A DNA stretch of 64,000 nt, taken from contig JAKPQL010000006.1 of assembly GCA_029547045.1 (NCBI GenBank), positions 1 to 64,000 of the forward strand. The letters are read 5' to 3'. The position numbers and the translations under genes are program-made. Shown here piece by piece: positions 1 to 64,000 of this stretch; position 1 is the first letter of the stretch; every line of letters begins with the position of its first letter. The stretch is from Deltaproteobacteria bacterium (GTDB taxonomy: Bacteria; Desulfobacterota; Desulfomonilia; UBA1062). The notes below the pieces were generated by a model that had not been told where the DNA came from, did no database searches, and was given only the letters and a program-made list of their open reading frames with translations.

Positions 1-932
<932 letters not shown>

Positions 933-1089
933 TTCTTGATGCGATCAACTCTCCACGAAGGGCCCTGCACCTTTCCATGTCCAATGCGCATTGACTGATC
1001 CCGTGATATGTGTTTCAATCCACGCAAGGTGGAATGACGTTCTCATGGTGCTTCCATGAAACGGTGGACCGGGAGAGGGAGGAGAAACA

Positions 1090-2109
1090 ATGAAGAAATT
1101 CTACGTGATCGTGGCCTGTAGTGTGGCCATGACGGCTGTGCTCTGGGCCGGTCTGTCCGCCCAGGAAAACAAGATACGTGTCGAGGTCCTGCAGGTCACC
1201 AACATCGAGCCCTTCCAGAAATCGTTCATGGGCTTCATCAAGGAGCTCGAGCGCAACGGGTTCGTCCAGGGAAAGAACCTGGAGGTGCGGCGCAAGATCA
1301 TCGGGTTCGACATGGAGAAGGCCAACATGTGGAGCAAGATCGGCGTGCTCATGCAGATCAAGAGCGAGGCCATGCGCCTTGCGGACGTGAAGCCCGACCT
1401 GGTCCTGACCATCGGCACGCCCTCGACGAAGTTCGCCAAGGACAAGGTCATCGGGGCGGGGGTGCCGCTGGTCTTCACCGCAGTGGCCATCCCCACGGCG
1501 GCCGGGTGCAAGTCCATGACCCAGGCGGGACCGGGGTTCACCGGATCAACCCTGTACATGAGCATGAAGGATGCGCTCAAGATCGTGAAGCTGGCATTCC
1601 CCAAGCTCAAGACCATCGGCATCATCCACAGCGACGACGAGAACGGTATCGCCCATGTGGAGGAGGCCAAGAAGGTCGCCCCCTCCTTCGGGATGACCGT
1701 GATCTCCAAGGAAATCAACAAGAACGACAAGATCACGGATTCACTGAACGAACTCAAGGCAAAGGGCGTCGAGGCCTTTGCCGTTCCCCTGGACACCTAC
1801 TATGGCATCCGCAACTACGAGGCCTGTCACGAGCTGGAGAAGTTCTCGCTGCAGACCAAGATCCCGGTGTTCAGCTTCGCGCTCATGAAGGTGCCGGGCG
1901 CGGTCCTGTACGTGGGCTCCGACTTCGGAGAGATCGGCACGCTCGCCGGCCAGGAGGCCGCCAAGATCCTCAAGGGAGAGGCAAGACCCGAGTCCCTGCC
2001 CATCCTCAAGCAGGAGGATCTCAAGATCCTGGTGGACACCCATATGCTCAAGGCGCTCAACTTCCAGCTCCCCATGGAGATCCTCCAGATCGCCCAGGCG
2101 GTGGAGTAG
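1090..2109 (+). CDS. ABC-type substrate-binding protein (ABC_sub_bind / COG2984-like), secreted
   Basis: N-terminal signal peptide; FMGFIKELERNGFVQGKNLEV and KPDLVLTIGTPSTKFAKD motifs; RBS ggagggaggagaaaca before ATG. Confidence 0.85.
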   Translation: MKKFYVIVACSVAMTAVLWAGLSAQENKIRVEVLQVTNIEPFQKSFMGFIKELERNGFVQGKNLEVRRKIIGFDMEKANMWSKIGVLMQIKSEAMRLADVKPDLVLTIGTPSTKFAKDKVIGAGVPLVFTAVAIPTAAGCKSMTQAGPGFTGSTLYMSMKDALKIVKLAFPKLKTIGIIHSDDENGIAHVEEAKKVAPSFGMTVISKEINKNDKITDSLNELKAKGVEAFAVPLDTYYGIRNYEACHELEKFSLQTKIPVFSFALMKVPGAVLYVGSDFGEIGTLAGQEAAKILKGEARPESLPILKQEDLKILVDTHMLKALNFQLPMEILQIAQAVE

Positions 2110-2161
2110 GCCGGCTCGTTTTCCGTGTAGGCTATGACCAAGCCGTGAAGGGAGGATACTC

Positions 2162-3181
2162 ATGAAAAAGGTGTTTCTCTTTCTCGTCTGTGCCGTCGTT
2201 ATAGTCGGTCTGGCACTCCCGTGCCGCGCCGAAGAGAAGGTTTACAAGGTGGAGGTCCTGCAGGTCATGAGGGAGGCGGCGCCCTTCCAGAACGCATACA
2301 TGGGCTTTCTCAAGGAACTCGAGAAGAACGGCCTCGTGCAGGGCAAGAACCTTGTGGTGAACCGCAGCATCATTGACTTCGACATAGAAAAGGGCGGCCT
2401 CATAAAGAAAGTGGGCGTGCTCATGGACGTCAAGAGCGAGGCGGGAAAGATCGCAGCGAGAAAGCCCGACCTCGTGCTCACCATCGGGACAACCCCCACC
2501 AAGTACGGCAAGGACAAGATCATCGAGGCAGGAATCCCCGTGGTCTTCACGGCAGTGGCCAATCCGGTGGCCGCCGGCTGCAAGTCGCTCACCGAGGGAT
2601 CTCCCGGACTCACCGGGGCCACACTGCACATGGACATGAAGAGCGCCCTGCAGATCGTCAAGCTGTCCTTCCCCGCCGTCAAGACCTTCGGCATCATCTA
2701 CAGCGACGACGACAGCGCCATCGCTCATGCGGAGGAGGCCAGGAAGGTGGGCGCCACCATGGGTCTGACCTTCGTCATCAAGCAGGTGAACAAGGCCGAT
2801 TCCATCAAGCCCGCAGCACAGGAACTCATCGACAAGGGCGTGAAGGCCTTCATCGTGCCGCTCGACACGTATTACGGCATCAGAAACAACCAGCCCACGA
2901 ACGATCTTGCCGCCATATCCCGGGAGACCAGGATCCCCATCATCAGCTTCATGCTCCACAAGGCCCCGGGCGCGGTCCTGTACGTGGGGTCCGACTTCAC
3001 CGTGATCGGTCAGCTCGCCGGACAGCAGGCCGCGAAGATCCTCCTGAAGGGAGCGAAACCTGAAACGCTCCCCATCCTCAGGCAGCAGGACCTCATGATC
3101 CTCGTGGACGTGAAGCAGATGCAGGCCGTGGGCGCGCAGCTGCCCATGGAAGTGTTGAAGCTCGCCAAGCCGGTGGAATAG
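2162..3181 (+). CDS. ABC-type substrate-binding protein, tandem paralog of the upstream gene
   Basis: Same length (339 aa) and collinear motifs with 1090..2109 (GFLKELEKNGLVQGKNL, KPDLVLTIGTTPTKYGKDK, VPLDTYYGIRN, PGAVLYVGSDF). Confidence 0.85.
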   Translation: MKKVFLFLVCAVVIVGLALPCRAEEKVYKVEVLQVMREAAPFQNAYMGFLKELEKNGLVQGKNLVVNRSIIDFDIEKGGLIKKVGVLMDVKSEAGKIAARKPDLVLTIGTTPTKYGKDKIIEAGIPVVFTAVANPVAAGCKSLTEGSPGLTGATLHMDMKSALQIVKLSFPAVKTFGIIYSDDDSAIAHAEEARKVGATMGLTFVIKQVNKADSIKPAAQELIDKGVKAFIVPLDTYYGIRNNQPTNDLAAISRETRIPIISFMLHKAPGAVLYVGSDFTVIGQLAGQQAAKILLKGAKPETLPILRQQDLMILVDVKQMQAVGAQLPMEVLKLAKPVE

Positions 3182-3219
3182 GATGCGGCCACGGGAAAGG
3201 AACCGGGTCGCGGACTCGC

Positions 3220-5493
3220 TTATTCGGCAAGGACCTGGTGCATGGCCCTGCTGAGCTCCCTGAGGGTGTAGGGCTTCTGAATGAAGTGGTGGATCCCGAG
3301 CTTGAGGACCGTTTCCACTCGTTCGTCCTGCTTGAACCCCGAGGAAAGGAGCACCTTCACGTCCTCGTCGATGGATTTCATGGCGAGATAGGCCTCTTTC
3401 CCGATCATGCCCGGCATGACCATGTCCAGGAGGACCGCCGAGATCTCGTGATGCCGCTGTCTGAAGATGTCCACCGCCTGGGCGCCGTCTGACGCCAGGA
3501 TGACCTGGTACCCGCATTCCTCGAGGATTACCTTGGCGGTATGGCGCACCACGTCCTCGTCGTCCACCACCATGATGAGCCCGCTGCCGCTGTAGACGTC
3601 ATCGCGTTCCCCGGTGGGCTCTTCGGTGACCGAGTCCTTCGGGACGGGCAGATAGATGCAGAAGGTCGTTCCCAGGCCCTTTTCCGAATAGGTATTGATG
3701 AACCCCCCGTGCTGCTGCACGATGTTGTATGCCATGGTGAGGCCCAGCCCCGTTCCGGTCCCCTTTGGCTTGGTGGTGAAAAAGGGGTCGAAGACATGGG
3801 AAAGGGTCTCCCTGTCCATGCCCACGCCGGTGTCGCCCACTGCTATTCTCCAGTACCGGTCATGTTGAGCAAGGGGATGGGCCTCCTTGAAATGACTGTC
3901 CACCACCACGTGTTCCACGTCGATGGTGAGTGTACCGCCCGCATCACGGCCGTCCTCGCGCATGATGGTCATGGCGTGGTTCGCGTTCACGCAGAAGTTG
4001 AGGAGGACCTGTTCGAGCTGGGCCGGGTCGGCATTGATCATGGGGGGCTCATCGGGCAAACGGGAAACGATCTGGATGTTCTTGTCAAAGGTCGTGCCGC
4101 AGATCTTCAGGACCGACTGCACCGTATGCCTGATGTCCACGGGTTTGAGGATCGCCTCGTGCTTGCGGGAGAGGTTCAGGAGCTGCTGCACGATATCGCT
4201 CGCCCGCAGCCCAGCGTTCTGCATGACATCGATGAACTTCTCCAGGTCGGCCCGCGCCATTTCCCTCCCCGAGCTCAGCTTGTGCTGGAAGATGGAGACG
4301 GCGCCGATGATGCCCACCAGGAGGTTGTTGAAGTCGTGGGCGATGCCGCCTGCGAGCATGCCTATGATCTCCATCTTCTGGACATGGCGCAGCTCCTGCT
4401 CTTTGAGTTCCAGCTCGGTGACGTCATCCACCCTCACCACCATGCCTGCCGGGGTATCAGTGACGATAGGGTAGATGCTGATGTTGTAGCATCTCCCGTC
4501 CCCGTTGAAGGACGCACGGTAGAGCTCCCTGGGCTTCAAACTCTCAAGAACAGCGGCGAAATCCTCGCGGAACTGTTCCAGGGCGGGATAGGCGGCATAG
4601 AGATCCTGGCCGATGGCCGCGGACTCGCTGATTCCGGTGAGGGTCGATGCGGACTGGTTCCAATGGGTGATGTGATGGTCCATGTCCGTGGCGATGAGTA
4701 CCGAGGGCATAGAATCAAGGACGTTGTCCAGAAGGTTCATGGCGCGTTGGAGCTCCTTCTGGGCGAGGCGGCGTTCCTCTTCTCGACGCTGGATCTGTTC
4801 AAGCATGTTGTTGAACCCGTCGTAGAGCACTCCCACCTCGTCCATACTCGGCTTTTCCACCCTGATGGAGTAGTCGCTGCCGGTGGCGACCTCCTGCGAG
4901 ATTCGAGCCAGGTTCAGGATGGGCCGGATGGCTGCCCTGTTCAGGTTGATGAACACGAAGACGATGATGGCCAGGGCGATGATGGTGAACGAGAACCCGA
5001 TGCGTATCGTCCCCATGCGGACCGCCTGGGCGACGTATTTCTCCGTGTAGAAGATCTGAACCAGACCGATGCGCTGGCTGCTGTATACAATGTCGTTCTC
5101 TATCCTCTTGATGAACGGGTCGTCCGTGGCCCCATACGGTCTGGCCAGGGTTAGCAACACGGTCTTGCCGCCCGGAAGGATCACCTTCTCGTTACCGGCG
5201 ATGAATGCGCCGTCGCTGAAGACATTCACGGCGATGAGCATCTGGTTGTTCAGCAGGGCCTCGTTCAGGTGAATGATGCTCCCCATGTCGAGGTTCCAGA
5301 GAGGGGTGGAGTATCCGATCAGGGCGAACGAAACCGCATTGTTCACGGTATCGTCGAGTGATTTCCTGAGGGCGCGGGAGTTGGTCTTCTGGAAATAGAT
5401 GGTCGAGACGGCGCTCACCAGGGACACCACGAGGATGAGGGTGAGCAGGTGGCCCACCACCATGTTCCTTCTGATCAGGTTCCACGGCCTCAT
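3220..5493 (-). CDS. Membrane hybrid sensor histidine kinase (TM sensor-HAMP-PAS-HisKA-HATPase-REC)
   Basis: N-terminal TM segments, LAGGIAHDFNNLL H-box, GTGLGLTMAYNIVQQHGG, C-terminal receiver LIMVVDDEDVVR...LLDMVMPGM. Confidence 0.92.
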   Translation of the reverse strand: MRPWNLIRRNMVVGHLLTLILVVSLVSAVSTIYFQKTNSRALRKSLDDTVNNAVSFALIGYSTPLWNLDMGSIIHLNEALLNNQMLIAVNVFSDGAFIAGNEKVILPGGKTVLLTLARPYGATDDPFIKRIENDIVYSSQRIGLVQIFYTEKYVAQAVRMGTIRIGFSFTIIALAIIVFVFINLNRAAIRPILNLARISQEVATGSDYSIRVEKPSMDEVGVLYDGFNNMLEQIQRREEERRLAQKELQRAMNLLDNVLDSMPSVLIATDMDHHITHWNQSASTLTGISESAAIGQDLYAAYPALEQFREDFAAVLESLKPRELYRASFNGDGRCYNISIYPIVTDTPAGMVVRVDDVTELELKEQELRHVQKMEIIGMLAGGIAHDFNNLLVGIIGAVSIFQHKLSSGREMARADLEKFIDVMQNAGLRASDIVQQLLNLSRKHEAILKPVDIRHTVQSVLKICGTTFDKNIQIVSRLPDEPPMINADPAQLEQVLLNFCVNANHAMTIMREDGRDAGGTLTIDVEHVVVDSHFKEAHPLAQHDRYWRIAVGDTGVGMDRETLSHVFDPFFTTKPKGTGTGLGLTMAYNIVQQHGGFINTYSEKGLGTTFCIYLPVPKDSVTEEPTGERDDVYSGSGLIMVVDDEDVVRHTAKVILEECGYQVILASDGAQAVDIFRQRHHEISAVLLDMVMPGMIGKEAYLAMKSIDEDVKVLLSSGFKQDERVETVLKLGIHHFIQKPYTLRELSRAMHQVLAE

Positions 5494-5922
5494 GGACTAT
5501 ACCTGCCTCTCCATCATAACAGGCCGGATTCGCCTTCTATCCCTGCACACAAGATCGGCACACGGGTTCGTGGAGTTGAATGACCACAGAACGGGGTCTC
5601 ATTCGTGTTCCGATCATGGCGCGGCCTGAAATAACCCGTGACGTTTCTGAGCTTGTCCCGCCATTCGGGTTATCCTGGGGAGGAGAACCGTGATGCCCTG
5701 CAAGATGAGACTCCGCACGCTTCTCCCTGCCATGGAACAGCCACCGCACGGTGGCATGCCCGCCATACTGCATAATAGAAACACCGAGAAAGGAGTCAAT
5801 ATCTCCACGTGGCAAAGGGATGGCGCAGTGGTCCATGGTGCTGTCCGACGGATACCCGGGACACCCCACGGATGCTTTTCCCTCCATGGTTTCTGCCGGG
5901 TACCCGCCGGGGGATTAATAGC

Positions 5923-5951
5923 TTGACAACATTTCAGCAAGTACGATAGAT
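5923..5951 (+). promoter_or_regulatory. Possible sigma70-type promoter for the rpsP operon (TTGACA-17-atagat)
   Basis: Perfect -35 TTGACA, weak -10, about 45 bp upstream of rpsP. Confidence 0.35.
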
Positions 5952-5996
5952 GTGGCAGCCTAGATCGCATACTTCTCAAAGGAGGAACATCGGTCC

Positions 5997-6242
5997 ATGG
6001 CTGTGAGCATCAGATTGACCCGTGGGGGCGCCGCCAAGAAGCCCTTTTACCGCGTCGTGGTGACGGATTCGCGGAACAAGCGCGACGGCAGGTTCCTGGA
6101 GATTGTCGGGCACTTCGACCCGAAGTTCAGGCCCGAGAGCATCTCGTTGAACATCGACCGGATCAAGGAATGGGTCTCAAACGGCGGAGTGCTTTCTCCT
6201 GCGGTGAAAAAGCTCATCAAGGAAAAGGGATACACACTCTAG
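5997..6242 (+). CDS. rpsP: 30S ribosomal protein S16
   Basis: [42 protein letters not shown]. Confidence 0.98.
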
Positions 6243-6273
6243 TCGCTCTGCACGCTATCGAGGTGGTGGTTCC

Positions 6274-6504
6274 ATGAGAGAGCTTATCGAGGTCATCGCC
6301 AAGGCGCTGGTGGACAATCCCGACGAGGTGAAGGTCCTGGAGGTTGAAGGCGAGGTGACATCCGTCATTGAACTGCGGGTGGCAAAATCGGACCTCGGCA
6401 AGGTGATCGGCAAGGAGGGGCGCACCGCCCGCGCCATGCGCACACTCCTGACCGCGGCATCCACCAAGTTGAAGAAGAGGGCGGTACTGGAGATCATCGA
6501 ATAA
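6274..6504 (+). CDS. khpA: KH domain RNA-binding protein (KhpA/YlqC family)
   Basis: [28 protein letters not shown] motif; position between rpsP and rimM. Confidence 0.93.
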
Positions 6505-6509
6505 CCGCC

Positions 6510-7013
6510 ATGGCGGACCTCGTGGAGATCGCACGGATCAACGGTCCGCATGGTCTGAGAGGAAGGATACGCATCACCCCCTTCGGCGGCTCCTTCGAGA
6601 GTTTCATCCATTACACGCACGTCATGATCGGCAGCGACCCCTCACCGGTCGCGCTCCTGTCGGTACAGAAAAGCAAGGGATCCTACATCATCGCCCTGGA
6701 GGGTTACACGCACATCTCCCAGGTCGAGCACCTGAAGGGGCAGATCCTCCATGTGCGGCCCGAACAGCTCGAACCCCTGCCCGAAGGGGAGTACTACTGG
6801 CGGGACCTCATCGGCCTGCGGGTCGTGGACCGCGAGGGCGCACTGCTCGGGGAGGTGGTGAGCGTCCTTGCCACCGGGAGCAACGACGTGCTGGTGGTGG
6901 ACGAGTTCAAGCAGCACCTCATCCCCTTCACCGGGGACGTCATCGTTGAGGTTTCCCTCGGCCGGCAGTGCATCGTCGTCGACGCCTCCCTCCTGGAAGG
7001 GCTTCTTGATTGA
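6510..7013 (+). CDS. rimM: 16S rRNA processing protein RimM
   Basis: ARINGPHGLRGRIRITPF start, EYYWRDLIGLRVVD PRC-like region, operon position. Confidence 0.95.
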   Translation: MADLVEIARINGPHGLRGRIRITPFGGSFESFIHYTHVMIGSDPSPVALLSVQKSKGSYIIALEGYTHISQVEHLKGQILHVRPEQLEPLPEGEYYWRDLIGLRVVDREGALLGEVVSVLATGSNDVLVVDEFKQHLIPFTGDVIVEVSLGRQCIVVDASLLEGLLD

Positions 7014-7023
7014 GGAAAGGACC

Positions 7024-7755
7024 GTGCTGATACACATCATCACCCTGTTCCCCGGCATGTTCGAGGGGGTCTTCCAGGAGAGCATCCTGGCACGTGCTGC
7101 GGCCAGGGGCCTGGTGGACATACGCATCGTGCCGCTGCGGGAGTTCGGTCTTGGCACCCACCGGGTCGTGGACGACACCCCCTACGGGGGTGGAGGCGGC
7201 ATGGTCCTCAAACCCGAGCCCATCGCAGCGGCCCTGGAAAGCCTTGACCGGCGCGGGAGGGTCGTGCTCACCACGCCCCGGGGCAGCCTCTTCACCCAGA
7301 ACGATGCCCTGCGCCTGAGCAGGGAGGAGGTGCTCACCTTCATCTGCGGGCACTACGAGGGAGTGGACGAGCGGGTCTCCGAGCTTCTGGTGGACGAGGA
7401 GCTCTCCATCGGAGACTATGTCCTCACCGGAGGCGAGCTGCCCGCCATGGTCATGGCGGACGCAGTGGTGAGGCTCATCCCGGACGTTCTCGGCAAAGAC
7501 AGCCTGCACACGGGGGATTCCCACTACGAAGGGCTCCTGGAACACCCCCAGTATACCAGGCCTCGGGAATTCCGCGGCATGAGCGTCCCCGAGGTGCTCC
7601 TGTCGGGCGACCATGCCAGGATACAGGCATGGCGCCGGCACATGGCCAGGGAGAAGACGATCCAGACCAGGCCGGACCTCCTCTCCCGGTCCGGGCGTGC
7701 CGGTGCGGTCACGGACAGCGGGACCGGGAGGCAGGGGGAAGGGGACGACCGATGA
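7024..7755 (+). CDS. trmD: tRNA (guanine-N1)-methyltransferase
   Basis: GTG start VLIHIITLFPGMFEGVFQESILARA; DTPYGGGGGMVLKPEP; ICGHYEGVDERV; SIGDYVLTGGELPA. Confidence 0.96.
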   Translation: MLIHIITLFPGMFEGVFQESILARAAARGLVDIRIVPLREFGLGTHRVVDDTPYGGGGGMVLKPEPIAAALESLDRRGRVVLTTPRGSLFTQNDALRLSREEVLTFICGHYEGVDERVSELLVDEELSIGDYVLTGGELPAMVMADAVVRLIPDVLGKDSLHTGDSHYEGLLEHPQYTRPREFRGMSVPEVLLSGDHARIQAWRRHMAREKTIQTRPDLLSRSGRAGAVTDSGTGRQGEGDDR

Positions 7756-8285
7756 TCTCCGTGGGACTGGTCCACTGGCCCTGCGTGGACAAGAACGGCA
7801 GCGAGATCGCCACGGCAGTGACGAACCTTGACCTGCACGATTGTGCAAGAGTATGCTTGACATACGGCATCAATACGCTCTATATCCTTCACCCAAACCG
7901 GAGCCAGCGGGAGTTTGCCCGGCGCATCATGGATCACTGGCTCACGGGGTTCGGCGGCGAGTACAACCCGCTGCGGAAACGGGCGCTGGAGACCGTGCGG
8001 CTCGTGGCCAGCATCGATGAGATCAGGCGGCAGGGCTCGCCCCTCATGGTGGGGACTTCGGCGAGAAAGGTTCGCGGGTGCATCACCTGGGCAGATGCCG
8101 CAGTTCTGGCCCTCAGGAGGGACGTGTGTCTGCTGTTCGGCACGGGGTGGGGCCTGTCCCCTGGCATGCTGGAGCAACTGGATGCCGTGATAGAGCCCAT
8201 AGCGGGCGAGGGTGACTTCAATCACCTGTCCGTGCGCAGTGCCGTCGCCATAACCGTTGACAGGATAGCTAGGAGGAAACAATGA
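7752..8285 (+). CDS. SAM-dependent RNA methyltransferase family protein (Methyltrans_RNA-like)
   Basis: MISVGLVHWPCVDKNGSEIATAVTNLDLHDCAR; ATGA overlap with trmD; conserved position before rplS. Confidence 0.82.
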   Translation: MISVGLVHWPCVDKNGSEIATAVTNLDLHDCARVCLTYGINTLYILHPNRSQREFARRIMDHWLTGFGGEYNPLRKRALETVRLVASIDEIRRQGSPLMVGTSARKVRGCITWADAAVLALRRDVCLLFGTGWGLSPGMLEQLDAVIEPIAGEGDFNHLSVRSAVAITVDRIARRKQ

Positions 8286-8626
8286 ACATCTTGGATGCGT
8301 TCGAAAAATCGCAGATGAAGCAAGGGCTGCCCGAAATACGTATCGGTGACAAGGTCCGCGTTTCCATGAAGATCGTCGAGGGCACGCGTTCCCGTTCCCA
8401 GGTCTTCGAGGGGGTCGTCATCGCCCGCCACCGCGGGAACAACCGCGAGTCCATCACGGTGCGCAAACAGTCGTACTCCGTGGGAGTGGAGAGGGTGTTT
8501 CCCCTCCATGCTCCCAGCGTGGAGAAGGTGGAGGTGGTGAGCCACGCCAAGGTCCGTCGCGCCAAGCTGTACTACATGAGGGAGAGAAGGGGCAAGGCCG
8601 CCCGTCTCAAGGAGATCCGCGGCTGA
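8282..8626 (+). CDS. rplS: 50S ribosomal protein L19
   Basis: IRIGDKVRVSMKIVEGTRSRSQVFEGVVIARHRG...RRAKLYYMRERRGKAARLKE. Confidence 0.97.
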   Translation: MNILDAFEKSQMKQGLPEIRIGDKVRVSMKIVEGTRSRSQVFEGVVIARHRGNNRESITVRKQSYSVGVERVFPLHAPSVEKVEVVSHAKVRRAKLYYMRERRGKAARLKEIRG

Positions 8627-8627
8627 C

Positions 8628-9218
8628 ATGCCCCTGGAGGAAGACCTCATTGCACGTGGCACGTGGCCGCTATGCGGGATCGATGAGGCAGGCAGGGGAC
8701 CTCTGGCGGGTCCAGTGGTCGCTGCCGCGGTGATCATGGACCCGGCATCCCCGCTCAGGGACCGGGTGAGGGATTCCAAGCAGCTCTCCGGTCCCCGGAG
8801 GGAAAAGATCTTTCTCGACCTCGTATCGAGCGCCGAGGTGCACTACGGCGTCAGCGTTCTGGACGCTGCCGCCATCGACGAGATGAACATCCTGCAGGCG
8901 ACCCTGAAGGCCATGGCCGAGGCGGTCAGCCATCTCGCCGTCCCCCCGAGGGTGGCTCTGGTGGACGGGAATACCCTGCCGTGCATCCCCTGCACGTGTT
9001 ACGCTGTCATCAGGGGCGACCAGACCGAGCCCTCCATATCAGCAGCCAGCATCATCGCCAAGGTGACCCGGGACAGGATCATGACGCAGATGGACAAGAT
9101 CTATCCCGGCTACGGCTTTTCAAGACACAAGGGATATCCCACCCCCGACCACTACGCGGCCATCAGGACGCTCGGAGCGAGCCCCATCCACAGGAGGTCC
9201 TTCAGAGGTGTGTCCTAA
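8628..9218 (+). CDS. rnhB: Ribonuclease HII
   Basis: CGIDEAGRGPLAGPVVAAAVI; SIIAKVTRDRIM; YGFSRHKGYPTPDH. Confidence 0.97.
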   Translation: MPLEEDLIARGTWPLCGIDEAGRGPLAGPVVAAAVIMDPASPLRDRVRDSKQLSGPRREKIFLDLVSSAEVHYGVSVLDAAAIDEMNILQATLKAMAEAVSHLAVPPRVALVDGNTLPCIPCTCYAVIRGDQTEPSISAASIIAKVTRDRIMTQMDKIYPGYGFSRHKGYPTPDHYAAIRTLGASPIHRRSFRGVS

Positions 9219-9570
9219 GTCCTCGAGGGAAAAGGGAACCCGGGGGGAGGAGATGGCCAGGCGGTACCTGAAGGAGCACGGGTACGACATCCTGGGCTCC
9301 AATTTCCGCGCCCGCACGGGCGAGATAGATATCATCGCGAAGGACCGGGACGAGATCGTGTTCGTAGAGGTGAAGTCGGCCTCCGGCAACACCTTCGGCA
9401 ATCCCGTGGAGTGGGTGAACACCTTCAAGCAGCAGCGTATCATCAGGACGTCGCTGGTCTACGTGCAGGCAAAGGGGCTTGCGGGATGCCCCATGCGATA
9501 CGATGTGATCACCGTGGACAGCGACCGGAAGGTGTGCCATGTCAGGGATGCGTTCAGATACCAGGCTTAG
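9208..9570 (+). CDS. YraN family (UPF0102) endonuclease-like protein
   Basis: GTRGEEMARRYLKEHGYDILGSNFRARTGEIDIIAKDRDEIVFVEVKS. Confidence 0.93.
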   Translation: MCPKSSREKGTRGEEMARRYLKEHGYDILGSNFRARTGEIDIIAKDRDEIVFVEVKSASGNTFGNPVEWVNTFKQQRIIRTSLVYVQAKGLAGCPMRYDVITVDSDRKVCHVRDAFRYQA

Positions 9571-10015
9571 CTTCCTGTGCGACAGAAACCTCGGGAAGCT
9601 GGCCAGGTGGTTGAGACTGATGGGCTTCGACACCGTCTACCTGCGCACGAACGAGCCAGAAGGCATGCGCCGGGCCGCCGATGAGGGCAGGGTGATACTC
9701 ACCAGGAAGGCATCGGTGCGGGGCGACAGGGTCGTCCACATCGGACATGATCGCCTGTCCGATCAGGTCCGCCAGCTTGCCGGGGTGTGCGACCTCACAC
9801 AGGGCCCGGGGGCATTCACTCGGTGCTGCCTGTGCAACGAGATCCTCACGGGCATGGCCCGCGAGGACGCACGGGGTAAGGTGCCAGAATACGTGTACGC
9901 CACCAGGGAATCGTTTTCCCGGTGCCCGAGATGCGGACGCATTTACTGGAGGGGTACACACCACGACAGGGCTTCGATACGCATGCAGGCCCTGCTGAAA
10001 GGTGGTCGGACATGA
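9539..10015 (+). CDS. Mut7-C RNAse-domain protein with zinc ribbon
   Basis: FLCDRNLGKLARWLRLMGFDTVYL; CCLCNEIL...CPRCGRIYWRGTHH. Confidence 0.88.
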   Translation: MSGMRSDTRLSFLCDRNLGKLARWLRLMGFDTVYLRTNEPEGMRRAADEGRVILTRKASVRGDRVVHIGHDRLSDQVRQLAGVCDLTQGPGAFTRCCLCNEILTGMAREDARGKVPEYVYATRESFSRCPRCGRIYWRGTHHDRASIRMQALLKGGRT

Positions 10016-11112
10016 CCAGACAGGAACTCACGGACAGGCTCCTTGCACCCCTCAAGGGCAAGCGAAAGGTCCTCATCATCGCCCACGAGAACCCGGACCC
10101 GGACAGCATCGCCGCCGCCTACGGGCTGAAATACCTGTTCCGCAAGGCAGCGGGCATCCCTGCAGTCATCGCATACAGCGGCATCATCGGCAGGGCCGAG
10201 AACCGGTCCATGGTGAAGCTCCTGGGCATCGAACTGGTCCCGCTTTCCTCGGTGTCTGTGAGGAACTTCTCCATGATCGCCGTGGTGGACTGCCAGCCCC
10301 ACACCGGCAACCTCAAGCTGCCCAAGGGCGTGTTCCCCAACATCATCATCGACCACCACCCCATCCGGAAGTCCTCCCTGAACGCGGACTACCACGACAT
10401 CCCCCGGGACGTGGGGAGCACCTCCACCATCATCACCCAGTACCTGCGGATCCTGGGCATAGAGCCGGACCGGAAGGTGGCCACTGCCCTGTACTACGGG
10501 ATCAAGTCGGACACGAGAGACCTGGGCAGGCAGTCCACGGACGACGACGTGCGGGCCACCATCCACCTGTTTCCCCATGTCCTGCAGAAGAAGCTCGCGC
10601 GGATCGAGCACCCTGAGCTGCCGCGCCAGTACTTCACCGAGCTGAACGCCGTCCTGAACAGCGCGAACATCTACGGAGACGTGGTGACGGCGCGTGCAGA
10701 CCTCATCAGCTGGCCCGAGATGATCGGCGAGTTCGCCGACGAGCTCATCCAGATGGAGGGGATCCGCTGGTGCCTGTGCTACGGCAGGCACAACGGGAAC
10801 CTGCTCTTCTCCATCAGGTCGAAGCGGACCAACGACATGGCAGGGGTCCTTGCCCACAAGATCACCACGGGCATGGGCAAGGGAGGGGGGCACGAGACCT
10901 TTGCCGCGGGCAAGATCGACGTGGCCCAGGCCCTGAAGAAGGTGAAAGACCCGGAGGACATCCTGGTCAAGCGCTTCCTCAAGGAGGTGAACCCGAAGGG
11001 AACCGAACCGGTGCCGCTCATCGGGGCGCCCAGGGTCGAGGACAAGGGGAAGCCTGTGGAGAACAACGTCCCCGAGGTAAGCGCCGCGGTCGAGAAGAAG
11101 GAGAGGGCCTGA
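10012..11112 (+). CDS. DHH family phosphoesterase (NrnA-like)
   Basis: IIAHENPDPDSIAAAYGLKYL; IIIDHHP; GKGGGHETFAAGKI; ATG at 10012 rather than the listed 9922. Confidence 0.9.
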   Translation: MTRQELTDRLLAPLKGKRKVLIIAHENPDPDSIAAAYGLKYLFRKAAGIPAVIAYSGIIGRAENRSMVKLLGIELVPLSSVSVRNFSMIAVVDCQPHTGNLKLPKGVFPNIIIDHHPIRKSSLNADYHDIPRDVGSTSTIITQYLRILGIEPDRKVATALYYGIKSDTRDLGRQSTDDDVRATIHLFPHVLQKKLARIEHPELPRQYFTELNAVLNSANIYGDVVTARADLISWPEMIGEFADELIQMEGIRWCLCYGRHNGNLLFSIRSKRTNDMAGVLAHKITTGMGKGGGHETFAAGKIDVAQALKKVKDPEDILVKRFLKEVNPKGTEPVPLIGAPRVEDKGKPVENNVPEVSAAVEKKERA

Positions 11113-11134
11113 AGTATCTCCCGTGACCGGGCGC

Positions 11135-11530
11135 CTACTCAGACTGCCCGAGATCTGGCTTGCCGATCTGGAGCTTCGCCGTCCTGCTCCCGAGGATGTT
11201 GCACGTGCACGTCACCTCCAGCACGTCGCCCGGTGCGGCTGGCACGGCAAAGGTATAGGTGAAGCTCGTTTTGCCGGGCTGGCTCTCGTATTTGTTGCTG
11301 CTCACGGGCGCACCGTTCTTTACGATCTCCACCTGTTTGACGTAGTGCCAGGAGGGGATTATCGTACTGTGAGTGATCGTGACCGTGAGCGTTTGGGATG
11401 CGGCATCGTAGCTGAGCCGGACCTCCGCAGGCGGATGGGCGCTGGCGGTGGTGGGGAACCATGAGAAGGCTGCCAGTGCGACGATCATGAACAGCAGGAG
11501 GGTTACAGGGAAACGGTAACGATTCGTCAT
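11135..11530 (-). CDS. Secreted beta-sandwich protein, possibly superoxide reductase/SoxZ-like fold
   Basis: Start at MTNRYRFPVTLLLFMIVALAAFSWFPTTASA signal peptide; VTITHSTIIPSWHYVKQVEIVKNG and VTCTCNILG resemble SORL-type patterns by eye. Confidence 0.5.
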   Translation of the reverse strand: MTNRYRFPVTLLLFMIVALAAFSWFPTTASAHPPAEVRLSYDAASQTLTVTITHSTIIPSWHYVKQVEIVKNGAPVSSNKYESQPGKTSFTYTFAVPAAPGDVLEVTCTCNILGSRTAKLQIGKPDLGQSE

Positions 11531-11755
11531 GGTTTTGTCATCCTTTCCGAGGGTGTGCGAAGACATGGTTCGTTGATACCATGGCAACGGGGAAGGGGGA
11601 AGCCCTTTGTTGAGAGACAGGGCGTTATAAGCTGGGAAATACGCGGCACGGACGAACCAGGCGGACGCAGCCCCGGGCTTCACCCCGTGTCAATAGATAG
11701 AACAATCCCCCAGCTGGTTACCTTTCGTGTTCTTCTCTCGATACCATAACAATTC

Positions 11756-11784
11756 TTCACGTGGTCATTTCAATTGACTACAAT
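11756..11784 (+). promoter_or_regulatory. Candidate sigma70 promoter for the TA pair (TTCACG-17-TACAAT)
   Basis: Spacing and -10 match, 23 bp upstream of the antitoxin ATG. Confidence 0.4.
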
Positions 11785-11806
11785 GGGTCCCATCGGGAGG
11801 ATATCC

Positions 11807-12040
11807 ATGAAAAAGATGGGCATTAGCCAATTCAAGGCACATGCTTTGAAGATATTAGACCAGGTAGCCAAGACACACGAAGAGATTGTCATAACGAAAC
11901 GCGGGAAACCACTGGCACAAATCATTCCCTGCCAGAACAAGGATACGAACCCAGAACCAGGCACATTGGCCGATGCCTTCACATTTGAGCATGATATCAT
12001 AACTCCCCTTGGTGAAGAGCTGTTGAAATCAAGCAAATAA
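11807..12040 (+). CDS. Type II antitoxin, Phd/YefM family
   Basis: MKKMGISQFKAHALKILDQVAKTHEEIVITKRGKPLAQIIP; RBS gggagg. Confidence 0.85.
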   Translation: MKKMGISQFKAHALKILDQVAKTHEEIVITKRGKPLAQIIPCQNKDTNPEPGTLADAFTFEHDIITPLGEELLKSSK

Positions 12041-12045
12041 AGTAC

Positions 12046-12435
12046 TTGCGCGATACTCATACCTGGATATGGTGGCACATGAGGCCACAGAATCTTTCGG
12101 AGAACGTAATTTCGCTTATTGGGGATACAAGCAATTACAGCGAGCTGCTTTTATCCGCCATCTCTCCATGGGAATTCAGCAAGCTCCTCGAAAAGGGCAG
12201 GTTGGGCATTTCATATGATCCGGAAGACTGGATGCATACGGCTTTCGATATGCCGAAACTCAGGCTTGTCCCAGTATCTCCGGTAATTGCTTATCGATCT
12301 ACAGTATTGCCACAACCTTTTCACACCGATCCTGCGGATCAGATAATAGTAGCAACTGCCCGTGAAGAGGATGCCATTATTCTCTCAAAAGACGGGAGGA
12401 TTCTATCTTACCGGCATGCCCAGTGCCTCTGGTGA
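12046..12435 (+). CDS. PIN-domain toxin (VapC-like)
   Basis: MRDTHTWIWWHMRP; SAISPWEFSKLLEKGRL; DPADQIIVATAREEDAIILSKDGRIL; 5 bp downstream of the antitoxin, TTG start. Confidence 0.85.
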   Translation: MRDTHTWIWWHMRPQNLSENVISLIGDTSNYSELLLSAISPWEFSKLLEKGRLGISYDPEDWMHTAFDMPKLRLVPVSPVIAYRSTVLPQPFHTDPADQIIVATAREEDAIILSKDGRILSYRHAQCLW

Positions 12436-12479
12436 CAATAACGTGATGAGGGCGGTGGGCCGGTATTTTCCTCTTCGCT

Positions 12480-13481
12480 TTACTCGGGAACTGTAACCCC
12501 CAGCAGGTCAGCCGCGTAGCGGACCATCTTCATGTCCTCGTCCTGGCTCACCTTTTCGAGTCCCTCCTCCCGGCCCATGGAGCCGGAGCGCACGATCCCG
12601 GCGATCTCCCAGGCATAGGGGTGGAACGAGAACTGCCGCCGGTGCAGGTAGTTGGCCAGGGCATTCAGCAGGCAGTTGGTGGAGTTGGGGTCCGTGTCCT
12701 CGGGCTTCACCCAGCCTATCTCCTTGATCTTCCTGATGATATCGTTCTCGTCATACTCTGTGAAGGCCAGCGGGTGGATGTTCACGGGCCAGCGCTCTGC
12801 CTCGGTGGCCAGGTCGTCCTCGCTGAGGAAGAAGGGCTTCAGGCCGTCGCCGCAGGCTTCAAGAAGCGGGTCGCGAACGGTGCGCTGCGAGACGCGCTGG
12901 AGCCTCGGGTTCGTCTGCATGACCGCCGATGCGATGGGGGCCTGGCCGGGGGACCACCCGTAGGCCACGAGCGGAATACGGTAGGCGAGCGCGGTCTTGA
13001 GGATCATGGCCTTGACGATGCCGATGCACGTGGTGCAGATGGAGCTCGCCCTGTCGAGCGTCTTGGGGCTGTAGATCAGCCTGTCCGCCGAAAGGCCGAA
13101 GACCCGTTTCATGAGCGGGAAGGAAGGCCGGAAGAACACGCTCGTGGCGCCCAGCACGTCGGTCATCTTCGTGATGTTGACCTTGGCCTGCTCCGAGATG
13201 AACCCGTTGTCGAAGGTGTAGGCGAGCACGTTGAGCCCGTAGGTTTGCGTGAGCATCATGAGGGTGTAGGTGGAGTCCTTTCCCCCGCTGTAGGCCAGCA
13301 GCACGTCGAACCCCCCCTTGCCGCGCTTCTTCTCGATGATTTCCTCGAACCGCTTGAGGTGCTCGCGCTTCTCGTCGACTGTGGGGATGGGTGTCTTCCT
13401 GCAGTAGCTGCAGACGCCGTTCTCGTCGAAGCTGATGCCGGGAAAGGTTTCAGGCAGTACGCACTTTGTGCAGCAGTTCAT
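12480..13481 (-). CDS. PP-loop ATP-pyrophosphatase related to N-acetyl sugar amidotransferase (WbuX/PseA-like)
   Basis: CTKCVLPETFPGISFDENGVCSYC zinc-type N-terminus; VLLAYSGGKDSTYTLMML PP-loop; ICTTCIG. Confidence 0.75.
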   Translation of the reverse strand: MNCCTKCVLPETFPGISFDENGVCSYCRKTPIPTVDEKREHLKRFEEIIEKKRGKGGFDVLLAYSGGKDSTYTLMMLTQTYGLNVLAYTFDNGFISEQAKVNITKMTDVLGATSVFFRPSFPLMKRVFGLSADRLIYSPKTLDRASSICTTCIGIVKAMILKTALAYRIPLVAYGWSPGQAPIASAVMQTNPRLQRVSQRTVRDPLLEACGDGLKPFFLSEDDLATEAERWPVNIHPLAFTEYDENDIIRKIKEIGWVKPEDTDPNSTNCLLNALANYLHRRQFSFHPYAWEIAGIVRSGSMGREEGLEKVSQDEDMKMVRYAADLLGVTVPE

Positions 13482-14979
13482 GTTTCAACGCCTCCTTGTC
13501 GATCTTGCCGGACGGCTTCTTCGGCATGGCTCTCAGCACATGCCAGTACTTGGGGTGCTTGTGCGGGGCGAGCCGGCCGGCAATGTAGCGCTGCAGGGCG
13601 GCCAGGTGGAATCCGTCCTCCCCGAGCGGCACGACGAAGGCCGCCGGAACCTCGGAGAGCAGCTCGTCAGGGTGGCCGATGACCGCGGACTCGTGCACCA
13701 TGCCCGAAGCGATGATGGCGTCCTCGATCTCCTTGGGGGAGACGCGCTCGCCGCCGATCTTGAGCATTTCCTTCTTCCTGCCCGTGAGGAAGATGAACCC
13801 TTCCGCGTCCTTGTGCCCCAGGTCCCCGGTGACGAGCCCCCAGGGCTTCAGCGCCTTGGCCGTCTCGTCCGGGTCCTGCCAGTAGCCCTGCATGATGTTC
13901 GGGCCCTGTGCGCAGATGTTCCCGACCTCTCCGTGGCCAAGGACGTTGCCCTGGTCGTCCCGCACGGTCACCTCCACGCCGGGGATGGGGATGCCGATGG
14001 AGCCGAGCTTGTCCGTGACGAGCCTGTCCGGAGGCAGGTAGGTGAGCCTGGCGGACGCCTCGGTGGCGCCGTACATGACGAAGAGAGGAACCCCCTTCAG
14101 GTGCTCTATGACCCGCCGGGTGAGGGCAGGGGCCATGGCGCCTCCCGCCTGGGTCACGTACCGGAGCGTGGGTATGGTCGTGGAGGGGAAGATGGACCGG
14201 TTCATGAGGATGGCGAAGGTGGAGGGCACGCCGGCGAAGCCGGTCACCTCCTTATCCACCATCTCCTTGATCACGGCGTTGGGGAAGGCGAACCGGTTGT
14301 TGATGACCACCGAGCCCCCGGCCATGACATGGGTGTTGAGCAGGGTCTTGCCGTATACGTAGTAGAAGGGGAGCACCGCCATGACCCTGTCCGCGCTCGT
14401 GAGCCCCAGGTAGGAGACGATGGCCGCCGTGTTCGTGCAGAGGTTGCGGTGGCTCAGCATGACGCCCTTGGGAGCCCCCGTACTCCCGGAGGTGTAGACG
14501 ATGGCAGCCAGCGCGTCCTCGGGCACGGAGATGTCGGGCCGGGTGCTGTCCATGGCCTCGATCTGCGCCCAGGGTATCACGATGCGCGAGGCCACGGCCT
14601 GGATCTCCCCCTGGCTCAGCACCACCTCCGCGTCGATGTCGGAGAGCCTGCTGGATGCGGTCCTGGAGAGGATGCACGCCTTCGCGCCCGAGTTCTTCAC
14701 ATAGTACTGCGCCTCGGAAGGCGTGGTCCGGTCGTGGATCTCCACGCTCACGCAGCCCGCCTTGAGGATGCCGTAGTAGGCTGCGGCGCTCTCCATGGAG
14801 TTCTCCATGACCACGAGCACGCGGTCCCCGGGCTCAAGGCCCGATTCGGCCAGGAGGCGGGCGATCCTGTTGGAGAGGCCCTCCAGCTCACCGTAGGAAA
14901 CAGACCGGTCACCGTGGAGCAGGGCGGTCCGTTCGGGGGCCTTCTGGGCAGAGGAGGTGAGCAGGTCGCAGACGCGCAT
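13450..14979 (-). CDS. AMP-dependent acyl/aryl ligase
   Basis: AIVYTSGSTGAPKGVMLSHRN; MYGATEAS; KMLKIGGERVSPKEIED; PSGKIDKEAL. Confidence 0.92.
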   Translation of the reverse strand: MRVCDLLTSSAQKAPERTALLHGDRSVSYGELEGLSNRIARLLAESGLEPGDRVLVVMENSMESAAAYYGILKAGCVSVEIHDRTTPSEAQYYVKNSGAKACILSRTASSRLSDIDAEVVLSQGEIQAVASRIVIPWAQIEAMDSTRPDISVPEDALAAIVYTSGSTGAPKGVMLSHRNLCTNTAAIVSYLGLTSADRVMAVLPFYYVYGKTLLNTHVMAGGSVVINNRFAFPNAVIKEMVDKEVTGFAGVPSTFAILMNRSIFPSTTIPTLRYVTQAGGAMAPALTRRVIEHLKGVPLFVMYGATEASARLTYLPPDRLVTDKLGSIGIPIPGVEVTVRDDQGNVLGHGEVGNICAQGPNIMQGYWQDPDETAKALKPWGLVTGDLGHKDAEGFIFLTGRKKEMLKIGGERVSPKEIEDAIIASGMVHESAVIGHPDELLSEVPAAFVVPLGEDGFHLAALQRYIAGRLAPHKHPKYWHVLRAMPKKPSGKIDKEALKHELLHKVRTA

Positions 14980-14986
14980 CGCTTCC

Positions 14987-15247
14987 TTAGGATGACACGC
15001 CCTTGGATGCAAGGAATCTGATAATATTATTGATGGTTTCCAGGTTCTCGGGCACGAGTTCCTCGTCGGCTACCTTGATCTCGAAGGTGGTCTCCAGATA
15101 TTCCACCAGCTCCAGCACCCCGGTGGAATCCATGATCCCGCTCTCGATGAGGGACTGGTCAGAGTCGATGGCCACGTCGATGCGGCCGGCTATGAAGTTT
15201 TCCCGTATGAAAGTGGTGACTGTGTCACGTACGTCAGGCATGAACAT
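14987..15247 (-). CDS. Acyl carrier protein
   Basis: SLIESGIMDSTGVLELVEYLETTFEIKVADEEL (Ser attachment site in DST); ENLETINNIIRFL. Confidence 0.88.
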   Translation of the reverse strand: MFMPDVRDTVTTFIRENFIAGRIDVAIDSDQSLIESGIMDSTGVLELVEYLETTFEIKVADEELVPENLETINNIIRFLASKGVSS

Positions 15248-15419
15248 CCCCTCGCGTCGTTCTATTGACTCGTATGACCTATCGGCAACATGTACTGCAA
15301 AAATGACCGTTTCATCAATGCGAAAAATACTTTTCCGCACGCTTGCACCTTGTGCGGGAAGTACCGGGAGTGATACTATCCTCCCGGCACACACCATCCC
15401 ACAGAAGACTGGAGGAACC

Positions 15420-16433
15420 ATGGCTTTCGGCCCTGACGTGCTGAGAATAGACCCCAGGGAGGAGACCGAGCGCATCGCTGCCTTTCTCCAGGACCAGGTC
15501 AAGACGGTCTACCGCAGGAACGGGTTCGTTGTCGGCCTCTCGGGAGGCATCGACTCGGCGGTCATGGCCGAGCTTGCGGTGCGCGCCGTGGGGAAGGACG
15601 CCGTGGCGGGCCTGGTACTCCCCGAGCGGGAGTCCAACCCGCTGAGCGCCTCCTACGCACGGGCCCATGCCGCCAAGATGGGCATTGCGTGCCGTGAGGC
15701 GGACATCACGGCCACGGTGGACAGCGTCATGCCCTATGCGATAAGGGACGAGTACATCCGCACCCTCGTCCCCGAGTACGAACCCGGCTGCACCTACAAC
15801 ATCACGCTGCCCACCGACCTCCTGGAACGTGAATCCTTCAGCTTCTACGTGCTCCAGGTGCGGCTCTCCGACGGGTCGATAAAGAAGAAGCGGCTCGGGT
15901 TCGAGGCCTTCAGGGCCATCACCTCCTTTGCCAACATCAAGATCAGGGCCCGCATGCTCCACCTCTACCACGAGGCAGAGAGCCGAGGCTCTGTGGTGGC
16001 AGGCACCACCAACCGCACCGAGTACCTCCTGGGCGACTTCTGCAAGTACGGAGACGGCGGCACGGACGTGGAGCCCCTGGCGCACCTCTACAAGAACCAG
16101 ATCTACCAGCTGGCCGGTCACCTGGGCGTGATCCCGGAGATCATCAACCGGCCGCCCAGCCCGGACACCTTCAGCCTTCCGGTCACGGACCAGGAGTTCT
16201 TCTTCCGCATCCCCTTCGACAGGCTCGACCATCTGCTCTATGCCTGGGAGCACGCCGTCGCCGTGCCCGAGACGGCGTCCGCGCTCGGCCTGAGCGAGGA
16301 TGCCGTGAAGAGGGCCTTCACCGATTTCACCGCCAAGTCGCGGGCCACGGCCCACCTGCGGCAGATGCCCGGGTCCATCCCCTTCGGGATCACTGCGCAG
16401 GGGGTGGGCACTCCACCACGTTCCCCGGGTTGA
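15420..16433 (+). CDS. NadE-family NAD+ synthase-like amide ligase
   Basis: ATG at 15420 with RBS ggagg; VVGLSGGIDSAVMAELAV; AGTTNRTEYLLGDFCKYGDGGTDVEPLAHLYKNQIYQLAGHLGV; PPSPDTF. Confidence 0.85.
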   Translation: MAFGPDVLRIDPREETERIAAFLQDQVKTVYRRNGFVVGLSGGIDSAVMAELAVRAVGKDAVAGLVLPERESNPLSASYARAHAAKMGIACREADITATVDSVMPYAIRDEYIRTLVPEYEPGCTYNITLPTDLLERESFSFYVLQVRLSDGSIKKKRLGFEAFRAITSFANIKIRARMLHLYHEAESRGSVVAGTTNRTEYLLGDFCKYGDGGTDVEPLAHLYKNQIYQLAGHLGVIPEIINRPPSPDTFSLPVTDQEFFFRIPFDRLDHLLYAWEHAVAVPETASALGLSEDAVKRAFTDFTAKSRATAHLRQMPGSIPFGITAQGVGTPPRSPG

Positions 16434-18012
16434 GGACGAGGCGCGGGTCCATGGCCCTCTTGCACGCCAGGACCTGGCTGGCGGCATCCCTTCCGTGACA
16501 CGCCAGGAAGTCGGCACGCTTCCTTCTGCCCGTGCCGTGCTCGCCCGAGTAGACCCCTCCCAGTGCGGACGACTTCTCGATGATGCGGTCGTACACGTGC
16601 CCCGCATCTGAGAGCTGGCCGCGCTCAGGCATGATCATGAAGTGGAGGTGGCAGTCGCCCAGGTGGCCGAAGGCGAGGTACTCGAGGCCTGCAGAGCGGA
16701 GCAGGTCGTGGGTGAAGGCCAGGAACTCGCCGAACCTGTGGGCAGGCACCACGGTGTCGGTCATGATGGTGTGCGTGCCCTTCTGCCTGACCAGTTCCAG
16801 CGAGTTGGCGGGCAGGGAGTGCCTGGCCCCGAAGAACAGGGCCCGGTCCCGCTCGTGCACGAGCGCCAGGATGTCCTCGCCCGACACGGGCTGCGGAGCG
16901 CCCTGCAGGATGTCGAGCCAGCGCTGACCGGCCGATTCCAGGGACTCCCGCTCCAGGGCCACCTGCAGGTAGACGCCCACGCGGTGATCCTTCCTGAAGA
17001 GCCTCTGCTCGTGGTCCATGAACCTCCTGCAGTGCGGGCCGAAGTACTCGCACGCGCTGAGCGCGGAGAACGCCCCGGGCCGATCGTCCCGCAGGTGGGC
17101 CAGCAGCCGCAGGGCATGGGGCTCGTCAGGCAGCGAGCAGAAGAGGTCGAGGTGCCCTGCCGGGGTCTTGGCCAGATCCAGGGTGCATCCCGTGATGAGC
17201 GCGAAGATCCCCTCGCTCCCCACCATGAGGTCCACCAGGTCGAGGCGTCCGTCAGGGCTGGAGAAGGGGCCGCCGGCGTTTTTCACAGCGGGCCTGGGGT
17301 AGCGGGGCACCGGGACCGCGGCCAGTCTCCCGGCACGATCGAACAGGAAGACTCCGGCTTCAGATACGTACTGGCCCCTCCCGGCACGCACCAGGCGGCC
17401 GTCTGCGGTGACGAGGCGAAGACCGCGCACCCATGGCCTCATGGCCCCGCGCTCCCCCGGGGTGAATCCCGAGGCGTTGCATGACAGGGTGCCGCCCACC
17501 ATGGCCTCGCAGCGGCTGGTGGGGTCCACGGGGAAGAAGAGCCTGCCGCCACTCTGTTCGAGGACCGCACGCCGCATGTCCTCGAAGACGAAGCCCGTGG
17601 CGCACGTGACTGTCCGCGCCGTGGTGTCCACCACGATTCCCGGCGAGAGCATCCTCTCCAGGGAGAGGATGATGCCCCCTTCGGGCGTGGCGCTGCCCGT
17701 GAGGTTCGTCCTGCCCGCCGAGATCCTCACCGGTATACCCAGGGCGCTGCACGCGGCAAGGACGCAGGCGCATGCACGCTCGCTGTCGGGCCGCACCAGC
17801 CCTCCTGCGTGGCCGGGCAGGTTGGACTGGTCGCTGACGTAGGCGGATACGATGTCCGTGTCGCGCTCGAGACGCAGGGAAAAGGCCCGCTCGAGGACGT
17901 CTGCGAGGGCGTCCAGGTCGCCGCCTTCTCGGGGTGCCGGACGCAGGGTCTGGAACAGGCGGTATTCCGACGCGCTCAGGATGTCTTCAGTCATGACGCG
18001 GTGTGTGGGCAT
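16390..18012 (-). CDS. FAD-binding oxidase (glycolate/D-lactate dehydrogenase GlcD-like)
   Basis: AGRTNLTGSATPEGGIILSLERM; GEHGTGRRKRADFL; AFGHLGDCHLHFMI; DPRLVLNPGNVV. Confidence 0.88.
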   Translation of the reverse strand: MPTHRVMTEDILSASEYRLFQTLRPAPREGGDLDALADVLERAFSLRLERDTDIVSAYVSDQSNLPGHAGGLVRPDSERACACVLAACSALGIPVRISAGRTNLTGSATPEGGIILSLERMLSPGIVVDTTARTVTCATGFVFEDMRRAVLEQSGGRLFFPVDPTSRCEAMVGGTLSCNASGFTPGERGAMRPWVRGLRLVTADGRLVRAGRGQYVSEAGVFLFDRAGRLAAVPVPRYPRPAVKNAGGPFSSPDGRLDLVDLMVGSEGIFALITGCTLDLAKTPAGHLDLFCSLPDEPHALRLLAHLRDDRPGAFSALSACEYFGPHCRRFMDHEQRLFRKDHRVGVYLQVALERESLESAGQRWLDILQGAPQPVSGEDILALVHERDRALFFGARHSLPANSLELVRQKGTHTIMTDTVVPAHRFGEFLAFTHDLLRSAGLEYLAFGHLGDCHLHFMIMPERGQLSDAGHVYDRIIEKSSALGGVYSGEHGTGRRKRADFLACHGRDAASQVLACKRAMDPRLVLNPGNVVECPPPAQ

Positions 18013-18039
18013 GAATCCTCCGCAGATTCACCATACCAG

Positions 18040-18069
18040 TTGATTCCTGGCAAGGGGAACACCTATTAT
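18040..18069 (+). promoter_or_regulatory. Candidate sigma70 promoter (TTGATT-18-TATTAT) for the CoA-transferase gene
   Basis: In the 88-bp divergent intergenic region. Confidence 0.45.
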
Positions 18070-18100
18070 TGGAGCATCTACCAGAACCAGGGAGGATCAC

Positions 18101-20092
18101 ATGGCAAAGCGAGGCTCACGGCACCCCATGCTCTCCACCTGGCCGCCCTCACGGGTGCGCAAGGGCAAGGTCGTATCGGTCCAGGAGGCGGTCCAGGTCA
18201 TCCACGACCGCGACACCGTGGCCACGGGGGGCTTTGTGGGGATCGGTGTGCCGGAGGAGATCCTCACCGGCATCGAGAACTACTTCCTGGCCACGGGAAG
18301 GCCGAGGGACCTCACCCTGGTCTATGCGGCAGGCCAGGGCGACGGACAGGACCGCGGCCTGAACCACCTTGCCCACGAGGGCCTGGTGAAGCGGGTGATC
18401 GGCGGTCACTGGGGGCTCGTCCCAAAACTCGGGAAGATGGCGCTCGAAAACACCATCGAGGCCTACAACCTCCCCCAGGGGGTCATCTCCCACCTGTACC
18501 GGGACATCGCCGCCCGCAAACCCCGCACCATCACCTCGGTGGGCCTGTGGACCTACATCGACCCACGCTTCGGCGGGGGCAGGATCAACAGCGTCACCAC
18601 GGAAGAGCTGGTGGAGTCCGTCACCTTCGACGGCCGCGAGTACCTCGCCTACCGGACCTTTCCCATCAACGTGGCCATCATCCGCGGCACCACCGCGGAC
18701 ACGGACGGGAACATCACCATGGAGCGGGAGGCGCTCACCGTGGAGATGCTCTCACTGGCCATGGCTGCAAAGAACTCGGGCGGCTTCGTCATCGCCCAGG
18801 TGGAGCGCATTGCGGCCAGCGGCACGCTGGATGCGGCACGCGTCAAGGTCCCGGGCATCCTGGTGGACTGCGTGGTGGTCTCCCGGCCCGAGAACCACTG
18901 GACCACCTTTGCCGAGCGGGCGAACCCCGCGTACACGTCAGAGGTGAAGATCCCCATGCAATACCTGCCGCCCATGGACATGGGGCCGCGCAAGATCATC
19001 GCCCGGAGGGCAGCCCTCGAGCTCAGGGGCAACAGCATCATCAACCTGGGCATCGGCATGCCCGAGGGGGTATCCCAGGTGGCCAACGAGGAGAAGATCC
19101 TCGAGTACATCACGCTCACCGCGGAGCCCGGGACCATCGGCGGCATGCCCGCGGGCGGCCTGAGCTTCGGTGCCTCCACCAACCCTGAGGCCATCATCGA
19201 CCAGCCCTACCAGTTCGACTTCTACGACGGCGGCGGCCTGGACTGCTGCTTCCTCGGGCTCGCCCAGGCGGACGCTGAGGGCAACACCAACGTGAGCAGG
19301 TTCGGGACCAGGCTCGCCGGGTGCGGCGGGTTCATCAACATCAGCCAGAGCGCCCGGAAGGTGGTCTTTGTGGGAACCTTCACCGCAGGCGGCCTCAGGG
19401 TGTCCGTGGGCAGGAACGGGCTCGTCGTGGAACGGGAGGGGAACGAGCGGAAGTTCCTCCGGGAGGTGGAGCAGGTCACCTTCAGCGGCCGCTATGCGCG
19501 CATGAAGGGCCAGCCTGTCCTGTACATCACCGAGCGGTGCGTGTTCAGCCTGGGGGAGGACGGCATGGAGCTCGTGGAGGTGGCTCCAGGGATCGACGTG
19601 GAACGGGACATCCTTGCCCACATGGACTTCAGGCCCCTCGTCAGGGGCGGGGTAAAACCTATGGACGCCAGGATCTTCCGTCCCGAACCCATGACCCTCA
19701 GGGACGATATGACCGCGCTGAGCCTCGCAGAGCGCCTCACCTACGACGCCGGGGAAAACCTGTTCTTCGTGAATTTCGAGGGACACAAGGTGAAAAGCCG
19801 CCAGGACATCCGCGACATCGAGGACATGGTCACGAACATCTGCTCGCCTCTTCCAAGGAAGGTCTACACCATCGTGAACTACGACAACTTCGATATCCTG
19901 CCCGAGCTGGTGGACGAGTACACCGCCATGGTCCGCAGGGTGGTGAAGAAGTTCTACTCCGGGGTGACCCGCTATACCACAAACACCTTCCTGCGTATGA
20001 AGCTCGGCGACGCCCTGAAAAAACGGCGGCTCGCCCCCCACATCTACGAGACCAGGGAGGAGGCGAGGCAGGCCCTTAAGGTCGGTTCCTGA
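18101..20092 (+). CDS. Acyl-CoA:carboxylate CoA-transferase (propionate/acetate CoA-transferase family) with C-terminal extension
   Basis: [51 protein letters not shown]; extra ~130 aa at the C-terminus. Confidence 0.88.
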
Positions 20093-20102
20093 CCCGAAGG
20101 GC

Positions 20103-20936
20103 TCAGAGGAGGCCGAGTTCCGTGAGCACGTCTCGCACCGGGGCGAAGGGGAAGTCGCCCAGGAGGCGGTCGAACTTGGCCCGGGCGCCCATGATGCCGG
20201 TGTAGGTCCTGAAGAGGGAGAAGGCACCCATGCCTTTCACCTTCGGTGTGTCCGGGTTCAGCTCCCAGGGATGGATGTAGAAGACGAAGGGCCTGCCTCC
20301 CTTCACGAAGGTCCCCAGCGCGAGCCTGGTCAGGTTGTACGGCAGGAGCCGGAAATACCCCCCGCCCGTGATGGGGACGTTCACCGGTCCCATCTTCAGG
20401 GTGGATATGGGGAACTCCGCCAGGGTGCTGCCGGGGATGCGGTAGGGGAACCGGGGGGCGTCCGGTATCCCGTAGTTGTCGTGGTAGATGGGGAAGATGC
20501 TCGAATCGTAGCGGAACCCCGTCTCCTCGAGGATCTCCAGGGCCCACAGGGTGCTGTCCGTTATGGAATAGGTGGGCGCGCGGTAGCCGATGACACGCTC
20601 CCCGGTGCACTGTTCGAGCACGCCCTTTGCCCTGGTCACGTCGTCCTTGAAGCGGGCGTGGTCCTGCTGGTAGATGACCTGATGCGCATAGCCGTGGCAG
20701 GCGATCTCGTGCCCCCTGGCATGGATGAGCCGGATGAGCCCGGAATTGCGCTCGGCGATCCATCCCAGACAGAAGAAGGTGGCCCTGGTGCGGTGAGCGT
20801 CGAGCATGTCCAGGATCCGGACGGTGTTCTCCTCTGCATGGGAGGGGAGATCCTGCCAGGTGTCCCGGGGGATCAGATCCGAGAGGACGTGGATCTGGAA
20901 GTATTCCTCCAGGTCGATGCTCAGGGCGTGGTTCAT
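20103..20936 (-). CDS. Polysaccharide deacetylase family protein (DUF3473, XrtA/PEP-CTERM locus type)
   Basis: ALSIDLEEYFQIHV; RATFFCLGWIAER; HEIACHGYAHQ; IGYRAPTYSI; VFYIHPWELNPDTP. Confidence 0.88.
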   Translation of the reverse strand: MNHALSIDLEEYFQIHVLSDLIPRDTWQDLPSHAEENTVRILDMLDAHRTRATFFCLGWIAERNSGLIRLIHARGHEIACHGYAHQVIYQQDHARFKDDVTRAKGVLEQCTGERVIGYRAPTYSITDSTLWALEILEETGFRYDSSIFPIYHDNYGIPDAPRFPYRIPGSTLAEFPISTLKMGPVNVPITGGGYFRLLPYNLTRLALGTFVKGGRPFVFYIHPWELNPDTPKVKGMGAFSLFRTYTGIMGARAKFDRLLGDFPFAPVRDVLTELGLL

Positions 20937-21263
20937 GGTTCGTACTATAGTGAAAGCCGCTGTGTTTCGCAATCGTCCAGTGCACAGCAGGTGAATCGCA
21001 GTGGAAAAAACCAGTTGAAGAGTCACACGGTATGGGTATAGAACCATTGAGGTCCGGTCGTTCAGACCCTCGGGCAGGGAAGCCCCTCTTCACCGTGGAG
21101 CATGGTTCTGCGCGCTCCCCCGGCAGCACGGACCGCACGCCTGGCACGAACCACCAGGGTTGAAAGATCGGAACACGATGACCACGAGTGCGTTGCATGC
21201 GTACCCCGGACACCACGAGATCGTGCATGCATCACGAAAATCCCGACAAGGAGGGGACCGGAC

Positions 21264-23072
21264 ATGGCATATTCTGAACGGCACATTGCAGGCATCTTCC
21301 ACAACAGGGCTGAGCGGTACCAGTACGAGACCTTCATGCGGTACAAGAAAGAGGGCAGGTATGTACCCATCAGCTGGAAAGAAATGCAGAACATGGTCGT
21401 CAAGACGGGCCTCGGGCTCATGTCCCTGGGCGTCAGGCCTGCGGACATGGTGGGCATCTTCTCGGAAAACTGCTGGCAGTGGGTGCTCTGCGACCTGGCT
21501 GCCCTGTCCATCGGCGCCGCCGACGCGCCTATCTACGCCACCAACTCGGCCATGGAGGCGGCCTACATCATCAACGACTCCCTGACAAAGGTGCTCTTCG
21601 TCTCGGACAAGGACCACCTGGACAGGGTCCTGTCGGTCAGGGGCAGACTGGCGAACCTGAAGCACATCGTCACCTTCGACAGGATCGAGACGTCCGACGA
21701 GCTGGTCATGAGCCTCGACGAACTCATGGCCCGCGGTGAAGCGGAGAAGGACAAGGCGGGGTTCGAGCAGCGCCTGGAAGCCATCGGCCCCGATGACCTG
21801 GCGACGCTGATATATACCTCGGGCACCACCGGGGCCCCCAAGGGTGTGATGCTCACCCACGGAAACTTCGTGGCAAACGTCATGCAGGCCTACGCGTCGC
21901 ACCCCATCATCGACCACCGGGACGAGTCGCTGTCACTGCTTCCCTGGAGCCACTCCCTGGGCAGGACGGTCTCGCTCTACCTCATGATCCAGGTCGGCGC
22001 CGTGGTGAACCTGGCCGAATCCTTCTCCACGGTCCTGGAGAACATGCAGGAGATCAGGCCAACCCTGATGGTGAGCGTTCCCAGGCTCTTCGAGAAGCTC
22101 CACTCGGGCATCTTCTCCCAGGCTGCCAAGGCCCACCCCGTGAAGAAGAAGCTCTTCGGCTGGGCGGTGCAGGTGGCCGACAGGGCGGTGGACTACATCG
22201 TCCAGAAGAAGGAGATGCCAGCCACCATCAACGCCCAGTACACCCTGGCCGAGGCTCTCGTGTTTTCCAAGATGCGCAAGGCCCTGGGGCTCGAGAGGAT
22301 CAGGATCTTTATCAGCGGCGGAGGGCCGCTGTCCACCGAGATCGACCGCTTTTTCAACGGGATAGGCGTGCCGGTGCACAACGGTTACGGCCTCACCGAG
22401 ACGAGCCCGGTGACCAACGTGAACCGGTTCGACGTGTTCGAGTTCGGCTCCGTTGGCCCGGCGCTCCCCGACACCCATGTCATGATCGCCCCCGACGGCG
22501 AGATCCTCATCAAGGGGCCCCAGGTCATGAAGGGCTACTTCAACAAACCCGAGGACACCAAGGCGGTGTTCACCGAGGACGGCTGGTTCATGACCGGGGA
22601 CATCGGGCGCATCGACGACCGCGGGTGCCTGTACATAACGGACAGGAAGAAGGACATCATCGTCACTGCAGGCGGCAAGAACATCGCTCCCCAGAACATC
22701 GAGAACAGCCTCCTGGCGGACCTGCTCATCGAGCAGGCCGTGGTCATCGGCGAGGGGAAGAAATTCATCAGCGCGCTCATCGTGCCGAACTTCAAGGAGC
22801 TCGCCGGTTACGCCAAGAAGCAGGGCATCTCCTTCAACTCCCACGAGGACCTGGTGAAGAAGCCCGAGATCGTGGCCCTGTACGACCAGCGGATAAAGGA
22901 CCTCATGAAGGACTACGCCCGGGTGGAGCAGATCCGCAGGTTCACGATCCTGCCCAGGGAGTTCACCATCGAGTCCGGGGAGCTCACGCCCACCCTCAAG
23001 ATCAAGCGTAAGGTGGTGGGCAGGAACTTCGCCGCCGAGATCGATGCCATGTACAAAGACGACAGGGATTGA
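21264..23072 (+). CDS. Long-chain acyl-CoA synthetase (AMP-forming)
   Basis: LIYTSGTTGAPKGVMLTHGN; NGYGLTETSPV; DGWFMTGDIGRIDDRGCLYITDRKKDIIVTAGGKNIAPQNIE; ATG 21264 with RBS aggagggga. Confidence 0.94.
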   Translation: MAYSERHIAGIFHNRAERYQYETFMRYKKEGRYVPISWKEMQNMVVKTGLGLMSLGVRPADMVGIFSENCWQWVLCDLAALSIGAADAPIYATNSAMEAAYIINDSLTKVLFVSDKDHLDRVLSVRGRLANLKHIVTFDRIETSDELVMSLDELMARGEAEKDKAGFEQRLEAIGPDDLATLIYTSGTTGAPKGVMLTHGNFVANVMQAYASHPIIDHRDESLSLLPWSHSLGRTVSLYLMIQVGAVVNLAESFSTVLENMQEIRPTLMVSVPRLFEKLHSGIFSQAAKAHPVKKKLFGWAVQVADRAVDYIVQKKEMPATINAQYTLAEALVFSKMRKALGLERIRIFISGGGPLSTEIDRFFNGIGVPVHNGYGLTETSPVTNVNRFDVFEFGSVGPALPDTHVMIAPDGEILIKGPQVMKGYFNKPEDTKAVFTEDGWFMTGDIGRIDDRGCLYITDRKKDIIVTAGGKNIAPQNIENSLLADLLIEQAVVIGEGKKFISALIVPNFKELAGYAKKQGISFNSHEDLVKKPEIVALYDQRIKDLMKDYARVEQIRRFTILPREFTIESGELTPTLKIKRKVVGRNFAAEIDAMYKDDRD

Positions 23073-23082
23073 CCCGCACCCC

Positions 23083-23112
23083 TTCAGGGCACCTGCACGA
23101 AGGTGCCCTGAA
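23083..23112 (+). terminator. Strong hairpin after the acyl-CoA synthetase gene (12-bp stem, 6-nt loop)
   Basis: ttcagggcacct-gcacga-aggtgccctgaa immediately 3' of the stop codon; U-tract is weak. Confidence 0.55.
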
Positions 23113-23158
23113 CCTTCTTGAAGGAACCACTCCCATTTTCCCCTTGCAATCACGGAAG

Positions 23159-23208
23159 AAAGCACATATAGTATGCTGGTGTTCATGATACACTATATAT
23201 AGTATGCT
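23159..23208 (+). promoter_or_regulatory. Tandem NrdR boxes upstream of nrdD
   Basis: acactatatatagtat (23190..23205) and aaagcacatatagtat (23159..23174), 31 bp apart, resembling ACACWATATATWGTGT. Confidence 0.8.
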
Positions 23209-23337
23209 ATACCAGGGTTGGTCCCTGGCACATGCGGAAAAATACAGGGTCGTTTTCACGGTTGAGGGAGCGTGAGAAGGCGGGAACGGTCAACCACATC
23301 AACCACATGAACTGTTCAGTCAAAGGGGAGGAATAGC

Positions 23338-25551
23338 ATGTTCACCACCATCAGGAAGAGGGACGGCAGGGTCGTTTCCTTCGATGCCTCGAAGATCACG
23401 GCGGCCATCGCCAAGGCGGGCAGGGCCACGGGCGAATTCGATGATGCCACTGCACAGAAGCTCATGGTCAAGGTGCTTTCCATCGCGGAGCAGACCTGTG
23501 CGGACGTGCCCGCGGTGGAAGCCGTGCAGGACATCGTGGAGGAGGTACTCCTCCAGTCCATGTTCAAGAAGACCGCCAAGGCCTACATCATCTACCGCGA
23601 CCAGCACGCCAAGATCCGCGAGATCAAGGCCGGCATGGGGGTGGACCTCATCGACCAGTACCTGGAGAAGCTGGACTGGCAGGTGAACGAGAACAGCAAC
23701 ATGGCCTTTTCTCTGCAGGGCCTCAACAACTACCTCTCCTCGGAGATCAGCAAGATCTACTGGCTCAACAAGATCTACCCGCCCGAGGTGCGCAATGCCC
23801 ATTCCAACGGCGACTTCCACATCCACGACCTCAACATCATCTCGGTGTACTGCGTGGGGTGGGATCTCTACGATCTCCTGCTCAAGGGCTTCAAGGGCGC
23901 GGCCGGGAAGGTGGAGAGCAAGCCGGCCAAGCACTTCCGCACCGCGCTGGGTCAGATCGTGAACTTCTTCTACACCCTCCAGGGCGAGGCGGCAGGGGCG
24001 CAGGCCTTCTCCAACTTCGACACGCTGCTCTCCCCCTTCATCCGCTACGACCAGCTCGACTACCTCCAGGTGAAGCAGGCCCTGCAGGAGTTCATCTTCA
24101 ACATCAACGTGCCCACCCGGGTGGGTTTCCAGACCCCCTTCACCAACGTGACCCTGGACCTGGAGGTACCTGCCCACTACCGGGACCAGGGCGTGGTCGT
24201 GGGCGGCCAGATCCTTGATGCCACCTACGGAGAGTTCCAGCACGAGATGGACATGTTCAACCGCGCCTTCGTGGAGGTCATGGCGGCCGGCGACGCCAAG
24301 GGCAGGGTGTTCACCTTCCCCATCCCCACCTACAACATCACTTCAGACTTCAACTGGGACAACCCCAATCTCACCGGCCTGTGGGAGATGACGGCCAAGT
24401 ACGGGGTGCCGTACTTCTCCAACTTCGTCAATTCGGACATGGACCCGGGTGACGCCCGGAGCATGTGCTGCCGGCTCAGGATCGACAACCGCGAGCTCGT
24501 CAAGAGAGGCGGCGGCCTGTTCGGGTCCAACCCGCTCACCGGCTCCATCGGCGTGGTGACCATCAACCTGCCGAGGCTCGGCTTCCTGAGCTCGAGCGAG
24601 ACCGACTTCATGCGGAGGCTGGACGACCTCATCGACATCGCGAGCATGAGCCTGGACATCAAGCGCAAGGTCCTCGAGAGCTTCACGGAGAGCAACCTGT
24701 ATCCCTACACCAAGTTCTACCTCACGGGTATCAAGAAGCAGCTGGGCGAGTACTGGAAGAACCACTTCTCCACCATCGGCATCCTGGGCATGAACGAGGC
24801 TTGCCTGAACCTCTTCGGCAAGGACATCGGCACGGACCAGGGCAAGCTCTTCGCCCTGCGGGTGGCCGACTTCATCCGGCACAAGCTGCTGGTCCTCCAG
24901 GAGAAGACCGGGAACAACTACAACTTCGAGGCCACGCCCGCGGAGGGCACGTCCTACCGCATGGCACGCATCGACAAGAAGGTCTTCCCGGAGATCGTCT
25001 GCGCCAACGAGAAGGAGTACCGTGAAGGCCACGAGCCGTACTACACGAACTCGTCCCAGCTCCCGGTGAACTACACGGACGACATCTTCGAGGCCCTGGA
25101 CCTGCAGGACGACATCCAGTCCAAGTACACCGGCGGAACGGTCATGCATCTCTTCGCCGGCGAGCGCGTGGAGGACCCTGAGGTGATCAAACGCCTGGTC
25201 ATGAAGATCTGCAGCGGGTACAAGATCCCGTACTTCACGTTCAGCCCCACATTCAGCGTATGCCCGGGCCACGGCTACCTCGCGGGCAACCATTCCCAGT
25301 GCCCCGAGTGCGGCGAGACCACCGAGGTGTACTCGCGCGTGGTGGGCTACCTGCGGCCGGTGGCCCAGTGGAACAACGGCAAGAAGGAGGAGTTCCTCCA
25401 GCGGAAGTCCTTCCGGGTGGAAAAGGCGGTGCCGGCACAGGAGCTCTTGTCCGGCCAGGTGTACAAGGTGCAGCCGTCCGGTACGCATGCAGCAGCGGAG
25501 GTGTCCCGCCATGCCCCGGCGGTCCGGGAGGGGATGTCGAGGGAGGTGTGA
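23338..25551 (+). CDS. nrdD: Anaerobic ribonucleoside-triphosphate reductase
   Basis: N-terminal ATP-cone (FTTIRKRDGRVVSFDASKITAAIAKA); NANHIHDL-type motif NGDFHIHDLNIISVYCVGWDL; C-terminal CPECGETTEVYSRVVGYLRPVAQWNNGKKEEF. Confidence 0.96.
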   Translation: MFTTIRKRDGRVVSFDASKITAAIAKAGRATGEFDDATAQKLMVKVLSIAEQTCADVPAVEAVQDIVEEVLLQSMFKKTAKAYIIYRDQHAKIREIKAGMGVDLIDQYLEKLDWQVNENSNMAFSLQGLNNYLSSEISKIYWLNKIYPPEVRNAHSNGDFHIHDLNIISVYCVGWDLYDLLLKGFKGAAGKVESKPAKHFRTALGQIVNFFYTLQGEAAGAQAFSNFDTLLSPFIRYDQLDYLQVKQALQEFIFNINVPTRVGFQTPFTNVTLDLEVPAHYRDQGVVVGGQILDATYGEFQHEMDMFNRAFVEVMAAGDAKGRVFTFPIPTYNITSDFNWDNPNLTGLWEMTAKYGVPYFSNFVNSDMDPGDARSMCCRLRIDNRELVKRGGGLFGSNPLTGSIGVVTINLPRLGFLSSSETDFMRRLDDLIDIASMSLDIKRKVLESFTESNLYPYTKFYLTGIKKQLGEYWKNHFSTIGILGMNEACLNLFGKDIGTDQGKLFALRVADFIRHKLLVLQEKTGNNYNFEATPAEGTSYRMARIDKKVFPEIVCANEKEYREGHEPYYTNSSQLPVNYTDDIFEALDLQDDIQSKYTGGTVMHLFAGERVEDPEVIKRLVMKICSGYKIPYFTFSPTFSVCPGHGYLAGNHSQCPECGETTEVYSRVVGYLRPVAQWNNGKKEEFLQRKSFRVEKAVPAQELLSGQVYKVQPSGTHAAAEVSRHAPAVREGMSREV

Positions 25552-25558
25552 GCGTCCG

Positions 25559-25942
25559 CTAGGAACCGAGTACCTGGACGAGCACGTCGCGGAGGTCTTC
25601 CATCTTGAACGGCTTCTTCACCACGCCCCTGAACCCGTACTCGGTGCAGTTGGTCATGATGGGGTCATTGGAATATCCGCTGGACACGATGGCTTTGGCG
25701 TCCGGATCCATGGACAGGAGGTCGCGGATGACATCCTTTCCGCCCCGGTCGCCCGGGATGGTGAGATCCATGATCACCGCCCCGAAAGGCGAGCCGCTCT
25801 GCATGGCCGCGCCGTACTTGACCAGGGCCTCCTGGCCGTTCCTGGAGAGATCGACCTCATAGCCCAGGTATTCGAGCATGCTGCTGACAACATCGAGGAT
25901 CAGTTCCTCATCATCCATTATGAGAACCCTCGTCTTCGCCAT
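25559..25942 (-). CDS. Stand-alone response regulator receiver protein
   Basis: RVLIMDDEELILDVVSSML; FGAVIMDLTIPGDRGG; GVVKKPFKMEDL. Confidence 0.92.
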   Translation of the reverse strand: MAKTRVLIMDDEELILDVVSSMLEYLGYEVDLSRNGQEALVKYGAAMQSGSPFGAVIMDLTIPGDRGGKDVIRDLLSMDPDAKAIVSSGYSNDPIMTNCTEYGFRGVVKKPFKMEDLRDVLVQVLGS

Positions 25943-26179
25943 GATGAGTACTCCTCCCTCTCGTTCTGCCCTTCATGAAATATGTGCATCAATACCATCG
26001 GGGCCGGGATTCGTGTTTCCGGAACCGCGCCCTCTGGTGAAAACATCGTCCCTTCGCCCGGAGATCTTGAATGAAAAACCTGCAGCCGGACATTGGCGCT
26101 TTGAGTATATTATTAGCGCTCAGCAGGAACAAATCAAGCCATTTCAGACCCTTTGGCCGGAAGGGGTGGAGGGCGGGCG

Positions 26180-26878
26180 GTGCCTGCCGTGAAAATCGCA
26201 TACGTCCAGAAGACATCGTTCATCGATTACCCGGGCATGATCAGCGCCATCGTCTTCACCCAGGGGTGCAACTTCCGCTGCCCCTTCTGCCACAACCCTG
26301 AGCTCGTGATCCCGGCGCTCTACTGCGACACCATCGGCCCCGAAGAGGTGTTCTCGTACCTGGAGAAACGTCAGGGAAAGCTCGACGCCGTGGTCATCAC
26401 CGGCGGAGAGCCCACCCTCCAGAGCGGTCTTGAAGGGTTCATGCGCAGGATAAAGAGCATGGGGTACCGCCTGAAGCTCGACACCAACGGGTCCAGACCG
26501 CAGGTCCTCAGGACGATCCTCTCCCATGGGCTGGCTGACTATGTGGCCATGGACATCAAGGCGCCCCTGGACAGGTATGCGCAGGTGGCGGGGGCACTGG
26601 TGAACATCACGGACATCCAGGAAAGCATCGATGCCCTCATGGACTCGGGCATCACCCACGAGTTCCGCACCACCCTGGTAGGATCCCTCATCGACTCCTC
26701 AGACGTGATGAAGATCGTCCGCATGATCGAGGGCGCACCGCTCTATGTCCTCCAGAGGTTCGTGTCGTCCAAGCATGTGGACAAGGAATACGCATCGGAC
26801 AGGTCTTTTCCCGAAGACGAGGAGAAACGTCTCCTGGACCGGATCCGGGGCATGGTGGGAAGGTGCATCGTCCGCTAG
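26180..26878 (+). CDS. Radical SAM anaerobic RNR activating protein (NrdG2-type)
   Basis: VQKTSFIDYPGMISAIVFTQGCNFRCPFCHNPELV; GTG start at 26180 preceded by ggaggg. Confidence 0.9.
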   Translation: MPAVKIAYVQKTSFIDYPGMISAIVFTQGCNFRCPFCHNPELVIPALYCDTIGPEEVFSYLEKRQGKLDAVVITGGEPTLQSGLEGFMRRIKSMGYRLKLDTNGSRPQVLRTILSHGLADYVAMDIKAPLDRYAQVAGALVNITDIQESIDALMDSGITHEFRTTLVGSLIDSSDVMKIVRMIEGAPLYVLQRFVSSKHVDKEYASDRSFPEDEEKRLLDRIRGMVGRCIVR

Positions 26879-26899
26879 ATGCGGCTGGAGATTCAAGGA

Positions 26900-28426
26900 T
26901 CATTCCCGGAAGACACTGCCCACCTTGTCGATGAGATCCTTCGGCAGGAAGGGTTTCTGGAGGAAGACGCTCCCCTTGAGCTCGTCGTCCAGCACCTCGC
27001 CGCCGTACCCGGACATGAACATGACCCTGATGTGCGGCCATATGGACTTCATCTTCTTCGAGAGCATCTTCCCGTCGATCCTGCGCATGACCATGTCGGT
27101 GATGAGCAGGTCGATGTGGCCCTCGAACTGCCTGGCGATCTGGAGGGCGTCTCCGCCGTTGCGCGCGGTCAGGGTCACGTGACCCTGCTGTTTGAGCACC
27201 TCGTTGACGAGGTCCCTCACCGTGTCGTCGTCCTCCACGATGAGAATGGTCTTCGAGGGGGCCGTAACGGCAGAGTCCTGCGCCAGGGACGGCCCATGGG
27301 CTTCTCTGGCGGGGGACTCCGTGGCCGTGGGCAGGAGGATTGAGAAGGTTGTGCCCGAACCCGGCTGTGATTCCACGAAGATGTACCCGTCGGAGGCGTG
27401 GACGATGTTCTGGACGGTCCACAGCCCGATCCCCTTGCCGCCCTCCCGGGTGGAGAAGAAGGGGTCGAAGATCTGCCGCACCACCTCCTGATCCATGCCC
27501 TCTCCCGTGTCCTTCACGGTGAGCAGCACGTATCTCCCGTGGGGGACCTGGGCATAGAGATGCTCGCTGGCGGCATTCACCTCGCAGACGTCAGTGGCTA
27601 TGGTAAGCTCTCCTCCCCTGGGCATGGCGTCCCGCGCATTGGCCGCGAGGTTGACCAGGAGGGTCGCGAACCGGGAAGGCACGATGTTCACCTTTCCCGA
27701 ATCGGGCGCCTTCACGAAATGCAGGGTAATGTTTTCACCCAGCACGTGCCGGATGATGCCCTCCTGGTTGGAGAGTTCCATGTTCAGGTCCACGGGCCGC
27801 GCCTGGGTCGTGCTCTTCCTGCTGAACTCGAGCATCCTCCTGGTGAGGACGGAGGCCTGCCGGCCGGCCTGGCAGATCTGGCTCACCTTCTGGTACTGCG
27901 GGTCGCGTTCGCTCATGGACATCCTGAGGATCTCGGAGTAGCCGTTGATCACCGTGAGGAGGTTGTTGAAGTCATGGGCGAACCCCCCGGCGATCTGGGC
28001 AAGGACCTCTGCGCTGGCGGACTGCATGAGGTTCTGCTCCTGGACCTTGTGGTCGATGATGTCGAGGGCCTGGTAGTGGAACAGGACGACCTTGTTGTCA
28101 CGGACGATGGGGGTTCCGCTGATGAGGAAATACATCACGCGGCCGCCTCTGGCGGACATGCGCAGGTCGTAGTTCACCTCCTTGAGATCGCGGATGCTCT
28201 CCTTCCACCGCTCGATGGCCTTGGGGCGATCGTCCGGGTGGATGAAGTCGAGGATGTTCTTCCCGACGACCGAGCCCAGGTCCTGCTCAGGCCCGAGGAA
28301 CATGTCCTTGGCCTTCTTGTTTATCTTCACAATGAGGCCGTTCGCGTCGGTGACCGTGGCGATTGCTGCGGAGTTCTCGAACAGGTCTTCAAAGAACGTT
28401 GGGTCGAATGGTCTTTCATGTGGCAT
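26900..28426 (-). CDS. PAS hybrid sensor histidine kinase with C-terminal receiver
   Basis: IAGGFAHDFNNLLTVINGYSEIL; GKGIGLWTVQNIVHASDG; ILIVEDDDTVRDLVNEVL. Confidence 0.93.
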   Translation of the reverse strand: MPHERPFDPTFFEDLFENSAAIATVTDANGLIVKINKKAKDMFLGPEQDLGSVVGKNILDFIHPDDRPKAIERWKESIRDLKEVNYDLRMSARGGRVMYFLISGTPIVRDNKVVLFHYQALDIIDHKVQEQNLMQSASAEVLAQIAGGFAHDFNNLLTVINGYSEILRMSMSERDPQYQKVSQICQAGRQASVLTRRMLEFSRKSTTQARPVDLNMELSNQEGIIRHVLGENITLHFVKAPDSGKVNIVPSRFATLLVNLAANARDAMPRGGELTIATDVCEVNAASEHLYAQVPHGRYVLLTVKDTGEGMDQEVVRQIFDPFFSTREGGKGIGLWTVQNIVHASDGYIFVESQPGSGTTFSILLPTATESPAREAHGPSLAQDSAVTAPSKTILIVEDDDTVRDLVNEVLKQQGHVTLTARNGGDALQIARQFEGHIDLLITDMVMRRIDGKMLSKKMKSIWPHIRVMFMSGYGGEVLDDELKGSVFLQKPFLPKDLIDKVGSVFRE

Positions 28427-28558
28427 GCATTCACTCCGGGAGACGCCCCCATGCGAGGGTTGTCGTTCGTGCTGTCTTAAAGATAGTATCGGCAGGGCCG
28501 AAAGGGAAGATGAGCCCCTCAGGGATTGTTGTTCACCCGGGACAATGCCCTGTTTCCT

Positions 28559-30814
28559 CTAGGAAAGCGCCTCATCAAGCACCTGGGAGAGCTCGTTCAG
28601 GTTGAACGGTTTGTTGAGCCTGGCAACGATGAGTGGATTGGAAAGGAAATCGCTCTTCTCGTGCTCGAAGGAGAAACCGGACGATATGACCACGCGGGTG
28701 TCGATGTGGTGCTTCTCCATCTCCTTGAGGGTGTGGTAGCCGTCCAGTTCGGGCATGATCATGTCGAGGATGACCAGGTCGAATCCCTTCTCGTCCCGCT
28801 TGAGGATCTCCATGCATTCGTGGCCGTTGGACGCGGTTTCCACCGCATGGCCCAGGAGGCTGAGCATGTCCCTGCCGATCTCCCGGAGCATGTCCTCATC
28901 GTCCACGATGAGGATGCGGGCCTTGTTCCTCGACGCGGGCTGAACTGCTTTCTCCGCGGGGGACACCCCCTTGTCCTGCGCAGCGCACAGGGGGAGGATC
29001 ACGTTGAAGGTTGTCCCTTTGCCCTCGGTGGAGCTTACCTGGATGCTGCCGCCCGCATTCTTGACGATGTTGTACGCAATGGACAACCCGAGTCCCGTTC
29101 CCTTGTCCGGGCCCTTCTGCTTGGTGCTGAAGAAGGGATCGAAGATCTTGGGCAGGGTGTCGTGGCTGATACCGCACCCGTTGTCCGTGACCTCGATGCG
29201 CACATACTTGCCCGGGGAACCCAGTATGTACTGGCGCATGGAACGCTTGTCCACCACCATGGGGTGCATGGAGATGGAAATGAGTCCGTTCTGGTTGTCC
29301 CCGATGGCATCCTTGGCGTTCACCACCAGGTTGAGGAGGACCTGGATCAGGTGGGTGTGGTCGATGAACACGCGGTAGTCGCTGTCCGAGAGGGCGCCCT
29401 TGATCCTGATGTTCTTGGGTATGGACTTCACCGACATGTCCATCACCTCCCGGATCGCCTGGTTGATGGACATGGATTCCGGCAGACCCTCGTTCCGCTT
29501 TGTGAAGGCGAGCATCTGCCGGATGAGGTCCCTGGCCCTGTCGGTGATGTTCTCCAGGGTGGCGAGGTAGTGCTCCCGCTTGTGCTCGTCCGTGGTGTGC
29601 CTGAGCATGGATATATTGCCCGTGATCCCGGTGAGAATGTTGTTGAAATCATGGGCCACGCCGCCTGCCAGCTCGCCGATGGTCTCCATCTTCTGGGCAT
29701 GGATGAGCTGCAGCTCCATGTGCTTCTTCTCGGAGATGTCCACGGCGGTGAGCACGATGCCCCCGAGGCTCATATTCACGAGGGGGTAGATGCTCACGTC
29801 GAAGACGTCGTCCGATGTATCCGAAAGGACCACCTCGTGGAGGAACTGGGGCACCCGCTCGTACTGCACGTCCCGGATGTTCTTCTGGAACGATGCCACC
29901 TTCCGGCTCAGGGAGAGCACGTCCCGTCCGATCACCGCGCTCAGGGGCTTGTGGAAGATCCGCTCCGTCACGGGGTTGGCCATGATGACCCTGCCTGAGC
30001 TGTCGAGGCACACGATGAGGTTCGGGCTCGACTCGAAGACGCTGCTCATGAGGTTCTTCAGGCTCTCGATGGTCTGTTGGGCCTTTTTCAGGGAGGAGAT
30101 CTCCTGGGCGTTGTACTGCACCTCCATGATCTTCCCGCTCTTCCTGATGACGCTGCCGCTCGCGAGGAGGTATGCGGAACGGCCGTCCTTCGCACGTGCC
30201 CTGAGCTCGAGAATGGGGGTCTCTCCCTTGAGCAGCTGCTGCCAGAACCTGATGTACAGGTCCTTGTCGTCCGGGTGGGAGATGACCAGGATGCTCTTGC
30301 CGATGAGCTCGTTTCTCGAGTACCCCGATATCTCCTCGACCTTCCTGTTCAGCCGCTTGATGTAGCCCAGCGCATCGGTGGTGATGATGAGCTCGTTCGC
30401 GTTCTCGAACAGGGCCTCGAACCGTTCCCTGTTCTCCTTGAGCTGCTCCTCGAGACGTTTGCGTTTCGTGATGTCGTTCACCAGACCGCAGAAACCGATG
30501 ATGTTGTGCTGTTCGTCACGCAGGAGGCTGATGGAATTCTCAATGATCTTGCGGGAATCGTCCCGGAGGATGATCTCGTATTCGATCCGCTGGGGGATGC
30601 CGGTCTGGAATACCTTGTGGAAGGTCTTGAAGACGCGCCTGGCCGTAGCCTTGGTGGTGTAGTCGGCATAGTTCAGGCCGAGGATCTGGTCTTCGGGTAA
30701 TTCAGCGATTTTGCATACGATTTTATTTACGAAGGTGAAGGTTCCGCTGAGGTCTATCTCATAATAGCCCTCTTCCATGTCCTCAAGGATCTGGCGGTAT
30801 TTCATGTCAGCCAT
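28559..30814 (-). CDS. Multi-PAS hybrid sensor histidine kinase with C-terminal receiver
   Basis: Several PAS repeats; [61 protein letters not shown]. Confidence 0.93.
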   Translation of the reverse strand: MADMKYRQILEDMEEGYYEIDLSGTFTFVNKIVCKIAELPEDQILGLNYADYTTKATARRVFKTFHKVFQTGIPQRIEYEIILRDDSRKIIENSISLLRDEQHNIIGFCGLVNDITKRKRLEEQLKENRERFEALFENANELIITTDALGYIKRLNRKVEEISGYSRNELIGKSILVISHPDDKDLYIRFWQQLLKGETPILELRARAKDGRSAYLLASGSVIRKSGKIMEVQYNAQEISSLKKAQQTIESLKNLMSSVFESSPNLIVCLDSSGRVIMANPVTERIFHKPLSAVIGRDVLSLSRKVASFQKNIRDVQYERVPQFLHEVVLSDTSDDVFDVSIYPLVNMSLGGIVLTAVDISEKKHMELQLIHAQKMETIGELAGGVAHDFNNILTGITGNISMLRHTTDEHKREHYLATLENITDRARDLIRQMLAFTKRNEGLPESMSINQAIREVMDMSVKSIPKNIRIKGALSDSDYRVFIDHTHLIQVLLNLVVNAKDAIGDNQNGLISISMHPMVVDKRSMRQYILGSPGKYVRIEVTDNGCGISHDTLPKIFDPFFSTKQKGPDKGTGLGLSIAYNIVKNAGGSIQVSSTEGKGTTFNVILPLCAAQDKGVSPAEKAVQPASRNKARILIVDDEDMLREIGRDMLSLLGHAVETASNGHECMEILKRDEKGFDLVILDMIMPELDGYHTLKEMEKHHIDTRVVISSGFSFEHEKSDFLSNPLIVARLNKPFNLNELSQVLDEALS

Positions 30815-30979
30815 GATGCTGCCTTCGTGTAGAGTATCGGGAACTACTGGGAAAATCTTGAGAGCGCATCTTCACAACCCTTCCATTCCCATTATATATG
30901 ATCATGGACCGAAGGTCCATCACACCCCGGAACCATGGGCACGAAGGGTTCAGGGGAACGCGGAAGGAGGGAATCTGCC

Positions 30980-31174
30980 ATGATGAACCTGGAAGTATCG
31001 AAGGAAGAACTCGCGCTCATCAAGATGCTCCTGGGGAGGGAAGAGCTCTCCACCCGAATCGAGATCCATCATGCACGCATGTCGTTCGAGTACCGTGATT
31101 ACCTGAAGACGCGTGAAAAGGAGATCCGCGATCTCCTCGAGAAGGTGAAGAAGCTGCTGCCTGACGAGTCGTAA
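30980..31174 (+). CDS. Small charged hypothetical protein (~64 aa)
   Basis: ATG with RBS ggaagga; helical KEELALIKMLLGREEL...KTREKEIRDLLEKVKKLLPDES. Confidence 0.5.
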   Translation: MMNLEVSKEELALIKMLLGREELSTRIEIHHARMSFEYRDYLKTREKEIRDLLEKVKKLLPDES

Positions 31175-31342
31175 TGTCAGGCGTGGGCATCGCCCGTTTT
31201 TCACGGCCAGGTGAGCGTTCCCGGGAATCAGCCCCGTCCGGGGGCGAAGGAAGATTCCATACCTGCACACCCTGCACCCTCATTCCTGGTGTGTTTCTAT
31301 CCTTCCCTTGAAACAGCACCCCGCAATTCATACAACAGAGGC

Positions 31343-32296
31343 ATGGATGCCGATAGGATGGCAACAATGGAGGTTCCCCCCATGGACATGCACGCAAGGA
31401 TCCGGGACATCATCGTCAGGATGCACGAGGTGTACCTCGGCCAGGACGAGGTCCTCAAGTGTGTCCTGTGCGCCCTGCTCTCCGGAGGCCACGTGCTCCT
31501 GGAGGGAGTGCCGGGCGTGGGCAAGACCCTCATCGCCATCACCCTGGCAAAGCTCCTCCACCTGAGCTTCAAGCGCATCCAGTTCACCAACGACATGCTC
31601 CCTTCGGACGTGACCGGGTTCCATACCTTCAGGAGCGGTTCCTCCTCGCTGGACCTCGTGAAGGGTCCGGTCTTCGCCAGCATCGTCCTGGCGGACGAGA
31701 TCAACAGGACGTCCCCCAAGACCCAGTCCGCACTGCTGGAGGCCATGGAAGAGTCCCAGGTCACCATCGACGGGATCACCTATGCGCTGCCCGAGCCCTT
31801 CATGGTCATTGCCACGCAGAACCCCGCCGAGGTGGTGGGAACCTTCCCCCTTCCGGAGAGCCAGCTTGACCGCTTTCTCCTCAAGGTGAAGGTGGGGTAC
31901 CCTCCCCTTGAGGAGGAGACAGAGATCCTCAGGAAGGACATCGACCATACCGATGCCCTGAGACTCAAGGAAGTCATGGGACACGAAGACGTCCTTTCCC
32001 TCATGAGGGAGACCTCCGCGGTGAAGGTCCACAAGGACGTGCTGGACTATATCGCCAGGGTCGTCCGCTCCACCAGGGCACACCCAGCCATCGAACTCGG
32101 GGTATCCCCGCGCGGGGGTCTCGCCCTGAAGAGGGCATCCCAGGCATGGGCCTTCATCCAGGGAAGGGATTTCGTTACGCCCGGAGACGTGCTGTCAATG
32201 GCTCCCTTCGTTCTGGAGCACAGGATCATTGCCAAGGACGGGGCTCCCCTGGGCGCCCTGGAGACCATCCTCCATGAGGTTACGCTCCCCTTATGA
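31343..32296 (+). CDS. MoxR family AAA+ ATPase
   Basis: HVLLEGVPGVGKTLIAITLAKLL; VLADEINRTSPKTQSALLEAMEESQVTIDG; ATQNPAEVVGTFPLPESQLDRF. Confidence 0.95.
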   Translation: MDADRMATMEVPPMDMHARIRDIIVRMHEVYLGQDEVLKCVLCALLSGGHVLLEGVPGVGKTLIAITLAKLLHLSFKRIQFTNDMLPSDVTGFHTFRSGSSSLDLVKGPVFASIVLADEINRTSPKTQSALLEAMEESQVTIDGITYALPEPFMVIATQNPAEVVGTFPLPESQLDRFLLKVKVGYPPLEEETEILRKDIDHTDALRLKEVMGHEDVLSLMRETSAVKVHKDVLDYIARVVRSTRAHPAIELGVSPRGGLALKRASQAWAFIQGRDFVTPGDVLSMAPFVLEHRIIAKDGAPLGALETILHEVTLPL

Positions 32297-33206
32297 CATC
32301 ATCAGGCTCCTGAAGCCCCCCCGCGGGTTCAGGCTCACCGTGGCTGGCAGGATCTTCTTCGCCTTCCTGACCATCATCATTCTCATCGCGCTGGCCACGG
32401 GGAACAATCTCCTGTATCTCGTGCTCGCCGGTATGCTCGCGTTCATGATCGTGTCCGGCATCGAGTCTGAGATGAACCTGCGCCACCTCGAGCTCGACCG
32501 GGTCCTGCCCGCGGAGGTCCATGCGGGAATTCCCGCCACGGTGACATACCTCCTGAAGAATCCCCGGAACCGGTCGCACCGGCTGACAATCAACGACCTC
32601 GCCCCGGTACGGATCATGGACCTCCAGGCCGACCAGACCCACTCGGCAGGTACTGACATCACCTTCGGCGCGCGGGGCGTCCACAGGCTGCCCGACATCA
32701 CCATATCCACCACCTACCCGTACGGCCTGTTCGAGAAATCCATCACCTTCGATGCCGCCGGTCAGATCGTGGTGTTCCCCCGCCCCCTGATGTTTTCCCA
32801 CAGACAGGGTGAAGGCGCCCGGGATACAGGCTCCTCGAAGGCGACCGATTCCATATCCCACGTACGACCCTATTCGCCGGGTGACCCGCTGTCTTCGGTG
32901 GTGTGGAAGAAGCAGCACCTGGGCTCCATCTCGAGGGTGTTCGAGGGCGGGTCCGGCATGAGCACGCTGGTGGTCCTGACACCGGGTCCAGACATGGAAA
33001 CCAAGCTGTCTCAGGCCACCTACGTGATAGACGAACTCCACCGTTCGGGACTGGCCTTCGGCCTTGTCCTGAACACGTACTCCAGCGGCATGGACCACTC
33101 CCGGGAACACAAGATTCGGATTCTCACCCGCCTCTCCCAGGCCACAGAGATCCTCCAGCCGTCATGGCAGGACATCCCACCCCATGGGCACGTCATATCC
33201 ATCTGA
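32274..33206 (+). CDS. DUF58 domain protein
   Basis: N-terminal TM pair; RPYSPGDPLSSVVWKKQ (DUF58 Y.pGD..r.IdWk motif); overlaps MoxR gene. Confidence 0.88.
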   Translation: MRLRSPYDIIRLLKPPRGFRLTVAGRIFFAFLTIIILIALATGNNLLYLVLAGMLAFMIVSGIESEMNLRHLELDRVLPAEVHAGIPATVTYLLKNPRNRSHRLTINDLAPVRIMDLQADQTHSAGTDITFGARGVHRLPDITISTTYPYGLFEKSITFDAAGQIVVFPRPLMFSHRQGEGARDTGSSKATDSISHVRPYSPGDPLSSVVWKKQHLGSISRVFEGGSGMSTLVVLTPGPDMETKLSQATYVIDELHRSGLAFGLVLNTYSSGMDHSREHKIRILTRLSQATEILQPSWQDIPPHGHVISI

Positions 33207-35085
33207 CCTGCCGTTCAGGCTGAAGCTCCTCACCGTGAGCACCTCCCTGGCAGGGATCCTCTGCCTCACCCTGGGCGGACTGCTCCACTGGGCCGCGTTC
33301 ATCGTGTTCGCGGTCGTGCACGGTCTTGTGCTTTCCCATGCATTCGAAAAGGAGGTCGTGGGTGAATGGTCCGCCCGCACGCTCATGTTCCTGCTGATCT
33401 GTTTCGAGGCCTGGCGGGTCTTCCAGTACCGCGGCGAGGCCGTGATCCCCGCCGTGAGGGACCTGATCCTGGCCCTGGCCATGATCAGGCTCGTCATGCA
33501 CAAGACGCCGAGGCAGATCTATCAGATCGTGGGCATTGCGTTCAGCCAGTGCATGCTCGCCACCATCCTCACCATCAGTCCCTGGTTTCTCGGCGGGCTC
33601 ACCCTGATGATCATCCTGGTGCCCATGACGCTGTCCGAGCTGGACGCTTACACGTTTCCATCCCGCACCCCCCGGCGTTTTCCCGGGGCCATGCACTGGG
33701 CCGTTGTGTTCATTGGAATCGTGCTGAGCGGGGCCGTGCTGTTCTATGTGCTGCCCCGACCCGCGTCGTCCATTGTCCGGCACACCCTGGCCACCCGGGA
33801 GCAATACTCCTTCCGGGAAGACGTGGACCTCTCGAGGGGGCCTGCATCCGCGGACGGTTCGGCCATCGTGATGCGGGTCATCTGGACCTCGGGACGAACC
33901 CCTGAGCGGTTCTACCTCTCCGGGGCGCGCCTGGACGGCCTCAACCCGGACGGGTTCTTCCCGCGAGAGACCCCGGGTGAAAGCCCCCCCGTGTCCAGGA
34001 GGTTCTCCGACAGCCTCAGGATATACACCAGTTCCCTGCGCTCGACGACAGTGTTCTTTCCCTTCTGGTTCCACAGCCTCTCCCCGCGAACCTACACCTT
34101 CAGAGGGGAGAACGTCCACTGGGTCTCCGATTTACCCCCGGTCTACGACGTCAGGGTGAGCAGGACACCGACCCCCTCTGCGCCCGGCAGCACGGAGGTG
34201 CCCCCTGAACTCGGTCCGGTCGCGGAGATGGGAAAGCGGCTGGCGGGGCAGGGCAGAACCGCTCTCCGCGTGGACAGGATCGTCCGCTCCCTGAAGCAGG
34301 GATACACGTATACCATGGACCCCGGCAGCGTCCCTCCCGGACGTGACGGGATCGAATGGTTCGTGTTCACCTCCCGGAAGGGGAGCTGCGAACATTTCGC
34401 CGCAGCCCTTGCCGCCATGATCAGGGGATGCGGCATTCCAGCCAGGGTCGTCACGGGTTTCCTGGTGACCGAGTACAATGCATCCGGCGACTACTTCATC
34501 ATCCGGGTCTCGGACGCTCACGCATGGGTGGAGTACTGGGACGAGACATGGCATACCGTGGACGCGACGCCATCGGGCAGGACCGTTCCCTTCATGCGGT
34601 TCCATCTCATCGACGAGCTGCGCTTCCGGTGGCTCAGGTGGGTGATCCAGTATTCCCTGGACGACCAGGTCAGAATCGCCCGCAGCATCTTCGCCACCGG
34701 TCCGCAGGTCACCCGGAAGCTGGAACACCAGTGGCGCTATGCAGCGTACTTCCTGTGCGCAGCAGCAGCCGTCTGGGGAGCGGCCGTCCTTTTCAGGATC
34801 AGGATGCGCTCCCCCTATGAGAAGGTCCGCAGGGAACTTTTGAAAAAGGACCTCCGCCTGGCCCCGCACAGCTCCCATGAGGATCACCTCTCGGCAGTTT
34901 CCAGCCGCTATCCCTGTCTGGAGCCCGTGTTCAGGGAGTATCTCAGGATGTACCTCGCCTGGAGATTCGGCGGCAGGGATGCGGACATGGATGCGCACAC
35001 CAGGCGGATCATCAGTGCCATCAGGGCGGCACCCGGGCGTGGTCAGAAAACCCATTCAGGACGAGGGGGCCGTCTTACGGGGTGA
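33184..35085 (+). CDS. Transglutaminase-domain membrane protein (TgpA/DUF3488-like)
   Basis: Multiple TMs; SRKGSCEHFAAALAAMIRGCGIPARVVTGF; SDAHAWVEYWDETWHTVDATP. Confidence 0.92.
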   Translation: MGTSYPSDLPFRLKLLTVSTSLAGILCLTLGGLLHWAAFIVFAVVHGLVLSHAFEKEVVGEWSARTLMFLLICFEAWRVFQYRGEAVIPAVRDLILALAMIRLVMHKTPRQIYQIVGIAFSQCMLATILTISPWFLGGLTLMIILVPMTLSELDAYTFPSRTPRRFPGAMHWAVVFIGIVLSGAVLFYVLPRPASSIVRHTLATREQYSFREDVDLSRGPASADGSAIVMRVIWTSGRTPERFYLSGARLDGLNPDGFFPRETPGESPPVSRRFSDSLRIYTSSLRSTTVFFPFWFHSLSPRTYTFRGENVHWVSDLPPVYDVRVSRTPTPSAPGSTEVPPELGPVAEMGKRLAGQGRTALRVDRIVRSLKQGYTYTMDPGSVPPGRDGIEWFVFTSRKGSCEHFAAALAAMIRGCGIPARVVTGFLVTEYNASGDYFIIRVSDAHAWVEYWDETWHTVDATPSGRTVPFMRFHLIDELRFRWLRWVIQYSLDDQVRIARSIFATGPQVTRKLEHQWRYAAYFLCAAAAVWGAAVLFRIRMRSPYEKVRRELLKKDLRLAPHSSHEDHLSAVSSRYPCLEPVFREYLRMYLAWRFGGRDADMDAHTRRIISAIRAAPGRGQKTHSGRGGRLTG

Positions 35086-35872
35086 CCAGGATCTCCACGC
35101 GCCGGTTCATCGCCCTGCCTTCCTCGCTCGTCTCGGCGGCGATGGGTCTGGTCCCGGCATACGACGAGACGGAGAGCTTATCCCTGCTGATGCCGTATTC
35201 CTCCAGGGCGGACAGGACCGAGATGGCCCTGGCCGCGGAGAGGTCCCACTGGGTGGGATAGGTCTTGAGGGCCTGCCTGGGCAGGGGAGCGTCGTCCGTA
35301 TGCCCTGCGATGTTCACCGTGAGGGGCTTGAGTTGCTCGAGCCCCATGGCCACCTTTTTCAGCAGGGCGGACCCCCTGGGCATGAGCCAGGCGCTTGCCG
35401 GTGTGGGGAACAGCGCGCGCTGGGGGATGATGATCTTCACCTGGGTTTCCGCCTTCACGATGTAGACCTGGTCGTTCATGCGCTCCGCCTTGAGGAAGGC
35501 GGAGAGGTACTCCGTGGCGTTCGTGAGCCGCCTGCTGGCATCCTTCTGTTCCTGGGAGATCACCCTGAACCTGGCGATCTGCTTGAGCAGCGCCCTGTTC
35601 TCCTCCAGGCACTCGATGTTCCTGTCCAGCAGACTCTGCCTGTCCCCACAGGCTGCTGTCGTGTCCGCACCTGCCTTGTCCAGTTTTGTGAGCGCTTCCC
35701 GGAGTTCCCCCTGGAGACGTTCCTGCTGCGCCTGGCATTCCAGGTGCTGCTTCCTGGATGCATCGAGCTCCGAGAGCACCGTGCGGTATTCCTCCTCCGT
35801 GTACCGGTGCGAGCATGCAGCCAGGGGGAAAAGGGCTGCAAGACAGACAAAAAAGATAAGTATTCTCTTCAT
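35075..35872 (-). CDS. OmpA/MotB-domain lipoprotein
   Basis: Lipobox LAAC; coiled coil; IAGHTDDAPLP...LSAARAISVLSALEEYGI...NRRVEILV. Confidence 0.88.
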   Translation of the reverse strand: MKRILIFFVCLAALFPLAACSHRYTEEEYRTVLSELDASRKQHLECQAQQERLQGELREALTKLDKAGADTTAACGDRQSLLDRNIECLEENRALLKQIARFRVISQEQKDASRRLTNATEYLSAFLKAERMNDQVYIVKAETQVKIIIPQRALFPTPASAWLMPRGSALLKKVAMGLEQLKPLTVNIAGHTDDAPLPRQALKTYPTQWDLSAARAISVLSALEEYGISRDKLSVSSYAGTRPIAAETSEEGRAMNRRVEILVTP

Positions 35873-35954
35873 TTGTGCCGCCACCATAGCTCCTTCTTCC
35901 CCGGGTGTCAATCTCGGACGACCTGCTGAATCGTGCCCGAGCCCTGGGCCGAGG

Positions 35955-35984
35955 TGGACAACGGGACCTACACCTGTCTATAAT
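35955..35984 (+). promoter_or_regulatory. Sigma70-type promoter TGGACA-18-TATAAT for lptFG
   Basis: 5/6 and 6/6 matches, 10 bp upstream of the lptF ATG. Confidence 0.6.
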
Positions 35985-35994
35985 CACGGCCAGT

Positions 35995-37047
35995 ATGCGG
36001 ATCAGGTGGTATATCCTTTCACGCCTCCTCGAGGTGTTCGCCGGTACGATGGCCGTCCTGTTCGGGGTGATGCTCATCGTGCAGTGGATGCGGATCGGCA
36101 GGGCGGTCACCCTGCGGGACCTGGACATACTGCTCCTGACCTTCGTGCCCATGAGCTCCTTCGTCATCCCCATGGCGCTGATCTTCAGCATCCTCATCGT
36201 GCTGGAGCGGTTCTCCGTGGAATCCGAGATCATCGCCATGAAGGCCTGCGGGGTACGCTCCGCGTCCATCTTCACGCCGGTCCTGTTCCTTGCCTCGTGC
36301 TGCCTCCTGGTGCATATGACCGTGTCCACATATCTCGGTCCGCTCACCATGAAGAAGATCCAGGCGGACCTCGCCAGGGAGGCGCCGAAAAAGGTCCTGG
36401 CGTTTCTGGAGGAGCGTGACTTCAACGACATGTTCAAGGACACCATCATCTACGTGGAGTCGGTGAACCAGAAGAAAAAACAGCTCAGGGGCATCTTCAT
36501 CGAGATTCCGGGCACAGACCGCGCCGTCATCACCGCCGAGAAGGGCACCATCGACGCGGACGGCAGGACCATCACCATGAGGCTTTTCCACGGGAGCGTG
36601 TTCATGGGAACACCCAAGTCGGACAGGCTCCTCACCTTCGACGAGTATGCGTTCACCCTGGAGGCCGATCTTGCCGCCCAGCTCCGCATCAAGGGGTACG
36701 AAACCGCAACGCAGCCGGAATTCAGGACCCTCCTGGAGAAGGACCGCACCCCAAAGGGTGTCAAGGAGTACCACTCCAGGTACTCCTTCCCTGTGTTCAA
36801 CCTCATCCTGGGCCTGGTGGGCATCAGCTTCGGGATCCAGCGACCCCGGTCGCCCCGTCATACCGGGTTCATCTTCGGGATCGTCACGATCCTGGGCTAT
36901 TATCTGGTGTTCGTGCTCGCGGACCGTCTGGTCAAGTCCGGCCTCATGGACCCTGTGATCGGCGCCTGGGCGCCCGACATTGCCTTCGCCGCCGTACTGG
37001 CCCTGGTGTGGCTGCGGCAGACATTCGCCCGGGGTGATCGGGTATGA
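35995..37047 (+). CDS. lptF: LPS export permease LptF
   Basis: YjgP/YjgQ topology; IIAMKACGVRSASIFTPVL; followed by LptG paralog. Confidence 0.88.
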   Translation: MRIRWYILSRLLEVFAGTMAVLFGVMLIVQWMRIGRAVTLRDLDILLLTFVPMSSFVIPMALIFSILIVLERFSVESEIIAMKACGVRSASIFTPVLFLASCCLLVHMTVSTYLGPLTMKKIQADLAREAPKKVLAFLEERDFNDMFKDTIIYVESVNQKKKQLRGIFIEIPGTDRAVITAEKGTIDADGRTITMRLFHGSVFMGTPKSDRLLTFDEYAFTLEADLAAQLRIKGYETATQPEFRTLLEKDRTPKGVKEYHSRYSFPVFNLILGLVGISFGIQRPRSPRHTGFIFGIVTILGYYLVFVLADRLVKSGLMDPVIGAWAPDIAFAAVLALVWLRQTFARGDRV

Positions 37048-38126
37048 CGGACATCCTCAGCAAGTACATCTTCAGGAGGGCGGCGCTGATGAGCGGCGCT
37101 GCGTGGGCAAGCCTGACACTCCTGGTCTTCGTCTCCGTGTTTCTCGGAAACCTCAGCCAGTTTGCCGAATATGACGCCCCGGGGTCGGTGATAGCCATGT
37201 TCATGTGGTATTCCCTGCCGCGCATCGCACACTGGGTGCTCCCATTCTCCGTGTGCATCGGCGTGGTGTCGGCCCAGGCAACCTTTTCACGCCACGTGGA
37301 GACCATCGCCATGCAGGCCTGCTCGGTATCCTTCTGGCGCCTGAGCGTGCCCTACATCGCGGTGAGCCTCATCGCCGCCCTCATCATGGGCGCGCTCTCC
37401 TTCACCGTGTACCCCATGGCCCAACGCCAGGCGGAAAAGATCGAGAAGATCTCCATAAAGAAGAAGGGCGTCCCGGGGTCCTTTTCCGCAAACGGCGGCA
37501 AATTCAGGGTGGGGGGCGACATCTACCATATCACCATGCTCGACATCTCCTCGGGTGCCATGCGGAACATCACGTGCTACCGCACCATCTCGGGAAGGCT
37601 CTCCTCAATCATCCGTGCCGGGAACGCGTCCTGGGACGGTACTGCATGGAAGACGGACCGCATGGAGGTGATGCACCTGTCGGGAACAGCTCTCGACGTC
37701 TCTGCGGGACCTGGTGTCCTGCCGCTGGCCCAACCTCCTGCAGAACTCGTCTTTGCGCGGCCCAGGACAGACATTCTCACCCTGCGGGAACTCTTCGAGT
37801 ACCGGGCGCGCCTCAAGGAGGACCACATCAGGTCCGTGAACCTGGATACGCAGATCCACGGCCGCATCAGCTTTGCGGCGGCACCCTTCATCATGACCCT
37901 GCTGGTGCTCCCCTTCGGCCTGCGGTTCCCCCGCGCCGGCGGCATAGCACGCGGTATCTCCATCGGCATCATCCTGGGCCTGTCCTACTGGGCGGTCCAC
38001 TCGGCCATGACGAGCGCCGGGATGGCGGGCTACGTGCCTCCCGCGCTGGCCGCATGGTCGTCCGGCATCCTGGCGCTTGCCGCCGGGTCGTATCTCATGG
38101 TTATGAGGAGGTCAACCTATGGCTGA
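37044..38126 (+). CDS. lptG: LPS export permease LptG
   Basis: IAMQACSVSFWRLSVPYIAVSL; C-terminal TM triplet; translationally coupled to lptF. Confidence 0.88.
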   Translation: MTDILSKYIFRRAALMSGAAWASLTLLVFVSVFLGNLSQFAEYDAPGSVIAMFMWYSLPRIAHWVLPFSVCIGVVSAQATFSRHVETIAMQACSVSFWRLSVPYIAVSLIAALIMGALSFTVYPMAQRQAEKIEKISIKKKGVPGSFSANGGKFRVGGDIYHITMLDISSGAMRNITCYRTISGRLSSIIRAGNASWDGTAWKTDRMEVMHLSGTALDVSAGPGVLPLAQPPAELVFARPRTDILTLRELFEYRARLKEDHIRSVNLDTQIHGRISFAAAPFIMTLLVLPFGLRFPRAGGIARGISIGIILGLSYWAVHSAMTSAGMAGYVPPALAAWSSGILALAAGSYLMVMRRSTYG

Positions 38127-39456
38127 CGTCATCATCGTCGGAGCGGGTCCGGCGGGTATCTTCGCCGCCCTGGAACTCGTCGGCAAGGATCCTGGACTCG
38201 ACATCGTCATGGTCGAGCAGGGCAATGACATCCATGCCCGCACCCGATCCGGGAAGGAGATGCTCATCGGATGGGGAGGAGCAGGGGCGTACAGCGACGG
38301 CAAGCTCACCATCTCCACGGACGTGGGCGGCCAGCTCTCGAGCCTCATTTCCGACGAGGAGCTCATGGGCCTTCTCGAGCAGGTTGATGCCGTCTACCGG
38401 AGCTACTCACCCGGGGCGGACCTGTTCTGCGTGGGCAGCGACGACGCCCTGGCCATCGCCGCCCAGTCGCGCCTGGCAGGACTGGTCTACGTGCCCACCC
38501 GGGTGCGCCATATCGGCACCGAGAACCTCCTCATCATGCTGGAGCGGGTGCGGGGCGAACTCGACTCCCGCGTCCGCATGATCTTCAACACCCAGGTGAG
38601 CGAGATCCTCACGCAGGGAGACGCAGCGACCGGCGTGGTGCTCTCCGACGGCACCGTGCTCCATGCGCGGCGCGTCATCGCGGCCCCGGGCAGGGTGGGC
38701 TCCGGCTGGATGTCACTCCAGGCGAAAAAGCTCGGACTCCAGACGCACCCCAACCCCGTGGACCTCGGGGTCCGGGTTGAGCTCCCCGCTGCGGTCCTGG
38801 AGCACCTCACCAGCAAGGCCTATGAGACCAAGTTCATCCACTACTCCCGCACCTTCGACGACAAGGTGCGCACCTTCTGCATGAACCCGTACGGAGAGGT
38901 TGTCATCGAGACCCTGGGCGACATCGTCACCGTGAACGGCCACTCCTGGGCCAACAAGCGCACCGAGAACACGAACTTCGCGGTGCTCGTGAGCGCGGAC
39001 TTCACCGAGCCCTTCGACGACCCCATCGGGTACGGCGAGTCCGTGGCCCGCCTGGCCAACATGCTGGGCAAGGGCGTCATCGTGCAGCGGTTGGGAGACC
39101 TTCTTGGCGGCAGGCGCACCACCGAGGAGCGGCTGGCAAAATCAGCGACCCGGCCCACCCTCAGGCAGGCCACGCCGGGTGACCTGAGCTTCTGCATCCC
39201 CTACCGCATCCTCACCGACATCGAGGAGATGCTGGCCGGGCTCGACAAGGTGGCTCCAGGCGTCAACGCCGCCCATACCCTGCTGTACGGCATCGAGGTC
39301 AAGTTCTACTCCAACAGGATCCGGCTCGGGCCCGACCTCCAGTCGCAGATCAGGGGACTCTACGTCATCGGGGACGGTGCCGGGCTGACCCGGGGCCTCA
39401 TCCAGGCGAGCTGCTCGGGAATCATCGCGGCCAGGGCCATCCTCGCAGGCGGATGA
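38119..39456 (+). CDS. FAD-dependent dehydrogenase (COG2509-like)
   Basis: VIIVGAGPAGIFAALELV; GWGGAGAYSDGKLTIS; YVIGDGAGLTRGLIQASCSGIIAARAIL. Confidence 0.9.
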   Translation: MADVIIVGAGPAGIFAALELVGKDPGLDIVMVEQGNDIHARTRSGKEMLIGWGGAGAYSDGKLTISTDVGGQLSSLISDEELMGLLEQVDAVYRSYSPGADLFCVGSDDALAIAAQSRLAGLVYVPTRVRHIGTENLLIMLERVRGELDSRVRMIFNTQVSEILTQGDAATGVVLSDGTVLHARRVIAAPGRVGSGWMSLQAKKLGLQTHPNPVDLGVRVELPAAVLEHLTSKAYETKFIHYSRTFDDKVRTFCMNPYGEVVIETLGDIVTVNGHSWANKRTENTNFAVLVSADFTEPFDDPIGYGESVARLANMLGKGVIVQRLGDLLGGRRTTEERLAKSATRPTLRQATPGDLSFCIPYRILTDIEEMLAGLDKVAPGVNAAHTLLYGIEVKFYSNRIRLGPDLQSQIRGLYVIGDGAGLTRGLIQASCSGIIAARAILAGG

Positions 39457-39575
39457 CGCCGCACCGGGTGCTCAGTGGCCGTTGGCGCCATTTTTCGCTT
39501 GAACAGCCAACCGCATGTATACTATCGTTTGCCAGCTTCAACCTGAGGTCTACTATCTGAAAGAGGGAGAATGTC

Positions 39576-42244
<2,669 letters not shown>

Positions 42245-42248
<4 letters not shown>

Positions 42249-42844
42249 TCATCAGCTTCGAGGGCGGGGAGGGCACTGGCAAGACCACCTGCGTGGACCA
42301 TCTCTGCTCCCATCTGAACGGGAAAGGGCTGCCGTGGCTCTCGCTGAGAGAGCCCGGCGGCTCCCTTCTTTCCGAGGAGATCCGGGCCCTGTTCCTGCAC
42401 CGGGACATGGACGCCATGACTGAACTCCTCCTCGTCCTGGCATCCCGTGCCCGGAATATCAGCAGTATCATCGAACCGGGCCTCGCAGAAGGCAAGATCG
42501 TCGTCATGGACCGCTTCGTGGACTCCACCCTGGTCTACCAGGGCCTCATGGGCGGGCTCGGCGTGGACAGGGTCAGGGAGATAATGGAAATCACCGGCAC
42601 CTGGTTGGAGCCGGACCTCACCTGTGTCCTGGATGTCCCGGCCGAGGTGTCCCTCGCCAGGATCCGGCCCGGCGACCGGTTCGAGAGCAGGGACATGACG
42701 TACCACCGCAACCTGAGGGATGCCTTCCTTTCCGTGTGCACTCAGAAGCGGCACCGCGTCATCGATGCGGCGAGACCCGCCGACACGGTCGTGGGCGATG
42801 TGATACGCATTGTCGACACCCTGCTGGGAGCGCATTTCCGCTGA
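42245..42844 (+). CDS. tmk: Thymidylate kinase
   Basis: IISFEGGEGTGKTTCVDHLCSHL; VVMDRFVDSTLVYQG; GTG start overlapping ppdK stop. Confidence 0.94.
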
Positions 42845-42861
42845 GAAAATCACGAAACCTG

Positions 42862-42890
42862 TTGAAACTTTACCTGATAGCAATTATTAT
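42862..42890 (+). promoter_or_regulatory. Sigma70-type promoter TTGAAA-17-TATTAT
   Basis: 5/6 and 5/6 matches with 17-bp spacer, upstream of the OmpA-family gene. Confidence 0.65.
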
Positions 42891-42965
42891 TAGCAATCGA
42901 ACACGATCCGAGTCAGTCCGTACAGCGACAACCCGGGTTCCCGGGCCATGAAAGGGGGAAGGAAG

Positions 42966-43631
42966 ATGCGCAGTGTGAGTTATGTTCTCATCGTCACCGT
43001 AGCGGCCCTGTTCCTGCTGAACTCCACAGGCTGCACCACTGATCCGTACACGGGCGAGCAGAAGGTGAGCAAGGCTGCCATCGGCGGCCTCGTAGGGGCT
43101 TTGGGCGGTGCTGCCGTTGGTGCCGCAGTGAGCAAGGACAAGCGCAAGGGCGCCCTCATCGGGGCAGGCGTGGGCGGCCTGACCGGCGCAGGGGTGGGCT
43201 ACTACATGGACCGCCAGGAGGCCAAGCTCCGTGAAAAGCTCCAGGGCACCGGCGTGAGCGTGACCCGCCAGGGTGACAACCTCATCCTCAACATGCCGGG
43301 CAACATCACCTTCAAGACCGACAGCGCGGACATCAACGCCGGCTTCTACGACGTCCTGAACTCCGTGGGCCTGGTGCTCAAGGAGTTCGACAAGACCCTC
43401 ATCGACGTGTACGGCCATACGGACAGCGTGGGCAGCGACGCCTACAACCAGACCCTGTCCGAGAGAAGGGCCGCCAGCGTGGGGCAGTATCTCATCTCCC
43501 AGGGCATCGACGGGAGGAGGGTGATCACCCAGGGCTTCGGCGAGACGAGGCCCATCGCCAGCAACGATACCGAGGCGGGACGCTCGCAGAACCGCCGCGT
43601 GGAGCTCCAGCTGACACCGCTCACCCAGTGA
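42966..43631 (+). CDS. Glycine-zipper plus OmpA domain outer membrane lipoprotein (YiaD-like)
   Basis: Lipobox LNSTGC; GGLVGALGGAAVGAAVSKDKRKGALIGAGVGGLTGAGVGYYMD; DVYGHTDSVGSDAYNQTLSERRAASVGQYL. Confidence 0.93.
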   Translation: MRSVSYVLIVTVAALFLLNSTGCTTDPYTGEQKVSKAAIGGLVGALGGAAVGAAVSKDKRKGALIGAGVGGLTGAGVGYYMDRQEAKLREKLQGTGVSVTRQGDNLILNMPGNITFKTDSADINAGFYDVLNSVGLVLKEFDKTLIDVYGHTDSVGSDAYNQTLSERRAASVGQYLISQGIDGRRVITQGFGETRPIASNDTEAGRSQNRRVELQLTPLTQ

Positions 43632-43647
43632 CGGGCTCGGAAAAGAA

Positions 43648-43684
43648 GGGCTGCGCCGGCATAACAGGCGCAGCCCATGGTTTT
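43648..43684. terminator. Bidirectional intrinsic terminator between convergent OmpA-family gene and moaC
   Basis: gggctgcgcc-ggcataaca-ggcgcagccc then atggtttt; aaaagaa on the 5' side serves the minus strand. Confidence 0.8.
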
Positions 43685-43713
43685 CCCCGGGTTATTCCCT
43701 CGGTTGTGGCTGT

Positions 43714-44193
43714 TCAGGATTTCCGACGCCGGTAGGTCCCGCTTCTCCCGCCGGATTTCTCCTCCAGGCGGATGTCGCTGATGGTCATGGACTTGTCCAT
43801 GGCCTTTACCATGTCGTAGATGGTGAGCAGCGCCACGCTCACGGCATGCAGGGCTTCCATCTCCACGCCCGTGACGCCCTTCACCTTCACAACGGCCTGG
43901 ACCTCGATGGCGTGGGCCTTCTCGTCGGGATGGAATTCCACGGAGACGTGGTCGATGGGCAGGGGGTGGCACAGGGGGATGACCGTGCCGGTCTGCTTGG
44001 CCGCCATGATGCCCGCGAGCTGCGCCGTGGTGAGCACGTTGCCCTTCCTGCCCGAGTCATCTACCACCGCCCGGAATGTGTCGGGGCCGAGGCGTATGAC
44101 GCCGCTGGCCCGCGCGATGCGACGGCTGACCCGTTTCCCGCCCACGTCCACCATGGAGACGCGACCCTTCCGGTCGATGTGGGTCAGGGCCAT
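43714..44193 (-). CDS. moaC: Cyclic pyranopterin monophosphate synthase
   Basis: LTHIDRKGRVSMVDVGGK; AAKQTGTVIPLCHPLPI; GVEMEALHAVSVALLTIYDMVKAMDK. Confidence 0.97.
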   Translation of the reverse strand: MALTHIDRKGRVSMVDVGGKRVSRRIARASGVIRLGPDTFRAVVDDSGRKGNVLTTAQLAGIMAAKQTGTVIPLCHPLPIDHVSVEFHPDEKAHAIEVQAVVKVKGVTGVEMEALHAVSVALLTIYDMVKAMDKSMTISDIRLEEKSGGRSGTYRRRKS

Positions 44194-44202
44194 GGGCTCG
44201 GC

Positions 44203-44478
44203 CTAGTCATCAGAGGATGACGTCTTGTCTGCGGTTGACGGAGATCCCGGGGCGCTTTCCGGGGATGAGGATCCCTCGGAACTATCCTTGGGTGCCGAGC
44301 GTTTCGCGTAATCGGTCATGTACCAGCCGGAGCCCTTGAGCTGGAAGGACGAGCGGGATATGAGCCGCTTCGCCTTGCCGCCGCACGTGGGGCACTTGTT
44401 CAGCGGCGCATCGCTGAACTTCTGCATGGCCTCAAATTCACTGTTGCATTTCAAACACTTATATTCATAGATGGGCAT
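44203..44478 (-). CDS. FmdB-type zinc ribbon protein
   Basis: MPIYEYKCLKCNSEFEAMQKFSDAPLNKCPTCGGKAKRLIS...KGSGWYMTDY. Confidence 0.93.
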   Translation of the reverse strand: MPIYEYKCLKCNSEFEAMQKFSDAPLNKCPTCGGKAKRLISRSSFQLKGSGWYMTDYAKRSAPKDSSEGSSSPESAPGSPSTADKTSSSDD

Positions 44479-44992
44479 TCAGATTCCTCCCTGCATCCTG
44501 TACGATGTGGTCGTTATATAGTGGCGCCGCCATGAGCTTGTCAAGGAGCGAGAGCACCCTGGGCAGGCCCGTGACCGGATTCTTGGCCAGGAAGACTCTG
44601 GTCAGCGCGTCCACCAGGACCTCCTCCTCACGGCTTTCACCGAAGAAGTCCGCCTTGCCCGTGGTGAACCGGTGGATGTGGAGGAGCTCGTGGGTCATGA
44701 TGAAGGTGATGAGCGAGAGCAGGTCGATGGAGGGATTGGCCCTGAGAAAGTCCAGGATCTCCCTGTCCTGCAGGCACACCCGGTAATAGTGCTCAGGGCC
44801 GCACACGCTCTGCTCGACCCGGATGAGCTGTGCGAAGACCCCATCCCTGGGTTCTTCCGCATCGAACTCCCGGAGCGTCTTCACGTCGTAGACGTTCCGG
44901 GTGTCCCAGTCGAGCTCCTTGCGGACGATATTCTCAGCCAGGGACGATCCGTACCTGACGGTCATCCTGTGCTCGGGCCTGAAGTATGCCAT
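44465..44992 (-). CDS. Putative zinc metallopeptidase-like protein with HELLH motif
   Basis: ITFIMTHELLHIHRFTTGKADFFGESREEEVLVDALTRVFL; overlaps the start of the FmdB gene. Confidence 0.6.
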   Translation of the reverse strand: MAYFRPEHRMTVRYGSSLAENIVRKELDWDTRNVYDVKTLREFDAEEPRDGVFAQLIRVEQSVCGPEHYYRVCLQDREILDFLRANPSIDLLSLITFIMTHELLHIHRFTTGKADFFGESREEEVLVDALTRVFLAKNPVTGLPRVLSLLDKLMAAPLYNDHIVQDAGRNLNAHL

Positions 44993-45006
44993 GATGTCCC
45001 ATTGTA

Positions 45007-45035
45007 GGGGGCAAGCCGGAAAAAGGCAAGCCCCC
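45007..45035 (-). terminator. Hairpin 3' of aroF (interrupted 9-bp stem)
   Basis: gggggc-aa-gcc-ggaaaaa-ggc-aa-gccccc between aroF stop and the next minus-strand gene; no U-run. Confidence 0.4.
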
Positions 45036-45042
45036 GGAGGCT

Positions 45043-46062
45043 CTAGAGGTCCCTCCCCACGGCCTGGGCGATGCGCCGGACGCCTTCCATGACCTTCTTG
45101 AACTCAGCTGGCCTCAGCGACTGGGGTCCGTCGGACAGTGCCTCCTCGGGCCTGGGGTGCACCTCGATCATGAGCCCGTCAGCGCCCGCGGCGATGGCGG
45201 CGTACGACATGGCCTCCACGTAGCGGGCATGGCCGGTGCCGTGCGACGGGTCCACGATGACCGGGAGGTGGGTCTTCTCCTTGAGCACTGGCACAGCGGA
45301 CAGGTCCAGGGTGTTGCGTGTGGCGGTCTCGAAGGTGCGGATGCCCCGTTCGCACATGATCACCTGGCTGTTCCCTCCTGCCATGACATACTCGGCGGAC
45401 ATGAGAAACTCCTCGATGGTCGTGGACATGCCGCGCTTGAGCAGCACCGGCTTGTTCGTCCTGCCCACCTCCTTGAGGAGCTGGAAATTCTGGATGTTCC
45501 TGGCGCCGATCTGCAGACAGTCGGCATTCTCCAGGATGACCTCGATGCTGGCGATGTCCATGACCTCGGTGACCACGGGTATCTTGTACTCCTCCCTGGC
45601 CATGGACAGGAGGAGCAGGCCGTCGTTCTTCAGGCCCTGGAAGGCATACGGCGAGGTCCTGGGCTTGAACGCGCCGCCGCGCAGGATATGGCCGCCGCTC
45701 TCCTTGATGGCCCGGGCCACCTCCATGATCTGGTCCCTGGATTCCACGGCGCAGGGCCCCGCCATGACGGCGATCCGCCTGTTCCCCACCTTGACCCCCA
45801 TGCCCAGGTCCACCACGGTGGGCTCCGTCTTGGTCTCCCGGGACGCGAGCTTGTAGGGGCTCAGGATCCGGATGACCTTCTCCACCCCGGGCTGCGCCTC
45901 CAGGCACGTGAGGCGCTCCTTGCCGCGCTCGTCGCCCACCGCACCCAGCAGGGTCCGCTCGGATCCCACGCTCTCGTGGATGCGGTACCCGAAGGATTCG
46001 ATGAGCATCTTTACATGGTCGATCTGTTCCTGACTGGCTCCCTTTTTCATGGAAATAATCAC
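45043..46062 (-). CDS. aroF: 3-deoxy-7-phosphoheptulonate (DAHP) synthase, N-terminal ferredoxin-like domain type
   Basis: [65 protein letters not shown] start with aaggagg. Confidence 0.96.
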
Positions 46063-46118
46063 ACTGGCCTCCTTGTTGTTTTCGTGCCGTGTGTGTCATT
46101 CCCCGGGGCCATACAGGA

Positions 46119-46152
46119 AAAGGCCGTGGGGAGGTGACCACCCACGGCCTTT
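46119..46152 (-). terminator. Candidate attenuator terminator hairpin in the aroF leader (12-bp perfect stem)
   Basis: Minus strand: aaaggccgtggg-tggtcacctc-cccacggccttt followed by tcctg. Confidence 0.7.
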
Positions 46153-46171
46153 GTGTTCGCGTACGAACAGC

Positions 46172-46243
46172 TCAGCCCACAGGCGGCCACTCCCGAAACC
46201 AGAAATAATAGCCGAAATATGTGGATTCTGATGCCGTTCTCAT
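46172..46243 (-). CDS. Leader peptide MRTASESTYFGYYFWFREWPPVG of the aroF attenuator (not in supplied ORF list)
   Basis: 24 codons on minus strand, 8 of 11 consecutive residues Y/F/W, just upstream of a terminator-like hairpin and aroF. Confidence 0.72.
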   Translation of the reverse strand: MRTASESTYFGYYFWFREWPPVG

Positions 46244-46249
46244 GGCACG

Positions 46250-46278
46250 CTTATGCCAGACTTTTCACGTCAGGGCAA
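46250..46278 (-). promoter_or_regulatory. Possible promoter of the aroF leader (TTGCCC-17-CATAAG)
   Basis: 4/6 and 4/6 matches; predicted start about at the leader-peptide ATG. Confidence 0.35.
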
Positions 46279-46339
46279 GGGGAATTTCACAGCGGCAGGC
46301 TGTCCCCTGTCCATCCATGTCCTTGAATTCCCCATGAAG

Positions 46340-46500
46340 ATCTGGTAACACACCATCACCCTGCTGCAGATCCAAGGGAACCCGGTGAGAATCCGGGGCG
46401 GGGCCGCCGCTGTGAACGGGTAGTCCGGCCTGACAAGCCACTGCGGGAGCGGGAAGGCAAGGCCGGGAAGACACCGTGAGCCAGAAGACCTATCTGTGGT
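46340..46500 (+). ncRNA. Cobalamin (B12) riboswitch (boundaries approximate)
   Basis: aagggaacccggtgagaatccggggcggggccgccgctgtgaacggg ... gccactgcgggagcgggaaggc ... gccgggaagac ... gtgagccagaagacct consensus segments upstream of a TonB receptor. Confidence 0.93.
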
Positions 46501-46562
46501 ACGGACTACACCCGCGTGCCCGGGTGGAGACTCCAAGGGAATACTTCTCTGGAGGTGTCCAC

Positions 46563-48467
46563 ATGCACCGTCTTTCACCGGCCTTTCCCTGTGTCGTCGT
46601 TTCAGCCCTCCTCCTTGTTGTCCAGGTTCCCGCCCACGCGGCTTCCGAGGTCTTCATCACCGTGACCCCCACGGTCCGGGCGGAACAGCAGGGCACGGCG
46701 GCGGACAAAACGCCCACCGCGTTCATGGACATCATCACCCCTGGACCCGAGTCCTCCGGCGTCACCAACACGCTCGAGGCGCTGAGAAGGTCGTCCTCGG
46801 TGGACTTTTCAGATTACGGGGGTGCACCCACGTCGCCTGTGACCCTGCGCGGATCAAACTACCGGGAAACCCTCATCATGCTGGACGGCATACCGCTGAA
46901 CCCAGTCACCGGGGACCTGGTGGACGTAACCCGCTACCTGCTGCCGGACATCGACCGCATCGAGGTGATCAAGGGGAGCAACAGCGCCTCCTTCGGCAAG
47001 TCGGCCATGGGCGGGACGGTGAACATCGTGACCCGCGATCCCGCGGAGATGGACGAGGTCGACCTCACCGCCACCCAGGGTTCCTCCGGGATGGGTCTCT
47101 ACCACGGCCGTGCAAGCATGAAGCTCGGCCGAACGGGCGTGCTCGCGACCATCACCCGTGCGTTCAGCGACAACGACTTCCGCTATGACCGGGATGACGG
47201 CACGCGCGCCACGAGGCAGAACAACGGTGTGGAGAACACCACTGGCCTGCTCAAGGCCACCTTCGACGTCCAGGGGTGGAAGACCTCGCTCATGGGAAGC
47301 TTCATCGACCAGTTCGCAGGGTCCCCGGGCAGCGAGGGATCGGCCGGGTATCTCACGCCCCACGACAAGGTGAGCTCCGTCCAGGCCACGTACCTGGCCC
47401 GGACCTCCCGGGAGCTGACCCCCGATCAGTCCATCGACCTGCGGGCCTGGATGCTCACCAGCAGGACACACACCGAAAGCATCCCCTTCGGGGACAGCAG
47501 GACCAGGCTCGTCCAGGAAAGTGGTGCAGTGTCCTATGAACGGAGGTTCGGGGTCTTCTCCATCGCGCCCCGGGCGGAGTACCTCCAGGAACGCATGAGC
47601 AGCGACGATTACGGCAGGCACACCAGGGGAACCCTGAGCGGCGTCATGTCCGCCGAGATGGATGCGCAGCCCTTCCTGGTACAGCTCACCGGCAGGTGCG
47701 ACGACAGCTCCCGGTTCGGCAGCCGCCTGTCCTACCACGCCGGGGCCTCATGGAAGGCCCTCGACCACGTCCAGTTCAGGGCCAACGTAGGCACCGGGTA
47801 TGTGGAACCCACCATGGGGCAGCTGTACGCCCCCTCGAGCTGGTACACCTTCATCCCGAACCCCGACCTCGAGCCGGAAAAATCCCTGGGCTTCGATGCG
47901 GGGCCCAGCCTCACCTTCACCAGCTTCGGGGCCGGGGTGAACTACTTCCATACCAGATACCGGGACCTCATCAAGATGGACTTCCCCGAGGCCGAAGCCT
48001 TCACCTATGTGAACGTTGACGAGGCCAGGTCCCACGGCATGGAGGCCAACGCGTGGCTCGCCCCCGCCGATCAGGTCATGCTCCAGGCGAACTACACCCT
48101 GACCCGCTCCACCTACGAGAGCGGCACCTACGAGGGCAACGAGATGAAGCAGAAGCCAAGACAGGTGCTGAACCTGCAGGCGGACTGGTTCCCCGAGATC
48201 GCGGGCAGGGCCGCCACGTTCAGCGTGGCGTACCAGATCAGGGGGGCAACCTATGCGGACGAGGCCAACACGGAGCGGACCCGCACCCGCTACCTCCTCC
48301 ACACCGGGGTCATCTATGACGTGGGACCCAATGCAGACATCTCCTTCAAGGTGGACAACCTCCTGGACGACCAGTCGCCCGAATACGTGGACAAGACCCC
48401 CTGGGGAACCTTCTGGTATCCCGTGGCAGGCAGGACCTACCGCTTTGCCGCAAAGGTGGCCTTCTAG
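46563..48467 (+). CDS. TonB-dependent outer membrane receptor, likely cobalamin/corrinoid (BtuB-like)
   Basis: Signal peptide; plug domain SPVTLRGSNYRETLIMLDGIPLNPVTGDLVDVTRYLLPDIDRIEVIKGSNSASFGKSAMGGTVNIVTRDP; terminal aromatic F; B12 riboswitch upstream. Confidence 0.9.
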   Translation: MHRLSPAFPCVVVSALLLVVQVPAHAASEVFITVTPTVRAEQQGTAADKTPTAFMDIITPGPESSGVTNTLEALRRSSSVDFSDYGGAPTSPVTLRGSNYRETLIMLDGIPLNPVTGDLVDVTRYLLPDIDRIEVIKGSNSASFGKSAMGGTVNIVTRDPAEMDEVDLTATQGSSGMGLYHGRASMKLGRTGVLATITRAFSDNDFRYDRDDGTRATRQNNGVENTTGLLKATFDVQGWKTSLMGSFIDQFAGSPGSEGSAGYLTPHDKVSSVQATYLARTSRELTPDQSIDLRAWMLTSRTHTESIPFGDSRTRLVQESGAVSYERRFGVFSIAPRAEYLQERMSSDDYGRHTRGTLSGVMSAEMDAQPFLVQLTGRCDDSSRFGSRLSYHAGASWKALDHVQFRANVGTGYVEPTMGQLYAPSSWYTFIPNPDLEPEKSLGFDAGPSLTFTSFGAGVNYFHTRYRDLIKMDFPEAEAFTYVNVDEARSHGMEANAWLAPADQVMLQANYTLTRSTYESGTYEGNEMKQKPRQVLNLQADWFPEIAGRAATFSVAYQIRGATYADEANTERTRTRYLLHTGVIYDVGPNADISFKVDNLLDDQSPEYVDKTPWGTFWYPVAGRTYRFAAKVAF

Positions 48468-48481
48468 GCTGCATGCCCTTG

Positions 48482-48511
48482 TTGACAAAGCGTTGCCTGA
48501 TCCGTGATAAT
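48482..48511 (+). promoter_or_regulatory. Sigma70 promoter TTGACA-18-GATAAT for the aroC operon, -10 embedded in palindrome CCGTGATAATCACGG
   Basis: 6/6 and 5/6 matches, about 33 bp before the aroC ATG. Confidence 0.65.
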
Positions 48512-48543
48512 CACGGCCCAGAAGAACCTGGAATGGAGGTCTC

Positions 48544-49677
48544 ATGCTTGTCTTCAACACGGCCGGAGAATCGCACGGCCGCGGTGTCTTCGCCTTCCTG
48601 GACGGCCTGCCCGCAGGACTCGTGGTTGACAGGGAGCTCATTGACCGCGACCTGGCGCGCCGCCAGATGGGATACGGCAGGGGAGGCCGCATGGCCATCG
48701 AGAAGGACCGGGTGGACGTGCTCTGCGGCATCCGCGGCGGCCGCACCCTGGGCAGCCCCGTGCTTCTGGCCGTGTGGAACGCCGATTTCGAGAACTGGAA
48801 GGACCACATGGACCCCTGGTCCATCGCACCGGGCAGGGAACTCCACACACCCCGGCCCGGACACGCCGATCTGGCGGGCGCGGCCCGCTTCCGTCACCTT
48901 GACCTGCGCAACGTCCTGGAGCGCTCCAGCGCCCGCGAAACCGCGGGCCGGGTGGCAGCGGGGGGGCTGCTTCGGTCCTTCCTTGCAGCCCTGGGCGTGC
49001 ATGTCCACTCCTGGGTGACGCGGATCGGACAGGCGGTCTTCGAGGGACCCTATTCCCGGGAGCTGCTCGATGCATCCAGCGTGTTCTGCCCTGACCCGCA
49101 GGCGACCAAGGCCATGGAACAGGCCATAGACCAGGCTTACGAGCAGGGCGACTCCCTGGGAGGCGACTTCACGGTGGTGGTGTCCGGGCTCCCCGCGGGC
49201 ATCGGCTCGTACACCCAGTGGAACCAGCGCCTGGACGCCCTGCTCAGCATGCACCTCATGTCCATCCCGGCCATCAAGGCCGTGCAGATAGGAGCGGGCA
49301 TCGCATGCGGGGGGTTGCCCGGATCCCGGGTCCACGACCCCATCCTGCCCACCAGGCCCAGGTCCAGGCCCACCAACAATGCAGGCGGGCTGGAGGGAGG
49401 CATGTCGAACGGCGAGCCCGTCGTCCTCAGGTGCACCATGAAGCCCATCCCCACGCTCACCAGAGGGCTGCCCACCTTCGACATGCGCACCGGCGAGGAG
49501 ACCGCGGCACACTACGAGCGCTCGGACGTGTGCGCCGTGCCCGCGGCCTCTGTGGTTGGCGAGGCCATGACCATCATCGCAGTGACGGGGGCCATCCTGT
49601 CCGGGTTCTCCCAGCCGAGCATGGCCGCCCTCAGCCAGGCCTTTGCCGAGCAGAGACGGTTCTGGGAGGGTCTGTGA
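48544..49677 (+). CDS. aroC: Chorismate synthase
   Basis: FNTAGESHGRGVFAFLDGLPAGL; DLARRQMGYGRGGRMAIEKD; HADLAGAARF; ARETAGRVAAGGL. Confidence 0.97.
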   Translation: MLVFNTAGESHGRGVFAFLDGLPAGLVVDRELIDRDLARRQMGYGRGGRMAIEKDRVDVLCGIRGGRTLGSPVLLAVWNADFENWKDHMDPWSIAPGRELHTPRPGHADLAGAARFRHLDLRNVLERSSARETAGRVAAGGLLRSFLAALGVHVHSWVTRIGQAVFEGPYSRELLDASSVFCPDPQATKAMEQAIDQAYEQGDSLGGDFTVVVSGLPAGIGSYTQWNQRLDALLSMHLMSIPAIKAVQIGAGIACGGLPGSRVHDPILPTRPRSRPTNNAGGLEGGMSNGEPVVLRCTMKPIPTLTRGLPTFDMRTGEETAAHYERSDVCAVPAASVVGEAMTIIAVTGAILSGFSQPSMAALSQAFAEQRRFWEGL

Positions 49678-51233
49678 TCTTTCTCACCGGCTTCATGGGC
49701 TCCGGCAAGAGCACGGTGGGCAGGAAGCTCGCCCAGCGGCTCGACGTGCCCTTCATAGACCTGGACGAGGTCATCAGCACCAGGGCAGGCAGCAGCATCC
49801 GGGACATCTTCGCCTGCGCCGGAGAGTCCGCCTTCCGTGCCCTGGAACGCCAGGCGCTCCTCGACGTGGCCCTGTCCGAACATGATGCCGTGGTGGCCAC
49901 GGGCGGGGGGCTGCCCGTGGACCCTGCGAACCGCGCAGTCATGAAGGCATGCGGGTCCGTGGTGCACCTGAAGGCGTCCTTCGAAACACTGGCGGCACGC
50001 ATCCCCGAAGACCGGGGAAGGCCCCTGTGGGACGGCAACGCCCGGGACCTGCTGGAGAGCAGGACCCCGGCATACGAAGACGCCGATTTCACCGTGCACA
50101 CGGACGGCCTGGGGGTCCACGAGGCGGCGGAGGTCCTGGCTGACCAGGCCCGTTCCCTGCCCGCGCCCGTGCCGGTCCTGGTCCCCGCATCCCCGTACCC
50201 GGTGTATATCGGTCGCGGGATCTTCCCGGATATCCGGAAGTTAGTCCACCGCCACGTGCGGCCCGAGGGGATCTTCGTCATGGCGGACGAGAACGTGCTC
50301 GCGCACCACGGCACCACCATCCGTTCCAGCCTGTCCAGGACGAGGCACGCAGTCATGTCCGTCCCCTCGGGAGAGCAGTCAAAGTCGGCCCCCTTCCTCT
50401 TGAAGGTCCTGGACGAGATGTTCTCTGCCCAGGTGAACAGGCAGTGGATCTGCCTCGCCGTCGGCGGGGGCGTGACCGGTGACCTGGCCGCCTTCGCTGC
50501 CAGCATCTACATGCGCGGCATCCCGGTTGTCCAGGCTCCCACAACGCTCCTGGCCATGGTGGATTCCAGCATCGGCGGCAAGACCGGCATCGACGTGAGG
50601 CAGGGGAAGAACCTTGTGGGGACGTTCCACCAGCCGCTGCTGGTGCTCAGTGATCTGGACTTCCTCGCCACGCTGAATCCTGTGCTCACCAGGGACGCCA
50701 TGGCCGAGGTGGTGAAGTACGGCATCATCATGGACAGGCACCTGTTCGAGCACCTTGAGACGGAGGACGATCTCGATTACCACAGGGTCGTCCACCTGTG
50801 CGTTTCTGACAAGGCAGCCGTGGTGAGCAGGGACGAACGGGAAGGGGGCCTGCGGAGGATCCTGAACTTCGGCCATACCATGGGCCACGCCATGGAGCTG
50901 GCGCTTCACTACGAAACGAGCCACGGCCGGGCGGTTTCCGCTGGCATGTACTTCGCGGTGTGGCTCTCCCGGATCATGGGGCTCCTGGATCCGCGGGAGG
51001 CAGAGAGGGCCTTCCGGGTCATCAGGAAGTGGTCGTACCCGGTGGAGGAGCTCTCCTTCCCCCACCCGGACCACGTGGGCGCGGCGCTCGCCACGGACAA
51101 GAAATCCACCTCCGAAGGCATCCACTTTGTGTTGACTCCAGGCATCGGTGATGTTACCGTGAAAAAGCTCACTGGTTCTCAAATATTAGGTGCATATGGC
51201 CGGTTCGTCAGAGAAAGTGCAGAAGGCCTTTGA
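49674..51233 (+). CDS. aroKB: Bifunctional shikimate kinase / 3-dehydroquinate synthase fusion
   Basis: GTG start at 49674; IFLTGFMGSGKSTVGRKLAQRL...ATGGGLPV (AroK) followed in frame by IPSGEQSKS-type VPSGEQSKSAPFLL, AVGGGVTGDLAAFAASIYMRGIPVVQAPTTLLAMVDSSIGGKTGID (AroB). Confidence 0.96.
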   Translation: MIFLTGFMGSGKSTVGRKLAQRLDVPFIDLDEVISTRAGSSIRDIFACAGESAFRALERQALLDVALSEHDAVVATGGGLPVDPANRAVMKACGSVVHLKASFETLAARIPEDRGRPLWDGNARDLLESRTPAYEDADFTVHTDGLGVHEAAEVLADQARSLPAPVPVLVPASPYPVYIGRGIFPDIRKLVHRHVRPEGIFVMADENVLAHHGTTIRSSLSRTRHAVMSVPSGEQSKSAPFLLKVLDEMFSAQVNRQWICLAVGGGVTGDLAAFAASIYMRGIPVVQAPTTLLAMVDSSIGGKTGIDVRQGKNLVGTFHQPLLVLSDLDFLATLNPVLTRDAMAEVVKYGIIMDRHLFEHLETEDDLDYHRVVHLCVSDKAAVVSRDEREGGLRRILNFGHTMGHAMELALHYETSHGRAVSAGMYFAVWLSRIMGLLDPREAERAFRVIRKWSYPVEELSFPHPDHVGAALATDKKSTSEGIHFVLTPGIGDVTVKKLTGSQILGAYGRFVRESAEGL

Positions 51234-51729
51234 TGAGGGCAGGTTCCTGGATGTTCTCCGGGAGGCCAAGTCGCGGCGGAACCCGGAGGACAAGCTGCTC
51301 GCTGGAGTGTCCCTCTTCAGGCTCGGCAGGTACGGGGAGGCCCTCGAGGTCCTGGACAGGATCGCCCGGCAGGCCCAGAGCCTGACCAGGTCCCTGTACT
51401 ACCTGGCCCTCATCCACCGGCAGCGGGGCGACGAGGAGACCGCCCGGGCGCTCCTGCAGAAGTACCTTGCCGTGTACCCCGAGGACGACGAGGCCAGGGA
51501 CACCCTGGAAGGCAAACCGAGCGCCGGCGGGGAGCTCATGAAGGAGCCCTCCCTTGAGCTGGCCAAGGTGTACGCCCAGCAGGGGCATTACGAGCAGGCA
51601 CTGGACATCTATGCGCAGGTGAACCACATGGGCGCCCTTGACGAGGCATCCCGTCAGGAGGCGCTCGGCGTGCAGAACCTCTACTTGAGGAAGACCCTGG
51701 AAGGTTGGCTGATGAGGCTGAAGAGATGA
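51196..51729 (+). CDS. Tetratricopeptide repeat protein
   Basis: [66 protein letters not shown]. Confidence 0.8.
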
Positions 51730-52172
51730 AGATACTGCTGCTGAACGGTCCCAATCTGAACCTGCTGGGTACCCGGGAGACCACTATCTACGGGGCAACG
51801 AGCCTGGGCGACATCGAGGCCAGGGTCAGGAACAAGGCACTCGCCGTTGGCTGCGAGGTGGAGTTCTTCCAGTCCAACCACGAGGGCGAGCTCATCGAAA
51901 AGGTGCAGGCCGCTTCACGGCAGGAGATCGACGTCATCATCATCAACCCCGGCGGGTACACCCACACCTCTGTGGCGCTCCGCGACGCCCTGCTGGCCGT
52001 GGGCATCCCCTTCATCGAGGTGCACCTGAGCAGGGTGGCGGCAAGGGAAGGCTTCCGCCAGGTCAACTACTTCTCCGACATCGCCTCAGGGACCATATCC
52101 GGACTCGGCCCGCTGGGCTACGAACTCGCCCTGGAAGCGGCCCGGACCCTCTATGGAAAGAAGGCTCAGTAG
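51726..52172 (+). CDS. aroQ: 3-dehydroquinate dehydratase type II
   Basis: [60 protein letters not shown]. Confidence 0.97.
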
Positions 52173-53220
52173 GGCCCGCGCCTATCTCAAGGGGTTGGAC
52201 GCGATCCTTCTCCTGTCGCGCCCCAGCATCACCTACCTGAGCGGGTACACGGGCTCGGACGCCGTATACCTGTTCACCGAGGACCGGTCCTTCCTCTTCG
52301 TGGACTCGCGGAACACCCTCCAGGCCGGCCAGGAGAGCACCTGCGAGGTGCGCGAGATACGAAGGCGCTGGGAGGACATCCACGAGGTCCTCAAGGAGAC
52401 CGGCATCAGGACCCTGGGCCTGGAGTCCAACATCCTGGACCTGGACAGCTTCATCAGGATGAAGGACCTGTACCGGGGCATCGAGATGACGCCCATGGGC
52501 GGCCAGCTCAGGAACCTCCGTTCCATCAAGGACGGCAACGAACACGCCGCCATGCGCCGGGCCGCCATCGTGTCCGAGCAGGCCCTTGAGGCTGTGCTCG
52601 GCAGGGGCATCGTGGGGCGCCGGGAGCAGGACGTGTCCCTTGACCTTGAGTGGGAAATGAGGACAAGGGGTGCCTCCGCCGCTTCCTTCGAGCTCATCGT
52701 GGCCTCGGGCCCACGCTCCGCCATGCCTCACGGCACTGCCTCGGCACGCGTGATCGGAGATGGCGAGGCCGTGATCATCGACTTCGGCTGCATCCTGGAC
52801 GGGTACTGCTCGGACCAGACCGTGACCTTCCTCACCGGGCCCATGGAGGACGGCTTTTCCCAGGCGTACCGGGCCGTATGGGAGGCTCAGGACAAGGCCA
52901 TCAGGGCCGTGGCCCCCGGGGTGAAGGCCTCCGAGGTGGACAGGGTCGCCCGGGATCACCTCGCCTCTGCAGGCCTGGCGTCGTACTTCGGACATGGCCT
53001 TGGACACGGCGTGGGCATTGAGGTGCACGAGGCTCCCACGGTCTCCTCTTTGTCCGAGGATGTCCTTGAGGAGGGCATGGTCATCACCATCGAGCCCGGC
53101 GTGTACCTCCCCGGGAAGTACGGCATCAGGCTCGAGGACATGGTGGTGGTGACAGATAATTCTTGCAACCGCCTCACAAATATTGCTAAGGAAACCATCA
53201 GAATCGTCAGCCAGAGGTGA
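52153..53220 (+). CDS. pepP: M24 family Xaa-Pro aminopeptidase
   Basis: [64 protein letters not shown]. Confidence 0.93.
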
Positions 53221-53226
53221 GGTTCC

Positions 53227-53789
53227 ATGCAGTACTCAACAGCGCAGTTCAGGAAGAACCTGAAGATCGAGATCGACGGTGAGCCGTTCACCATCGTCGA
53301 CTTCCAGCACGTGAAGCCGGGCAAGGGCGGCGCCTTTGTACGCACCAAGATCAAGAGCCTGATCACCGGCAGGGTGAACGACATCACCTTCCGCTCCGGG
53401 GAGAAGGTGGACGTGCCCGACCTTGAAGAGAGGCGTATGTCGTACCTCTACCAGGACGAGTCCGGGTACTGCTTCATGGATACGCAGACCTACGAGCAGA
53501 TGACCCTGACCAAGGACCAGATGGGGGACGCCCTGGGCTACCTGAAGGAGAACGTTGAGGTGGAGGTCCTGCTGCACAACGGATCGGCCATCGGCGTGGA
53601 ACTCCCCATGTTCATGGAGCTCGAGGTGGTGGAGACCGACCCCGGGCTCAAGGGAAACACCGCATCCGGCGGATCGAAGCCCGCCAGGCTGGAGACCGGG
53701 GTCACCATCCAGGTTCCCCTGTTCATCAGCGTGGGCGAGATCGTGAAGGTGGATACCAGGACCGGGGACTACATCGAACGGGTGGGCTG

Positions 53790-53790
<1 letters not shown>
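53227..53790 (+). CDS. efp: Elongation factor P
   Basis: QFRKNLKIEIDGEPFTIVDFQHVKPGKGGAFVRTKIKSLITGRV; C-terminal VDTRTGDYIERVG. Confidence 0.98.
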
Positions 53791-54199
<409 letters not shown>

Positions 54200-54203
<4 letters not shown>

Positions 54204-54925
54204 AGGTCTGGCTGTTCCTCCACGAGGCTCGGTGCCCTGCCGGCCTTGCCATGAAGAAGGACCTGGATCTGTTCGATGCCGTGCGCGGGGGAACCCTGCA
54301 GGGGGCATTTCGCATCTACAACTGGTCCGAGCCCGCCGTTACCATCGGCCACCACCAGAAATCCATCACCTTCTTCGACAGGGAAACGGTCCTCCCGGTA
54401 CTGCGCAGGCCGACAGGGGGCGGGGCGGTCCTGCACGGGGACGACATCACCTTCAGCCTCTGCGCGCCGCTGGACGGCGCCCTGCCCTCGGGCATCCCCG
54501 AATGTGCCCGGACCGTGTCCGCCGTGTTCGCATCCGCACTCAGGCAATGCGGGATGGAGACCTCCGTCAGGGGCGGTTCGCACGCATTCTCTCCGGTCTG
54601 CTTCGAGAGGCCGTCGCCCCAGGAGCTCGTGGCATCGGGTTCCAAGATACTCGGGCTCGCCCTGGCACGCACAGGACGGTTCATGCTCGTCCAGGGCGTG
54701 CTGCCGCTCAGGGTGGACCGGGGTCTTGCGGGGCGGGTATTCGGCCCAGGACCTGGCGCAGGGCCCAGGGGCATCATGGACCTGTGCGGGGATTTCTGCG
54801 TGGAGGACTTCCTAGTCCACCTGAGACAGGCTTTTTCCCTTCAGCTGGGCGTTCTTCTTTCTGAACGCGGCGATGGTGATCACCATGGTGGCACAGAAGA
54901 CCAGGGCAAAGTAGAACCTGGGTGA
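54200..54925 (+). CDS. Lipoate-protein ligase A-like (biotin/lipoate ligase family)
   Basis: GTG start at 54200; YNWSEPAVTIGHHQ; VLRRPTGGGAVLHGDDITFSLC; ASGSKILGLALARTGRFMLVQGVLPL. Confidence 0.88.
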
Positions 54926-55516
54926 GAATACCGCTTCCAGCATCGCCTCCCCGATATAGGAGAACAGCACGATGCTTGGGATGATGCCGAAGGCGGTGGC
55001 CTTCATGAAATCGCGCCACCGTACTCCCGTGGCCGCAGCGGCTGAGTTGATCACCATGAAGGGGACGATGGCGATCAGCTGGAACACGAGCACCAGGGCA
55101 TACCCGTTCCTGCGGATGGCGTTCCTCACCCGCAGGGACTTCCGGGTGCTGCCCCAGGACTCTTCTAGATGCAGGCCCCTGACCAGGAAATAGACCAGGT
55201 TCGCGTTCAGGATGCACCCTATGTAGGAGAGCACTATGCCCAGGGGTGCCCCGTAGGCTGATGAACCCGCCATGATGAGGAGGCTCAGGGGGGCTGCCAG
55301 CGGCATGGTGGCCACGCAGAGCACGTAGACGAACAGGCCGGAAAGACCGATATTCTGCAGTGCGATCCTCAGGGAGATCCAGTTCTTGAGGGGGTAGGGG
55401 TCGATGTAGTGGATGATGCCGAGGATGCTGGAAAATCCAAGGAACACCAGGAACGTTATGATGATGCCCCTCTGTATCTGATGCAGGTTCCCTGTCATGG
55501 CGGAAGTCGAGTGCAT
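54812..55516 (-). CDS. VTT/TVP38-TMEM64 (DedA-like) membrane protein
   Basis: Hydrophobic; MPLAAPLSLLIMAGSSAYGAPLGIVLSYIGCILNANLVYFLVRGL; RRNGYALVLVFQLIAIVPFMVINSAAAATGVRWRDF. Confidence 0.87.
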   Translation of the reverse strand: MHSTSAMTGNLHQIQRGIIITFLVFLGFSSILGIIHYIDPYPLKNWISLRIALQNIGLSGLFVYVLCVATMPLAAPLSLLIMAGSSAYGAPLGIVLSYIGCILNANLVYFLVRGLHLEESWGSTRKSLRVRNAIRRNGYALVLVFQLIAIVPFMVINSAAAATGVRWRDFMKATAFGIIPSIVLFSYIGEAMLEAVFSPRFYFALVFCATMVITIAAFRKKNAQLKGKSLSQVD

Positions 55517-55786
55517 GGAGTTCTCCTGTCCTGCTCCGGTGCTGTCCTCCTCTCCTCATCGGCATGAACCGTGTTCCCTTGAGCTTATTATACGTTTTCA
55601 TTGATATTTTCTGATGACAAGATCCGCCTTCCGGGATGCACGGCAGACACCCCCTGCTATCCCCCGCACCGTGCACACGGTGAAGAAGTTCGGTGGATTC
55701 CCGGAGGAAAGGTGTGGTATTCTCTCCAGGCAACTGTGACCGACGGATGGAATCTGTACTCCACGCACCATGAAAGGGGATGCTCC

Positions 55787-57955
55787 ATGGTCGATAACCC
55801 TTTGGATAAAATGATGAATCCAGCCTCCATCGCCTTTGCTGGCGCAAGCAACACCTTCACCACCATGGGCACCATCCAGTGCATGAACCTCATCACCGGG
55901 GGGTTCCCCGGCGAGGTGCTGCCCATCCACCCCCGGGAGACGGTGGTCCTGGGGAGGAAGGCCTACCGGAACGTGGCAGAGCTCCCCCATGCCCCTGACA
56001 TGGGGGTCCTGGTGGTGCCCACCAGGCTCGTGCCCGATATGGTGGAGGAGTTCGGGAAGATAGGTACCAGGAACCTGGTCATCATCACGGCCGGTTTCAG
56101 GGAAACCGGGGAGCATGGCGGGGAGCTGGAGAAGGACCTTGCAGAGCGGGCGCGTCGCTACGGGATCCGGTTTCTCGGCCCCAACTGCCTGGGCATCGTG
56201 AACACGCAGCTGCCCCTGAACCTCACCGTTGCCCCCATCCAGGACCTCGACGGATGCCTCGGGCTCGCCTCCCAGAGCGGCACCTACATCGCCCAGGTGG
56301 TCTCGTACCTCCACAGGAACGGCATCGCCCTGAGCAAGGCCATCAGCGTGGGGAACGAAACGGACATCAGCCTCATCGACTGCATCGAGTACCTGGGTGC
56401 CGACGAGCACACCAGGGCCATAGGACTCTACATCGAGGGTATCCGCGATGCACGGCGCTTCCTCGAGGTCGCTTCCCGGGTGAGCCGCATCAAACCCATC
56501 GTTGCCCAGTACGTGGGCGGCTCAGAGGCAGGGGCCCGCTCAGGCTCCAGTCACACCGGCGCCATGGCTGGGCCGGCCCACCTCTACGAGGCCCTCTTCG
56601 AGCAGGCGGGGGTCATCAGCGTGGACACCATCGAGGAGGTGTACAAGGTGGGGTGGGCGCTCGCCACCCAGCCGCCGCTTTCCGGCAGGCGCGTCGCGGT
56701 GCTCACCAATTCGGGAGGCCCCGGCACGGCCATCGCCCACACCTGCAGCCGGGAAGGCCTCGAGGTCCCGGAGTTTTCCGACGACATCCAGAAGCAGGTC
56801 GCCGGCCTGCTCCCCGGGCATGCGAGTGCCCGCAACCCCATCGACCTGACCTTCCACATCGGCATGGAAACCCTCACCGAGACCATCCCCAGGATCCTCT
56901 TCTCATCCGGCGAGGTGGACGCTGTCATCATCCACGGCATCATGGACACGGGCTTCATGGACCTGCTGCTGCCGGCGATCCAGAAATTCGTGCCCGTCTC
57001 GCGGGAAGACCTTGCAAAAACCATGATGATCGGCCTGGAGCCCCTGGTGGACATGCCTTTCCGGTATGGCAAGCCCCTCCTGATATCGTCCTTCTTCGGC
57101 ACGGAGGACCACTGCATCCAGACCTTCCACGAGCACCGCATCCCCTGTTTCGACTCCCCGGAAAAGGCGGCCAGGGCCATGGGAGCCTTTCTCAGGCATC
57201 TGCGCTTCCGGCAGAGACCGCCTGCGAACCTGGATGGCGCCGGGACGCCACCGCCTGAAGCGGTCCGCATCGTGGAGCGTGCCCGGAAGGCGGGGTTCGA
57301 CGAGTTCAGCGCCAAGGCTCTCCTGAGGGCGTACGGCATCCCCACGGCGCGGGAGGCAAGGGCCGCGACCCTGGAGGAGGCCAAGGCCTGCGCCAGTACC
57401 ATCGGCTACCCCGTGGTGCTCAAGGCCTGCTCGCCTGACATCCTGCACAAGACCGAGCTGGGCCTGGTGCACCTGAACCTGGCGGATGAGGCCGCCCTGG
57501 AGGCGGCATACCGTGCGCTCCGGTCCCGGGACCAGGACACCCCGGTCCTCGTGGCCGAAATGCTCCGCGCAGACCGGGAACTCATGGCGGGCATGACTCG
57601 GCACCCGGGGTTCCCCCCCTGCGTGGTCTTCGGCCTGGGGGGCATCATGGCCGAGGCACTGGACGACATCGCGGTGCGCCTCGCCCCGCTGGGCATGCAC
57701 GATGCCTGCGAGATGATGGAATCCATCGGCGCCGCAAACGTGCTGGACGGGTTCAGGGGTATGCAGGCACTGGATAGAAACCTCATGGCGCAGGTCCTCA
57801 TGGGGCTCGGCAGGTTGGCGATCCATTTCCCTCTCATCAGCGAGATCGACCTGAACCCCATCATGGTGGTGGGGGGCAAGCCGGTGGTGGCGGATGCGCT
57901 CATGGTGACACAAAACGGCACTCAGGGCCCAAGGACGGGGAAATGCACCCCCTGA
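55787..57955 (+). CDS. ADP-forming acyl/acetyl-CoA synthetase (fused alpha-beta, ATP-grasp)
   Basis: MNPASIAFAGASNTFTTMGTI; GTYIAQVVSYLHRNGIALSKAISVGNETDI; SHTGAMAG; SAKALLRAYGIPTAREARA; YPVVLKACSPDILHKTELG. Confidence 0.94.
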   Translation: MVDNPLDKMMNPASIAFAGASNTFTTMGTIQCMNLITGGFPGEVLPIHPRETVVLGRKAYRNVAELPHAPDMGVLVVPTRLVPDMVEEFGKIGTRNLVIITAGFRETGEHGGELEKDLAERARRYGIRFLGPNCLGIVNTQLPLNLTVAPIQDLDGCLGLASQSGTYIAQVVSYLHRNGIALSKAISVGNETDISLIDCIEYLGADEHTRAIGLYIEGIRDARRFLEVASRVSRIKPIVAQYVGGSEAGARSGSSHTGAMAGPAHLYEALFEQAGVISVDTIEEVYKVGWALATQPPLSGRRVAVLTNSGGPGTAIAHTCSREGLEVPEFSDDIQKQVAGLLPGHASARNPIDLTFHIGMETLTETIPRILFSSGEVDAVIIHGIMDTGFMDLLLPAIQKFVPVSREDLAKTMMIGLEPLVDMPFRYGKPLLISSFFGTEDHCIQTFHEHRIPCFDSPEKAARAMGAFLRHLRFRQRPPANLDGAGTPPPEAVRIVERARKAGFDEFSAKALLRAYGIPTAREARAATLEEAKACASTIGYPVVLKACSPDILHKTELGLVHLNLADEAALEAAYRALRSRDQDTPVLVAEMLRADRELMAGMTRHPGFPPCVVFGLGGIMAEALDDIAVRLAPLGMHDACEMMESIGAANVLDGFRGMQALDRNLMAQVLMGLGRLAIHFPLISEIDLNPIMVVGGKPVVADALMVTQNGTQGPRTGKCTP

Positions 57956-57984
57956 CCGGCCGTTTCGCGAAGCAGGAGGAATCC

Positions 57985-58380
57985 ATGGCAAAGGAAACGA
58001 TCCAGGAACTCATGGCAATCTATCCCGACACGGGCAGGCTCCCCTGCGCAGTGGCCCACTACCTGGCCGCCTATGCGGGGATCCCGCCCCTGGATGTGGG
58101 GAAGGCGGCAACTGCTGCGGGCATCAGGCTCGACCAGTGTCAGCTCGGGCTCTTCGGGTACGGCAGGAAGGGGAAGTCGGCCTACAAGATCGTGGGCAGG
58201 AAGGTTGAGGTGAGCCCCGAGGTGCTTGACCTCATCACTGCCTCGGTCAAGGACGGGAGGATCTCCTGCGCCAGGCTCTGGGAGATCGCCCAGCTGACCG
58301 GCGTCACGAAGGCCGAGGCAGGCAACGCCGCCGATTCCCTGGGCATCAAGGTGACGCCGTGCCAGCTCGGATCCTTCTGA
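57985..58380 (+). CDS. Small hypothetical protein made of two copies of a CQLG-type domain
   Basis: ATG with RBS caggagga; repeats GRLPCA..GIPPLDVGKAATAAGIRLDQCQLGLFG and GRISCA..GVTKAEAGNAADSLGIKVTPCQLGSF. Confidence 0.75.
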   Translation: MAKETIQELMAIYPDTGRLPCAVAHYLAAYAGIPPLDVGKAATAAGIRLDQCQLGLFGYGRKGKSAYKIVGRKVEVSPEVLDLITASVKDGRISCARLWEIAQLTGVTKAEAGNAADSLGIKVTPCQLGSF

Positions 58381-58480
58381 AGGGACGGCTTTTTTCCGTT
58401 GAATCCCCCTGTGCGCTTTTGTATGATGCTGTACGTTGAATGCATCACGATGACATCATGCCTTTTCCGGGAGGTACACC

Positions 58481-59098
58481 ATGGCGGTACGCATAACATG
58501 GATCGGACATGCCAGCGTCAAGATCTCCGGGTCCGCAGCCACCGTGTACATAGACCCCTGGAAGGTCCGGGTAAAGGACCATGCCGACATCATTCTCCTC
58601 ACCCATGACCACTACGACCACTATTCAGAGCCGGACATCAAGGCCCTCATGACCCCCTCCACCCGCGTGGTGGCGCCCATGTCCACACCCCTGGTCACGG
58701 ACCGGATCGCTGCCGGGAAGAGCATTTCCATCAGGGATGTCACGGTGCGGGCGGTTCCCGCCTACAACATGGGAAAGGCCTTCCACCCCAAGGCCAACGG
58801 GTGGGTGGGGTACGTGATCATCATGGATGGCACCACCGTGTACCACCCCGGGGACACGGACCGCATCCCCGAGATGAAGGGTCTGAGCGTGGATGTCGCC
58901 CTGATCCCGGTGGGCGGGACCTACACCATGGATGCACGGGAGGCGAGCGAGGTCCTCACGGACATCAAGGCCGCCCACGCCATCCCCATCCACTACGGAG
59001 ACATCGTGGGCTCGCGCAGGGACGCTGAGACATTTGCCGGCATGTGCGCATGCGACGTGCACGTGCTCAACCCCGGAGAGTCTCTTGACATCGGCTGA
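58481..59098 (+). CDS. Metallo-beta-lactamase fold hydrolase (UPF0173/UlaG-like)
   Basis: ITWIGHASVKISG; LLTHDHYDHYSEPDI; TTVYHPGDTDRIPEM; HAIPIHYGDIVGS. Confidence 0.93.
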   Translation: MAVRITWIGHASVKISGSAATVYIDPWKVRVKDHADIILLTHDHYDHYSEPDIKALMTPSTRVVAPMSTPLVTDRIAAGKSISIRDVTVRAVPAYNMGKAFHPKANGWVGYVIIMDGTTVYHPGDTDRIPEMKGLSVDVALIPVGGTYTMDAREASEVLTDIKAAHAIPIHYGDIVGSRRDAETFAGMCACDVHVLNPGESLDIG

Positions 59099-59102
59099 CC
59101 CC

Positions 59103-61034
59103 ATGGACAGGCACTACGAACAGGTCAGGTCCGTGTTCGAGAATGCCCCGTTCGCCGCGTGCGCCTTCGACCGCAGCGGCACGGTCATCTACATCAACAA
59201 GCTCCTGGAATCGAACATGGACCCGGCGGCGCTCCCTTTCGTGGGGAAGTCGCTCTACGAACTCATCCACACCTTCCTGGTGGACGACCGCCTGGAAAAG
59301 ATGCTCAAACGGCTCATCGAGACCAACAGGCCCTTTTCCCTCATCGTGGAAACCCTGAGTTCGCCCAAGGTGAAGGTGTCGGGTCTCATCAACATCACCG
59401 GGTACCGGCTCAACTCACTGTACGTTCTGCTGGGTGACTTCGTGAGCGGGAGCCTGGCCCGCGAGGGCAGGTACCGCAAGCTCATAGAGGACGCACCGGA
59501 CGCCATCCTCATCATGAACCACGGGTTCATCACGTTTGCCAACCCGGCCATGGTGGAGATCATGCAGATGCCGCCCGAGGAGATCCTGGGCAAGGCCATC
59601 TTCGACTTCGTGGACGATCGCGGAAGGAACGACCTGGCACCGCTGAGGAGAAAATCCTCCCGGAAGTTCTTCTCCCAGATCTCGGTGAACACGAAGACGG
59701 GACAGAAGGTGCTGGAGGGGAACTTCCACTTCATCGAGGACCGGCCCGGAACCTCCATCGCCATGCTGCGGGACGTGACCGAGAAGGTGCTCCTCCAGAA
59801 ACGCCTCATGCGCCAGAACCAGGACCTCTCGGCGGTGAATACCATATCCAAGACGCTATCGTCATCCATCGATCCCGAGGAGGTGCTCCAGAACACCCTG
59901 GTCCAGGTGCTCCAGATCATGAACATCGAGATGGGGCTCATCTACCTCCTGGACGAGAAGAAAAAGACGCTCCGCTGCGCCCTGTCCCACGGCATCCCGG
60001 ACGAGGTGATCCAGACCGTGAGGGAACTCAGGCTCGGCGAGGGCATCGCCGGAAGGGTGGCGGCCAGCGGCACGCCGCTCATCATCGAGAACGCGTCCAT
60101 AGACCCGCGCATCCAGTCCCTGGCCTTCAGGCAGCAGGGGATCCGCTCGTTCGCCTCCATCCCCATCCAGTCCCGGACCCGGCTCATCGGCGTCATGAAC
60201 ATCGGCTCCTTCGGCCAGCGCACCATCACGCCCGAGGACGAGCGGCTCCTCATCACCATCGGCGTGCACATGGGCGCGGTCATGGAGAACATCCTGCTCT
60301 TCCAGGAGATCACCCGGACTTCGGAGGAGCTCAAGGACGCGATGAACCTCATCCGCCAGCGCAACGAGGAGCTCAGGCAGCTGGTGTCCACCGTTTCCCA
60401 CGACCTGAAGAACCCCATCGTCGCCATCAACGGGTTCGCGGACCGCTTCATGAAGTCCGCAGCGACAAAGCTCACCAGCAAGGAGAAGCAGTACATGGAG
60501 GCCATCCGCGACAGCGGGCGGAACATGGAGCAGTTCGTCACCAACCTGCTCACGCTCTCCGCCGTGGAGAACCTGAAGCTGAAGAAGGAGGAGTTCTCCA
60601 CCGCTGAGGTCATCGAGGAGATCACCCGGGAGCTCGCGAGCCGGATCGACGAGAAGCGTGGCAGGATCGTGGTGGATGACTGCATGCCCTCCATCAAGGC
60701 GGACCGGATCCGGGTGGCACAGGTCTTCTCCAACCTCATCTCGAACGCGGTCAAGTACTCGCACCCGGACAGGCCGCCCGAGGTGCGCATCACCTACCGG
60801 CTGGAGCCGGGCAGGCACCTGTTCTCGGTCACGGACAACGGCATCGGCATCGCACAGGAGCACACGGCGAACATCTTCGACATCTTCTACCGCGCCACAG
60901 ACGACCACGTGGACGGCACGGGCATCGGGCTGTCCATCGTGAAGAAGGCCCTGGGCGTCATGGGCGGGGAGATCTGGCTGAAATCGAAGCCCGGTCAGGG
61001 CTCCACCTTCTTCTTCACCCTGCCTGCGGAGTAA
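59103..61034 (+). CDS. PAS/GAF sensor histidine kinase
   Basis: Two PAS-like regions, GAF (NTISKTLSSSIDPEEVLQNTL...), HisKA VSTVSHDLKNPIVAINGFADRF, HATPase DGTGIGLSIVKKALGVMGG. Confidence 0.92.
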   Translation: MDRHYEQVRSVFENAPFAACAFDRSGTVIYINKLLESNMDPAALPFVGKSLYELIHTFLVDDRLEKMLKRLIETNRPFSLIVETLSSPKVKVSGLINITGYRLNSLYVLLGDFVSGSLAREGRYRKLIEDAPDAILIMNHGFITFANPAMVEIMQMPPEEILGKAIFDFVDDRGRNDLAPLRRKSSRKFFSQISVNTKTGQKVLEGNFHFIEDRPGTSIAMLRDVTEKVLLQKRLMRQNQDLSAVNTISKTLSSSIDPEEVLQNTLVQVLQIMNIEMGLIYLLDEKKKTLRCALSHGIPDEVIQTVRELRLGEGIAGRVAASGTPLIIENASIDPRIQSLAFRQQGIRSFASIPIQSRTRLIGVMNIGSFGQRTITPEDERLLITIGVHMGAVMENILLFQEITRTSEELKDAMNLIRQRNEELRQLVSTVSHDLKNPIVAINGFADRFMKSAATKLTSKEKQYMEAIRDSGRNMEQFVTNLLTLSAVENLKLKKEEFSTAEVIEEITRELASRIDEKRGRIVVDDCMPSIKADRIRVAQVFSNLISNAVKYSHPDRPPEVRITYRLEPGRHLFSVTDNGIGIAQEHTANIFDIFYRATDDHVDGTGIGLSIVKKALGVMGGEIWLKSKPGQGSTFFFTLPAE

Positions 61035-61101
61035 GCCTGCCACGGTCTTACACCAGGGTTGGGGAACACTGAATTCGTTCATGTTTCGCGGGATATTCCC
61101 C

Positions 61102-61130
61102 TTGACACCCATGGGGTCGGATTGTATAGA
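61102..61130 (+). promoter_or_regulatory. Sigma70 promoter TTGACA-17-TATAGA for tRNA-Val
   Basis: Perfect -35, 17-bp spacer, 15 bp upstream of the tRNA. Confidence 0.7.
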
Positions 61131-61145
61131 TGTGCGCATTGGCTC

Positions 61146-61220
61146 GGGCCGCTAGCTCAGCGGGAGAGCGCTGCCTTCACACGGCAGAAGTCACTGGTTC
61201 AATCCCAGTGCGGCCCACCA
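61146..61220 (+). tRNA. tRNA-Val(CAC), CCA encoded
   Basis: gggccgc ta gctcagcgggagagc g ctgcc ttCACac ggcag aagtc actgg ttcaatc ccagt gcggccc acca; full cloverleaf. Confidence 0.97.
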
Positions 61221-61314
61221 ATCCTTCCTCTCTGACATCATCATTCACCATTCCACCCCACCCATTGACTTATGAATTCATAAACTTAAATAGAACTATA
61301 CAGGGTATGTTCCG

Positions 61315-63363
61315 ATGAACCGCACATACAGCCTGAACGGGACCATGCTCACGGTGGGCGAGGGGGACGGCAGCGTCACCATCGACCTCGAATCACTCTC
61401 CGCACAGACCCTCAAGGATCTGGCGCGCCATGCAGACACCCCTTCGGCATCGCTCTCAGAGGCCCGGGATTCTCTCAGTGAAAACGAGGAGCTGTTCTTC
61501 AAGGCCTTCCACCTGAGCCCCACCGTGATGAGCATCTTCGACGCCAACAACAACTGCTACTACGAGGTGAACGAGAAGTTCACCGAGTCCCTGGGCTACA
61601 CCCGCGACGAGGTCATCGGCAAAAGCGAGAAGGAGCTCGGGATCTACGCCGACCCCGAGGACCGGAAGCGCATCATCCGCAAGGCCGCGAAGGAAGGTTC
61701 CGTCAGGGGCGAGGTCGCCCGGTTCCGGGCAAAGGACGGCAGTATCCGCTGGGGCATGGTCTGCGGCACCCTCATCACCCTCAAGGGCAGGCTCATGGCC
61801 CTTGGCTCCGTGACGGACATCACCGAGCTGAAGACCGCCGAGGAGGCCATCCGCGAGAGCGAGGCGCGCTACCGGGCCCTGTTCGAGTCGGCCAACGACG
61901 CCATCTTCACCATGGACTTCGACCGCATCCTCCAGTGCAACCCCAGGACCGCTGAGCTTCTCGAGCGTCCCGTGGGTGAGATCCTCGGACGCACGCCCTT
62001 CGATTTCTCCCCCGAGGTGCAGGCCGATGGGGCGCCCTCGGCGGAGAAGGGCAGGTGCATCCTGGAAAAGGTCATGAACGGGTCCCCCCAGTCCTTCGAG
62101 TGGACCCTCTGCCGCTCGGACGGGCAGACCTTCCCTGCCGAGGTGAGCCTGGGCAGGATCGATGCGGCCGGCAGGACCCTCATCCAGGCCATGGTGCGCG
62201 ACGTCTCGGAGCGGAAGAAGCTCGAGAGCCAGCTTCTCCAGGCCCAGAAGATGGAGGCCATCGGTACGCTCGCCGGCGGCATCGCCCACAACTTCAACAA
62301 CATCCTCACGGGCATCCAGGGCTATGCCTCCCTCATGCGGGTGGACCTCGACCCGGCCCACCCCCACTACGAGCGCCTCAGGAGCATCGAGGAGCAGGTG
62401 AAGAACGGGGCCGACCTCACCCGGCAGCTCCTCGGGTTCGCCCGGGGCGGCAGGTTCGAGCTCAAACCCCTGGACATGAACGCCCTGCTGGAAAAGACCT
62501 CGCGCATGTTCGGCCAGACGCGCAGGGAGTTCATCATCAGCAGGAACCTTGCCCCGGACGTGCTGCCCGTCACCGCGGACGCCAACCAGATGGAGCAGGT
62601 CCTCCTGAACCTCTACATGAACGCCTGGCACGCCATGCCCGAGGGCGGGACCCTGTACCTCCAGTCCTGCATGGTCACCATCGCGGACACCCAGGCCTTC
62701 AGCCAGGAGGTGAAGCCCGGCACCTACGTGAAGATCTCCCTCACCGACACCGGGGTAGGCATGGACGAGAAGACCCTCAAGCGGATCTTCGAGCCCTTCT
62801 TCACCACCAAGGAGCTGGGCAGGGGCACCGGGCTCGGGCTCGCCACGGTGTACGGCATCGTGAAGGGCCACGGCGGCTTCATCAACGCCTACAGCGAGGT
62901 GGGGATCGGGACCACCTTCAACATTTACCTCCCTGCCACGCCGGGCACGGTGTCGCCGGTGCAGGCGGCGCACGATGAGTCCATCGTGCGGGGCACCGGG
63001 ACGATCCTCCTGGTGGATGACGAGGAGACCGTGAGGACCACCACGCAGGAGATGCTGGACTACCTGGGGTACCGCGTCATCACGGCCTGCGACGGCGACG
63101 AGGCGGTGGCGCTCTACCGGGACATGCAGGGTTCCGTCGACCTGGTGGTCCTGGACATGATACTGCCCGGCAGGAGCGGCAGGGACACCTTCATCGCCCT
63201 GCAGGAGATCAACCCGGAGGTCAGAGTGATCCTGTCCAGCGGCTACAGCCTGAACGGCCAGGCCACGGGCATCATGGCACTGGGATGCAGGGCCTTCATG
63301 CAGAAGCCCTTCATGCTGCCCGAGCTCTCCCGCAAGGTGCGCGACGTGATCGCTGCCCCCTGA
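61315..63363 (+). CDS. PAS hybrid sensor histidine kinase with C-terminal receiver
   Basis: Two PAS domains; [68 protein letters not shown]. Confidence 0.93.
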
Positions 63364-63371
63364 CGACCCCC

Positions 63372-64000
63372 TCAGTCCACGGGCTCGATGACGATCTGAC
63401 CCGGGGGGAGGCTGTGGGTGCAGGACACGGCGATCTCTGCGCCGAAGTCCTGCTCGAGCCGCATGAGGTGACGCCTCTGGCGGTTCAGCACGTGGAGGGC
63501 CACCTCCCGGGGCATGCTCACCCTGATCCCGGCAGTTTTGTTCCTGGTGAGTGCGAGCTGAATCTCCCGCAGGGCCATGATGGCAGCAGACTCCACGGAC
63601 CTGACCAGGCCGATCCCGGAGCAGGCGGGGCAGGTGACGTGGCTCTTCTCCATGAGGGGCGGGGAGAGCCGCTCCCGGGAGAGTTCCATGATGCCGAACT
63701 TGGAGATCTTGCCCAGGACCAGGTGGGCCCGGTCGTTCTTCAGGGCGTCCCGCAGGGCCTTCTCCACGCCCCGGATGTGCTCCTTGGCGCGCATGTCGAT
63801 GAAGTCGATGGCGATGAGCCCGCCCAGGTCGCGGAGCACGAGCTGCCGGGCGATCTCTGCGGCCGCCTCCCTGTTGGTCTCGTAGGCGGTCTCCTCGATG
63901 GACCGGTTGTTCGTGGCCTGGCCGGAGTTCACGTCGATGACCACCATGGCCTCGGTGGGCTCGATGACGATGGACCCCCCGGACTTCAGCCTCACCTTCG
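63372..64000 (-). CDS. Ribonuclease E/G family protein, C-terminal part (truncated by window end)
   Basis: GGSIVIEPTEAMVVIDVNSGQAT; IAIDFIDMRAKEH; FGIMELSRERLSPPLMEKSHVTCPACSGIGLVRSVE. Confidence 0.94.
   Translation of the reverse strand, partial: KVRLKSGGSIVIEPTEAMVVIDVNSGQATNNRSIEETAYETNREAAAEIARQLVLRDLGGLIAIDFIDMRAKEHIRGVEKALRDALKNDRAHLVLGKISKFGIMELSRERLSPPLMEKSHVTCPACSGIGLVRSVESAAIMALREIQLALTRNKTAGIRVSMPREVALHVLNRQRRHLMRLEQDFGAEIAVSCTHSLPPGQIVIEPVD

Follow-up and report, generated by a model that had tools for sequence, protein, structure and literature searches.

In the classical trpL and pheL attenuators, a short leader ORF carries codons for the one amino acid that is sensed, and the transcript can pair in three ways, through segments 1:2, 2:3 or 3:4; enteric trpL and pheL leaders have a Shine-Dalgarno sequence. 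The aroF leader that we describe here shares the cognate codons, the 2:3 and 3:4 pairings and a possible 1:2 pairing with this classical design, but mixes codons for Tyr, Phe and Trp and lacks an Rfam match. Attenuation of Escherichia coli aroF was hypothesised in 1980, as cited in PMC8632094. One close described counterpart is the Corynebacterium glutamicum aroR leader, in which a Phe-Tyr-Phe run is reported to respond to limitation of Phe, not of Tyr (Neshat et al. 2014; PMC11802643; PMC4046766). There, as we propose here, an aromatic leader peptide precedes a DAHP synthase operon under ribosome-mediated attenuation, although, compared by description, the run given in those accounts is shorter, Trp is not mentioned in it, and the phylum is unrelated. 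The uORFC-13-1 motif is a predicted attenuator of Acholeplasma aroF, likewise with a uORF containing Phe codon(s), a terminator and then aroF; it differs, by its description, in that its U-run encodes at least one Phe, a ribosome-binding site is present, and it is confined to Acholeplasma and environmental sequences (PMC8632094). Also obtained by comparative genomics is the attenuation-type uORFC-8-2 of Rhodobacterales cysS, with cysteine codons and another gene and structure (PMC8632094). Finally, leaderless attenuator leaders, whose ORF begins at the 5′ end of the transcript, are known from Sinorhizobium meliloti trpL (PMC7298713) and Streptomyces lividans (PMC8079986); these sense Trp, Leu and others, belong to other phyla and have mapped starts, whereas the comparable start in our element is predicted.

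The locus lies in a 64,000-nucleotide stretch of DNA (the window), where all features discussed below are on the minus strand unless otherwise stated. The gene aroF (45043..46062) encodes a type I-beta DAHP synthase with an N-terminal ferredoxin-like regulatory domain (PF00793, PF18152, PRK08673), close in sequence to the Thermotoga maritima enzyme (PDB 1rzm/3pg9). It starts with GTG at 46062 behind the Shine-Dalgarno sequence AAGGAGG (46068..46074), in agreement with an earlier note on this DNA, which had been made from the sequence alone and had proposed an attenuator upstream of the gene. Rereading of the minus strand also returned, exactly as that note had given them, the coordinates and the peptide of a leader ORF at 46172..46243, MRTASESTYFGYYFWFREWPPVG followed by a stop codon. 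Eight of 11 consecutive residues in its core are aromatic, as had been claimed; no other ORF of 12–50 amino acids in the window, whichever the strand, has more than five, and across 20 dinucleotide shuffles of the window the maximum per 11 residues never exceeded five, so a chance origin of the ORF is negligible. The run Y F G Y Y F W F (codons 9–16, 46196..46219), with its mixture of Tyr, Phe and Trp codons, would be the site at which a ribosome is expected to stall.

Conservation of the leader was assessed in 24 genomes of the order, the genomes that we compared being mostly draft assemblies; an orthologous aroF was found in 20 of the 24, with readable upstream DNA in 19. All 19 have a leader of 23–27 codons with 6–9 aromatics in 11, followed by the same terminator. 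The earlier note had staked its reading on the run and the hairpin not being lost where aroF is kept, and both are present in each of these orthologs. Fifteen leaders have 24 codons; in these, Tyr or Phe almost always occupies positions 9, 10, 12, 13, 14 and 16, with exchange between TAT/TAC and TTT/TTC, and position 15 is Trp in 14 of the 15. Insertions and deletions within the ORF are multiples of three, and those in the spacer after the stop have other lengths. This exchange of Tyr for Phe, together with the in-frame indels, indicates a constraint on coding beyond one on the RNA alone. As in attenuators of the trp and phe type, a short ORF with codons for the product, kept under coding constraint, lies upstream of the gene. 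The 3′ end of the leader is among the most conserved stretches, its PPVG ending being very conserved.

No convincing Shine-Dalgarno sequence precedes the leader ATG in any of the 19 order members, unlike aroF, whose own is strong in nearly all. Instead, a promoter-like pattern, TTGNNN-17-CATATA, ends 6–8 nucleotides before the ATG and is the top-scoring site in 18 of the 19; in the remaining member (L005), a -10 at the same distance ranks second among scored sites. In the window, the predicted -35 is TTGCCC (46273..46278; TTG at this place in 19/19), separated by 17 nucleotides from a predicted extended -10, TGG-CATAAG (46250..46255), which lies 6 nucleotides 5′ of the ATG at 46243 and places the predicted transcript start at about 46244–46243. 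Mean upstream identity among the order members is 0.63 from the ATG to the -35 and drops to 0.26 beyond it. On the basis of the promoter position, the end of conservation at the -35 and the missing Shine-Dalgarno sequence, the mRNA is probably leaderless and begins at the ATG, a feature that the earlier note had overlooked; promoter position and Shine-Dalgarno absence are in keeping with this predicted start in nearly all members. A generic promoter and terminator scan of 46050–46420 called neither: its limits exclude the loop and the U-run found here, and the -10 reads CATAAG. Comparative evidence was used in its place. Three distant members of the phylum (L023, L072 and L077) have a Shine-Dalgarno sequence and an apparent 5′ UTR instead.

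Between the leader and aroF, again as in trp- and phe-type attenuators, lies an intrinsic terminator hairpin in all 19 orthologs (46118..46152 with its U-run, comprising segments 3 and 4). The 12-bp stem that had been noted, AAAGGCCGUGGG/CCCACGGCCUUU (46152..46119), is indeed perfect and scores z = -5.9 against shuffles, and its T-run is short, with UUUU followed by CC; outside the nearest species the relatives mostly have 5–7 U. The helix is almost invariant, with 99% of cells paired in the alignment of 19 leaders. On its 3′ side, a GGCCC(T/C)GGG-type block (46100–46112), also found in relatives, could pair with the 3′ arm of the terminator, and at the position of this block four distant relatives (L023, L024, L027 and L032) have a full second terminator.

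A competing helix joins segment 2, the last leader codons up to the stop (GUGGCCGCCUGUGGGCU, 46174..46190), to segment 3, the 5′ arm and loop of the terminator (AGGCCGUGGGUGGUCAC, 46134..46150). Its core pairs GUGGCCGCCUGUGG (46190..46177) with CCGUGGGUGGUCAC (46147..46134) and continues, past a one-base mismatch (or a bulge, in another register), into a short extension that encloses the hairpin GUUCG-UACG-CGAAC (46155..46168). The earlier note was right about a competing helix and about the enclosed hairpin but placed the helix in a different register: its pairing of GCCTGT with ACAAAGGC was set aside, as the folds choose 46190..46177 with 46147..46134 and it is this helix that covaries. The helix is present in all 19 leaders, with 91% of cells paired and four pairs changed on both sides; the pairs at its outer end vary between GC, UA, AU and GU alternatives, and the enclosed hairpin is 88% paired with two pairs changed on both sides. 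Helix and hairpin together are 90.6% paired, against 34–48% for slid versions, and their covariation of 0.168 exceeds that of shuffled alignments (0.121 ± 0.011; 0/500), which ignore relatedness. As this covariation sits at the loop end, in outer pairs that involve the terminator loop, the terminator alone offers no explanation for it. Covariation, slide controls and folds thus agree on an antiterminator that uses the 3′ end of the leader and excludes the terminator. These parts, their conservation and the covariation of the competing helix can be read directly from the sequences.

A further candidate helix, between segment 1 at the start of the ORF (46220..46238) and segment 2 (for example, CCACA:UGUGG), corresponds to the 1:2 helix that in trp- and phe-type attenuators frees the terminator if translation is absent; it has a duplex energy below that of shuffles (mean z -2.8 over the 19 sequences), although its register shifts between species and it is weak in L018. 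Folding energies in the window are -32.4 kcal/mol for the antiterminator and -23.7 kcal/mol for the terminator. Simple simulations of the nascent RNA support a switch: with a ribosome placed midway along the aromatic run and the RNA ending just short of the 3′ arm of the terminator, 2:3 had a probability of 1.0 in 19/19. In untranslated nascent RNA, 2:3 still formed in more than half of the members. When the complete transcript was folded at equilibrium with a stalled ribosome, results were mixed and the terminator was often favoured, which means that the switch would have to be kinetic.

We consider a ribosome-mediated transcription attenuator controlling aroF to be the best explanation, with a probability of roughly 0.9. 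From the parts above we infer the start site, translation, stalling and termination, and likewise the sensing of any one of the three amino acids. Transcription would start at the leader ATG or a few nucleotides 5′ of it, with the ribosome loading directly on the leaderless mRNA. When aromatic aminoacyl-tRNAs are plentiful, the ribosome would pass the Tyr/Phe/Trp run and reach the stop, covering segment 2, such that the terminator 3:4 could form and RNA polymerase would stop before aroF. Under a shortage of charged Tyr-, Phe- or Trp-tRNA, the ribosome would instead stall in the run, and segment 2, left uncovered, would pair with the newly made segment 3, which would prevent the terminator and allow transcription of aroF. 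The attenuation proposed in the earlier note is thus supported by conservation in 19/19 and by a covarying competing helix, its function being read from these features. That one of the two DAHP synthases of the genome has the element and the other does not also speaks for it; counting against it are the short U-run of the window (4 U), the frequent preference for the terminator at equilibrium and the variability of helix 1:2.

Conserved helices, a terminator and a highly conserved leader 3′ end would also be expected of a metabolite riboswitch or protein-binding leader that senses an aromatic compound, with the ORF incidental. We regard this as very unlikely, given that the aromatic run is kept at the level of amino acids, through Tyr/Phe exchange and in-frame indels, and that the codon content of related leaders varies with the downstream gene; nor does the element match any Rfam riboswitch or T-box or adopt a compact aptamer-like fold. 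The very conserved PPVG ending could alternatively speak for a small peptide acting in trans, for which S. meliloti peTrpL is a precedent (PMC7298713), beside a constitutive terminator, aroF being attenuated weakly if at all. However, RNA pairing explains the conservation of the PPVG codons, which overlap one strand of the antiterminator; the antiterminator covaries, and more distant leaders end otherwise (VCPS, GLPMG) with the hairpin changing along, which together make a trans-acting peptide, if anything, the less likely of these two. The idea that the hairpin does no more than terminate a neighbouring gene at its 3′ end, beside a chance ORF, has next to nothing in its favour beyond the fact that such hairpins are common between genes: the neighbour is divergent, so that no minus-strand gene upstream could end there, a chance ORF is negligible, and conservation of the ORF in 19/19 relatives refutes the idea.

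Rfam contains no counterpart of the element. In the window it has no Rfam match at gathering score; Trp_leader, Phe_leader and other curated leader models gave nothing above it, the T-box covariance model matched neither the window nor twelve loci, and a permissive Rfam search of those twelve loci returned nothing above family cut-off. We took the sub-threshold labels STnc420, Thr_leader (E 0.76, in L013 only), MIR8008, HIV_FS2 and Xist as chance. Aromatic leader control in this bacterial group was found neither in Rfam nor in the literature searched, which included few subscription papers. This kind of attenuator is known, and what appear to be new are its aroF member, the mixed Y/F/W codons and its spread.

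To follow that spread, we used a covariance model, R1, built from the 19 order leaders. It refinds the element in the same genomes with E values of 1e-24 to 1e-37, as expected by construction, and also detects, elsewhere in the order and phylum, similarly built elements whose codons differ. Within the order, iorA (indolepyruvate ferredoxin oxidoreductase alpha, TIGR03336) is preceded by Tyr/Phe leaders such as MKTMAVTRSYYYGFYFSRGGCP, closed by a stop codon; TTGAC starts 36–40 nucleotides 5′ of the ATG in 17/17, and none of the 17 has a Shine-Dalgarno sequence beyond one weak AGGA. These Tyr/Phe-rich leaders (L047–L050, L059–L062, L066, L126, L127 and L129–L134) come with GGCCATGGGC-type terminators. 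This arrangement suggests that the oxidoreductase is under aromatic-shortage control and serves synthesis or salvage, not breakdown. Phe-only leaders, for example one ending in SSSFFFFFG and a stop, precede with a terminator a LivJ-like periplasmic binding protein (PF13458), with FFFF or FFFFF in L051–L057 and L065, from which we would predict that Phe or a phenyl compound is taken up; one Tyr leader (L058) precedes another ABC binding protein, and leuA is preceded by a Leu leader. Elsewhere in the phylum, a leuA leader in L166 has, by eye, Leu/Val/Ile codons.

In other families of the phylum, aromatic leaders stand before ADTH synthase (2-amino-3,7-dideoxy-D-threo-hept-6-ulosonate synthase; TIGR01949 in L160 and L164), which catalyses the alternative first step of aromatic synthesis (L146, L153, L155, L156, L160, L164 and L168); 3-dehydroquinate synthase II comes next in L164. 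A leader precedes a shikimate kinase-like gene and then chorismate synthase in L144, and likewise by eye in L151; the leaders of ADTH synthase and shikimate kinase contain Y/F/W codons. Other DAHP synthases (L154, L161) and an aminotransferase (L158) have leaders as well, and two aromatic leader–terminator units occur in tandem in L150 (283–586) and in L162. In the upstream regions of 50 distant aroF homologues, taken from the top of a similarity list and thus a non-random sample, 26 reach at least seven aromatics in 11, where shuffles would lead one to expect 0.12, and about a quarter score four or fewer, like shuffles. The match between leader codons and gene function across this wider set, which the earlier note had missed, lends independent support to attenuation.

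At somewhat better than even odds, we propose that these elements form an uncatalogued, phylum-wide family of aromatic attenuators, which would sense any aromatic amino acid at pathway entry (DAHP or ADTH synthase) and extend in the order, where they would be leaderless, to iorA and uptake systems. The aroF attenuator stands out for its mixed Y/F/W codons, its predicted leaderless start and its wide spread: the committed aromatic step would be under mixed Tyr/Phe/Trp leader control that is conserved throughout the order and, in modified form, widespread in the phylum. If this is true, leader codons could be read as a label of the substrate of the downstream gene and predict the substrates and direction of unknown genes, the Phe-only leader before the LivJ-like protein and an indolepyruvate oxidoreductase for synthesis rather than breakdown being examples. 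Such predictions for transporters and indolepyruvate oxidoreductase in uncultured anaerobes are testable. With the element, nature also provides a case for testing whether a single leader can answer three amino acids, as compared with C. glutamicum, in which Phe is reported to elicit a response and Tyr is not.

The genome has two DAHP synthases and the leader at only one, the copy on C34 being without it; a third DAHP-family match (C115) reads by eye as KDO-8-P synthase and was rejected. In L138 (genome G010), the aroF ortholog lacks PF18152 and retains leader and attenuator, which reads as loss of the feedback domain with the putative transcriptional control kept. A cobalamin riboswitch (46351–46511, plus strand; RF00174, 89 bits), which is arranged head to head with the leader of aroF, precedes a TonB-type receptor, and such a riboswitch also adjoins aroF in L005, L008, L013 and L020. 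Near aroF on the opposite strand (48544–51233, plus), a chorismate synthase-like ORF is followed by one that, by eye, resembles a fusion of shikimate kinase and 3-dehydroquinate synthase. A scan of named genomes gave eight loci: two same-order members, five Firmicutes and one unrelated match; L034 and L035 are relatives deposited as 'Deltaproteobacteria bacterium'. The five Firmicutes loci (L036–L040, from Thermincola, Thermosyntropha and others, with UBA2595 named only as Firmicutes) have a different upstream pattern before aroF, in which repeated GTAGGATGGTAGG-like blocks lie 5′ of a terminator-like hairpin, an element distinct from the aroF leader of the window.
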